This document shows, piece after piece, positions 1 through 44,251 of a stretch of DNA of 44,251 nt. Made by a program: the position numbers and the translations under genes. The stretch comes from Pacificibacter marinus (GTDB taxonomy: Bacteria; Pseudomonadota; Alphaproteobacteria; Rhodobacterales; Rhodobacteraceae). How positions within the stretch are numbered: the stretch's first letter is position 1; each line of letters opens with the position of its first letter. Below the pieces are notes generated by a model. It was given only the letters and a program-made list of their open reading frames with translations, had not been told where the DNA came from and did no database searches. The DNA lies in NCBI RefSeq assembly GCF_018860505.1, contig NZ_JAHKPU010000014.1, positions 1 through 44,251 of the forward strand. The letters are read 5' to 3'.

Positions 1-98
1 ACTAAAACCGGGCAAGACCAGAAAACTTCCGAAACCTGTGCCGGAATTTTCAGGGCTATCCCGCATTCTTGAGGAAAGCAGATAACCTGAGGTTCACT

Positions 99-1931
99 AT
101 GTCCGTGCATTCCAAATTTGACAATCCCCAACCTGTCACCATCCCCAAGCCGCCGATCGTCCTTCGGTTTAAGGGGCTGCATCCCCATAACCTTGGCCGC
201 TTTGATATGCATGATCATCGCAAAGGCGGTGATCTCTCTCATGTTGATCTGGATGTGTCGGGGCTGAATGAGGTCCTTCATTGTGAGCCAAATTGGCAAG
301 CGACGATCAAGGCAGAAGTCGCCGAAGCAAAGCGCAACAACTTCCGTGAACGCATGGAGGGTTTGCGCAAGAGGGGTCGTAAAGCTGAGCGTAAAGCTCT
401 GATTGTCGAAGGCGAAAGTGATCCTTGGCGGCGGTGTTCGGGTGGCCCTTTGCGTGAGGGCATCCTGACGGTCAACAAGGAATGGTTTGGAGGGACGGGG
501 CAAGCCGAATGGGATGCGGAGAAGGTCGCCGCGTTCAAGAAAGCCGCGATGGAGTTTTTGTTGGAACATTTCCCCGATGGCCAGTTGCGCTATGCCAACG
601 CGCATCATGATGAAGAAGCCTTCCATATCCATTTCATTGCGGTGGTCTGGACAGAGAAAGTCACCGCCAATCGCGGTCGGCAGAAAGTGTTGCAGGCTTC
701 CACGAACCCGTTGTTGAAATGTTATGAGCATGCCCAAAATTTGGCTGGTGAGGCATTCATGGCACTTGGCATTACGCGCGGTGAACGGCGTGCTGAAGCA
801 CGGCGGGTTGCGAAAGAGGCTGGAGAAGACGTGCCGAAAAAGCGCCGCCATATCCCACCTTCGGAGTGGCGGGCTAATCAGCAGGCTGCGGGTCATGAGA
901 AATCTAACGAGATTATGGAGGCTGCACAGAGCAAAGCCAAAGAGATGGTCGAAGATGGGCGGACCGTCGGCAAGGCCGGGATCCGGAAATCGCGCAAACG
1001 CGCGGTCAAAGAGGCGCGTCAAAGAAAAGAGGCGGCGACGCGGGAAGTGGTGAAGGCAGAGCGCCGCCGTGAGCAAGAGGAACGCGCAGCGGATGCCGCC
1101 CGCAAAGAGAGGGCTGATGCCGAGGCTGCGCTCGTCACCATAGAAGAAAAGTCAGCAATGAGTGTTCAGGCAGCGGAAGAGGCTGAGGAAACACTTCAAC
1201 AAGTAAAGACAGATACAGTTGTTGAGGTTGGGAAATTGCAGGCGGTAAAGGCGGATTTAGAAGAGGCAAGAGCGGGGCTGGATGACGTGCTGGAAGAGAC
1301 CGAGGAGGTCTCCAATAAAAGGGATCAAATGGCTGATGAGGTGACAGAGCAGGGCCAAGAGCTTGATCGGCTGAAGTCATTGGCACAAAAGGAAAGTGAA
1401 GATTTGGGCTTGATTTCAAAACAGGTTCAGTCGCTTAAAGTGGCGCGGCAAGATGAGGACAAGGCGCTGAGTGACGGCAAAAGCAAGCGGGCAATCGTTG
1501 AGACTGAACTGGCTGATGTTGAAGCCAAAATTGTGACCGCCAAGGCGGAGCTTTCACGGACAGAGGCCTTGGTTGACGCGCTTGTGGAGGGCATTGATAT
1601 GCTTGGCTGCGCCGTATTGCGTTGGATATCAGCCCCAAAGCCAAGCGAAGAAAAGCTGAATTGGGGGCCGAATGCACCAAGGGCCAAGGAGGAACGCAAG
1701 CGGATTGCGACCCGCATGAAGCCTGTGATTGCGAAACTGGTCCCGATTGCGCAATCAATCAGCCGTGCAGTTGAAGGCGTTTTGACCAAGGAACGCGAAG
1801 AGATCGCAGCGGATGCAGCCTACGTTCTTGATCTGAGTGAGAATTTGGAGGCGGATCAGCGGGCAGAGTTGACCCGCATCCTGAATGCCAATTCAGAAAC
1901 AGGTCCGACCTTTGAGGACCCAAGTTCTTGA
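99..1931 (+). CDS. MobV/Pre-like relaxase with long coiled-coil tail
   Basis: Relaxases of the MobV (Pre) family nick an origin of transfer so that an element can be mobilized by a conjugation apparatus in trans. Residues 169-178 read HHDEEAFHIH, which fits the family's metal-binding HxDE...HxH motif, although the usual Pro of PHxH is Phe here. An N-terminal H-N-x-x-R stretch lies near residue 30. From about residue 280 to 490 the protein is Glu/Lys/Ala-rich coiled coil. I chose the ATG at 99 over an in-frame TTG at 69 because TGAGG lies seven bases upstream of the ATG. It ends exactly where the convergent recombinase gene ends (1931/1932). The N-terminal family match is fairly sure; nicking activity is inferred. 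Confidence 0.75.
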   Translation: MSVHSKFDNPQPVTIPKPPIVLRFKGLHPHNLGRFDMHDHRKGGDLSHVDLDVSGLNEVLHCEPNWQATIKAEVAEAKRNNFRERMEGLRKRGRKAERKALIVEGESDPWRRCSGGPLREGILTVNKEWFGGTGQAEWDAEKVAAFKKAAMEFLLEHFPDGQLRYANAHHDEEAFHIHFIAVVWTEKVTANRGRQKVLQASTNPLLKCYEHAQNLAGEAFMALGITRGERRAEARRVAKEAGEDVPKKRRHIPPSEWRANQQAAGHEKSNEIMEAAQSKAKEMVEDGRTVGKAGIRKSRKRAVKEARQRKEAATREVVKAERRREQEERAADAARKERADAEAALVTIEEKSAMSVQAAEEAEETLQQVKTDTVVEVGKLQAVKADLEEARAGLDDVLEETEEVSNKRDQMADEVTEQGQELDRLKSLAQKESEDLGLISKQVQSLKVARQDEDKALSDGKSKRAIVETELADVEAKIVTAKAELSRTEALVDALVEGIDMLGCAVLRWISAPKPSEEKLNWGPNAPRAKEERKRIATRMKPVIAKLVPIAQSISRAVEGVLTKEREEIAADAAYVLDLSENLEADQRAELTRILNANSETGPTFEDPSS

Positions 1932-3641
1932 TCAAATCACGCATGGTAAACGTTCAATCGCCGCTTGCAGCACGGCAGGTGGCGTGGATTTGCTATAGAC
2001 GCGCTCATGTGTGTCTTTGCCTTCATGGCCGACAACATCCCGCAGCACCTTGTCGGTCACCTCGGGCACATGTTCCAGTATGCTTTGAACGTAGTGGCGC
2101 AGGCTGTGAAAGGACAACCCCGCGCCCTCGACGCCAAAATCGTCGTCGATGATCTGACGCATACGGCGGCCCAATTTGCGGCCATGCTTGCCTGTTGCAG
2201 GCTCTCTTAAGTCGGGAAATAGGTCGATTTGACCTTTGGCGCGGGCTTTTGAAACAAAGTCCAGAAAACCCAACTCGATCAAACGACTGTGGATCGGCAC
2301 GATACGCTTTGAGGAGATATTCTTAATCCGCCGCAGCTCGGAATCCTCGATGTTAAAGCAAGGGATGCCATCGCGTTCGACAATGTCGGTCGGGGCCAGC
2401 CCTGCGACCTCTTCACGGCGAGCGCCCGTAAAAGCGCCAATCAAGGGCGACCAATAGATGCCGTTGCGGAAGATTTCTGAACCGTGTTCTGTTTGATAAT
2501 GTTCTGACTTCGAGCCAACCCAAACCGGCGTTTTGAACAGACGGCGCAGCTCTGCTTCAGTGAACGCTTGCTTTTTATCGCAGTCGCGCACCGTGTCTTT
2601 GCGACGCAGTTTTCTTGGCTTGAGGTTCGGATTGACCGCAATGCCCTCATCAGAGGCCCACTCAACAATCTGCCCCAGATGCTCAAGGTGACGATTGATC
2701 GTGCCGACAGACAATCCGACCTTTTCCGGTGGCAGTTTCTCCGCGCGGGCCATGATCTCTTCACGGGTGGCAGCGCGGAACGCTGTGGCATCTGTCTGCC
2801 GGATCAAGCGCACATCGCTGATGCCCGTCAGCGTGGTAAACAAGCCAACAAAGCTCACATATTGGCGCAGGGTCTTTTCCTCGATGCCTTCACTGCGCTT
2901 CATCTCGTTCATGCGCGACACAACGGCCATCATGTCGGGATCGAGGGTGTCAGTGTCTACCTCGGGGGCAGGGGCAAGCTGCAGGGGAGCGGCAGGTGAC
3001 TCTGGCTCTGATGCGAGCAAGTGAGATGCCCCGTCCCAAAGGTCATCAGCCGCCGTGTCGATATCTGCCAAGGCATCTTCGTGCCGGTTCCACGCTGCGG
3101 ATTTCCCAGCGATCAGCAGGGATATCAGCTTCGCACGATCAAACGCCGAGAGCCGCGGGTGCCCCGTTAACGCCTTAAAATCGCGCTGAATGATGTTCTG
3201 GCGGGCTTCGCTTGACAGGTCATCGCGGATGATGTCCAGATTCAAAGAGACCAATGGCTGATCAGACGTCGCGCCGTGCAGGCCGTCCGCATTCACCTGT
3301 GCCCAAGCGTCCGCCGTTGCCTGATCGTGGCGATTGTCGTCAGCGGGATCGCGGGAATCAAAACGATGCAGCAGTTTGAGCTTCTCGATCTTCTCACGCT
3401 CTTTGGTGATGACACTGGCAAGCCAGCGACGCGCCATCTCAGGCGTGATCTGTTGGTGGGTGAGTTGTTCCATGACGATATCGCTTTCCGCACTGATCCT
3501 GCGGGACAATATATGTGCGCAGCGCAGGTCTGTCGTCCCCAGTGAGAGCTTGATATCGACGATTCCTGTGGAAAACCGGCGGAAACGACGCCGCCATTGA
3601 TAAACATTGCCACGTTTTGAGAGATGAGGTTGGTTGAACAT
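1932..3641 (-). CDS. Tyrosine recombinase/integrase of a tRNA-Asn-integrated element
   Basis: Phage-type integrase that would catalyse site-specific integration and excision of the element to its left. The C-terminal catalytic domain shows the Arg of TGARREE, the HSLRH box (near residues 512-516 of a 569-residue protein), GHEG and the nucleophile Tyr about 20 residues from the end (HERVYSK). The N-terminus is rich in Arg and aromatic residues, as is usual for arm-type DNA binding. The start is uncertain: the ATG at 3641 has AGGACC upstream, but an ATG at 3680 and a TTG at 3761 are in frame. The gene is co-oriented with and directly downstream of tRNA-Asn, the classic integrase-next-to-att arrangement. 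A diverged fragment of a related integrase lies at 40985-41183. Confidence 0.9.
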   Translation of the reverse strand: MFNQPHLSKRGNVYQWRRRFRRFSTGIVDIKLSLGTTDLRCAHILSRRISAESDIVMEQLTHQQITPEMARRWLASVITKEREKIEKLKLLHRFDSRDPADDNRHDQATADAWAQVNADGLHGATSDQPLVSLNLDIIRDDLSSEARQNIIQRDFKALTGHPRLSAFDRAKLISLLIAGKSAAWNRHEDALADIDTAADDLWDGASHLLASEPESPAAPLQLAPAPEVDTDTLDPDMMAVVSRMNEMKRSEGIEEKTLRQYVSFVGLFTTLTGISDVRLIRQTDATAFRAATREEIMARAEKLPPEKVGLSVGTINRHLEHLGQIVEWASDEGIAVNPNLKPRKLRRKDTVRDCDKKQAFTEAELRRLFKTPVWVGSKSEHYQTEHGSEIFRNGIYWSPLIGAFTGARREEVAGLAPTDIVERDGIPCFNIEDSELRRIKNISSKRIVPIHSRLIELGFLDFVSKARAKGQIDLFPDLREPATGKHGRKLGRRMRQIIDDDFGVEGAGLSFHSLRHYVQSILEHVPEVTDKVLRDVVGHEGKDTHERVYSKSTPPAVLQAAIERLPCVI

Positions 3642-3761
3642 TCGTGTCAGGTCCTGTTGGGACGGATACGAAGAAGTCATGTCTTGTGGGGGTAGGGCGA
3701 TGTAACACCCCGATGCCACACCCGCGAAGCCACGCTGTGACTTCGCTAGGTATTTCAACAA

Positions 3762-3790
3762 CTTATGTTGTAAATGGCTCCGGCGGTAGG
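3762..3790. other. Putative attachment site (tRNA-Asn 3' end/element junction)
   Basis: The integrase gene abuts the 3' end of tRNA-Asn, and tyrosine recombinases commonly use tRNA 3' ends as attB. The element therefore probably ends here and extends left beyond base 1. The matching direct repeat of the tRNA 3' end would lie outside the window, so the exact core cannot be set. Confidence 0.4.
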
Positions 3791-3849
3791 GATCGAACCT
3801 ACGGCCAATTGATTAACAGTCAACTGCTCTACCGCTGAGCTACGCCGGA
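3775..3849 (-). tRNA. tRNA-Asn (anticodon GTT)
   Basis: On the minus strand the sequence folds as a full cloverleaf. The acceptor is TCCGGCG paired with CGCCGGA, with discriminator G and encoded CCA at 3775-3777. The D arm contains AGCTCAGCGGTAGAGC, the anticodon loop is CTGTTAA with GTT, and the T arm contains GGTTCGATCC. It is intact and sits at the edge of the integrated element. Confidence 0.97.
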
Positions 3850-3860
3850 ATATGTGGGGT

Positions 3861-3889
3861 GTATAGCTATGAGAAATGAGGGCCGCAAG
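3861..3889 (-). promoter_or_regulatory. Promoter of tRNA-Asn
   Basis: Minus strand: -35 CTTGCG, 17-base spacer, -10 CTATAC, about 12 bases before the tRNA 5' end. The same CTTGCG box and 17-base spacing occur upstream of rpsB in this window, supporting it as the local housekeeping promoter style. Confidence 0.6.
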
Positions 3890-3917
3890 AGGGATTTATG
3901 ACAAAATTCTATTTTTT

Positions 3918-4823
3918 TTAAACTTTGTTCTCTGCCAGTGAAAAAACAGGTATTTCATGTAAATCTGGCACGGCTTTAATCTTTGATTGCTCTTTGAGAT
4001 CAATAAGATGTGCCAGCGTATTTCGTGCTGCGGCTTTCAGCGTAAAGGACTCAAGGTTGCCGTAGACCGCTTTGGTTAAAGTTTTCAGGTCCAAGGGTTT
4101 GTGTTTGAGTGCTTGCAGGATTTGCTGTTCTCGTTTGGCGCGATGCATGAGCAATGCATTGATACGGGCATGACCTGATTCAACCAGTGCGCCGTGTCCT
4201 GCGTAGAGTGGCGTGTCGGGGCGCATCAGCAGTTTGTGGCAACTGTCGCGAAAGGCCGCGGCATCTCCATCAGGTGGGGAAATGAGAGAACTGGACCACC
4301 CCATAATCAGATCTCCACTGAACAAGCTATTGTTCCACGCAAAGCACAGATGATTGCCCATATGCCCTGGTGTGTGCAGCGCAGTGATTGGCCCCGCAGG
4401 CGTCTCAATCTGTTGACCATCTTTGAGCAGTACGTCCGGTATAAATGTCATATCTACACCTTCACCGCCGCCAATTTCCGTGGTGGCGGCAAGTTGGGTC
4501 ATAATGTCAGAACGTCCAGACAAAGCATCGCCAAAGGCCATCACCGGCGCACCGGTCACCTGTGACAATTCTTGTGCGCCGCCGCTGTGGTCTTTATGCG
4601 CATGTGTCACCAAGATGTGCGAGATCGACGTGCCTTGGGGCAGGGCGCTTAACACTGCCTGTAGGTGCTGAGAATCTTGTGGCCCCGGATCAATCAGCAC
4701 GCGCGCTTCACCAGTGCCTAAAATATAACTGTTGGTGCCCCAATAGGTCATCGGCGATGGATTGGGCGCGATCACGCGGATGAGGCCGGCCATGAGCATA
4801 GTCACTGTTTCAGGGCGTTCCAT
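3918..4823 (-). CDS. Metallo-beta-lactamase-fold hydrolase (LACTB2-like)
   Basis: Metal-dependent hydrolase of the MBL superfamily. The metal motif THAHKDHSGG is present, followed by the HTPGHMGNHL, SGDLIMGW and YAGHG segments that supply the remaining ligands. A C-terminal winged-helix-like region resembles the LACTB2/glyoxalase II-like group, whose members act on RNA or thioesters; the substrate here is unknown. The start at 4823 is preferred over the longer form because AGAGGA lies eight bases upstream. The gene is divergent from the sensor kinase at 4872, with only 48 bases between, so the two probably share a promoter region. Confidence 0.85.
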   Translation of the reverse strand: MERPETVTMLMAGLIRVIAPNPSPMTYWGTNSYILGTGEARVLIDPGPQDSQHLQAVLSALPQGTSISHILVTHAHKDHSGGAQELSQVTGAPVMAFGDALSGRSDIMTQLAATTEIGGGEGVDMTFIPDVLLKDGQQIETPAGPITALHTPGHMGNHLCFAWNNSLFSGDLIMGWSSSLISPPDGDAAAFRDSCHKLLMRPDTPLYAGHGALVESGHARINALLMHRAKREQQILQALKHKPLDLKTLTKAVYGNLESFTLKAAARNTLAHLIDLKEQSKIKAVPDLHEIPVFSLAENKV

Positions 4824-4871
4824 TTCGCGTTTCCTCTTTGCAAGCATGATCTGCACGGCTACCAATAGCTT

Positions 4872-6206
4872 ATGTTATTTGCATGGTTAAAAAAATACAT
4901 GCCGCGTGGTCTTTATGGCCGTGCTGTGCTCATCTTGTTGGTGCCAATCGTTGTGTTGCAGCTTGTGGTTTTGGTCGCCTTTTCGCAACGTTATTTTAGC
5001 GATATCACCGATCAATTGATGCGCGGAGTGCGCGCGGATGTGTCGTTTTATGTCGATGCATTGCAAAATGTTCCTGACCAAGATCTGCCAGAGGTTTTGC
5101 TCGGCTTGGATAAGCGCCTTGAGTTCGAAACGCGCGTCATTGATGATGGGGCATCCGTTGTCGATCAGCGGGCATGGTACGATTTCTCAGGTATTTTAAT
5201 TACCAGAATTCTGTATGAGCGCGTGCAAGGCATTGAAGGTGTCGATCTAAAATCAAGCATGCGTCGCGTTATTATTGGGATGCGCCTCAACGGTCAACAC
5301 ATTGAAATTAAAGTGCCGCGTGAGCGAGCCTCTGCCAAAAATCCGCATCAATTAATTCTTGTGACGCTTTTAACCAGTATTGTCATGGCGATTGTTGCGG
5401 CAACATTTTTGCGCAACCAGCTGCGTCCTATACGCAGGTTGGCACGCGCGGCTGAGGCTTTCGGACGTGGGCGCAATGTGCCCTATAAATTAGCAGGTGC
5501 GCTCGAAGTGCGTGCCGCAGGGGCCGCCTTTGTCGATATGCGCGCACGGATTGAGCGCCATATCGAGCAACGTACCCTGATCTTGTCTGGCGTATCGCAC
5601 GATCTGCGCACGCCTCTGACACGTATGCGGCTCAGCCTGTCGCTTTTGGACGCAGATCCAAATCAAGCGGACGACATCGACGCATTGCAAGAGGATTTGT
5701 CCGAAATGGAGCGGCTTTTGGATGAGTTCCTAGCCTTCACCCGTGCAGACGCTTTGGATGAACCGCAAAAAGTTGATCCTGTATCGATCTTGTTGGGCGC
5801 TTTTGAGCGGTCCAAACGGGCAGGTGGTGCGATAACCTGTGATCAACTTGAACAAGGGAAATACGTAATTTCTGCCCGCCCAGATGCTTTGGCACGCGCT
5901 TTGGATAACTTGATTTCAAATGCTTTAAGATACGGAACCTCTGCTCATGTGTCCTTGACCATCCATGAGCGGTCGGTGGTGTTTTGTGTCGAAGACGATG
6001 GTCCGGGCATCGACGTGGCGGATCGTGGAAAAGTCTTGCAACCCTTTGTGCGCTTGGATGCAGCGCGCAACCAAAACCGTGGATCTGGGGTTGGGCTGGG
6101 CTTGGCCATTGCAACAGATATCGCACGCAAACATGGCGGCAGTCTGCGGCTTGGCCACAGTTCTGAACTTGGAGGCTTGAAAGCTGAAATCGTCATTGCA
6201 CGCTAA
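4872..6206 (+). CDS. EnvZ-like sensor histidine kinase
   Basis: Membrane sensor kinase. TM helices at about residues 17-38 and 160-180 flank a periplasmic domain. A HAMP-like linker leads to the dimerization domain with phospho-acceptor His243 in SHDLRTPL. The N-box DNLISNALRYG (about 345-355), G1 box DDGPGI and G2 box GSGVGLGLA complete an intact ATPase domain. The architecture and H-box match the EnvZ/OmpR class. No response regulator lies next to it here, so its partner must be elsewhere or lost from this side. It is intact at 444 residues. The stimulus cannot be read from the sequence. Confidence 0.9.
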   Translation: MLFAWLKKYMPRGLYGRAVLILLVPIVVLQLVVLVAFSQRYFSDITDQLMRGVRADVSFYVDALQNVPDQDLPEVLLGLDKRLEFETRVIDDGASVVDQRAWYDFSGILITRILYERVQGIEGVDLKSSMRRVIIGMRLNGQHIEIKVPRERASAKNPHQLILVTLLTSIVMAIVAATFLRNQLRPIRRLARAAEAFGRGRNVPYKLAGALEVRAAGAAFVDMRARIERHIEQRTLILSGVSHDLRTPLTRMRLSLSLLDADPNQADDIDALQEDLSEMERLLDEFLAFTRADALDEPQKVDPVSILLGAFERSKRAGGAITCDQLEQGKYVISARPDALARALDNLISNALRYGTSAHVSLTIHERSVVFCVEDDGPGIDVADRGKVLQPFVRLDAARNQNRGSGVGLGLAIATDIARKHGGSLRLGHSSELGGLKAEIVIAR

Positions 6207-6393
6207 ATGTGAGCGAAACCTGATCCCCGTTTTCTTAAATGAATTTACACCTCTAGGGGCGCGCCCGATTGATTGCTTCTTTAAATCCTATAATTGGTAT
6301 TATGTATTATATTTATTTCGAAAAAGAGTGAGGCTATCTGTAAAACACCACAACAAACGCATTCCTATAGCAAAACCGTTAACGATTATTGCG

Positions 6394-6414
6394 CTACACG
6401 CCGCGCATGCGTAG
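6394..6414. promoter_or_regulatory. Imperfect inverted repeat upstream of the LuxR-type gene
   Basis: CTAC.CGC and GCG.TAG half-sites in a 21-base stretch, 33 bases before the regulator's start codon in an otherwise AT-rich spacer. It could be an operator for the regulator itself, but the symmetry is weak. Confidence 0.2.
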
Positions 6415-6446
6415 TTTAACCAAGTAAAAAGTACTTGAGGTTGGTA

Positions 6447-7199
6447 ATGAGTTTAAAGGTACATATGAACATAGCACTCAATAGAATTTTGACGGCGACC
6501 ACAATTGAAGGTGTTTGGGAAGTCTTACTCTTAAAGCTTCAATCCTTGGGATTCCAAAACGCCTTATATGGCTTCACCCGGTTTCACACCGAAAGCGGCT
6601 TTGGCGATACCACCGATCACCTTGTACTAACCAATCTTGGGCCAGACTATGTCAAAGGCTATTTCTATGACGGGCGTTACAAACATGGGCCCTTAGTGAC
6701 TTGGGCTGCGCAGAACGCTGGCGTATGTTCATGGGCCTATGTCGATGAGGTTTATGACACATTAGATGACAAAGCGCGTGAAACCGTTGAATTCAATCGC
6801 TCGTTTGGCGTGACAAATGGTTATACGATTGGCTTTAACAACGCGACAACGCGATCCAAAGGCGCAATCGGGCTATCGATGTCACCATTTGTCGGAACGC
6901 AAGAGCAAGCAGATACCATATGGAACAAATATGGACAGGAAATCAGAATGTTATGCGAGATTTCTCATCTAAAAATAATTTCGCTCCCCTTTGACCTAAG
7001 ACGGCTCACAACACGCCAGCGTGAAGTTTTGGAATGGGTCGGAGATGGGAAAACATCTGCCGATGTGGCGCAGATCATGGGCCTTACGACAGCTACAGTC
7101 GAAAAGCACCTCAAGCTCGCGCGTGATGCTTTGGACGTCGAAACAACAGCTCAGGCCATTTTAAAAGCGTCATTGTTGAACCAGTTCTACAGACTTTAG
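6447..7199 (+). CDS. LuxR-family regulator with autoinducer-binding-type domain (solo)
   Basis: Two-domain regulator. The N-terminal ~170 residues match the acyl-homoserine-lactone-binding fold, and the C-terminus is a LuxR helix-turn-helix (LTTRQREVLEWV then VAQIMGLTTATVEKHL). No luxI-type gene is adjacent, so it is a solo. In the ligand pocket the usual Y...DP stretch reads YKHGP, so the invariant Asp that contacts the lactone amide appears to be Gly. This suggests a non-AHL ligand, or ligand independence (inference). The start at 6447 is chosen because TGAGG lies six bases upstream; a TTG at 6435 has no better signal. 250 residues, intact. Confidence 0.85.
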   Translation: MSLKVHMNIALNRILTATTIEGVWEVLLLKLQSLGFQNALYGFTRFHTESGFGDTTDHLVLTNLGPDYVKGYFYDGRYKHGPLVTWAAQNAGVCSWAYVDEVYDTLDDKARETVEFNRSFGVTNGYTIGFNNATTRSKGAIGLSMSPFVGTQEQADTIWNKYGQEIRMLCEISHLKIISLPFDLRRLTTRQREVLEWVGDGKTSADVAQIMGLTTATVEKHLKLARDALDVETTAQAILKASLLNQFYRL

Positions 7200-7354
7200 T
7201 TTTTATTGTGACGGTTAGGCTTTCTTTGAACTCAAGGTATGGTTTTCCCCACTTTCGTTACCTAGCGTCAATGTTAGAATATTAATCACCTTATCAAAGA
7301 AGGTTTGTCTTCTGAGGTGTTGGACTGGAGATCGCCTATATTTAGCTTACCCAG

Positions 7355-7507
7355 TCTTGCTGGTCCGCCAGCACAATTGGGTCACTTGTTTATTGAGACA
7401 AAAGTGATCCTTTTAGATCGTGAAGCTGCACATAACCCTCATCCCGACAGTTTGTGCAGCAGGGTGATTTGAGCGCAGTTCCTTTCGGGGGACTGCGTTT
7501 TTCTTTT
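7355..7507 (+). ncRNA. Candidate small RNA ending at an intrinsic terminator
   Basis: Two perfect hairpins precede a strong terminator, without any reading frame and more than 150 bases past the LuxR-type gene's stop. It may be a free-standing sRNA or a structured 3' UTR of that gene. I could not recognise a known family, and the promoter boxes upstream are weak. Confidence 0.35.
7474..7507 (+). terminator. Intrinsic terminator
   Basis: CGCAGTTCC pairs with GGGACTGCG (one G-U pair) around a short pyrimidine loop, followed by TTTTTCTTTTT. It ends transcription of the LuxR-type gene or of the sRNA candidate. Confidence 0.8.
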
Positions 7508-7561
7508 TGTGACGGTGGATGATGGCCTAGCAACGCAAACATAGCCTCTATTCGGACTTTT

Positions 7562-7594
7562 CAAAAAGAAAAGGGAGCGCAAATCTGCGCCCCC
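7562..7594 (-). terminator. Intrinsic terminator of rpsB-tsf
   Basis: Minus strand: GGGGCGCA and TGCGCTCCC form a nine-pair stem (one G-U) with a GATT loop, followed by TTTTCTTTTT, 37 bases past the tsf stop. Confidence 0.8.
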
Positions 7595-7630
7595 TTCCCT
7601 ATACAATCATAAACGTTAAAGCAAAATGCC

Positions 7631-8506
7631 TTAGCTGTTCATTGTTTTCGCAACTTCTGCGGCAAAGTCTTCAGCAACTTTTTCAATGCCTTCGCCAACT
7701 TCAAGACGTACAAAGCCAGTGATTTCTGCGCCTGCTTCAGTTGCCGCTTGTGCAACAGTCAGGTCAGGGTTCACAACGAAAGCTTGACCAAGCAATGTGG
7801 ATTCCGCGATGAATTTCTTCATACGGCCCACGATCATTTTTTCGATCACAGCTTCTGGCTTGCCAGATTCACGTGCAATATCGATCTGAACTTGCTTTTC
7901 TTTTTCAACAACAGCCGCGTCAAGATCAGCTTCGGACAAGGACGCAGGGTTCACAGCCGCGATGTGCATCGCAACCTGTTTACCGAATGCCTCATCGCCA
8001 CCTTTAAGTGCCACAAGAACACCGATTTTGCCCATGCCGTCAGTCGCCGCGTTGTGCACGTAAGACACAACAACGTCACCTTCAAGCGCAGCCATGCGGC
8101 GCAAGCCCATGTTTTCGCCGATTGTCGCAACTTTATCAGTGATCGTCTCGGCAACAGATTTACCACCAAGATCAGCGACAGAAAGCTCTTCAACTGTGTT
8201 CACAGTCAAAGCAGCATTTGCGATGGATCCAACCATAGCTTGGAATTCAGCGTTTTTACCAACAAAATCAGTTTCAGAGTTCACTTCAACTGCTACGCCT
8301 TTGCCACCGGATACAGCAACAGCCACAAGGCCTTCAGCTGCTGTACGGCCAGATTTTTTAGCGGCTTTTGCCAAGCCTTTGGTGCGAAGCCAGTCAACAG
8401 CGGCCTCCATGTCACCATCACACTCAACAAGTGCTTTTTTAGCGTCCATCATGCCTGCAGCTGTTGCTTCGCGCAGTTCTTTAACCATTGCAGCAGTGAT
8501 TGCCAT
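7631..8506 (-). CDS. tsf: Elongation factor Ts
   Basis: Nucleotide exchange factor that regenerates EF-Tu-GTP in the cytoplasm. The N-terminal UBA-like domain ([24 protein letters not shown]) and the TDFVGKN motif typical of EF-Ts are intact, and 291 residues is the usual alphaproteobacterial length. AGGAGA lies six bases before the ATG. It is the second gene after rpsB, an order conserved across bacteria. An uninterrupted hairpin lies between the two genes and an intrinsic terminator follows. Confidence 0.98.
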
Positions 8507-8534
8507 GCCGGTTCTCCTAGAATTGAAATGGGAT

Positions 8535-8559
8535 CGGGGGCGGGTGTACCCTGCCCCCG
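8535..8559 (-). promoter_or_regulatory. rpsB-tsf intergenic hairpin (possible attenuator)
   Basis: CGGGGGC pairs with GCCCCCG, and an inner GGGT/ACCC extends the stem. No U-tract follows, so it is more likely a partial attenuator, processing site or mRNA stabilizer than a full terminator. Confidence 0.45.
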
Positions 8560-8587
8560 TAACATGTGTGTAACGTTTTTGAAGCGA

Positions 8588-9346
8588 TTACGCTTCAGCT
8601 ACAACTTCTTCAACTGGTGCTTCTTCGAAGGCACCGAAATCAACGCCAGCAGCGCCCATTTGCTCTGTCATGCCGTCAAGAGCCGCACGCGCAACGAGGT
8701 CACAGTACAATGTGATCGCGCGTGACGCGTCATCGTTGCCTGGGATCACGTAGTCAACGCCTGCTGGTGGGCAGTTAGAGTCGACAACAGCAACAACAGG
8801 AATGCCGAGCTTGTTGGCTTCAAGGATTGCGAGGTCTTCTTTGTTGACGTCGATCACGAAGATCAAGTCAGGCACGCCGCCCATGTCACGGATACCGCCC
8901 AAAGAGGCTTGCAATTTCGCTTGGTCACGTTCCATGCCAAGGCGTTCTTTCTTGGTCAGGCCTTCAGCGCCAGACTCAAGTTTTTCGTCGATCATTTTGA
9001 GACGCGAAATAGACTGTGAAACTGTTTTCCAGTTTGTCAGCGTGCCACCCAACCAACGGTGGTTCATGTAGTACTGAGCGCATTTTTCAGCAGCTTCAGC
9101 AACAGAACCAGCAGCTTGGCGTTTTGTACCAACGAAAAGGATACGGCCACCTTTGGCAGCTGTGTCGCGCACAACTTTCAACGCTTGGTCAAGCATTGGA
9201 ACAGTTTGTGTCAGATCGAAGATGTGGATGCCGTTACGCTCACCGTAGATGAACTCCTGCATACGCGGGTTCCAACGTTGAGTTTGGTGACCATAGTGAA
9301 CGCCAGCTTCAAGCAGCTGACGGATAGTGAATTCTGGAAGAGCCAT
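8588..9346 (-). CDS. rpsB: 30S ribosomal protein S2
   Basis: Small-subunit ribosomal protein. The N-terminus [20 protein letters not shown] and the [20 protein letters not shown] and DVNKEDLAI segments are diagnostic of S2. 252 residues with the start at 9346. AGGAA lies seven bases upstream of this ATG, whereas the ATG at 9352 is too close to the ribosome binding site. The C-terminus is an acidic Glu/Val/Ala tail, a common alphaproteobacterial variation. First gene of rpsB-tsf, with a promoter at 9468-9496 and a structured leader. Confidence 0.98.
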
Positions 9347-9375
9347 ATTCATGTTCCTTTTCCGGTTTATACCTG

Positions 9376-9450
9376 AGCGGAGGGTCTTCAGAGCAAATGC
9401 CCCAACCGGTGGACCGTTCAAGGATTTCTCCCTTGAGGGCCCGCCTCCGC
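9376..9450 (-). promoter_or_regulatory. Structured 5' leader of rpsB
   Basis: In the untranslated leader, GCGGAGG (9444-9450 on the minus strand) can pair with CCTCCGC (9376-9382), enclosing an inner TCAAGG/CCTTGA hairpin. This is the kind of fold used for autogenous control by ribosomal proteins. Control by S2 is inferred only. Confidence 0.35.
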
Positions 9451-9467
9451 CTGTGAAGTGACGCAGC

Positions 9468-9496
9468 TAATAGGGTGGCTTTTCTGCTAGCGCAAG
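9468..9496 (-). promoter_or_regulatory. Promoter of rpsB-tsf
   Basis: Minus strand: -35 CTTGCG, 17-base spacer, -10 CTATTA, leaving a leader of roughly 115 bases before the rpsB start. The same form is seen before tRNA-Asn. Confidence 0.55.
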
Positions 9497-9632
9497 AGAA
9501 TAAGCCCTGTTTCTTGTGATTTTAGATGTTTTTTAGCGCTCAACGGCACATAAATGACCTGCAATCTGGTTTTCCAATGCGCGCCGCAGCGAAACCCTTG
9601 CCATTTGGTCAAAAATCGCTGCAATACGCGGC

Positions 9633-10526
9633 ATGACACAGACAACACATATTCTTTGTATCGGCTCAGTCCTTTGGGACGTTATCGGACGGTCAGATCG
9701 TTCAATGCGGGTCGGATCGGACGTGCCAGGACGGATCATTCGTGTGCCAGGCGGCGTTGCGATGAATATCGCCATGGCCTTGTCGCGCTTCGGCTTGAGC
9801 CCTGATTTGTTGACGGCCGTTGGCCGAGATGCACAGGGTGACGAGCTGATCAAAGCGGCACAAGTGCGCGACATTGGTACAGACTATATATATCGTTCAG
9901 ACGATTTGCCGACAGATATATATATGGCGGTCGAGGGCGCAAATGGATTGATCGCTGCCATCGCTGATGCGCACTCACTAGAAGCCGCCGGCGATAAGAT
10001 CCTGCGCGCCCTGTCTGACGGGCGACTTGGATCCGAGGCCGCACCTTATACTGGGCCAGTTGCGCTGGATGGCAATCTCACAACCGCTTTGCTGCGCGAC
10101 ATCGCCACCTCGCCGCTGTTTCGCCACGCCGACCTGCGCGTGGCCCCTGCCAGTCCCGGCAAAGCCGAACGCCTTTTGCCTTTGCTCAAACATCCCAAAG
10201 CCACGCTTTACGTGAATTTGGAAGAGGCAGGCCTGCTGTGCCACCAAAGTTTTGACAACTCGCGTGACGGCGCTTGTGCATTGATCGCCAAAGGCGCACA
10301 CCGCGTTTTGGTCACCAACGGCAGCAAAGACGCCACGATGGCCACAGGCGATACTGTTATCACCCAAACACCGCCCCCCGTTATGGTTGCCCGCGTCACA
10401 GGCGCAGGCGACACCTTTATGGCCGCCCATATTGCAGCCGAACTTGCAGGCGCAAACCACATCAATGCCCTCAATCAAGCAATTGATGCAGCTGCGCTTT
10501 ATGTCTCAGGAGACACCGATATATGA
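9633..10526 (+). CDS. psuK: Pseudouridine kinase (PfkB family)
   Basis: PfkB-type sugar kinase that phosphorylates pseudouridine to pseudouridine 5'-phosphate. The N-terminal GSVLWDVIGR and PGGVAMNIAMAL glycine motif and the C-terminal catalytic VTGAGDTFMA with its Asp base are all present; 297 residues. The assignment to pseudouridine rests on the partner: its stop overlaps the start of psuG by ATGA, so the two are translationally coupled. The ribosome binding site before the ATG is weak. Two short TATATATA tracts lie inside the gene (around 9887 and 9916). Confidence 0.9.
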   Translation: MTQTTHILCIGSVLWDVIGRSDRSMRVGSDVPGRIIRVPGGVAMNIAMALSRFGLSPDLLTAVGRDAQGDELIKAAQVRDIGTDYIYRSDDLPTDIYMAVEGANGLIAAIADAHSLEAAGDKILRALSDGRLGSEAAPYTGPVALDGNLTTALLRDIATSPLFRHADLRVAPASPGKAERLLPLLKHPKATLYVNLEEAGLLCHQSFDNSRDGACALIAKGAHRVLVTNGSKDATMATGDTVITQTPPPVMVARVTGAGDTFMAAHIAAELAGANHINALNQAIDAAALYVSGDTDI

Positions 10527-11434
10527 CCACTCTTCCTCTCGTTTTATCGCCAGACGTCCAAGCCGCAAAAGAGGCAGGCACAGCTATTGTCGCACTGGAA
10601 AGCACCATTATCACGCATGGTATGCCTTACCCGCAAAACGTTGAAACTGCGCGTATTGTGGAATCTGATGTGCGCGAACAAGGGGCCACACCTGCGACCA
10701 TTGCTGTGCTGGATGGCGTTATTCATGTTGGCTTGACAGACGCAGAACTGGAAAGCCTTGGCCAAGCCAAAAACGTCGCCAAACTGTCGCGCGCAGACAT
10801 GGCCGTGTGCATTGCAACAGGCGGCACCGGCGCAACCACCGTGGCCGCAACAATGATCGCTGCGCATCTGGCAGGTATCAAAGTCTTTGCCACAGGCGGC
10901 ATTGGCGGCGTGCACCGCGGTGCTGAAACAACATTTGACATTTCGGCTGACCTTTTAGAATTGGCGCAGACCCCTGTAACGGTTGTGGCCGCTGGTCCCA
11001 AAGCGATTTTGGACATTCCAAAGACCTTGGAAGTGCTTGAAACCCAAGGCGTTCCTGTCATCGCCTATGGTCAGGACTCCCTGCCCGCTTTTTGGTCGCA
11101 TGCTTCTGAATTCACAGCCCCTTTGCGCTTGGATACAGCCGCAGACATCGCGAAATCTGCCGTGATGCGCGACATGTTAGGGCTTCCCGGTGGTCAGCTT
11201 ATTGCCAACCCGATCCCTTCGGCTGATGAGATTTCAGTTGATGAAATCACGCCTTATATCGAACAAGCCCTATCAGAAGCCGAAGCGCAGGGCATCGCCG
11301 CCAAACAGGTCACGCCGTTTTTGTTGCAACGCATGTTTGAACTGACCGAGGGGCGTTCGTTGACTGCGAATATCGCCCTTGTGCGCAACAACGCTCGCTT
11401 GGCGTCACAGATTGCGCGCGCTTTATGTGCATAA
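10523..11434 (+). CDS. psuG: Pseudouridine-5'-phosphate glycosidase
   Basis: Cleaves pseudouridine 5'-phosphate to uracil and ribose 5-phosphate, completing pseudouridine breakdown together with PsuK. Diagnostic segments: ALESTIITHGMPYP near the N-terminus, CIATGGTGATTVAATM, ATGGIGGVHRGAE, and NPIPSADEI in the C-terminal third. 303 residues, the normal size. The start overlaps the psuK stop by four bases. No transporter or regulator for the pathway lies alongside. Confidence 0.96.
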   Translation: MTTLPLVLSPDVQAAKEAGTAIVALESTIITHGMPYPQNVETARIVESDVREQGATPATIAVLDGVIHVGLTDAELESLGQAKNVAKLSRADMAVCIATGGTGATTVAATMIAAHLAGIKVFATGGIGGVHRGAETTFDISADLLELAQTPVTVVAAGPKAILDIPKTLEVLETQGVPVIAYGQDSLPAFWSHASEFTAPLRLDTAADIAKSAVMRDMLGLPGGQLIANPIPSADEISVDEITPYIEQALSEAEAQGIAAKQVTPFLLQRMFELTEGRSLTANIALVRNNARLASQIARALCA

Positions 11435-11551
11435 GCTCATTTTTTCGCCCCTAAATGGAAATTTAGGCACCACCTATCATTGTGTCTGTCATGTTGTGTG
11501 CCTAGGTTCCATTTAACTGGCGATCACGCCCTTTAGGTATGTTTTGAGATT

Positions 11552-12280
11552 ATGACCAACCCGTTCGACGAACACCCATCCGCCCCTGTACCCCGCCGCA
11601 CGATGCTTGCGGCCCTTAGGGCGTCGTTTTTTACAGGGCTGGTGGTTGTCGCACCAATTGGATTGACTGCCTATTTGATCTGGACTGTCACTGGCTGGTT
11701 CGATGGCTGGGTGCTCAATTTCGTGCCCCGCGCATACCACCCCGGCGAGTTGATCAATCGTTTGTTAGGATATGATGATCCGTTAAACCAATTGCCCGTT
11801 AACGTGCGCGGTATTGGGGTCGTCATCTTTTTGGTTTTTACTGTGGTGGTTGGCTGGCTTGCCAAAGGCCTTTTGGGACGTTCGTTCATCAAATGGGCAG
11901 AGTCTTTGGTCGATCGCACGCCTGTGGTAAGTTCGGTCTATAATGGATTGAAACAAATCGCAGAAACGGTATTCGCGCAGACGGAAACATCCTTTGACCA
12001 AGCCTGTATGGTCGAATATCCGCGCAAAGGCACATGGGCGATTGGTTTTGTCTCGACGACGGCCAAGGGCGAAGTTGCGGCCATCGCAGATGACGGTGAT
12101 CCGCTGATCTCGATCTTCGTGCCCACGACCCCCAACCCGACTTCGGGATTCTTGCTGTTCTTTCCAAAATCCGAAGTTAAAATTCTAGATATGACTGTTG
12201 AGGATGCCGCAAAGTTGGTGATCTCAGCTGGGCTTGTCTATCCAAACGGCAAAGATGGTGTTACGCCGCCCAAAGCTTAA
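11552..12280 (+). CDS. DUF502 family membrane protein
   Basis: Member of the DUF502 family of inner-membrane proteins of unknown role. Two hydrophobic helices (about residues 25-52 and 87-108) are followed by the family's conserved IKWAESLVDRTPVVSSVYNG segment and a soluble C-terminal domain ending FLLFFPKSEVKILDMTVEDA. 242 residues, intact. It stands alone, 117 bases after psuG, with an imperfect CCTAAAT/ATTTAGG hairpin in the gap. Confidence 0.88.
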   Translation: MTNPFDEHPSAPVPRRTMLAALRASFFTGLVVVAPIGLTAYLIWTVTGWFDGWVLNFVPRAYHPGELINRLLGYDDPLNQLPVNVRGIGVVIFLVFTVVVGWLAKGLLGRSFIKWAESLVDRTPVVSSVYNGLKQIAETVFAQTETSFDQACMVEYPRKGTWAIGFVSTTAKGEVAAIADDGDPLISIFVPTTPNPTSGFLLFFPKSEVKILDMTVEDAAKLVISAGLVYPNGKDGVTPPKA

Positions 12281-12323
12281 AGTGCGGCGCAACATCAGTC
12301 AGATGAAACCGGTCATAGTTCCG

Positions 12324-13097
12324 TCATAGTGCGGTCCAGCCGCCATCAATGGACAGAGTTGTTCCCGTCATCTGTGCGGCTGCATCAGAAGCTAAGAACA
12401 CACATGTCCCGCCAAGCTGCTCCACCGTCGCGAATGCTTTTGACGGCTGACGTTCCAACAGCACTTCGCGAATGACCGTGTCACGATCCATGCCGTATTT
12501 TTTCATCGTGTTCGGGATTTGCGCTTCGACCAAAGGCGTCAAAACGTAACCGGGGCAAATCGCATTGGCTGTGATGTTTTGTTCTGCCGTCTCTAAGGCT
12601 GTGACTTTGGTCAACCCGACCACCCCATGCTTGGCCGCAACATAGGCCGATTTGAATGGAGAGGCTGTCAAGCCATGCGCAGAAGCAATGTTGATCACCC
12701 GCCCCCAGCCCGCAGCCCGCATAATGGGCAAGGCTGCCGCTGTGGTGTGAAATGCGGAACTCATATTGATGGCGATAACCGCGTCCCACTTGTCGCTTGG
12801 AAACTCGTCAATCGCTGCCACATGTTGAATACCAGCATTGTTGACCAAAATATCGCAAACGCCGGCCTGTTCGATCAAGGCACGACACTCAGCCCCTTTG
12901 GACATATCCGCCGCGATGTAGCGTGCTTTCACCCCATATTGGGTCGCAATATCTGTGGCGATCGCGTGATCTTCAGGGCGATCTGTGAATGAATTGAGTA
13001 TGATATCCGCGCCGGCCTTGGCCAGTTCAATTGCCACTCCTAGGCCGATCCCAGAATTTGATCCGGTGATCACCGCTGTTTTACCGCTTAAAGTCAT
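12324..13097 (-). CDS. bdhA: 3-hydroxybutyrate dehydrogenase
   Basis: Short-chain dehydrogenase that interconverts D-3-hydroxybutyrate and acetoacetate with NAD, used in polyhydroxybutyrate turnover. Cofactor motif TGSNSGIG at the N-terminus, NNAG, catalytic Ser in NIASAHGL, and the YxxxK pair in SAYVAAKHG. The C-terminal half (ICPGYVLTPLVEAQIP and LSIDGGWTAL) is typical of bacterial 3-hydroxybutyrate dehydrogenase rather than generic SDRs. The start at 13097 has AGGAG seven bases upstream; 257 residues. Convergent with the DUF502 gene. Confidence 0.93.
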   Translation of the reverse strand: MTLSGKTAVITGSNSGIGLGVAIELAKAGADIILNSFTDRPEDHAIATDIATQYGVKARYIAADMSKGAECRALIEQAGVCDILVNNAGIQHVAAIDEFPSDKWDAVIAINMSSAFHTTAAALPIMRAAGWGRVINIASAHGLTASPFKSAYVAAKHGVVGLTKVTALETAEQNITANAICPGYVLTPLVEAQIPNTMKKYGMDRDTVIREVLLERQPSKAFATVEQLGGTCVFLASDAAAQMTGTTLSIDGGWTAL

Positions 13098-13305
13098 CCT
13101 TTTACTCCTCCTGTCGTGCATCAATTTCATGCGTCAGGGCCAGAATAGATGCTGCACACGCAAAGCAAAGGGGAATCGAAAGCGATGCGGAAGAATCGGT
13201 TGTGTGTTCAATTGGATGACATCTGCGGTGGACTTCATTGGCTAGGTAAGCCGTGCTGCATGCGAAAATGACTCAAGCCAGCTTGGGGATTTATAAAAAA
13301 CGAGC

Positions 13306-13333
13306 AAAAAAAAACGCCCGCACAAGGCGGGCG
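13306..13333 (-). terminator. Intrinsic terminator without an obvious gene
   Basis: Minus strand: perfect seven-pair stem CGCCCGC/GCGGGCG with a five-base loop, then nine consecutive T. It cannot serve the dehydrogenase gene, which starts downstream of it. Confidence 0.85.
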
Positions 13334-13480
13334 CAAAGTTATTGAGGCAGGTTTCATACAGGCAAGAAACCTATCGAGCAGTGACCTCTTTATACGCGTA
13401 TCTTCGCTGCCATCCAAGCTAAAAGTTTGATACCCCGTCCCAAGAGGCCTAAGCTAAGATGTAATAAAACCACAGGGATG
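13306..13480 (-). ncRNA. Candidate minus-strand small RNA
   Basis: A strong intrinsic terminator (13306-13333) sits where no minus-strand gene lies upstream, since the next gene is on the plus strand from 13498. A short transcript from this spacer would explain it. No family was recognised and no good promoter was found, so this is tentative. Confidence 0.3.
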
Positions 13481-13497
13481 GAGGCATTGTTTCAATA

Positions 13498-15312
13498 ATG
13501 GCGACGCAGTTTTTCGGTAAAATTCTAACTTCGACGACCGCATTGGCGATGTGTTTTGCGGGGTCGATGGCCTTGGCTGAACCAAAACATGGCATCGCTA
13601 TGTATGGTGCCCCAGCGTTACCACAAGATTTCGTGTCCCTACCCTACGCTGATCCCGATGCGCCAAAAGGCGGAAAAATCGTCACCGGCGAAGGCGGCAC
13701 CTTCGACAGTTTGAATCCCTTCATCCAAAAAGGGACGACGCCGTGGCAGTTAAGATATATGATGGCGGAAAGTTTGATGGGACGCTCTTACGGTGAACCT
13801 TTCGCGCTTTACGGCGTTTTGGCCGAATCGATTGATGTCGGCGCGAATCGTGAATGGGCCGAATTCACCCTACGTCCAGAGGCGAAGTTTTCGGACGGCA
13901 GCCCTGTGACTGTCGAAGATGTCATGTGGTCTTATGAAAAACTGGGCACCGAAGGCCATGGTCGTTATGCGTCTTTATGGGGGCAGATTGAAACGTTGGA
14001 GCAAACAGGCCCTCATTCGGTCAAGTTCACCTTCAACACCGACAACCGTGAATTGGCCTTGCTCGTTGGAATGCGCCCCATTTTGAAAAAAGCCCAATGG
14101 GAGGGTAAGGATTTCACCAAATCTGGCTTTGACACTATTCCCATTGGATCGGCACCCTATGTGATTTCCGATTTCAAAGCTGGCAGCTTTGTCGAATTGA
14201 CCCGCAACCCTGATTATTGGGGCAAAGACCTGCCCTTTATGCGTGGTCAGGCCAATCTCGACACCATTCGTTGGGAATTTTTCACAGATTCCAGCCTTGT
14301 CATCGAAGCCTTTAAAGCCGGTGAATTAAACGCGCACCGCGAATTCAACGTGCAAACATGGGAAGATCAATACAATTTCCCTGCTGTTGAGCGCGGCGAT
14401 GTTGTCAAATCCATCATCCCGCATCAACGTCCGTCAGGCATGACGGGGCTCGCGATGAACATCCGCCTGCCCCAGTTCCAAGATTGGCGGGTGCGTCAGG
14501 CTTTGATCGAGGCGTTCAATTTCGAATATATCAATGAAGTCCAGACTGGCTCCAAACAAGACCGCATCACATCGTATTTCTCGAACTCAGTTCTGGGCAT
14601 GCAAGACGGCCCAGCAACGGGCAAAGTGGCAGAATTGCTTGCACCCTTTGCGGACGACCTATTACCAGGCGCCGTGGAGGGCTACAGCTTTTCACAAACC
14701 AATGGCACGCAAAATGACCGCAAAACACTGCGTCGCACGATGGGTTTGTTTGAAGAGGCCGGATGGACCATACAAGACGGCGAGATGAAGAACGCCGCAG
14801 GTGCTCCGTTTACATTTGAGATTCTACTCAAAGTGGGTGATGACGAAAACCAATCTATCACAGATACCTACGTCACAGCCCTCAAGCAGATTGGCATCAC
14901 GCCAACTGTCTCAGTGGTCGATAGTCCGCAATATCTTGAGCGGGTATCCTCCTTTGATTTTGGCATGACCAATATACGGCGCGGCATGAGCCTATCGCCG
15001 GGCAATGAGCAAAAGTCCTATTGGGGGTCGCAAGCCGCAAACACCGTAGGCTCACGCAATATCATAGGCATCCAGTCAGAGGCGATCGATTCATTGGTTG
15101 ATACGATGCTATCGTCTACCGACAATGAGGTCTTTGTCGCCTCTGCGCGCGCCTTGGATCGCGTCTTGACCTCTGGGCGCTATGTTATCCCATTTTATCA
15201 ATGGAAAACCTCTCGTCTTGCCCATGTAAAAGAGTTAAAATTCCCCGAAACCTTGCCCATCTATGGCGATTGGCCCGGCTGGCAACCTGACGTTTGGTAT
15301 TGGAAAGACTGA
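13498..15312 (+). CDS. Peptide ABC transporter substrate-binding protein (YejA-like)
   Basis: Periplasmic binding protein of the oligopeptide/dipeptide class (SBP family 5). A signal peptide (about residues 1-27, cleavage after ALA) precedes HGIAMYG and YADPDAPKGGKI, then the SBP_5 core ending LPIYGDWPGWQPDVWYWKD, which is typical of YejA-type microcin C/oligopeptide receptors. 604 residues. The GGAGG upstream is 13 bases from the ATG, rather far. No permease or ATPase genes follow; two tiny lipoprotein genes do, the first overlapping its stop codon by one base. The transporter core must be encoded elsewhere. Confidence 0.92.
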   Translation: MATQFFGKILTSTTALAMCFAGSMALAEPKHGIAMYGAPALPQDFVSLPYADPDAPKGGKIVTGEGGTFDSLNPFIQKGTTPWQLRYMMAESLMGRSYGEPFALYGVLAESIDVGANREWAEFTLRPEAKFSDGSPVTVEDVMWSYEKLGTEGHGRYASLWGQIETLEQTGPHSVKFTFNTDNRELALLVGMRPILKKAQWEGKDFTKSGFDTIPIGSAPYVISDFKAGSFVELTRNPDYWGKDLPFMRGQANLDTIRWEFFTDSSLVIEAFKAGELNAHREFNVQTWEDQYNFPAVERGDVVKSIIPHQRPSGMTGLAMNIRLPQFQDWRVRQALIEAFNFEYINEVQTGSKQDRITSYFSNSVLGMQDGPATGKVAELLAPFADDLLPGAVEGYSFSQTNGTQNDRKTLRRTMGLFEEAGWTIQDGEMKNAAGAPFTFEILLKVGDDENQSITDTYVTALKQIGITPTVSVVDSPQYLERVSSFDFGMTNIRRGMSLSPGNEQKSYWGSQAANTVGSRNIIGIQSEAIDSLVDTMLSSTDNEVFVASARALDRVLTSGRYVIPFYQWKTSRLAHVKELKFPETLPIYGDWPGWQPDVWYWKD

Positions 15313-15425
15313 TGAAAACCATACTTGCTTTGATACTACTCACCACCTTGGCCTCTTGCGGCACCGTCGCGGGGGTTGGCGAAGATATTTCAGGTGCATC
15401 GCGCACCGTCCAAGGCTGGCTTTAA
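15312..15425 (+). CDS. Entericidin-like small lipoprotein
   Basis: 37-residue lipoprotein precursor starting MKTILALILLTTLASCG, with a lipobox ending at Cys16 and a mature part GTVAGVGEDISGASRTVQ. This matches the entericidin A/B pattern (C-x-T-x-x-G-x-G-x-D-I). In E. coli entericidins are small membrane lipoproteins described as an antidote/toxin pair linked to osmotic lysis. Its ATG shares one base with the peptide-binding gene's stop (TGATG), so translation is probably coupled. The match rests on the short motif, and the role here is inferred. Confidence 0.75.
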   Translation: MKTILALILLTTLASCGTVAGVGEDISGASRTVQGWL

Positions 15426-15557
15426 ATGGTTAAAATATTCTGGTGTTTCACCCTATGCGTCGCGATCTCTGGTTGCGGCGCAGCGCGCATTGGCGTCAAG
15501 ACGACAGCTAAGGTCGCAAAAACCGCAGTTAAAACCACTGTCGCAGTCGTCAAATAA
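15426..15557 (+). CDS. Second tiny lipoprotein, Lys/Val/Thr-rich
   Basis: 43-residue precursor: short hydrophobic signal with lipobox ISGC (Cys17), then a basic tail dominated by Lys, Val, Thr and Ala (KTTAKVAKTAVKTT). It begins directly after the stop of the entericidin-like gene (TAA ATG), so the two are read from one message. The mature part is an amphipathic cationic helix of about 26 residues, reminiscent of small membrane-active peptides. I do not recognise a named family. Pairing with the entericidin-like gene suggests a two-lipoprotein unit. Confidence 0.6.
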   Translation: MVKIFWCFTLCVAISGCGAARIGVKTTAKVAKTAVKTTVAVVK

Positions 15558-15680
15558 TCACGCCTTTGAACCGAAAACATCGCGGCCTTGGTGGCAATTT
15601 TCATCGCTAGAAAATCCCTTAATCAGCAAGCGATTTGCGCATATCTTGATGCCTCGATTAAGGCCTTTTTCCAAATTCAA

Positions 15681-15726
15681 AACAAAAGAAAACCCCCGGA
15701 TGCTGTTGTTCGCATCTTCGGGGGTT
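15681..15726 (-). terminator. Intrinsic terminator of the small membrane protein gene
   Basis: Minus strand: AACCCCCG pairs with CGGGGGTT, and inner GATGC/GCATC extends the stem after a small bulge. It is followed by TTTTCTTTTGTTTTG, about 80 bases past the stop of the gene at 15808-16044. Confidence 0.75.
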
Positions 15727-15807
15727 CTTGGGACCAAACGCCAGTCGTCTTGGGAAAACACTGCTCGATGGGGTATCTTGCTTGGCCCTATTCTGGGTGA
15801 CACCCGA

Positions 15808-16044
15808 CTACTCGGTGAGGTCGGTCGTGCCTGTAAGATATTCAATATTGCTCAACTCGTTCGACAAAGATGATCCGGTCGGCATCCAATCCAATGCCCC
15901 TGCGGCAATAACTAATGACGCGATAGCACCTAAGACAAGCGTCACAGCTGGCAAACGAAAGCGTGGTGACAGTATAGACGCGCTGGAACGCCCTAGAGCG
16001 CGACCTTGGAAGGAAGAAAATGAGCGGTCAGAATAAAATGCCAT
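15808..16044 (-). CDS. Small single-TM membrane protein, unknown
   Basis: 78 residues: a Ser/Arg-rich cytoplasmic-looking N-terminus, one hydrophobic segment (about residues 32-54, LPAVTLVLGAIASLVIAAGA) and a short Ser/Glu/Thr-rich tail. AAGG lies eight bases before the ATG, and an intrinsic terminator follows on the same strand, both supporting a real gene. I do not recognise a family. A TTTGCAA palindrome at 16201-16218 lies 157 bases upstream and could control it. Confidence 0.55.
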   Translation of the reverse strand: MAFYSDRSFSSFQGRALGRSSASILSPRFRLPAVTLVLGAIASLVIAAGALDWMPTGSSLSNELSNIEYLTGTTDLTE

Positions 16045-16383
16045 GATCGTAACCTTGATGAACTCTTTGATTGCATTGAGTTAAACACAATACAGGCGGC
16101 GCGTCACGCGCAGCGCACTGTAACACTTGCAGCGGCATTTTGAGATTTTTCACACGGTCGAAATTGGAACGATTCAAGTACATAAAGGGAATATCGACAA
16201 GTTTGCAAAGTTGCAAACCCTGTGAATATCTAAATATAGGTCAATGAGAACATCCGACTTGGGTGAAATCGTGAGGTGGAAGAATATTTTCCTTTTCTGG
16301 ATTCAGCTTCCATTTTTGCAAAAAGTCGTTAGCTATGATCAAATACAAATCGAAGCCAAATGAGCCGCACAGGACACACTCAC
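16045..16383. other. 339-base divergent intergenic region
   Basis: Divergent spacer between the small membrane protein gene and the thioredoxin-fold gene. The only clear element is the TTTGCAA-type palindrome at 16201-16218; the rest is AT-rich without further structure. Confidence 0.6.
16201..16218. promoter_or_regulatory. TTTGCAA-type operator palindrome
   Basis: Perfect inverted repeat of GTTTGCAA and TTGCAAAC with a two-base centre. TTTGCAAA-type sites are bound by short-chain acyl-CoA-responsive XRE regulators (RamB, PccR and relatives). It lies between two divergent genes and could control either. Recognition is by motif likeness only. Confidence 0.5.
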
Positions 16384-17034
16384 ATGATCAAACTCGACAT
16401 CTTTTCAGACCCCATTTGTCCATGGTGCTACATCGGCAAAACCCGCCTTGAGGCCGCATTAGAACAACGTCCAGACCATCCCTTTGTTGTGGAATGGCAC
16501 CCGTTTCAATTGAACCCAGACATGCCCCAAGATGGCATGGATCGCCGCGCCTATCTTGAAGGCAAATTTGGCGGAACTGCTGGCGCGACATCTGCCTACC
16601 GCCCTATCGTCGAAACGCTTGCGGCAGAATTGCCCGCCGCTGACTTGGGTAAAATCCAGAAGACGCCGAACACATTAAACGCACATCGTTTGATTCACTG
16701 GGCTGGTCTTGAGGCAAAGCAAACACTGATGGTCGACGCCCTGTTCGAGGCTTATTTTGTCGATGGCCGTGACATTGGCGATATGGAAACGCTCGCAGAT
16801 ATTGCGGATTCTATTGGCATGGATGCCTCTGTCGTGACCCGATTGCTGAACACGCAAGAAGACGTCGACATGATCAAATCACGCGATATCCACGGGCGTG
16901 AGCGCGGCATCACCGGTGTGCCATTGTTTGTTGTGGCGCAGCAGCATGCCGTGTCTGGGGCACAAAATAGCGAACTCTGGCTGAATGTGATTGACGAGTT
17001 GATGGAGCAAGTCGACGACGCCACAGTTCAGTGA
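16384..17034 (+). CDS. DsbA/FrnE-family oxidoreductase
   Basis: Thioredoxin-fold protein of the DsbA-like FrnE group (2-hydroxychromene-2-carboxylate isomerase-like fold). Redox motif CPWC near residue 13 (SDPICPWCYIGK), WHPFQLNPDMP and RAYLEGKFGG, then the helical insert with NTLNAHRLIHWA, and GVPLFVV with the cis-Pro loop. No signal peptide, so it acts in the cytoplasm. The start at 16384 (AGGA nine bases upstream) is preferred over an ATG at 16360. 216 residues. The substrate is unknown. Confidence 0.88.
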   Translation: MIKLDIFSDPICPWCYIGKTRLEAALEQRPDHPFVVEWHPFQLNPDMPQDGMDRRAYLEGKFGGTAGATSAYRPIVETLAAELPAADLGKIQKTPNTLNAHRLIHWAGLEAKQTLMVDALFEAYFVDGRDIGDMETLADIADSIGMDASVVTRLLNTQEDVDMIKSRDIHGRERGITGVPLFVVAQQHAVSGAQNSELWLNVIDELMEQVDDATVQ

Positions 17035-17048
17035 ATGTGAATTTTTCT

Positions 17049-17091
17049 CGCCAAGACACAAAGCATGGATCACTGTTGCAGGGTCTTGGCG
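17049..17091. terminator. Hairpin between convergent genes
   Basis: CGCCAAGAC and GTCTTGGCG form a perfect nine-pair stem around a 25-base loop between the oxidoreductase gene and mfd. There is no clean U-tract on either strand, so terminator function is uncertain. Confidence 0.35.
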
Positions 17092-17152
17092 GGCCAACCG
17101 CTTGATAAAACACCAACCACAGTCAAAATCAGATACTCAAACTTTGAGCAGA

Positions 17153-20100
17153 CTATTTCGACACTTCTTTGGCATATTTTGCCAGATCTTGTGCAATTGA
17201 ATAAGCGCCTTTGATTTTATCGCTGTCACGCTTCCAGTCACGACGCACGATGATCTTGTTGTCCTTGACCTTAGCCAGACCTTTTTGCGCCTGAATAAAG
17301 CTCACCAGACCAACAGGACTTGCATATTTGTCGTTGTGGAATTGAATGGTCACGCCCTTTGGGCCTCCGTCAAGGCGGGCTATGCCAGCGTCGCGGCATT
17401 TTTCTTTGATCCTAACAATCACCAGCAAAGTGTTGACCTCTTTGGGTAATTTCCCAAACCGATCGATCAATTCTGCGGCGAAACCTTCCAGCTCAACCTT
17501 GGTACGCAAACCAGAAAGCCTGCGGTACAATCCAAGACGCACGTCCAAATCAGGCACATAAGTATCAGGGATCAATACCGGCACGCCCAAGTTGATCTGC
17601 GGCGCCCATTGGCCGTCATCATCAAAATCAACAGCCTCGTCACCCGATTTGATCTTGGCAATCGCCTCTTCCAGTAGGTTTTGATAAAGCTCAAACCCGA
17701 CCTCTTTGACTTGACCGGATTGCTCTTCGCCGACCAAATTCCCAGCACCGCGGATATCAAGATCTTGAGAGGCCAGTGTAAATCCAGCACCCAATGTATC
17801 CAGACTTCCCAAAACCCTCAGTCGCTTTTCGGCTGTAGCCGTCAAAGGCGCGCGTGGTTTTGTGGTTAAATAGGCATAGGCACGGGTTTTCGCACGACCA
17901 ACACGACCACGAATTTGATACAATTGCGCCAAGCCGAACATGTCGGCGCGGTGAATGATCATTGTGTTGGCCGTCGGAATATCAATGCCACTTTCAACAA
18001 TGGTGGTCGCCAAAAGCACATCATATTTTCCATCGTAAAAGGCATTCATCCGATCATCAAGCTCGCCCGCAGCCAACTGCCCGTGACCAACAACAAAGCT
18101 GACTTCTGGCACTTCTTTACGCAAGAACTCTTCAATTTCGGGAATATCCTTAATGCGCGGCACCACGAAAAAGGACTGCCCGCCGCGATAATGTTCACGC
18201 AACAAGGCTTCGCGCAGCGTCACCGTATCAAATTCAGACACATAAGTGCGGATCGACAGACGGTCGACAGGCGGCGTGCCAATGATCGACAAATCACGCA
18301 CACCAGTGAGCGACATTTGTAATGTACGCGGGATCGGAGTCGCAGAAAGCGTCAAGACATGGATATTTGTTTTCAATGACTTGAGGCGCTCTTTATGCGT
18401 GACACCAAAGCGCTGTTCTTCGTCGACAATCGTCAAGCCAATATTGTGGAATTTCACATTCTTGGCCAAAACCGCATGGGTGCCAACAACGATATCAACT
18501 TCACCTGAGGCAATTCCAGCCCGCGTCAGTGCCATGTCTTTGGTCGACACAAAACGCGACATTGGCCGTACGTTGATCGGGAAACCACGGAACCGTTCCG
18601 CAAAAGATCTATAATGCTGACGCGCCAGCAATGTTGTCGGCGCGATCATTGCCACCTGAACGCCGCACATTGCCGCAATAAAGGCCGCACGCATCGCCAC
18701 TTCGGTTTTGCCAAAGCCCACATCGCCACAAATTAGGCGATCCATCGGACGCCCCGCTTCGAAATCATCAAGCACATCTTCGATGGCACGCAACTGATCT
18801 TCGGTCTCGGAATAGGGAAAACGCGCACAAAAAGCTTCCCACATATCATCGGGCGGCAACATGATCGGCGCTTTGCGCAGATGGCGTTCGGCAGCGATAC
18901 GAATGAGTTTTTCGGCAACCTCGCGGATGCGTTCTTTCATGCGTGACTTTTTGGCCTGCCAAGCCCCGCCACCAAGACGATCCAACATGCCTTCGTCATG
19001 GCCATAACGGCTTAAAAGCTCAATATTTTCAACAGGAAGGTACAGACGGTCCCCGCCTGCATATTCAAGCAGCAAGCATTCATGCGCAGCCCCAAGCGCC
19101 GAAACAACTTCAAGCCCTTGATAAATCCCAACGCCATGCTCAACATGAACGATCAAATCGCCAACAGACATGCTGGAATGCTCTGTCAGGAAGTTTTCAG
19201 CGCGCTTTTTGCGGTTTGGACGGCGAATAAGCCGATCCCCAAGCACATCTTGCTCGGAAATAACCGTGACGCGTCCCGCATCGACCTTAGCCTCGAACCC
19301 TTCGTCCAACGGCCAAATGGCCAAATAGACGCCACCGATCCCCTCGGGCACATCGCGCCAATCGCCAATTTCAACGGCACCGTTGAGATCTTGATCTTGC
19401 AAAAGCGTCGAAATTCGATCTCGCGCACCTTCTGACCAAGAGGCAACAATCACCTGACCCTCTTTGCGTTTTACATTAATATGCTGCGCCAAGCTATCGA
19501 AAAGATTCACATTTTCAAGTTGCCTTTCGGGTGAAAAACTCCGCCCGATAAAGCCACCAGCATCGATGACACCCAATCCCGTTGGTTGCGGCAAAGCATG
19601 GAACTGTAGCACGCGGCGGCCTTCGATTTCGGCCTCCCAAGCGGCATCATTGAGATACAAAAGCTCAGGCGGACAGGGTTTGTAAACACTATCCATACGG
19701 CCCTTGCTCTTCAGCGCTTCTGCACGGTTTTCGTACTGATCCTGAATGCCTTCCCAACGTGAAAGACGTGCCGCAGTTGACTGATCATCAAGAGAAATTG
19801 TCGCTTTGGGAGCGTAATCCAATAAGGTCTCAAGCTGCGCGTGGAAATAGGGCAACCAATGCTCTAGCCCCGCATGTTTTTTACCGGCAGAAACCGCTTC
19901 ATACACAGGATCATCCGATCCGGCAGAGCCAAATTCAATTCTGTAATTTTGACGAAAACGCGTGATCGAGGCTTCATCCAAAATCACTTCAGACACAGGC
20001 GTAAAAGTGATTTCTTTCAAGCTTGTCGTTGTGCGCTGATTGCTTGGATCAAACCTGCGTAAACCATCAAGTTCGTCGCCAAAGAAATCTAGCCGAACTG

Positions 20101-20617
20101 GCAAGTCTTGCCCTGGTGCAAACACATCAATGATACCGCCACGGATCGCATAATCGCCAGGTTCCACCACCGTCGGCGCTTGCGTAAAGCCCATACGCAC
20201 CAAAAAGGCTCGCAAATTGGCCTCGTTGATCCGCTCGCCAACACGTGCTGTAAATGCAGCCTCAGCCAAAGTGCTGCGCGCCGGTACACGCTGGGTTGCG
20301 GCCGCTAAAGTCGTCAACAGTACAAATCGCTTGGGGGCGGCACCATGCGCGAGAGCGGCCAAGGTTGCCATCCGATGCGCCGAGATGTCAGAATTGGGTG
20401 ACATCCGATCAAATGGTAGACAATCCCAAGCGGGAAAATCCAGAACAGGCATGTCAGGCGCGAAAAACCGCAAGGCTGTGCGCATTGCCGCAAGTCGTTT
20501 GTCATCACGCGCAATATGAATGACAGGGCCATCTGATTTGGCAACTTCGCGTGCCAACAGATAGGCGTCAAAACCTTCGGGCGCGCCGCCAACTTGAATA
20601 TGGTTGCTGTTGCTCAT
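17153..20617 (-). CDS. mfd: Transcription-repair coupling factor Mfd
   Basis: Translocase that removes RNA polymerase stalled at DNA damage and recruits UvrA. 1154 residues, the normal length, with domains in the usual order. These are the UvrB-like N-terminal part, a CarD-like polymerase-interaction domain (SVGDLIVHVEHGVGIYQGLE), the RecG-like helicase with Walker A GDVGFGKTE, DEEQ box VDEEQRFGV and motif TLSATPIPRTL, the TRG motif region (IRGAGNLVGEEQSG), and a C-terminal regulatory domain. Intact. The start MSNSNHIQVGGAPEG is the first ATG. It lies 16 bases after the neighbouring membrane-protein gene on the same strand, so the two are probably co-transcribed. Confidence 0.98.
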   Translation of the reverse strand: MSNSNHIQVGGAPEGFDAYLLAREVAKSDGPVIHIARDDKRLAAMRTALRFFAPDMPVLDFPAWDCLPFDRMSPNSDISAHRMATLAALAHGAAPKRFVLLTTLAAATQRVPARSTLAEAAFTARVGERINEANLRAFLVRMGFTQAPTVVEPGDYAIRGGIIDVFAPGQDLPVRLDFFGDELDGLRRFDPSNQRTTTSLKEITFTPVSEVILDEASITRFRQNYRIEFGSAGSDDPVYEAVSAGKKHAGLEHWLPYFHAQLETLLDYAPKATISLDDQSTAARLSRWEGIQDQYENRAEALKSKGRMDSVYKPCPPELLYLNDAAWEAEIEGRRVLQFHALPQPTGLGVIDAGGFIGRSFSPERQLENVNLFDSLAQHINVKRKEGQVIVASWSEGARDRISTLLQDQDLNGAVEIGDWRDVPEGIGGVYLAIWPLDEGFEAKVDAGRVTVISEQDVLGDRLIRRPNRKKRAENFLTEHSSMSVGDLIVHVEHGVGIYQGLEVVSALGAAHECLLLEYAGGDRLYLPVENIELLSRYGHDEGMLDRLGGGAWQAKKSRMKERIREVAEKLIRIAAERHLRKAPIMLPPDDMWEAFCARFPYSETEDQLRAIEDVLDDFEAGRPMDRLICGDVGFGKTEVAMRAAFIAAMCGVQVAMIAPTTLLARQHYRSFAERFRGFPINVRPMSRFVSTKDMALTRAGIASGEVDIVVGTHAVLAKNVKFHNIGLTIVDEEQRFGVTHKERLKSLKTNIHVLTLSATPIPRTLQMSLTGVRDLSIIGTPPVDRLSIRTYVSEFDTVTLREALLREHYRGGQSFFVVPRIKDIPEIEEFLRKEVPEVSFVVGHGQLAAGELDDRMNAFYDGKYDVLLATTIVESGIDIPTANTMIIHRADMFGLAQLYQIRGRVGRAKTRAYAYLTTKPRAPLTATAEKRLRVLGSLDTLGAGFTLASQDLDIRGAGNLVGEEQSGQVKEVGFELYQNLLEEAIAKIKSGDEAVDFDDDGQWAPQINLGVPVLIPDTYVPDLDVRLGLYRRLSGLRTKVELEGFAAELIDRFGKLPKEVNTLLVIVRIKEKCRDAGIARLDGGPKGVTIQFHNDKYASPVGLVSFIQAQKGLAKVKDNKIIVRRDWKRDSDKIKGAYSIAQDLAKYAKEVSK

Positions 20618-20633
20618 GAATGCTTTCCGCGTG

Positions 20634-21161
20634 TTATCCGCCCAAGGGGCCCGTCACGATATTTTGGAACATGCCCCACATCGCCGTTATGAAAATAGAA
20701 ATCATACCAATCAATTGAATAATGAACCTATGGCGTCGCAGAACAAAGAACAGCGCATCGCCCACGGGATGTTCATCTCTAACTTTCAAAGCCGTCTTGA
20801 TATTTATCAGCCCGACGAGGCTCATAGGCAGGGCCATTAAGAAAATCGCCTGGGCAAATTCAACCCCGTAAAACACGCCCAAGGCAAACAGGGTGGTCAA
20901 AGCCGTACAGGCAAAGCCAACCATGAACAAACCAGACACTTCTGCAATGTTTAAAATGCGCCCCACATTGATGCGCACCAAAACTTCAAGATCCTGCATT
21001 TTATGATCGCCATCTTTTGCAGCGCGCTGCGCAAAGTCGAAAGGCACTCCTAACACATAGTGAGAGGCGGTGGACCACAGGACCGCCAAAGCGATCCAGT
21101 ACCACAGGTTCGAAAAAGACCGCATATCGATCACTTCTAAAATGGTTTGGTAGAGGTTCAA
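20634..21161 (-). CDS. Integral membrane protein beside mfd (Rhodobacteraceae type)
   Basis: 175 residues with about four hydrophobic helices (near 20-40, 77-97, 100-122 and 147-168). The N-terminal MRSFSNLWYWIALAVLW signature is one I know from Rhodobacteraceae proteins often labelled 'component of SufBCD complex'. Nothing in the sequence itself supports a Fe-S role, and no suf genes are nearby, so that label should be treated as unproven. First gene of a likely two-gene unit with mfd. Divergent from hemB. Confidence 0.75.
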   Translation of the reverse strand: MNLYQTILEVIDMRSFSNLWYWIALAVLWSTASHYVLGVPFDFAQRAAKDGDHKMQDLEVLVRINVGRILNIAEVSGLFMVGFACTALTTLFALGVFYGVEFAQAIFLMALPMSLVGLINIKTALKVRDEHPVGDALFFVLRRHRFIIQLIGMISIFITAMWGMFQNIVTGPLGG

Positions 21162-21312
21162 AACGGCAATTCTTTCTGATCGTTAAGCGTGTTTTTAGCA
21201 GCTAGCGCGACTTTATGCTGCGGTTGCGGCGATTCCTACCCTTGATGAGAGGTAAAATCCATGCCACCTCATACAATACAATATATCTGTGACTTACACC
21301 AAAGGACAGCCA

Positions 21313-22311
21313 ATGCCCCGCACCCTTGCTCCCTACCCTTTGACACGCCTGCGCCGCACCCGCAAAATGGAATCTTTGCGCGGCTTGGTGCGTGAAAATG
21401 CCCTTGAGGTGCAAGATTTGATTTGGCCGGTTTTCGTACAAGAGGGTGACAATATGCGCACGCCGATTGTGTCCATGCCGGGCGTTGATCGGCTAACTGT
21501 AGATTTACTGGTCAAGCCCGCTGCTGAGGCTTATGCATTGGGCATCCCTGCTATTTGCCTTTTTCCTTATATAGAGCAAGACCTTAAGACCGAAGACTGC
21601 AGCGGCGCTTGGGACCCTGATAATTTGGTGAACCGCGCCATTCGTGCGATAAAAGCGGCAGTTCCTGAACTTGCGATCATGACAGATGTGGCGCTTGATC
21701 CTTACAACATCAACGGCCACGATGGATACGTTGTGAATGGTGAGATCGTCAATGACTTGACGGTCGAAGCTTTGGTGAAAATGGCTGTGGCGCAGGCTGA
21801 TGCTGGCGCAGACATCATCGGCCCGTCTGACATGATGGACGGACGCATTGGCGCCATTCGCCGTGCGTTAGAGGTGGCAGGTCACAGCAATGTGACCATC
21901 ATGTCCTATTCGGCCAAATATGCCTCGGCCTTTTACGGACCGTTTCGCGATGCTGTTGGGGCCTCTGGTGCGCTCAAGGGCGACAAAAAGACATATCAAA
22001 TGGACCCTGCAAATGCAGATGAGGCCCTGCGCCTGATCGAGCGCGATTTGATGGAAGGCGCTGACATGGTCATGGTCAAGCCGGGGCTGCCCTATTTGGA
22101 TATTTGCCGGTCAGTCAAAGATCGTTTCGGCGTGCCAACCTTCGCCTATCAAGTGTCAGGCGAATACGCGATGATCGCTGCCGCCGCTCAAAATGGTTGG
22201 ATTGATCGCGAAAAAGCTATGCTGGAAAGCTTGATGTGCTTTAAGCGTGCGGGCTGTAATGGGATTTTAACCTATTTCGCCCCTGACGTGGCGCGACTTT
22301 TGGCGAAATAG
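21313..22311 (+). CDS. hemB: Delta-aminolevulinic acid dehydratase (porphobilinogen synthase)
   Basis: Condenses two 5-aminolevulinate molecules to porphobilinogen in heme, chlorophyll and cobalamin synthesis. Both active-site lysines are visible: the YSAKYASAFYGPFRDA region and MVKPGLPYLD. The metal/allosteric segment TDVALDPYNINGHDG is of the Mg/alphaproteobacterial type, lacking the Cys-rich zinc motif. 332 residues from the ATG at 21313, which has AAGGA six bases upstream; a GTG at 21289 is less likely. Intact. Confidence 0.98.
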   Translation: MPRTLAPYPLTRLRRTRKMESLRGLVRENALEVQDLIWPVFVQEGDNMRTPIVSMPGVDRLTVDLLVKPAAEAYALGIPAICLFPYIEQDLKTEDCSGAWDPDNLVNRAIRAIKAAVPELAIMTDVALDPYNINGHDGYVVNGEIVNDLTVEALVKMAVAQADAGADIIGPSDMMDGRIGAIRRALEVAGHSNVTIMSYSAKYASAFYGPFRDAVGASGALKGDKKTYQMDPANADEALRLIERDLMEGADMVMVKPGLPYLDICRSVKDRFGVPTFAYQVSGEYAMIAAAAQNGWIDREKAMLESLMCFKRAGCNGILTYFAPDVARLLAK

Positions 22312-22497
22312 GCTCGGATATCGAGGCAAATCATCCTGAAAACAGGGGAATATCTGCCGAACTTCGCCCAAATGTCGATTGGACGATGACAAAGCCTGTG
22401 TACTCGCTGTATTCTGTCAACAAAGAGGCCAAAGAGCCTTATTCATCAGGATACAGTGTCGCCAACGCAGGCACCAAAATTAAAAAAGGGCAGCTCC

Positions 22498-23091
22498 ATG
22501 ATCAAACCATTGGCGCAGACGAATAAGTCAACACCATCAAAGGCCAACCGCCGTACATTCATGATCGGCTTGGGCGCAACAAGCCTGCTAACCGCTTGTA
22601 ACAATGGGCTAAGTGGGAATGGCGGTCCGCGTATCGACGCGCGTGCGGATTCATCGCTACAATACCTTTACAACACCTACCCCAATACCAAAGATTTGCG
22701 TGAGAAATCTGTTGGTATGCTGGTGATGCCACTGGTGACCGAGGCGGGCTTTGGCCTTGGCGGCTCTTACGGGCGCGGTGTTTTGCGCGTTAATGATGTT
22801 ACCGTTGACTATTACTCTTCGACACAAGCTTCAATCGGCCTTCAAATTGGGGCCCAACAATACGCGCATGTGCTGTTTTTCATGACCAATGATGCCTTGC
22901 AAACATTCCGCGGCTCACCAGGCTGGGCTGCTGGCGCAGATATCGAATATGCGCTTAACAATCGGGGGGAAAACTTGTCGGCTGAGACGACGACCTCTCT
23001 GTCTCCCGTGATTGCTGTGGTCTTTGGTCAAGCTGGACTGATTGCAGGCGCCACAGTGGAAGGCACGAAATACACGCGCATCATTCCATAG
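22498..23091 (+). CDS. SYLF-domain lipoprotein (Ysc84-like)
   Basis: A Tat-like signal (NRRTFMIG) followed by a lipobox (LLTAC) predicts a lipid-anchored envelope protein. The mature part is a SYLF/Ysc84 lipid-binding domain (KSVGMLVMPLVTEAGFGLGGSYGRGVL ... GADIEYALNNRGENLSA), here with the catalytic-looking GxGGSxGxG loop. 197 residues from the ATG at 22498, with AAGGG seven bases upstream. It is followed by a bidirectional terminator. Such proteins bind acidic phospholipids in eukaryotes; the bacterial role is not settled. Confidence 0.85.
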   Translation: MIKPLAQTNKSTPSKANRRTFMIGLGATSLLTACNNGLSGNGGPRIDARADSSLQYLYNTYPNTKDLREKSVGMLVMPLVTEAGFGLGGSYGRGVLRVNDVTVDYYSSTQASIGLQIGAQQYAHVLFFMTNDALQTFRGSPGWAAGADIEYALNNRGENLSAETTTSLSPVIAVVFGQAGLIAGATVEGTKYTRIIP

Positions 23092-23113
23092 AATTATTTC
23101 TATATTTTACTTT

Positions 23114-23141
23114 AAAACGCCCCACTTACGGGGCGTTTTTT
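23114..23141. terminator. Bidirectional intrinsic terminator
   Basis: AACGCCCC pairs with GGGGCGTT around ACTTAC, with T6 on the plus side and A-rich sequence on the other. It serves the SYLF gene and probably the convergent Ppx/GppA gene. Confidence 0.85.
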
Positions 23142-23169
23142 ATGTGATGCATTCCAAACGTTATCTAGA

Positions 23170-24282
23170 CTATGGAACCGTTTCTTCCAAAACGCCATCC
23201 ATGCTCATTTGCGCATACAGCAACCCTTCGCGCAGCCCACGATCAGCCACAGACAAGCGGTCTGTCGGCCAAATCCGCAACAGCGCCTGTAAGATAGCAG
23301 AGCCAGACATGATCAATTCTTGCCGATCCCGCCCAATACGCGGGTCACGACGGCGCCCTTCTGGTCCAAGATCAAGATAGTCACGGATCACGCGATCAAT
23401 CTGTTCTGACGTCATACGCAAGCCATCGACCTTATTGCGATCATAACGCCGCAAGCCCAAATGTGAGGCAGCAACGGTGGTGACAGTCCCAGAAGTCCCG
23501 ATGATCTGAAATCCCTCGCGGCAGGCATCATTGGCATAGGGCGCAAAACTGGCCAGTTTTTCCTCAAACAGCCAAGACATCAGCGCGAAACGCGCAGAAT
23601 CGTCTTCGACATCACGGAACTGATCTTTCAATGTCGCGACCCCCAAGGGCACAGATATCCAATCGACGACTTTTGCGTGTGGGAAAGGGCTGTCCGCATT
23701 ATGAAATCCACGGTGCAACCGCATGATCGCGCGCGGACGCTCGATACGTGGCACAGAGGAAAGATCAATCCAAACCAACTCGGTCGAGCCACCACCAATA
23801 TCCACGACCAATAGCTGATCCGTCTTGGTAGACACCAAAGGCGCGCAAGAAATCACCGCAAGGCGCGCTTCTTCTTCGGGTTTGATGATTTCCAGATCTA
23901 TCCCGACCTCGCGGCGCACAGCGCGTAAGAAGTCACGAGAATTTCGAGCACGGCGACAAGCTTCGGTCGCCACAAGGCGCATCCGCTTAACATCATGTTT
24001 CTCAAGTTTTTTCTTGCAGACCTTCAAGGCTTGTAAGGTGCGCGAAATAGAAGACCGAGACAAACGCCCCGTCTGTTCCAATCCAGCGCCAAGCTGGACG
24101 GATTTCGAAAAACTATCCACCACATGAAACTGACTGCCTTTGGGTTGGGCAATCAACATGCGGCACGAATTTGTGCCAAGATCCAGCGCGGCATAAAGCT
24201 GCGCCGGGTCGACTATTGCAGGTGCGAGAGGCTCGACCGCTTTGGGGAACACGCCCGCACCATTGGGACGCTTGGGCGCCAT
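23170..24282 (-). CDS. Ppx/GppA family phosphatase
   Basis: Exopolyphosphatase / guanosine pentaphosphate phosphatase family with the actin-like ASKHA fold. Phosphate loops ALDLGTNSCRMLIA (about residue 31 on) and VVDIGGGSTELVWID, EEEARLAV, and GTSGTVTTVAA in the second lobe. 370 residues, the short alphaproteobacterial form without the C-terminal HD extension. Ppx and GppA activity cannot be told apart from this sequence. The rlmE gene that often follows it in this group is absent: a SYLF gene lies there instead. Confidence 0.9.
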   Translation of the reverse strand: MAPKRPNGAGVFPKAVEPLAPAIVDPAQLYAALDLGTNSCRMLIAQPKGSQFHVVDSFSKSVQLGAGLEQTGRLSRSSISRTLQALKVCKKKLEKHDVKRMRLVATEACRRARNSRDFLRAVRREVGIDLEIIKPEEEARLAVISCAPLVSTKTDQLLVVDIGGGSTELVWIDLSSVPRIERPRAIMRLHRGFHNADSPFPHAKVVDWISVPLGVATLKDQFRDVEDDSARFALMSWLFEEKLASFAPYANDACREGFQIIGTSGTVTTVAASHLGLRRYDRNKVDGLRMTSEQIDRVIRDYLDLGPEGRRRDPRIGRDRQELIMSGSAILQALLRIWPTDRLSVADRGLREGLLYAQMSMDGVLEETVP

Positions 24283-24517
24283 ATCACACGCCCTCCATTT
24301 TGAGTTGGTTTGATCTTATGCGCAAAATCCCGCCCGCTGCAAGCCTAGTAAACCATTCAAGTCTTCACCTTTTTCGTGATCTGCACTGCTTGATCCCGCT
24401 TTCACTCATAACCTTCTTGAGAATTTTTCCAGCCACACAGGCATTCACGGGTCTGGCGCAGCTCCGCCCTTTTCTTTAAGCCTTGGCGCCAACGCAATCC
24501 TATGTTTGAGGCCCCCT

Positions 24518-24823
24518 ATGTCTGAGCTTACAATTATCTATTGGCGCGACATCCCCGCACAAGTCCGCGTGGGCCGTGGTCGCAAAGCCGCCCGCGCAGT
24601 TTTGCCAGAACGGTTCGAACAAGCCATAGACCGTGTTGCCATGCGCATTGGCGCCACGGATGGCGATGCTTATATGGCCGAATGGCGTGATGTATCTGGT
24701 GGAACGGTAGAGGGCGATCTTCAAGCTGCCGCAGATGCCAAAGCCACAGAGCTTGATGCGATTTTTGACAAAGAGACGCTGAAAACCCTCATAGACAATG
24801 ACGGCGTTGCGCCAACTGCGTAA
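24518..24823 (+). CDS. Small 'virulence factor' domain protein ahead of the corrinoid methyltransferase
   Basis: 101 residues resembling the Pfam family named 'virulence factor' (PF13769), of unknown function. Recognisable segment: LTIIYWRDIPAQVRVGRGRK, then a DGDAYMAEWRD motif. No signal or membrane segment. Start at 24518 with GAGG six bases upstream. It ends 61 bases before the methyltransferase gene on the same strand and is probably its operon partner, which would tie it to one-carbon metabolism rather than virulence (inference). Confidence 0.75.
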   Translation: MSELTIIYWRDIPAQVRVGRGRKAARAVLPERFEQAIDRVAMRIGATDGDAYMAEWRDVSGGTVEGDLQAAADAKATELDAIFDKETLKTLIDNDGVAPTA

Positions 24824-24884
24824 TCGCCTGTAAATAGATTTGGCCCAGACCTGCGGCCAGCAGCCCCCTATAAGGACGACCCAC

Positions 24885-25874
24885 ATGACCCGCACTGTGA
24901 TTGAGAGCAAAACAAAAACCGTCGTGATTGGCTTTGACGAGCCGTTTTGCGTGATCGGTGAACGTATCAACCCGACAGGGCGTAAAAAACTGGCCGCTGA
25001 ATTAGAGGTTGGCGATTTTTCCACAGTCGAGCGCGACGCGTTGGAACAGGTTTTATGTGGCGCGAATATCCTTGATATCAACTCAGGCGCTGTGTTTTCC
25101 AACAAAATGGCCGAAGACCCCCGTTATGCGGACAACAACTTTGTGGAACCGCCCTTGATGCGCGAATTGATTGCGCGGGTTCAAGCGATTGTAGACGTGC
25201 CTTTGTGTATCGACAGCTCTGTGCCCGCCGCCTTGGAAGCAGGACTTGAAGCCTCAGAAGGCCGCCCGCTTTTGAACTCTGTGACCGGCGAAGAAGAGCG
25301 CTTGGAATTGGTTTTGCCATTGGTGAAAAAATACAACGTACCTGTTGTGGCCATCTCAAACGATGACACCGGCATTTCCGAAGACCCCGATGTTCGCTTT
25401 GCAGTCGCCAAAAAGATCGTCGAACGCGCCGCTGACTTTGGCATTCCGGCCCATGACATCGTGGTTGATCCGCTGGTGATGCCGATCGGCGCGATGCGCA
25501 CGGCTGGTCAACAAGTGTTCACTTTGGTGCGGCGTCTGCGTGAAGAATTGGGCGTCAACACCACTTGCGGTGCTTCAAACGTGTCCTTTGGTTTGCCACA
25601 ACGTCACGGTATCAACGCAGCGTTTTTGCCAATGGCCATCGGCGCGGGCATGACCTCTGCGATTATGAACCCTGTGCGTTTGCAAGAAATGGAAGCCATC
25701 CGCGCGGCCAATTTGTTGATGAACCACGACCCTGATGGCAGTCAATGGATCGGCTTTAGCCGCATCATGGATGCTGTGGCAGCCGGTGCGTCCTTTGCTG
25801 ATGCAGCCAAAGACGCCGCGACGGGTGGCGGCTCTGGCGGTGGACGTCGCGGTGGCGGACGACGTCGCCGTTAA
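24885..25874 (+). CDS. Methyltetrahydrofolate:corrinoid methyltransferase with Gly/Arg-rich tail
   Basis: Pterin-binding TIM barrel that moves the methyl group of 5-methyltetrahydrofolate to or from a corrinoid protein, equivalent to the folate module of cobalamin-dependent methionine synthase. Key segments: VIGERINPTGRKKL, DINSGAV, IDSSVPAALEAGL, SNDDTGISED and GASNVSFGLP. 329 residues from the ATG at 24885 (AAGGA eight bases upstream). The last 16 residues are Gly/Arg only (GGGSGGGRRGGGRRRR), like the tail of the RACo-like protein two genes downstream. Neither homocysteine nor B12 modules are encoded here, which fits a split methionine synthase. Confidence 0.9.
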   Translation: MTRTVIESKTKTVVIGFDEPFCVIGERINPTGRKKLAAELEVGDFSTVERDALEQVLCGANILDINSGAVFSNKMAEDPRYADNNFVEPPLMRELIARVQAIVDVPLCIDSSVPAALEAGLEASEGRPLLNSVTGEEERLELVLPLVKKYNVPVVAISNDDTGISEDPDVRFAVAKKIVERAADFGIPAHDIVVDPLVMPIGAMRTAGQQVFTLVRRLREELGVNTTCGASNVSFGLPQRHGINAAFLPMAIGAGMTSAIMNPVRLQEMEAIRAANLLMNHDPDGSQWIGFSRIMDAVAAGASFADAAKDAATGGGSGGGRRGGGRRRR

Positions 25875-25895
25875 TTGACCTAAAAGGATATTGAT

Positions 25896-26462
25896 ATGGC
25901 GCGTTTGATCGCACTGAACAAACCTTTCGATGTGCTCTCGCAGTTCACCGATAAAGGCACCGAGGGCACTAAGCGCGCCACCTTATCTGATTTCGTCAAA
26001 GTGCCTGCGGTTTATCCCGCAGGGCGGCTTGATCGAGACTCTGAGGGGCTTTTACTGCTCACAGATGACGGACAACTACAGGCAAAGATTTCGAATCCGA
26101 AGAACAAGATGGCCAAAACCTATTTGGCTCAAGTTGAGGGCGAGATCTCGGACGCAGCCATAGATCATCTGCGCCGCGGCGTTGAGTTGAAAGACGGTTT
26201 GACCCGTCCTGCCAAAGCGCGGCGGGTGGCTGAACCCAAAATGCTATGGGAGCGCACTCCGCCTGTGCGCTACCGAAAATCTGTCCCCGACAGCTGGTTG
26301 GAATTGACCATCTCAGAGGGCAAAAACCGCCAAGTGCGCCGCATGACCGCCCATGTTGGCTTTCCGACTTTGCGTTTGATCCGTGTCGCAATCGGTCCGT
26401 GGACCATTGCGGGCCTGAAAAATGGCGAGTGGCGCGACCTCGACCCGAATGATTTGAAATAG
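25896..26462 (+). CDS. RluE-like rRNA large-subunit pseudouridine synthase
   Basis: RsuA/RluE-family pseudouridine synthase. The catalytic Asp lies in GRLDRDSEGLLLLT, followed by KTYLAQVEG and the C-terminal EGKNRQVRRMTAHVGFPTLRL. At 188 residues it lacks an S4 domain, as in RluE, which modifies 23S rRNA near position 2457 in E. coli. It sits between the methyltransferase and the RACo-like gene, 21 bases after one and 19 before the other. It is therefore part of a corrinoid operon despite an unrelated job. Confidence 0.88.
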   Translation: MARLIALNKPFDVLSQFTDKGTEGTKRATLSDFVKVPAVYPAGRLDRDSEGLLLLTDDGQLQAKISNPKNKMAKTYLAQVEGEISDAAIDHLRRGVELKDGLTRPAKARRVAEPKMLWERTPPVRYRKSVPDSWLELTISEGKNRQVRRMTAHVGFPTLRLIRVAIGPWTIAGLKNGEWRDLDPNDLK

Positions 26463-26481
26463 ACCCCGAAAAGAGATTCCC

Positions 26482-28545
26482 ATGAGCGACGCGTCCCAAG
26501 ACAGTCAAAATGCGCAAGACCCATTGGTGATTTTCACCCCGTCTGGCAAGCGTGGCCGTGTGCCAAGCGGCACATCCGTCTTGGCAGCGGCACGTCAGCT
26601 TGGCGTGGATTTGGATTCCGTCTGTGGCGGTCGCGGCGTCTGTTCGAAATGTCAGGTGCAGCCCTCGTTCGGAGATCATTCCAAACATGGCATCACTGCC
26701 GGTGAGGACGCTCTGACTGAATTTAACGCCGTGGAAGAACGCTATGATCGCGTGCGGGGCCTAAAAACGGGCCGTCGTTTGGGCTGTCAGGCTTGCGTCA
26801 CAGGCGATGTCGTTTTGGACGTACCGCCCGAGAGCCAAGTTCACAAACAAGTGGTGCGCAAAGCCGCCACAACGCGCCATATCGAAATGGACCCAGCAAC
26901 GCGGCTTTACTACATTGAGGTGGCTGAGGCCGATATGCACGACCCATCTGGCGACTGGGAACGCACTAAAATCGCATTGAAAAACCAGTTTGATCTCGAC
27001 GGCATCACCCTGCCCTTTGCCCTGCTCGCATTGTTGCAAAAAGCACTGTTGGACGGTAAAAACAACGCCACTTTGGCCATTCACACCGCGCGCGCTGGGG
27101 CTGCGAAAGTTGTTGGCATTTGGCCTGAATTTGCGGAGCCTGATCTTTACGGTCTCGCGGTTGATTTGGGGTCCACCACGATTGCGGCGCATTTGACCAA
27201 TTTGGTGACCGGCGAAGTCAAAGCCTCTGGCGGTGTTATGAACCCGCAAATTCGCTTTGGCGAAGACCTGATGTCGCGCGTGTCTTATGCGATGATGAAT
27301 GAAGGCGGCTCGGCCGATATGACGACTGCTGTGCGCGATGCGATGAATACGCTGGCGCAAGATTTGACCACGCAGGCCGGTCTGGCTGTCACCGATATTT
27401 ACGAGACCGTGGTCGTGATGAACCCTGTGATGCATCACCTGCTTTTGGGGCTTGATCCGATCCCGCTGGGCCAAGCGCCTTTTGCTTTGGCGACCTCGTC
27501 TGCTATGGATCTGTCAGCCAGTGACATAGGTCTGAATTTCGCCCCCCAATCGCAGATCTATATTTTGCCGCTGATCGCGGGGCATGTCGGGGCTGATGCG
27601 GCCGCTGTGGCCTTGTCTGAGGCCCCACAAAACGTTGATCCGCTAACGCTGATCGTCGATGTTGGCACCAATGCCGAGATCATTTTGGGCAATAAAACCC
27701 GCGTATTGGCCTGTTCATCCCCCACAGGCCCCGCTTTTGAAGGGGCGCAGATTTCCAGTGGTCAACGTGCCGCCCCCGGTGCGATTGAACGTGTCGAGAT
27801 TGATCCCATCACCAAAGACCCACGCTTCAAGGTGATTGGCTGTGATCTATGGTCAACGGACCCAGACTTTGCCGTGCAAACTGCCACCACGGGCGTCACG
27901 GGTATTTGTGGGTCGGGCATTATCGAAGCTGTCGCAGAAATGCGTATGGCTGGGATTGTGGATGCTGGCGGTTTGATCGGGTCCGCCGCGCAAACCGGCA
28001 CAGAGCGCTGTCGTCCAACGGGGCGCACCCACGCCTATTTGTTGATGGATGGCTCTGCCGAAGGCGGGCCAGTGATTGAGGTCACTCAAGGTGACATCCG
28101 CGCCATTCAGCTCGCAAAATCAGCGCTTTACGCTGGTGCGCGTTTGTTGATGGATGAATTCGGCACAGACACCGTTGATCGTGTTGTGCTGGCAGGTGCA
28201 TTTGGTGCGCATATTTCCCCCAAACACGCGATGGTGTTGGGCATGATCCCTGATTGTGAGCTTGATCAAGTCGTCTCTGCCGGCAACGCCGCAGGCACAG
28301 GCGCGCAAATCGCGCTGCTGAATGTTGCCGCACGGCGCGAGGTCGAGGCCTTGGTGCATCAAATCACCAAAGTCGAAACCGCAATTGAGCCGCGGTTCCA
28401 AGAACACTTTGTCGAGGCCAATGCCATCCCCCATGCGACAGCGCCGTTCACGGGTCTGCGCGCTTTGGTATCTTTACCAGAGGTATCGTTCAATGCGGGC
28501 GGCGGTGAAGGTGGTCGCGGCACAGGCAGACGTCGGCGTCGGTAA
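26482..28545 (+). CDS. RACo-like corrinoid activator: ferredoxin plus ASKHA domain (DUF4445)
   Basis: Reductive activator that returns inactive Co(II) corrinoid to Co(I) using ATP. The N-terminal 2Fe-2S domain has cysteines in CGGRGVCSKC and a fourth in GCQAC. A linker leads to the ASKHA ATPase with phosphate loops AVDLGSTTIAAHLTNL and IVDVGTNAEI, then GICGSGIIEAVAEM and VVLAGAFGAH. 687 residues, full length. It ends in a Gly/Arg tail (GGGEGGRGTGRRRRR) matching the one on the methyltransferase upstream. Together they suggest a split cobalamin methionine synthase or another corrinoid methyl-transfer system. Confidence 0.9.
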   Translation: MSDASQDSQNAQDPLVIFTPSGKRGRVPSGTSVLAAARQLGVDLDSVCGGRGVCSKCQVQPSFGDHSKHGITAGEDALTEFNAVEERYDRVRGLKTGRRLGCQACVTGDVVLDVPPESQVHKQVVRKAATTRHIEMDPATRLYYIEVAEADMHDPSGDWERTKIALKNQFDLDGITLPFALLALLQKALLDGKNNATLAIHTARAGAAKVVGIWPEFAEPDLYGLAVDLGSTTIAAHLTNLVTGEVKASGGVMNPQIRFGEDLMSRVSYAMMNEGGSADMTTAVRDAMNTLAQDLTTQAGLAVTDIYETVVVMNPVMHHLLLGLDPIPLGQAPFALATSSAMDLSASDIGLNFAPQSQIYILPLIAGHVGADAAAVALSEAPQNVDPLTLIVDVGTNAEIILGNKTRVLACSSPTGPAFEGAQISSGQRAAPGAIERVEIDPITKDPRFKVIGCDLWSTDPDFAVQTATTGVTGICGSGIIEAVAEMRMAGIVDAGGLIGSAAQTGTERCRPTGRTHAYLLMDGSAEGGPVIEVTQGDIRAIQLAKSALYAGARLLMDEFGTDTVDRVVLAGAFGAHISPKHAMVLGMIPDCELDQVVSAGNAAGTGAQIALLNVAARREVEALVHQITKVETAIEPRFQEHFVEANAIPHATAPFTGLRALVSLPEVSFNAGGGEGGRGTGRRRRR

Positions 28546-29461
28546 ATCTAGGCAACCAAAATGGGTATCGATGTGCACCGACCTATTTCAAAGCCCCATG
28601 AAAAAACGAGCCAGACCCCCTGATAAAGCATAAAAAGACAATTCCACCCTGAAGTAAGTGCCCCTTAGGTTGGCTTTTGCCACCCCATTGGGATGTGATT
28701 GACTTGCACCTGTTCGAACCATCGACCTTTGCCATAGTAGGCAGTCATTTCTAATTTTTGCTATTCATAACAATGGCATTTTTGATTTCTTTGTTCATTT
28801 TGGTTCATTTCTGTCACGGTAAATTAGGCTCAAGTTTTGGAACTATCTGGAAATAAAATGCATCTGCGCAAATCAGTTTTTGCGTGCAGCTTTAAGACGC
28901 GAGCCTTGCGTCACTTATACGCCGCAATAAAAATCGCCATATTTGAAGATACTAACACAGAGCAGGTCATCAAAAACGAAACGAAAAAAGTGTTGGATTT
29001 GGTGGCAACTGATGGATGACCATATCAATCACTCCCCAAATAACGTCCACCACAACGACTTGTGTCATCAAGCGTCAAAACAATGCGGGGAAAGTTTGAG
29101 CCAATGACCGCTTTTCCAACCGCAGCTGAAATATTCGGCTTGAACAGTTGCAAGCCGGATATCGGCGACGGGCTGTTTTACGAATTAGAGGACCAAGTAT
29201 TCATGTTCATCAGCTCTTTTTAGAAAAAAGGCCCGCAGCAAGTATCGCAAATCTGGATTGGATTTGAAGTTCTGGTTTACGCCTTGCAGACTTAACGCAT
29301 CGCCAAAAAATCAGGCACATCTGCGCTTTACGGTTAATATTTGCGCGCACAAGCAAGTCCCGTTACGTGCGAAGCGGCCTTATCTGGGAACTTCACCAGT
29401 ATTGTTGTCCAAATCATACTCATACGAGTAAAAAACTTACTCTGAAACTGAAGGATAAACG
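28546..29461. other. 916-base stretch without a convincing gene
   Basis: Only short frames: 28837-29019 (60 codons), one from 29016 overlapping it by ATGA, and one at 29104-29223 (39 codons, ribosome-binding-site-like GGGGAAAG upstream). None matches a family I know. The composition is AT-richer than the flanks and looks like decayed sequence. No TPP-type riboswitch or other leader was seen before the transporter genes. Confidence 0.6.
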
Positions 29462-30469
29462 ATGTTCTTTAATAAAGCACTGCCAGCAGCGCTGATCGCT
29501 GTACTTGGCACTCCACTGTTGGCGGAAACCGACATTCCATTCGCGTTGGATTGGAAATTCGAAGGACCATCCGCGCCCTACTTTCACGCCTTGGATGCGG
29601 GATATTTTTCCGACGCTGATTTGAACGTCACGATCAGTGAAGGCGCTGGATCTTTGGACGCAATTCCAAAGGTTGCAACAGGTGCGTTCCCCATCGGATT
29701 TGCCGACATCAATTCACTGATGCGCTTTCTCGACCAGAACCCTGACGCGCCTGTGACAGCTGTGATGATGGTTTATGACAAGCCACCCTTCGCCATCATT
29801 GGACGTGAGTCCCTTGGCGTAACGGAACCGTCCGACCTTGAGGGTAAAGTCCTTGGCGCACCGCCCCCCGACGGCGCATGGGCACAGTTCCCCATCTTTG
29901 CCTCTGAAACCGGTATCGATGTCGATGCCATCACGGTCGAACCTGTGGGCTTCCCCACGCGCGAACCGATGCTGGCCGAAGGCAATGTTGCCGCAATCAC
30001 AGGATTTTCGTTTTCATCCACGCTGAACCTAAAACGTCTGGGCGTACCTGAAGACGACATTTCAGTGATGCTAATGGCCGATTATGGTGTCGACCTTTAT
30101 GGCAACGCCATTATCGTCAACACAGACTTCGCCGAAGCAAACCCCGAAGTGGTCACAGCCTTTCTTGGCGCGGTCGCGATGGGCTGGAAAGATGCCATAG
30201 CCACACCTGATGCGGCCATCGCGGCCCTGATGGAACGCAACCCTGCCGCCGACGCCGACCTTGAAACCGAGCGTTTGCAAATGGCAATCGATGGGAACGT
30301 CCTGACCGACTACGTGATGGAAAACGGCATCGGTGGCATTGATACTGACCGCATGGCCAACGCGATTGAGCAAACTAAATCGGTTTACGAGTTCCAAACG
30401 GAACCTGATGCCGCTCTGTATTTTGATGACAGCTACTTGCCGGATGACGGCAGCCTGATGTTGAAATAG
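29462..30469 (+). CDS. NMT1/THI5-like ABC transporter substrate-binding protein
   Basis: Periplasmic binding protein of the NMT1/SsuA/TauA class. Signal peptide through about residue 21 (LGTPLLAE), then FALDWKFEGPSAPYFHALDAGYF and the family's GAGSLDAIPKVATGAFPIGFAD ligand loop. AAGGA lies eight bases before the ATG. First gene of a complete three-gene importer (binding protein, ATPase, permease). The class carries nitrate, sulfonates, taurine or thiamine precursors; no riboswitch or metabolic neighbour fixes the substrate. Confidence 0.92.
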   Translation: MFFNKALPAALIAVLGTPLLAETDIPFALDWKFEGPSAPYFHALDAGYFSDADLNVTISEGAGSLDAIPKVATGAFPIGFADINSLMRFLDQNPDAPVTAVMMVYDKPPFAIIGRESLGVTEPSDLEGKVLGAPPPDGAWAQFPIFASETGIDVDAITVEPVGFPTREPMLAEGNVAAITGFSFSSTLNLKRLGVPEDDISVMLMADYGVDLYGNAIIVNTDFAEANPEVVTAFLGAVAMGWKDAIATPDAAIAALMERNPAADADLETERLQMAIDGNVLTDYVMENGIGGIDTDRMANAIEQTKSVYEFQTEPDAALYFDDSYLPDDGSLMLK

Positions 30470-30489
30470 CAAAAAACGGGGTCGCCACT

Positions 30490-31314
30490 TTGGCGGCCCC
30501 ATCTCTGACCAAAGGCGATACCATCGAAAATCTCATAGAAATTAAAGGCGCACGGCACGCCTATCAGACGGCAAGCGGGCCTTTGCCCGTGCTTGACGGT
30601 TTGGATATCGCTGTGCCCGCAGGCACTTTTGCAGCCGTTGTCGGCCCATCGGGTTGTGGGAAATCCACGCTTACCAAACTTGTGGCTGGTTTGATGAAAC
30701 CCGACGAGGGCGAGGTTTGGCTGCATGGCGAACGTGTAACGGGTCCGCGCAAGACCGTCGGGATGGCATTTCAAAATCCTGTGCTGCTGGAATGGCGCAC
30801 CATTTTGGACAACGTGATCCTGCCGCTTGAAATCGTGGCCCCTAGGATGCCCACCAAAGACCGCGTCGCTCGGGCGATGGAGCTACTGGATATGGTTGGC
30901 CTCACTGGTTTTGAGAGCAAACGCCCGTCCGAATTGTCAGGCGGTATGCGTCAACGCGCATCACTGTGCCGATCTATTGTACACAAACCTGATGTCCTTA
31001 TTCTTGATGAACCATTCGGCGCGCTGGATGCGTTTACCCGCGAAGACCTGTGGCAAACGATGCGCGACTTGCGTGCCGCGGAACCCTTTACCGCAGTTCT
31101 CATCACGCACGACCTACGCGAAAGCGTGTTTCTTGGTGACCAAGTGATCGTGCTTTCAGGCCGCCCTGCGCGCACGCAATATGTGATGGACGTGGATCTA
31201 CCCGCAGACCGCACATTGGACGCTTTGTTCACCCCAAAAGCCGCAGACATGCTACATATTCTGCGCGACCAGATTAAAATCGCCCAAGGCCGCGATGTGG
31301 AAGGGCACGTCTGA
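30490..31314 (+). CDS. ABC transporter ATP-binding protein (TauB/SsuB type)
   Basis: Walker A GPSGCGKST, Q-loop AFQNP, signature LSGGMRQR, Walker B VLILDEPFGALD and the switch His in LITHDL are all present. The residues match the nitrate/sulfonate/taurine ATPase group. The likely start is TTG at 30490, with GGGG eight bases upstream, since no in-frame ATG lies before the Walker A region. It lies 20 bases after the binding-protein gene, and its stop overlaps the permease start. 274 residues. Confidence 0.93.
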   Translation: MAAPSLTKGDTIENLIEIKGARHAYQTASGPLPVLDGLDIAVPAGTFAAVVGPSGCGKSTLTKLVAGLMKPDEGEVWLHGERVTGPRKTVGMAFQNPVLLEWRTILDNVILPLEIVAPRMPTKDRVARAMELLDMVGLTGFESKRPSELSGGMRQRASLCRSIVHKPDVLILDEPFGALDAFTREDLWQTMRDLRAAEPFTAVLITHDLRESVFLGDQVIVLSGRPARTQYVMDVDLPADRTLDALFTPKAADMLHILRDQIKIAQGRDVEGHV

Positions 31315-32072
31315 TGTTGCGCAAAATCTCCACCCCTGTCATTGCCATCTTAATTTTTTTGGCCCTTTGGGAACTGCTTGTCTGGGCTAACGGCTGGCCG
31401 AACTACAAAATGGCGTCTCCGTCGGATTTGCCGTCAGCGTTCTGGAAATACAAAGAACTCTTCTTCGTCATGGGATGGCAGACCCTTTGGCGTACCATCG
31501 TCGGGTTGTTTCTGGCTGTTATCGTTGGCACCTTGATTGGCATGATCATCGGTTTTTCTAAACTTGCGCGCGACGCACTGTATCCATTGCTGATCGGGTT
31601 TAACGCAATCCCCAAGGCGACATTAGTACCTGTCATCTCTCTCATTTTTATCGGACAGCACGATTTCAACACCATCCTAATGGCGTTCATGATTTCGTTC
31701 TTTCCCATCGCCGTCTCTGTCGGGATTGGCCTGTCCACATTGGAACCTGAATACCGCGACATCTTGCGCGCGCTTGGGGCGTCACGGTTCACGATCTTTC
31801 GCAAAATCGCGCTGCCTAAAACTCTGCCAGAGTTTTTTGGTGCATTAAAAGTTTCGGCCACGCTTGCGTTCATCGGCACGAACCTTGTGGAAATTGTCAG
31901 CCCGCACGGGCGTGGCCTTGGCGCATTGTTCAAGTCAGGCGAAACCAATGGGAACTATCCGCTCATGTTCGCGGTTCTTATCGCACTCGCATTTCTTGGC
32001 ATCATTTTATATTACGCCGTCATTTTTCTAGAGCGCGTGTTCGCAGGCTGGGCTGACAGAGAAGGCAGTTAG
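31314..32072 (+). CDS. ABC transporter permease (TauC/SsuC type)
   Basis: Inner-membrane permease with about six TM helices (first at residues 8-26). The EAA loop, which docks the ATPase, reads LRALGASRFTIFRKIALPK. The start ATG overlaps the ATPase stop (TGATG). 252 residues, intact. It completes the transporter begun at 29462; no further gene follows on this strand for about 1 kb. Confidence 0.93.
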   Translation: MLRKISTPVIAILIFLALWELLVWANGWPNYKMASPSDLPSAFWKYKELFFVMGWQTLWRTIVGLFLAVIVGTLIGMIIGFSKLARDALYPLLIGFNAIPKATLVPVISLIFIGQHDFNTILMAFMISFFPIAVSVGIGLSTLEPEYRDILRALGASRFTIFRKIALPKTLPEFFGALKVSATLAFIGTNLVEIVSPHGRGLGALFKSGETNGNYPLMFAVLIALAFLGIILYYAVIFLERVFAGWADREGS

Positions 32073-32501
32073 TGTCAGCTTTGCAATTCTCATAGATCGC
32101 GCCTGCATACTGTATTTATCTGATCCTGTGCCGAACCATTCGACATTCTCAAAGAACCGACATGGGCGATTTCGGGAAAGCAAGCTGCTATGTCACCTGT
32201 TTAAGATTTTGCCGCTTAACAGAAGATTTGATGTAAATCAATGGGACAAGGCGCACTTCAGGGCTGACTTCGAGCGGGATAATTTCTCTTTTTAATGGCT
32301 TTGATCAAACCCACTGTGGCACATTACGCTTCTGACAGGAGTGGTATCCAGCCCATCATCTTAGCATGCAGTTCAGTTTTGCCGAACCACTGCACATGCT
32401 CGCGTTTAACGCCTGAGAAATAGGCCCCCTACTCATTTCACTAAATGTTGTCAGCCGTGAGAATAGCAACCCATTCACAGCGCAGACCGCTTGAAACTGC
32501 T

Positions 32502-32675
32502 TTAGACATCAACCGTTTTAGCAGTAACTTTAAGCGCGGGTATTGCAGTCGGTGCATTGTTATCATTGTGATACGTTGCGATCCCGAGAAAATGCGCAAC
32601 GAGATCTAAGACGGCAGAATCATCATCTTCCGCGAACAGCACCGTTGAATCATTAAAAGTTACCAATACGCTCAT
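32502..32675 (-). CDS. Possible small acidic protein, unknown
   Basis: 57 residues (MSVLVTFNDSTVLFAEDDDS...), acidic, with an N-terminal beta-strand-like stretch and no signal or membrane segment. GGGG lies five bases before the ATG. It reads like a coding sequence, but no family is recognised and it is surrounded by decayed DNA. Confidence 0.35.
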   Translation of the reverse strand: MSVLVTFNDSTVLFAEDDDSAVLDLVAHFLGIATYHNDNNAPTAIPALKVTAKTVDV

Positions 32676-32744
32676 CACAACCCCAAGTTTTCGCCTCTAC
32701 GACTCCTTCGTTTTCGCCTAAAATTGAGGCAGCATTTTGGCGGC

Positions 32745-32948
32745 TCAGTGAAACCTTCTATTGAAATTCGGCGCTTTTGCCTTTTTCGCGACATATTTAT
32801 CAGTACTGAACTCCCGCGTTAGCGCGGGAAATAGCCTGCTCTGCTTGGGATATACGAAATGATACCTCCCCGCCTTCGATTTAAATTGCAACTTTAGATT
32901 GAGCTTTGACATCGATGACTTGCCGCGTATAAGCTGGGAAACAATCAT
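32745..32948 (-). CDS. Doubtful small basic protein
   Basis: 67 codons, or 55 from an inner ATG at 32912, very basic (KLNLKLQFKSKAGRYHF...). No clear ribosome binding site and no family. It lies just upstream of the small acidic frame on the same strand. It may be a gene fragment. Confidence 0.2.
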   Translation of the reverse strand: MIVSQLIRGKSSMSKLNLKLQFKSKAGRYHFVYPKQSRLFPALTREFSTDKYVAKKAKAPNFNRRFH

Positions 32949-33063
32949 ATGAAAATATCTTCATTGTCTCAAATTAGCTTGCAATGCGATATTTGCGGCG
33001 TCACGTTCGACTAACAAACATGTCATGTAGCAGGTCATTCTCGACCAAATCCTGGAGTCCCCC

Positions 33064-33834
33064 ATGCCGTCACACGCTGGTGTTGAGATGTCATCTCCCC
33101 GAAACGACTATCGCTCTAAAGTTGTAAATCGTTCCATATCTGCCGATTGGAGTGCCTATTCAGCGACCTATGACCTACTGTCCGAGCACAACCCTGAATA
33201 TCAAGCACTGTTGCAAGATTTTGAAGCCTTTCTAACCACGATAGAAACACCTCAAGTGATCTATGACATCGGCGGTGGCACAGGAAACTACACCGAAATT
33301 GCAGCCCGCGTCTGTCCCGATAGCGAAATATGCTTTGTCGAACCCGACACCAACATGAACAGATCGGCACAGTCCAAACTGGCCGCATACAAAAATATCA
33401 GCTACGACAACCGCGCCCTTGAAGACATTGACGCGACAGGCTCAGCTGATCTCGTTATTTGCGTTCACGCATTATATGCCATGCCTGCGCAAGAACAACG
33501 GCTTGCCGACCTGCGCAAGTTGCTGCGTCCCGGTGGACGTCTCTATCTCATCGACATCGGCCGCTACATGAACGTGTCCGACTGGCGCAGCTATCTATTC
33601 GCAAGCGTAAAAAAAGAGCTCGGTCTGATCGGCGCACTCCGCGTCTTTTGGCAAGGTCGCGAGATTGCCAAACAGAACAAAAGCATCCTAGAGGCTCAGA
33701 AAAAAGGCATCTATTGGACCCATACCGAAGCGGAAATCGCATCGCTTGTCGCCCAAAATGGGTTCGAAATCGTTAGGCAACAATCCGTTTACCGCGACCA
33801 CAGCGACCTACTTGTGTGTCGTGCAATATCGTAG
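33064..33834 (+). CDS. Class I SAM-dependent methyltransferase paired with a FeeM-like gene
   Basis: Rossmann-fold methyltransferase: motif I VIYDIGGGTGNYTE, acidic loop CFVEPDTNM, motif IV ADLVICVHALYAMP, then LRKLLRPGGRLYLIDIG. 256 residues. TGGAG lies five bases before the ATG. It ends 25 bases before the FeeM-like N-acyltransferase gene, so the two are almost surely co-transcribed. That makes an acylated amino acid or related lipid a plausible methyl acceptor (inference). The substrate cannot be read from the sequence. Confidence 0.85.
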   Translation: MPSHAGVEMSSPRNDYRSKVVNRSISADWSAYSATYDLLSEHNPEYQALLQDFEAFLTTIETPQVIYDIGGGTGNYTEIAARVCPDSEICFVEPDTNMNRSAQSKLAAYKNISYDNRALEDIDATGSADLVICVHALYAMPAQEQRLADLRKLLRPGGRLYLIDIGRYMNVSDWRSYLFASVKKELGLIGALRVFWQGREIAKQNKSILEAQKKGIYWTHTEAEIASLVAQNGFEIVRQQSVYRDHSDLLVCRAIS

Positions 33835-33859
33835 TCACGCAAAGACGACAGGACCGACT

Positions 33860-34549
33860 ATGAAACATCAAGCAATAGAGGCGCTGAAACGCTCTCGCTA
33901 TAAAATTCTGACCGAGAGTCAGGACCTCGAAAAAGTATATCGCCTACGTTACAAAGGCTATCTTGCCGAGCAAGCGATAGACGAAAACGAGCGCGGCCTC
34001 ATGACTGACTCTTATGACGACACCGAGAACTGCGTTCACGTCGCGGTTGAAATGGATGGGGAAATTATGGCGGCGATGCGGCTGCATGTGATATCCAAGA
34101 CGTCGCCCTCGTCGCCCTCGTTGGAAACGTTCCCGGAAATTTTGGACTATCTAAAGCCGGGTGAAACGGCTCTTGATCCGACACGATTTGTGATCAACCC
34201 CGCAGCACGCAAACAGCGTGTGCCATTGCATTTTTTGGTAATGCGCATCCCATTTCTTGCCACGATGGCCTATAATATCGATTTAGCCCTTGCCGCGGTA
34301 CGCGTTGAGCACACCCCGTTCTATCGCCGCTATCTTGGCTATGATTTGGCGGTTGGCCCACGTAGCTATCCGTGGCTCACAAAGCCGCTCCAGCTTTTGA
34401 CCTCTAACGTTTGGGAGCAGCGCGACGCGGTTCTCGCACGTACACCAATTTTTGGTCCGATCAACGATATTCCACATTCTAACATTGCGTTTCCAAATCT
34501 CTCTGGAAATTATGTTGCGTTAAAGAATGGTCGCTCCAAGGTCGCTTGA
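33860..34549 (+). CDS. FeeM-like N-acyl amino acid synthase
   Basis: GNAT/LuxI-fold acyltransferase resembling FeeM, which joins an acyl-ACP fatty acid to an amino acid. Diagnostic stretch near residues 25-55: VYRLRYKGYLAEQAIDENERGL then TDSYDDTEN, followed by a beta strand with HVAVEMDGEIMAAMRLHV. 229 residues from the ATG at 33860, with AGGA six bases upstream; longer in-frame starts overlap the methyltransferase. Second gene of a two-gene unit. A six-TM sensor kinase follows about 290 bases on. The product and any role in signalling are inference. Confidence 0.82.
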   Translation: MKHQAIEALKRSRYKILTESQDLEKVYRLRYKGYLAEQAIDENERGLMTDSYDDTENCVHVAVEMDGEIMAAMRLHVISKTSPSSPSLETFPEILDYLKPGETALDPTRFVINPAARKQRVPLHFLVMRIPFLATMAYNIDLALAAVRVEHTPFYRRYLGYDLAVGPRSYPWLTKPLQLLTSNVWEQRDAVLARTPIFGPINDIPHSNIAFPNLSGNYVALKNGRSKVA

Positions 34550-34594
34550 TACCCTCCGCGCCTGAGTATTTACCACAACACATCATGTCCATGC

Positions 34595-34627
34595 AGCCCA
34601 TGTTTAACGCATTTTGCTGCATGGGCT
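34595..34627 (+). terminator. Hairpin after the FeeM-like gene
   Basis: AGCCCATG and CATGGGCT form a perfect eight-pair stem around a 17-base loop, 46 bases past the stop. There is no U-tract, so it could be a terminator remnant or another small palindromic insertion. Confidence 0.3.
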
Positions 34628-34718
34628 CTACGAAGTGCCATGTGTCTTTGCTGTGGCTCCCCCTTTGCCTTCAATTGGAACCAAAAAAGTCACGTCTGAC
34701 CTTACAAATGACCGATTT

Positions 34719-34790
34719 CCAACACATTTCAACTTTAAAGTAAATCCAACACATACAGCGATAGGGTGAATCCAACACACTTCAGCTATG
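34719..34790 (+). repeat. Three CCAACACA direct repeats before the kinase gene
   Basis: CCAACACA occurs at 34719, 34746 and 34772, spaced 27 and 26 bases apart (about 2.5 helical turns). The following bases are similar (TTTCAACTT, TACAGCGAT, CTTCAGCTAT). The array ends 60 bases before the sensor kinase start. It may be an operator array, or the trace of an insertion-sequence end. Confidence 0.55.
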
Positions 34791-34840
34791 AACACTTTTC
34801 ATCTATAGCGTGAACACGGCGTAAAGCGCTGGGGGCGAAA

Positions 34841-36217
34841 ATGCAGGGACTAAGGACATTTAGGTCGGCCCAGACTAACTGGTTTAGTTCCGTCGGTCGT
34901 GAGCAAAACATCAAGGATTACGCATCCCTTCTCAGCGAACTTGTTTGGAAACGGCAGACGAGCTTTCTTGCTGCGGCTGTATTGGCAGCGTTTTACTTCG
35001 ATGTTGTCTCAGTCTTCGCGACCTATCTTCTAGTAGCACTCGCCGAATTTCTTGATGTACACCTTGGACGAAAATCAAAATCTTGGGATGGTCAGGACCC
35101 GATCATTGGCCGAGAGATTCTCAAACGTATATTCATCAATACAATCATAAGCGCGCTGGCGATCAGTGCTTTCATTGTAAACATGGCACTACAACAGTCA
35201 TCAACGGGTCATTTCACACCGCTCTTTTTCCTCTTTTCCGCATCCGTTTTCGCAGCGATGTACAATAGCCAACTGTTAGGTATCCTATTGTTGCGGCTCA
35301 CAATATACGGATTTGCGTTTCTGTTCATCGCATTTTTCGACTTGGTGCGTTATACACCTTCGATCAAGTCTCAAATCTGGTTGGAGTTTTTCACGATCAT
35401 CTTCGTGCTTTACTTCATTATAGATATTTCGATGAAGTTCTACCTCAGCCACAAAGAGCGGCTTGAGCAGATGAAGCTGATCAAAGAAGAAAGCGAGCGC
35501 GCGAAAGCTGCATTGGAGGCCAAAGCACAGTTCTTGGCCACCGTAAGTCATGAATTGCGCACGCCACTGACATCGATCATTGGAGCGCTCGAACTCGTCA
35601 ATAACGACGCTCTCACAGTGCTGCCCGAGCCTCTTAAGCCCATCATAAACCTCGCGAACCGAAACGGACAACGCCTCGCCGCCCTGATCGATGATCTTCT
35701 TAGCATGCAAAAAATCGAATCCGAGGAAATTGTGTTCGATTTTGAGCCGATCGATGCGAATGACCTTTTACGCGAAACAGTGGACTCAACCTCAGGGATT
35801 GCAAGTAAGCTCGGAATCCATGTCTCCATAGAGCCCTGCGCTGAGGCATGTTTAATCATTGGGGACCGTGATCGTTTGGTCCAAGTTTTGAGTAACCTGT
35901 TGTCCAATGCTTTGAAGTTTTCCCCTCACGGCAGCACAGTTAAAGCGCGCGTAGAGACACTTGGCACTCGCATTCGCATTTCTATTGTTGACGAAGGGTT
36001 GGGCATTCCGGCAGGCGCAAAAGACCGCGTGTTCGGCAAGTTCAGCCAAGTGGATTCCTCTGACGTGCGCAAGGTCGGCGGTACTGGACTCGGCCTCTAT
36101 ATTAGCAAACAAATCGCCGAGCGTCATAACGCCATCATCGATTACGTCAGCGAACTCGGCGTCGGCTCGACCTTCTACGTTGAATTTGATCGCGGAACAG
36201 ACCTCTATATCGCTTAA
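34841..36217 (+). CDS. Six-TM sensor histidine kinase
   Basis: Membrane kinase with about six TM helices in the first 200 residues (roughly 41-54, 57-72, 98-117, 126-144, 147-168, 178-198) and no sizeable periplasmic domain. A coiled-coil linker leads to the H-box with His237 in SHELRTPLTSIIG, N-box LSNLLSNALKFS, G1 DEGLGIP, F-box and G2 GTGLGLYIS. No receiver or output domain. The compact multi-TM sensor resembles kinases that detect hydrophobic signals within the membrane (CqsS, LqsS). It follows the FeeM-like/methyltransferase pair on the same strand. 458 residues, intact. An IS3 remnant starts right after it. Confidence 0.87.
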   Translation: MQGLRTFRSAQTNWFSSVGREQNIKDYASLLSELVWKRQTSFLAAAVLAAFYFDVVSVFATYLLVALAEFLDVHLGRKSKSWDGQDPIIGREILKRIFINTIISALAISAFIVNMALQQSSTGHFTPLFFLFSASVFAAMYNSQLLGILLLRLTIYGFAFLFIAFFDLVRYTPSIKSQIWLEFFTIIFVLYFIIDISMKFYLSHKERLEQMKLIKEESERAKAALEAKAQFLATVSHELRTPLTSIIGALELVNNDALTVLPEPLKPIINLANRNGQRLAALIDDLLSMQKIESEEIVFDFEPIDANDLLRETVDSTSGIASKLGIHVSIEPCAEACLIIGDRDRLVQVLSNLLSNALKFSPHGSTVKARVETLGTRIRISIVDEGLGIPAGAKDRVFGKFSQVDSSDVRKVGGTGLGLYISKQIAERHNAIIDYVSELGVGSTFYVEFDRGTDLYIA

Positions 36218-36249
36218 GCCGACCTAAAGCACCTCAACACGACGACCTG

Positions 36250-36676
36250 AAGTGATCCAGCAAAGCTGGACAGCGTGCTAAAATGTATCCAACCTTGAAG
36301 ATAGGATACAGAAATGACGCAGAGACGCAGTTTTTATTTCTAGGCCTTAAACGAGGCCATCGCAAAATACCTTTCTTGTGCATTCTTCGCATACCCTGCC
36401 AGGCAATGGGCAAGCCCGAGATTATGACCGATCAGGGATCACAGTTCACGGGGGCTGCATGAATTGGAGGACGGGTTCCAAGCCAAACGCGTGATCAAAG
36501 ACTGGATCAGGTTCTACAACACTGAGCGACCACACACAGTACTCAATAAACGATCGCCTAACGACGCATTCTTCAACACAGAACCAACCCAAAGGCGGCA
36601 TGAAACCAACGAGATTACATCTAAGCTAAGCCGCAAAGCTGTCCTAAAAATTAGGACCACTTCAATACACACATGA
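36250..36676 (+). pseudogene. IS3-family transposase remnant, internally deleted
   Basis: A start of orfA (MTQRRSF, about 36314) runs into a stop within ten codons. Further on are pieces of the orfB integrase core (GKPEIMTDQGSQFTG, about 36410-36457) and its C-terminus (IKDWIRFYNTERPHTVLNKRSPNDAFF, 36464-36676) in shifted frames. The bulk of the transposase between them is gone. A TGTATCC/GGATACA inverted pair precedes it. It is a decayed copy and not mobile by itself. Confidence 0.75.
36381..36408 (+). repeat. Truncated small palindromic element in an IS3 remnant
   Basis: Begins CATTCT and ends CCTGCCAGGCAATG, matching the ends and right half of the 41-44 base elements in the IS3 copy at 41255-42785. 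The central hairpin is missing. The terminal bases (CATT/AATG) still pair. Confidence 0.45.
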
Positions 36677-36749
36677 ATGACCGGCTTCGACATGAAAACT
36701 GAATTCTCGAGAAGGAAAAGCGTTTGCTTTTCGATCCCAAACCCAAAAC

Positions 36750-36776
36750 GGCCCCGGTGCATATCTCACCGAGGCC
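36750..36776 (-). terminator. Intrinsic terminator of the BCCT gene
   Basis: Minus strand: GGCCTCGGTG pairs with CACCGGGGCC (one G-U pair) around a seven-base loop, followed by GTTTTGGGTTTGGG, 27 bases past the stop. Confidence 0.6.
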
Positions 36777-36802
36777 GCATGGTTGCTCGAATTCAAAGAG
36801 AT

Positions 36803-38449
36803 TTACTTCAACTTTGTCCGCTCGCTTTGTAACCCCTTAAAGATGCAATAACACATCAACAACAGAACCACGGTAAAAAGCAATCCAGTCGAGATCACCA
36901 TAGATTGCAACGCGGCCAACCCACCACCGATCAGCAGCGCAACAGCCACGGCACCCTCGAAAATGCACCAGAACACGCGCTGGGGCACGGGCGCATCGAC
37001 TTTGCCGCCCGCAGTGATGGTATCGATCACAAGGCTGCCCGAATCCGATGAGGTGACAAAGAATACTATGACCAAGACGATACCTATGAACGATGTAATC
37101 GAGGCCAACGGCAGTTCACCCAGCATCTTGAACAATTGCAGTGGCAATCCTGCGTCTTGCGCACCGGCGAAGCCATCGGTGATGACTTGGTGAATGGCTG
37201 TGCCGCCAAAAATCGACATCCAGATCACACAGACCATGCTGGGAATCAGGAGCACACAGATTATGAATTCACGCACAGTGCGGCCGCGCGAAACACGGGC
37301 AATGAACATACCGACAAAAGGTGACCAGCTGATCCACCACGCCCAGTAAAATGCAGTCCATCCTTGCGAAAAGTTAACGTCCTCTCGACCGAACGGATTG
37401 GCCAAGGCAGGCAGATATTCGACATAGGCCACAAGGCTGTCCCAGAAGAACGCGATAAGAAACGCGGTCGGTCCCACAATCAGCGTAAACAGCGCCAGCA
37501 ATCCGGCAAGGCCCATGTTGATTTCGCTCAGTATCTTGACGCCTCCGTCAAGCCCGCGCAGCACTGAAATCAGCGCCACCAGAGTGATCACGGAAATCAA
37601 GATAACTTCGGTGGTCTTGCCGATCGGCACGCCGAATAGCTCGTTCAGTCCGGCATTTGCTTGCGTCGCGCCAAAACCCAGCGATGTGGCCAAACCAAAG
37701 AGCGTGGCAAAGACCGCGATGATGTCGATCACATGGCCCGGCCAGCCCCAGACACGTTCGCCCAAGATGGGATAGAATGCCGACCGGATGGTCAGCGGCA
37801 AGCCTTTGTTATATGTGAAAAGCGCCAGCGACAGAGCAACTGTGGCATAGATCGCCCAAGGGTGCAGGCCCCAATGATAAATCGTCGCCGCCATTCCCAG
37901 ACGGATCGCACCGGCCTCGTCTCCGGTCGCCCCGCCAAGCGGAGCCCAGTCAGAGCGCAGCCCGTTTTCACCCAAGGCCGTTTCGCCAAGCGAGGTCGAA
38001 AAATGCGTAAGGGGCTCGGACACGCCATAAAACATAAGCCCAATACCCATACCAGCCGCAAACAACATCGCGAACCAGCCGATATAGCTGTAATCGGGCG
38101 TCGCATCCTGACCACCTAGCCTAACAGATCCGAAAGGTGTCACGATCAGCAATAGCGAGAACAAGACTACGATATCCGCCGCCCCTATGAGAAACCAGTC
38201 GAAATTCTTGGTGGTGAAGTCGAACATTGCAGAAAACGCCGAGGCCGAAACTTCGGGCAAGGCAAGCGTGAAGAACACGAATGCCACGACCGCCACCCCG
38301 GAAATCAGGAAAACCGGGTTATGGATATCAAAGCCGAACGGCCCAAGCGCTCCATCGACGTTATTCTGTCCTATCTCGTATTCTGTATCGATGACATCGC
38401 TGGCGCCCTCCGGCGCAGGGATTCCTTGGTTCGTTGTTTCATCGGCCAT
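36803..38449 (-). CDS. BCCT-family betaine/choline/carnitine-type transporter
   Basis: Secondary transporter for quaternary-ammonium or dimethylsulfonio compounds, with 12 predicted TM helices. Family signatures: GMGIGLMFYGVSEP, WGLHPWA in the second third, and the TM8 signature FYWAWWISWSPFVGMFIARVSRGRTVREF split over residues near 360-388. The acidic cytoplasmic N-terminus is about 45 residues. GGGAGG lies six bases before the ATG. 548 residues, intact. The gene looks GC-richer than its neighbours, fitting acquisition with its own context. A decayed universal stress protein gene lies immediately upstream. The substrate is unknown. Confidence 0.93.
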   Translation of the reverse strand: MADETTNQGIPAPEGASDVIDTEYEIGQNNVDGALGPFGFDIHNPVFLISGVAVVAFVFFTLALPEVSASAFSAMFDFTTKNFDWFLIGAADIVVLFSLLLIVTPFGSVRLGGQDATPDYSYIGWFAMLFAAGMGIGLMFYGVSEPLTHFSTSLGETALGENGLRSDWAPLGGATGDEAGAIRLGMAATIYHWGLHPWAIYATVALSLALFTYNKGLPLTIRSAFYPILGERVWGWPGHVIDIIAVFATLFGLATSLGFGATQANAGLNELFGVPIGKTTEVILISVITLVALISVLRGLDGGVKILSEINMGLAGLLALFTLIVGPTAFLIAFFWDSLVAYVEYLPALANPFGREDVNFSQGWTAFYWAWWISWSPFVGMFIARVSRGRTVREFIICVLLIPSMVCVIWMSIFGGTAIHQVITDGFAGAQDAGLPLQLFKMLGELPLASITSFIGIVLVIVFFVTSSDSGSLVIDTITAGGKVDAPVPQRVFWCIFEGAVAVALLIGGGLAALQSMVISTGLLFTVVLLLMCYCIFKGLQSERTKLK

Positions 38450-38506
38450 ATATGGCCTCCCTTGTTATTTTCGTTTCTAGTCGTATCACGTGCAGGCAAT
38501 TGTCAC

Positions 38507-38675
38507 TCACGGTCGCACGACAAAGACCGAGCCTTTCGCATGTTCGGCAAGCTTTTCGTCATATTTATCCGGGTTATGTGCGATCGAGATGGGGTGGCGG
38601 CAGTAACGCTGACAAAACCACTTCGGCATCATATTGAGCGGCCAGATCAATCGGCCCCAATATTTTCTTGAACAT
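38507..38675 (-). pseudogene. Universal stress protein (UspA) gene remnant
   Basis: In the minus direction it starts MFKKILGPIDLAAQYDAEVV, close to the UspA N-terminus, shifts frame after about 22 codons, and ends in another frame with KLAEHAKGSVFVVRP, the typical UspA C-terminus. The middle of the domain (about 90 residues expected) is missing. Usp genes often travel with solute transporters, and this one lies 57 bases upstream of the BCCT gene in the same direction, so it was probably its operon partner. Confidence 0.6.
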
Positions 38676-39001
38676 TTTGAACTGGCCGCGCCGCCGATCT
38701 CAGGCGAAACGCAGCGAATGATAGGTAGCGACCTTTTCATAGCACCTGAGCCAATCCGGTCGGCAGCTTGCCATACCCTCTTACGCTTTTTCACAGCTGT
38801 CTTTCAACCGCAGGGCAATGGAATTCCCAAAAGAGGCAATTTCATATGCGTCGCAAAGGTTCGGAAAAGTTCATGTGAACGGGGCGACAAATCGCTCAAA
38901 GCGATCGGTAAACGCCTAAGCATTTCAAGGGCTCAGATGGCAGTCACACGAATTTTTCTGCCGCTCACCACAAAACTGAGCCATAGCCATGCAATCAGTC
39001 T
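38676..39001. other. 326-base stretch with nothing recognisable
   Basis: No supported gene or RNA on either strand; the frames present have no ribosome binding site or family signature. It lies between the Usp remnant and the DUF1415 gene. Confidence 0.6.
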
Positions 39002-39658
39002 TTATTTACCCCATGGGCAGAGTGCTTCGACCTGTCGGCGACCAAGTTTGTTCAATGTCTTTATGTTATCTAAATAAATCTTCTCGGGGTCCGAAACCTG
39101 AGCCAGAACTTTACTCATCTGATCTTGACGCAGAAGGTGTATCGTTGGATAGGGTGAGCGATTGGTAAAGTGGCTAAGATCCTCCGCAGCCACTCCCTCA
39201 AATTGATATTGAGGGTGAAATGATGCTAATTGCACATGCTCTTCCAGCTCTGCATTCTCCAACAGTTGCTGAAACCAATCGAGTATAGCAAGGTACTCAT
39301 CGAACTCTGCTAAACCTTGAGTAAACATAAGCAAACTCGTGGCAATATCATTTTCGTTAGACCCAAGCAGACGCTGCAATTCAGTCACACAGAACTGCTC
39401 AAGTTGTTCATCGGTGATAGCATCACAGATGGCATAATGCACTTGGTTTTGGGCGATAACTCTAGAGGAAAATGGGCATAGATTTAGTCCTACGACCATT
39501 TGCTCAAGCCATCGACGGGTGTTTTTAACCACGTCTTGATGAGCTATTGACAGTGTCTCTAGGGCAAACTTATTGATACGGTAGATCCTTTCTTGTTTGA
39601 CCAGCTTAAAGCATATTTCCCCATATTTCCAAAAGCCCAAATCATCAATTTGGCACAA
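39002..39658 (-). CDS. DUF1415 family protein, foreign-looking
   Basis: Cytoplasmic protein of the DUF1415 family, of unknown function. Conserved segments: RWLEQMVVGLNLCPF, then LASFHPQYQFEG and NRSPYPTIHLLR. The family is mostly known from gammaproteobacteria, and this copy is visibly AT-richer than the genes around it, which points to transfer. The start is unclear: the frame opens with a TTG at 39658, no ATG occurs before the first conserved Met, and no good ribosome binding site is seen. The N-terminus may therefore be truncated or non-native. Confidence 0.75.
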   Translation of the reverse strand: MCQIDDLGFWKYGEICFKLVKQERIYRINKFALETLSIAHQDVVKNTRRWLEQMVVGLNLCPFSSRVIAQNQVHYAICDAITDEQLEQFCVTELQRLLGSNENDIATSLLMFTQGLAEFDEYLAILDWFQQLLENAELEEHVQLASFHPQYQFEGVAAEDLSHFTNRSPYPTIHLLRQDQMSKVLAQVSDPEKIYLDNIKTLNKLGRRQVEALCPWGK

Positions 39659-40168
39659 TCACGACCGTCTACTGAGCTATACAATCTTTGGCCATTGGGA
39701 AGCGGCCCGATGTATGTACCGGCTGCTGTACGCAAATGAGTTCTGGCGTGTTCTCAAAAGTCGCTCATATGTATCCGACCTGTTGATCGACACGTGGATT
39801 ATGGTCTTGTTGAGGGGACTCTCGCCGTGATCCCATTAGCTGTCGTTGCTGACGGCTTAATTTGCCGCGCTTCAGCTTTCTGGAAACAGCTATAGGTGCT
39901 GGGTACGGCATTTTGGTCTGAGTGAATGACAGAGTCACGGGATCAAATGAGATTTAGCAACAGCAACGCCTTTGGCCAATTCGAGACCATTCTACAAACG
40001 TCCGTTTTTGAACGCTCACATCTGAAACTTATTGTCTTACGTTATTGAATAACTGGCGCAAGCATATGCCATGCGCCAGCTCTATTGTTAGCAGAACTTA
40101 TCTGCCAGTATTGCAAACTTGCTTGCAGATATAGCTATGTGGTCATAGAGCCACAGGGGCTGTTCCGT
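39659..40168. other. 510-base stretch without genes
   Basis: No convincing coding sequence on either strand. It includes the hairpin at 40053-40079 and otherwise looks like decayed DNA. Confidence 0.6.
40053..40079 (-). terminator. Hairpin downstream of the outer-membrane gene
   Basis: CTGGCGCA and TGCGCCAG form a perfect eight-pair stem with an 11-base loop, 90 bases past the stop of the gene at 40169. The following bases are T-rich but not a clean U-tract. Confidence 0.45.
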
Positions 40169-40822
40169 TTAGAACGACCAACCAACACTCAGTGCAATGA
40201 ATGGAATGACTGGGAAGTCTTCAAAATCACTGTTGATTTGTGCGATATCGTCTTCCAATTGAGCCTGATCGGAAGCTGATGCAATCGTATCAATTCCTGA
40301 AACTGATAGTTCTTGCGCAACAAGTTTGGCCCCTAATTCAAAGCCCGCGGAAAACCCTGCATCGCCAGCGTATTTGTAACCTGTAGAAATAACAGGTGCT
40401 ATGTTGCTCTTTTGCTGAATATCGATACCGAAATCACCGTTGTAAGTGGTGCCTTCGTATTCAATTTCCGTCGTTGATCCGCTTAACTTGTAGCCACCCA
40501 ATGACAAACCACCAGAGATGAAAATGCCGTTGGACCATGGTTGGTAGTCGGCAACGACTGAAGCAGAGTATGAATCAAACGTCCCGTCTACGGACGTTCC
40601 ATCGGCATCAAAAGTATCTGAAAACTCTCCAAGATACACATTCAAGCGCGAGGACAGCTGTTCATTGTATTCATAGCTAGGAGAGATGAAAAAGCCCAAA
40701 GAGGATACGCCTGTGTCAACAGACAGTCGAGACACATCAAAATCCTGTGCCATAGCGGAGCTCGCCCCAGATACCAACGCGGCACCGATCAGGAAGGTTT
40801 TAAATTTAGAAGAAAAGTTCAT
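40169..40822 (-). CDS. Outer-membrane beta-barrel-type protein
   Basis: Signal peptide (MNFSSKFKTFLIGAALVSGASSAMAQ) and a mature part of about 190 residues. It is built of alternating polar/aromatic beta strands (ISPSYEYNEQ, LNVYLGEFSD, YSASVVADYQPW, GIFISGGLSLGGYKL, SAGFELGAKLVA) and ends in Phe (FIALSVGWSF), the usual assembly signal for outer-membrane barrels. It resembles the eight-strand OmpW/OmpA-like porin folds, but I cannot name the family. The start at 40822 is chosen for the signal peptide; an ATG at 40837 is also in frame. A single gene with a hairpin behind it. Confidence 0.75.
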   Translation of the reverse strand: MNFSSKFKTFLIGAALVSGASSAMAQDFDVSRLSVDTGVSSLGFFISPSYEYNEQLSSRLNVYLGEFSDTFDADGTSVDGTFDSYSASVVADYQPWSNGIFISGGLSLGGYKLSGSTTEIEYEGTTYNGDFGIDIQQKSNIAPVISTGYKYAGDAGFSAGFELGAKLVAQELSVSGIDTIASASDQAQLEDDIAQINSDFEDFPVIPFIALSVGWSF

Positions 40823-40984
40823 AATACTCGTACCCATATATGTAAATTACCCTACGTTAATTTATACCCGACAGTCGTGCACCTGAGGCAAGTTCTTTAA
40901 ATTTCACACCATTACTCTATCGATATGTGTGTTCAGATCGCATCACCCGAACGACTAATGGCCCTTGGACCTGTCGCGATTTGA

Positions 40985-41183
40985 TGCAGCTTGCCCCTGC
41001 CACCGTGGTAAACGCTGACTCTCTTGCCCCCGACATGATGACCGTTGTGTCGCGCATGAACGAGATGAAGCATAGCGAAGGCATCGAGGAAAAGATCAAG
41101 CGTCAATATGAGAGCTTTGTTGGCTTTTTTACCTCGCCGACGGACATCAGCCATGTGCGCTTGGTCCGGCAAGCCGATGCCAT
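40985..41183 (+). pseudogene. Fragment of a second tyrosine recombinase
   Basis: 66 codons match the core-binding part of the intact integrase at 1932-3641: LAPDMMTVVSRMNEMKHSEGIEEK here against LDPDMMAVVSRMNEMKRSEGIEEK, continuing through QYESFVGFFTSPTDISHVRLVRQADA. The match is cut off where the IS3-family element begins. It is a relic of another integrated element of the same kind in this accessory region. Confidence 0.85.
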
Positions 41184-41410
41184 TAAGTATCTGAAATTAT
41201 ATCTCTTTAATTTCTTTGAACCTGTCACGCTTTCGTGCCGCCCCAAGTGCTCGTTTAAGCCACTTTCTTTTCGAAAGCGACGGGGCTTTTCCAGCCCAGT
41301 GCTGAGTGGCGGCGGCGCGGATTTACGAGGCCATTGATGTATTCAAAGATTGCCATCTCAGCTTTCCGTCTTGTCTCCCAAGGATGCCGCCAGATCAGTT
41401 CAGCCTTGAT

Positions 41411-41424
41411 CACTGCCTGACAGG
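41411..41424. repeat. Partial palindromic insert (14 bases)
   Basis: CCTGTCAGGCAGTG (minus strand), identical to the end of the 42613-42653 element, sits between AAAACC and ATCAAGG of the transposase gene, which is continuous without it. Confidence 0.55.
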
Positions 41425-41439
41425 GGTTTTGAAGAAGGT

Positions 41440-41484
41440 GAGGAGGATCAGAAAACAGTCTGGGAGACTGTTTTCCCGACGCAA
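41440..41484. repeat. Palindromic insert, TCTGGGAGA-core type (45 bases)
   Basis: Contains a perfect ten-pair hairpin GAAAACAGTC/GACTGTTTTC with loop TGGGA (41451-41475). Inserted after GCAGTC of the transposase gene. Homologous to the 42400-42444 insert. Confidence 0.7.
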
Positions 41485-41498
41485 GACTGCCGCGTTTT

Positions 41499-41554
41499 GC
41501 GCCTTTGAATGATCTCCCAGATCATTCAATCCGCTGGCGCGGACCAACTTAAAC
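41499..41554. repeat. Palindromic insert, TCTGGGAGA-core type (56 bases)
   Basis: Perfect ten-pair hairpin TTGAATGATC/GATCATTCAA with loop TCCCA on the plus strand (41505-41529), the same core as its neighbour but in opposite orientation. Its removal restores NCYENAAV in the transposase. Confidence 0.7.
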
Positions 41555-41836
41555 TCATAGCAATTTCCTTTGCCGCTCATCGATACCTTGAAGCCGTGCT
41601 TGCGTAGGATTTTCTGGTAATCGTGGGAACAGTATTGCGACCCACGATCCGTGTGATCGATACAGCCTTTTGGTGGTTTCCGGAACGCGATGGCCATATT
41701 CAACGCTCGGATTGCTAAATCGCGTTTTATTCGATTGCTTACAGCCCAGCCGATCACGCGCCTGGAATACAGGTCCAAGATGACCGCTAGGTACAACCAT
41801 CCTTCACGTGTCCAAATGTAACTGATGTCACCTGCC

Positions 41837-41877
41837 TGTTATCTGACAGGGTATTGCGCAGCAATGTCCCGAGAAGG
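41837..41877. repeat. Palindromic insert, CTCGGG type (41 bases)
   Basis: Minus strand CCTTCTCGGGACATTGC... with stem ATTGC/GCAAT and loop TGC. Its removal rejoins NQKW with AGDISYIW of the transposase. Confidence 0.8.
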
Positions 41878-42079
41878 CATTTCTGATTGGGCGCATCAGA
41901 GTTGAAGTCACGATCCAGCAGGTTCGGTGCGATGTTGAACTTATGATTGCTGCCTGTGGTCACCTTATGTTTGCGGGCTCTGACGACGGATATGCCATTC
42001 TGGCGCATCAAACGACCGATACGGCGGTGACCGACATCCAAACCGATCTCTTTCAGTTCTTCCGTCATCCGTGGCCTGC

Positions 42080-42122
42080 CACTCTCGGGACATTTCCTAC
42101 GGAAATACCCTGCCGTGCAGTG
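42080..42122. repeat. Palindromic insert, CTCGGG type (43 bases)
   Basis: Plus strand CACTCTCGGG...GCAGTG with stem ATTTCC/GGAAAT, loop TAC, and complementary ends CACT/AGTG. Its removal restores LGSYGRPRMTEE. Confidence 0.85.
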
Positions 42123-42327
42123 CATAACTGCCCAAGCTGAGACGGGATTGCTCTTTGATATGCGCCAACGTCACCATATCAGATCGCTGCCTGCGGTTGG
42201 CTGGGCGGTTACGGAACGCCCGTAAGCCGCGCGCGCTGACACCAACGACATCGCACAGGCGATTAGTTGGAAAGCTGGCTCTATGTTCTTCGACAAACCT
42301 AAATCTCATTGCTTTAGGCGCAAAAAA

Positions 42328-42371
42328 CTGCCCTCTCGGCAGATTACTACGTAATCGCCTGCCGGGTAATA
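42328..42371. repeat. Palindromic insert, CTCGG type (44 bases)
   Basis: Contains CTCTCGG, then GATTAC/GTAATC with loop TAC. Sits just past the A6G frameshift run, between KKAT and FFAPKAM of the transposase. Confidence 0.8.
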
Positions 42372-42399
42372 GGTGGCTTTTTTCAAGATCTCCCTCTTT

Positions 42400-42444
42400 C
42401 ACCGGGCAAGCCGTCCCCCAGACGGTTTGCATATCCGGATCAAG
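42400..42444. repeat. Palindromic insert, TCTGGGGGA-core type (45 bases)
   Basis: Minus strand: GCAA-A-CCGTC/GACGG-C-TTGC hairpin with loop TGGGG. Aligns without gaps over about 35 bases with the 41440-41484 insert, with paired changes in the arms. Its removal restores RLLKEKREILKKAT. Confidence 0.7.
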
Positions 42445-42545
42445 TCCTTGAGAAGACGGTTCTCGCGTCGAAGTCAATCATTCTCTTGAGCCAGTCCCAA
42501 ATCCTCTTTCGACACCACATCCGTGCCGCGATGTGCTGTGATCTT

Positions 42546-42586
42546 TCGCATGCGTGCACTGACCAGTGGCGCTACACATGCTCAAT
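42546..42586. repeat. Palindromic insert, third type (41 bases)
   Basis: Inner hairpin CACTG/CAGTG with loop GT inside an outer GCATG/CATGC stem. Same length as the CTCGGG type but unrelated sequence. Its removal joins MSTLN to KITAHRGTD. Confidence 0.65.
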
Positions 42587-42612
42587 GTTCAGCGTCGACA
42601 TGCCAACGCCCA

Positions 42613-42653
42613 CCTTCTCGGGACATTGCTGCGCAATACCCTGTCAGGCAGTG
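42613..42653. repeat. Palindromic insert, CTCGGG type (41 bases)
   Basis: Identical to the 41837-41877 copy over the first 35 bases. Stem ATTGC/GCAAT, loop TGC. Its removal restores QVADDLGVGMSTL. Confidence 0.85.
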
Positions 42654-42741
42654 GGTCATCGGCAACCTGCTTACGCGTCAGCCCACGGGTCAGTGCGATC
42701 CGCACCGCATCTTCCCGGAATTCGTCCGTCCGTTTCAGTCC

Positions 42742-42782
42742 CACTCTCGGGATCATGCTGCGCATAACCTTGCCGCGCAGTG
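42742..42782. repeat. Palindromic insert, CTCGGG type (41 bases)
   Basis: CACTCTCGGG...GCAGTG with stem ATGC/GCAT and loop TGC. Sits directly after the orfA start codon; without it the gene reads ATG then GLKRTDEFRED. Confidence 0.75.
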
Positions 42783-42809
42783 CATAGTCAGTCTCCTTTG
42801 TTGATGGCG

Positions 42810-44208
42810 TGGATGCCCCCGACCAACCGGCATCGTAATGTGCCACTATGGTGTTTCAGAAAGCATCAACAAAGGGAGAGTATCCATGTCAGAAGTCGCC
42901 ATGATCGGCATAGACCTTGCAAAGCGTGTGTTTCAACTTCACGGGGCTTGCGCCAATGGAACGGTTATTTTTCGCAAAAAAACTGACACGCATTCAGCTT
43001 CTTGCGTTTATGAGCAAACAGCCGGAATGCACTGTTGCGATGTAGGCTTGTGCGACTGCGCATAGCTGGGGCCGTGAGTTTGAGAAGCTTGGACATACTG
43101 TGCGATTGATTGCGCCTAACTACGTGAAGCCTTTCGTCAAACGACAAAAGAACGATGTTGCAGACGCCGAAGCCATCGTTGAAGCGGCATCACGGCCAAC
43201 CATGCGATTTGTAGAACTAAAGTCCGAAGCCCAGCAGGCGCGGGCCATGCTGTTTCGTACACGACAGATGTTTGTCGGTCAGCGCACCCAAACGATCAAC
43301 GCGTCGTGTGATTAGCACGCCTCTTGCGTGACGCGCGGCCATCTAGCTGAACACGGAATTGTTGCGCCACAAGGTGCCATCCAGGTCAAACGCTTGGCCG
43401 ACGCAGTTGAAGATGAGAACATTGGCTTGCCAGCGGGCGTTCGAGAACTCGCCAAAGTATACCTCGTCCAGATCGAAGATCTCAGTGCTAAAATTGCAGC
43501 TCTGGATCGACAGATGAAGGGCGCCGCCAAAGAAGCTGAAGCGGCACGTCGCGCTCAGACCATGCCGGGCGTGGGGCCAATCACGGCTTTGGCCATAGAA
43601 ACCTTTGCGCCTGACCTGAACTGCTTTCGCCGAGGTCGGGATTTTGCCGCATGGCTGGGTTTGGTCCCCAAGCAGACCTCGACTTGCGGCAAACCTCGCC
43701 TTGGTAAGACCTCAAAGATGGGCCAACGCGATATTCGACGGCTGCTGATATCCGGTGCAATGGCCGTTCTGCAGGCCGTTAAGCGCTTTGGAAAACCTCA
43801 TAACGATTGGTTGATCTCCATGTTGGAACGCAAACCCCGTATGCTGGTCGCCGTTGCATTAGCGAATAAAATGGCGCGTGGCCTGTGGGCTATGGTGACA
43901 AAGCAAGAAGACTACCGAAACCCGGCAGCGATGTCATAAGCGCAATGCGACGTACATCAAAACCCGGGACTTGAGTGTGTGAGGAGATCGAAGGACAGTA
44001 AGGGAAAATGATCGGAAAGATCCGGACCAGAAAAAACAGTTTCACTGCAGGAGCCAATGAGCTCGATTTGTTGATCTGTCTTTGGTTCGCGCATCGCCAT
44101 ACCGGCCCGTGGCTGTATCAACCGCTGCAACGAGAGGCCTGATACATGACCGCATCCGATCACACGCTCAAACCGTTCAGAAATCTCTTGCACCAATGGG
44201 GGCATCCA
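42810..44208 (+). mobile_element. IS110/IS1111-type insertion sequence, decayed
   Basis: Bounded by an 11-base inverted repeat TGGATGCCCCC (42810-42820) and GGGGGCATCCA (44198-44208), consistent with the subterminal repeats of the IS1111 subgroup; the true ends may lie slightly outside. It encodes the transposase pseudogene 42886-43939, followed by about 260 noncoding bases. It abuts the IS3 copy. Confidence 0.65.
42886..43939 (+). pseudogene. IS110-family transposase with three lesions
   Basis: DEDD-type transposase. The first Asp is in GIDLAKRVFQ and the Asp pair in KNDVADAEAI (about 43150-43170). A good C-terminal domain is also present (MPGVGPITALAIETF, FAAWLGLVPKQTSTCGK, QRDIRRLLISGA). 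Lesions: a one-base frameshift at an A7 run near 42976-42984; GAG to TAG at about 43038, exactly at the codon of the catalytic Glu; and roughly 28 extra bases with a stop near 43308-43335. GGGAGA precedes the ATG. Not functional by itself. Confidence 0.85.
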
Positions 44209-44251
44209 TACATGCAGTAAATGCTATCAAAGGGACAGTCCCTCATCGCGA
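43940..44251. other. IS110 3' noncoding region and window end
   Basis: About 260 bases of insertion-sequence 3' sequence up to the inverted repeat at 44198-44208, then 43 bases of flanking DNA. No gene on either strand. The noncoding tail of IS110 elements can specify a guide RNA in some members; none could be modelled here. Confidence 0.55.

Follow-up and report, generated by a model that had tools for sequence, protein, structure and literature searches.

Small hairpin-forming elements, here called family A, are found across Rhodobacterales, mostly in transposase genes of many insertion sequence (IS) families, and the same nucleotide and strand are reused in different IS copies by elements with different stems. 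The inserts break their host genes, and most interrupted copies are dead. The explanation that we tentatively favor, at a probability of about 0.48, is that family A consists of non-autonomous REP-like hairpins, which would be placed site- and strand-specifically in transposase genes by an enzyme acting in trans and would then hitch-hike on the IS copies that they have crippled.

Results

An interrupted IS3 copy and its intact relatives

The window, that is, the whole stretch of 44,251 nucleotides analysed here, is one contig (C16) of the 3.65-Mb genome of Pacificibacter marinus. Near its end lies an interrupted IS3-family copy, with pieces recognised in a profile search by the rve (integrase core) and HTH_21 models (Table 1). 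Three uninterrupted relatives on Rhodobacterales plasmids (L074, CP049029; L075, NZ_CP081283; L076, CP070881) represent the empty state and share 74-77% DNA identity with the window copy, counted over the matched parts only. Aligned with the intact 1231-bp IS3 of Phaeobacter inhibens (L075), the window copy has nine inserts of 38-57 nt and one 14-nt remnant, and alignment finds none of its inserts in the three relatives. A first-pass annotation, made from the sequence alone, had proposed tiny palindromic insertions in this transposase gene and comparison with uninterrupted relatives as a check; the insertions are confirmed. The lengths that it gave (41, 41, 41, 45, 44, 43, 41, 56, about 45 and 14 nt) become 41, 41, 38 (aligned as 25+13), 45, 41, 43, 41, 57, 42 and 14 nt in the alignment. 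Its statement that excision restores the protein is true in part only: an in-frame TGA in orfA (reference position 252) and a 2-nt deletion lie outside the inserts. Likewise, a family of tiny palindromes with covarying stems does exist, but the annotation had pooled at least three kinds of element, since five inserts and the 14-nt remnant belong to family A, three are hairpins of a family B, and one is of a third kind.

Table 1. The interrupted IS3 copy, its inserts and one further family A match in the window
Feature	Position	Strand	Reference site and occurrence elsewhere
Interrupted IS3-family copy (orfA/orfB)	41217..42800	-	Right terminal repeat present in the alignment, left none seen
Family A insert, 41 nt	42744..42784	+	Site 64; G010 has one too
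Family A insert, 41 nt	42616..42656	+	Site 151-153; G010 has one too
Third-kind insert, 38 nt net	42544..42585	-	Site 181-185; similar insert at same site in own C1 copy and L066
Family B hairpin insert, 45 nt	42400..42444	-	Site 284; same site in own C1 copy and G010
Family A insert, 41 nt	42332..42372	+	Site 311; near-same element at same site in G074 copy L046
Family A insert, 43 nt	42082..42124	+	Site 520; same site in C1, G010, L057 and L107
Family A insert, variant tail, 41 nt	41837..41877	-	Site 724; same site in C1 and G010
Family B insert, 57 nt	41499..41555	-	Site 1005; same site in C1 and L053
Family B insert, 42 nt	41440..41481	-	Site 1022; C1 has one too
Family A remnant, 14 nt	41411..41424	-	Site 1037; complete 41-nt element there in G010
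Weak family A match	36370..36410	+	Within another IS3-type transposase remnant, much decayed (36256-36640)

A related copy on contig C1 of the same genome has inserts at several of these sites, and the alignment finds no site-311 insert in it. The core CTCGGGACATTGCTGCGCAAT, with up to three mismatches, occurs twice in the window and in none of 100 shuffled windows (0 matches). An Rfam scan of the window returned tRNA and nothing else. Other IS debris is present. An IS110-type transposase remnant (42804-43939, with Transposase_20 on 43328-43939) adjoins the interrupted IS3, its first part apparently broken by small changes, and a short IS1182 transposase remnant lies at 32104-32208 (74% over 35 residues). 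At insert 2 the C1 relative (L009, C1:3000-12500) passes into a different IS3-like sequence, and the junction looks as if recombination had crossed over at the hairpin.

Family A is a structured element

The family A consensus is CCCTCTCGG...CCGGGCARTG. For the analysis of structure, sequences were chosen from the loci of the collection scans by their constant ends only (CCCTCTCGG ... CCTGCCGGGCARTGGAY). Among 77 distinct variable cores, 60 have a perfect stem of at least 5 bp, whereas 200 rounds of shuffling gave 2.1 on average and never more than 7. Where the core has its commonest length (46 cores), each stem pair shows two to four Watson-Crick types, except the loop-closing pair, which shows one, and the A at core position 2 is constant in 45 of the 46, without a covarying partner. 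Conserved unpaired motifs are set against freely covarying stems: TCTC 5' of the hairpin, a bulged A and CARTG at the 3' end. The CTCGGG motif, 3-nt loop and covarying stem that the first-pass annotation had described are real for family A.

The triplets at the two ends of the hairpin include, among 232 sequences, CCC/GGG (116), CAC/GTG (7), CCT/AGG (7), ACC/GGT (6) and GCC/GGC (3). Their covariation is seen by eye and the formal shuffle test is weak, the set holding false matches: for starts other than CCC, 180 of 297 cells pair, against a shuffled mean of 162.9 (sd 6.4, maximum 182). Taken singly, family A copies also have weak free-energy z-scores (-0.25 to -3.45), and the window copy at site 64 is predicted to fold otherwise. 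The evidence for the structure is therefore covariation, not stability, and family A is a real structured element. A structure that is kept while its paired letters are free to change is as expected of something read as a folded single strand. A further small element, of the form CCATTG..GTCC..GGAC..CAATGG..GGACAA with overlapping, pseudoknot-like pairings, was seen in L045/L152, L054 and L131; its position is nearly the same in two species (site 779-782).

Family A lies mostly in transposase genes

A covariance model built from 15 family A copies (R1) has at least 31 matches at E <=1 in the P. marinus genome (150 of 1864 candidates scored). The units also occur elsewhere, as the first-pass annotation had supposed of a replicated family: 12 matches with at most two mismatches were found in the same genome, and R1 matches in at least 112 of 295 genomes of the family (21 candidates scored per genome). 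All 31 own-genome matches were found at transposase sequence. In 29 of 30 loci transposase homology is present at the element, with the whole locus used for ten loci cut by contig ends, and the result is the same with the elements masked; directly beside the thirtieth element (C8:42115) lies a stretch of 75 bases that matches an annotated IS3. The thirty-first is the weak window match in Table 1. The hosts include several IS3 groups, IS1182 and IS110 (one weak match). In one locus (L012, C22:447-3040), a first-type IS3 is split by a second IS3 type that carries family A, a case of nested decay.

In a sample from the family, transposase homology or domains were found in 23 of 29 loci (one of them, L126, at 22% identity), a phage integrase in one and neither in five. 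The wider scan covered, among the matches listed, 120 genome stretches and three virus contigs, and location was tested for 102 elements at least 300 bases from a locus end, with 1213 random positions in the same loci as controls. Transposase homology lies within 250 bases of 87 of the 102 elements and of 57 of the 1213 controls (P = 2e-80, Fisher's exact test), with a query set that included Pfam-confirmed reading frames beside the elements, which hold element letters. The counts are unchanged (87/102 and 57/1213) when recognised elements are masked, and are 60 of 102 against 53 of 1213 when the queries are restricted to transposases annotated in public plasmids. Four more elements were placed by Pfam (IS5, IS21 twice, IS3), giving 91 of 102 at transposases. 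Seven of the other 11 have a common longer flank (L188, L190, L193, two in L205, L216, L283), two are transposase-like by eye only (L229, L288), and L236 and L270 are the remaining two. The elements in the common flank have longer cores, and no transposase was found in those loci; the two copies in L205 are 991 bases apart. The earlier suggestion that one IS had acted as a trap is not supported, as elements were found in several IS families of many species and in little else.

Among 80 titles listed, one is Enemella (Actinobacteria) and one an alphaproteobacterium, and the rest are by name Rhodobacterales. The Enemella evansiae record (L237) has a family A element and IS5-type sequence resembling L112, and reflects either transfer or contamination.

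The same nucleotides are used repeatedly

Junctions were examined in an alignment of 33 copies of the window's IS3 type with the reference. The joins are clean, the same positions are reused across copies, and insertion is mostly without loss of host bases. Comparison of empty and filled sites gives no clear target duplication of the kind left by miniature inverted-repeat (MITE-type) elements, with at most about 2 bp of ambiguous microhomology. The 3' side of the target is GA in 28 of 60 elements (GA was not part of the query), and the base left of the element is C in 42 of the 60; the figure for all elements, GA in 98 of 153, is biased because the genome scan pattern demanded GGAY. The element thus prefers C^GA(Y) as its target. 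C^CATA sites are also used, where the tail is mostly GTGCARTG (in two IS types). A second IS3 type is hit in a like manner, and at one of its sites four copies have the tail GGTCARYG; tail variants go with sites.

Site 353 is filled in nine copies from six genomes (G032, G151, G010, the P. marinus C1 copy, G288 and G222), always on one strand and by at least four unlike stems; the G032 alignment is shifted by 3. In a tree of 31 copies, which recombination may disturb, the carriers of this site are not one clade (six changes; AU test, P = 5.7e-5), where rows labelled as without insert are those with no insert of at least 34 nt and include L066 with its third-kind insert. The carrier L135 falls in a starred group with six insert-free rows. 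Local similarity in the 25 bases that follow site 353 is 0.65 among carriers and 0.63 between carriers and non-carriers, and overall no excess of it among carriers is found at sites 353, 520 and 1005. Such an excess, on one or both sides, is present at sites 311, 284 and 1037 and, less clearly, at 64 and 779. At site 311, for example, carriers resemble each other at 0.92 and 0.91, where carrier and non-carrier reach 0.84 and 0.82, and the corresponding values to the right of 1037 are 0.96 and 0.86. Part of the sharing of sites may therefore be due to descent or gene conversion.

Among pairs of elements with different stems in hosts of less than 88% identity, positions agree to within 1 nt in 17 of 35 pairs on the same strand and in 0 of 13 on opposite strands. 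One of the 12 same-site groups (L108/L112/L237) was rejected as an element, being IS5-like coding sequence; with its pairs (at most three) removed the excess stays, at 14 of 32 against 3 in 195.

Interrupted copies are mostly dead and have moved

In pairs of intact copies, third codon positions take 74-76% of the changes. Four copies in genome G151 have four to six inserts in common, and their differences are even over the codon positions in five comparisons (3,2,4; 6,5,5; 7,5,9; 6,5,5; 10,6,4). Since all four also have a +1 indel, these copies must be dead. The third-position share is 50% between the window and C1 copies and 64% between the window and G010 copies, which is a mixed history; the G010 copy has a TAA. 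An annotated gene of S. pontiacus (1129 nt) is 41 nt longer than that of S. dubius (1088 nt), with orfB in another frame. L157 (NZ_CP081119, 35650-36778) bears the annotation of an IS3 transposase, yet a 41-nt insert puts its orfB in a different frame.

The G151 copies lie at different places; three are full length with terminal repeats, and one has a 3-base direct repeat (GCT). Two G032 copies are 99.5% identical with four inserts each, and one of them is flanked by the 3-bp repeat CTT; such a repeat was not found at three of the five interrupted copies checked (L296, L141, L144). Near-identical interrupted copies, and copies at several places with the same inserts, indicate transposition after the insertions, and we infer that the interrupted copies moved most simply by a transposase supplied from elsewhere. 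Between the G032 copies, six of the seven differences are in the gene and four of these six at positions 1 or 2. One G032 copy, L063, has four inserts with no stop and no gap columns, and its private changes give a ratio of 0.14, apparently constrained (0.05-0.38 in rows without long inserts). This is read as recent insertion; it does not by itself exclude function, and a small doubt stays with it.

The reuse of single nucleotides, the existence of several element families and the transposition of interrupted copies go beyond what the first-pass annotation had described.

Discussion

Comparison with known elements

Small hairpins inside genes are known from several systems. Rickettsia palindromic elements are small palindromes within protein-coding regions and are said to be translated in frame, whereas the window's family A inserts, of 41 or 43 nt, shift the frame. 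The first-pass annotation had likened the inserts to both Rickettsia palindromic elements and REP-type repeats; the features do resemble REP hairpins, and the Rickettsia likeness is loose, since most inserts throw the host gene out of frame and are not translated along with it. The byp elements of Magnusiomyces mitochondria, short hairpins scattered in genes, are skipped in translation, whereas the transposase genes interrupted here look dead by several signs. Cyanobacterial small dispersed repeats are similarly tiny hairpins that show compensatory changes and insert into other elements; to our knowledge they are not restricted to transposase genes, unlike family A, which is mostly found there. 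Integron attC sites have R' and R'' boxes (GTTRRRY and its inverse), none of which was seen by eye in the elements. IS200/IS605 elements have two ends. The strand and site specificity of family A, its preference for GA and the lack of a clear duplication would fit HUH mobilisation of this type, but family A has a single hairpin and uses C^CATA sites, and the P. marinus genome has no PF01797 match.

A close parallel is with REP sequences. GTAG REPs, associated with TnpA-REP (RAYT), are also imperfect hairpins of 20-40 nt in many copies, with a bulge and a conserved 5' tetranucleotide (PMC8266576 and PMC3733652, in the excerpts available), and their dinucleotide site is chosen in a guide-like manner (PMC8266576, same excerpt). 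Family A differs in having no GTAG at the hairpin end and in lying at transposase sequence, where REPs are mainly extragenic; moreover, most carrier genomes lack a PF01797 (RAYT) match. CGTC REPs, which include Rickettsia RPE-4/6 and dRS3, are small palindromes with variable stems, common in alphaproteobacteria without a dedicated transposase, and the available part of PMC3733652 reports their association with transposase genes as fortuitous only. Compared with the description in that text, family A has neither a CGTC (TGTC, CCTC) end nor a CCA tail, and the same part of PMC3733652 makes no mention of Rhodobacter or Roseobacter. One family B copy starts with CGTC. A title-level literature search for such elements in Roseobacter, Rhodobacterales, Sulfitobacter or transposase genes found no earlier description.

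A possible mechanism

Family A, and probably family B as well, would be non-autonomous micro-elements of about 37-57 nt, and their active form may be a folded single-stranded hairpin. An enzyme acting in trans, with a logic like that of HUH transposases, would read the hairpin and a short adjacent guide, and variants of tail and guide may choose the target site. The insert would kill the transposase while the IS ends stayed usable, so that the transposase of another copy could move the interrupted IS and carry the hairpins to new places.

The TnpA-REP of E. coli needs the bulge and the 5' tetranucleotide, and complementarity to the latter sets the cleavage dinucleotide; when the guide GTAG is changed to GTAC, cleavage takes place at GA and GT (PMC8266576, in the excerpt available). 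By analogy with this rule, the TCTC 5' of the family A hairpin would predict GA; C^CATA sites do not fit a simple guide rule. A profile search for the Y1/HUH transposase domain (PF01797) gave 0 matches in the P. marinus genome and none in 91 of the 112 element-bearing genomes of the family. Among the 30 genomes that have PF01797, 21 carry family A, which is more than expected by chance (P = 2e-4) and could come from IS load alone. Run over 12 Y1 loci, R1 gave one strong match, in L300; the search for a parent IS with element-like terminal inverted repeats covered these 12 loci. That a dedicated, still active system of Rhodobacterales plants the hairpins at guide-chosen sites in transposase genes, as a transposon parasite or a control device, seems to us distinctly unlikely.

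Alternative explanations

The pile-up in transposases could be explained if hairpins insert anywhere but persist in dead transposase genes alone, where they are tolerated. Most interrupted copies are dead, the differences between recent copies show no codon bias, and long reading frames that a bacterium can spare are otherwise few, all as such a neutral process would predict. Spacers should tolerate such hairpins too, as REP-type repeats are mostly extragenic (a point taken partly from the excerpt of PMC3733652 and partly from general background), and all 31 own-genome matches nevertheless lie at transposase sequence, in a genome with only 11 rve matches. We consider this explanation unlikely, and judge in the same way a history of few ancient insertions that descent and short tracts of gene conversion carried to other IS copies, under which same-site elements would not be independent. 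The unusual tails common to a site (311, 724, 520), the local likeness of carriers at 311, 284 and 1037 and the mosaic look of the window and C1 copies all agree with the latter history, and the tree could be misled by recombination. It has to contend, however, with the unlike stems in the nine copies from six genomes at site 353, with the rejection of a single clade of carriers and the grouping of L135 with six insert-free rows, and with the lack of clear extra similarity among carriers at 353, 520 and 1005.

Removal or skipping of the inserts at the level of RNA or the ribosome, intron- or byp-like, would leave the transposases working. Some copies with several inserts, such as L063, do lack any other stop or gap, and the private changes of L063 look constrained. 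Read-through or splicing was set aside on the strength of stops, indels and codon positions, with a small doubt left by L063: the window copy has its TGA and 2-nt deletion, the G010 copy its TAA and all four G151 copies the +1 indel, the G151 differences are even over codon positions, four differences between the G032 copies fall at positions 1 or 2 (six of seven being in the gene), and elements occur in both orientations. This reading is accordingly very improbable. Hardly to be believed, finally, is that a host system plants the hairpins in transposase genes as a means of transposon silencing. The bias to transposases of unrelated IS families, the precise sites and the inactivating outcome are what silencing would look like, but 183 of the 295 family genomes have no family A match (21 candidates scored per genome), and hitch-hiking on moved IS copies favors a selfish element. 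Non-autonomous hairpins placed by an enzyme in trans stay our tentatively preferred reading.

Significance

Small palindromic repeats are an old puzzle, and how they move and choose their places is mostly unexplained. Here the insertions are many, precise and repeated, relatives show the sites still empty, and the structural code is clear, so that mobility and target choice become testable. A bias to the transposase genes of different IS families, if true, would give mobile DNA a new niche, and would account in part for the way in which IS copies die yet spread as passive carriers.
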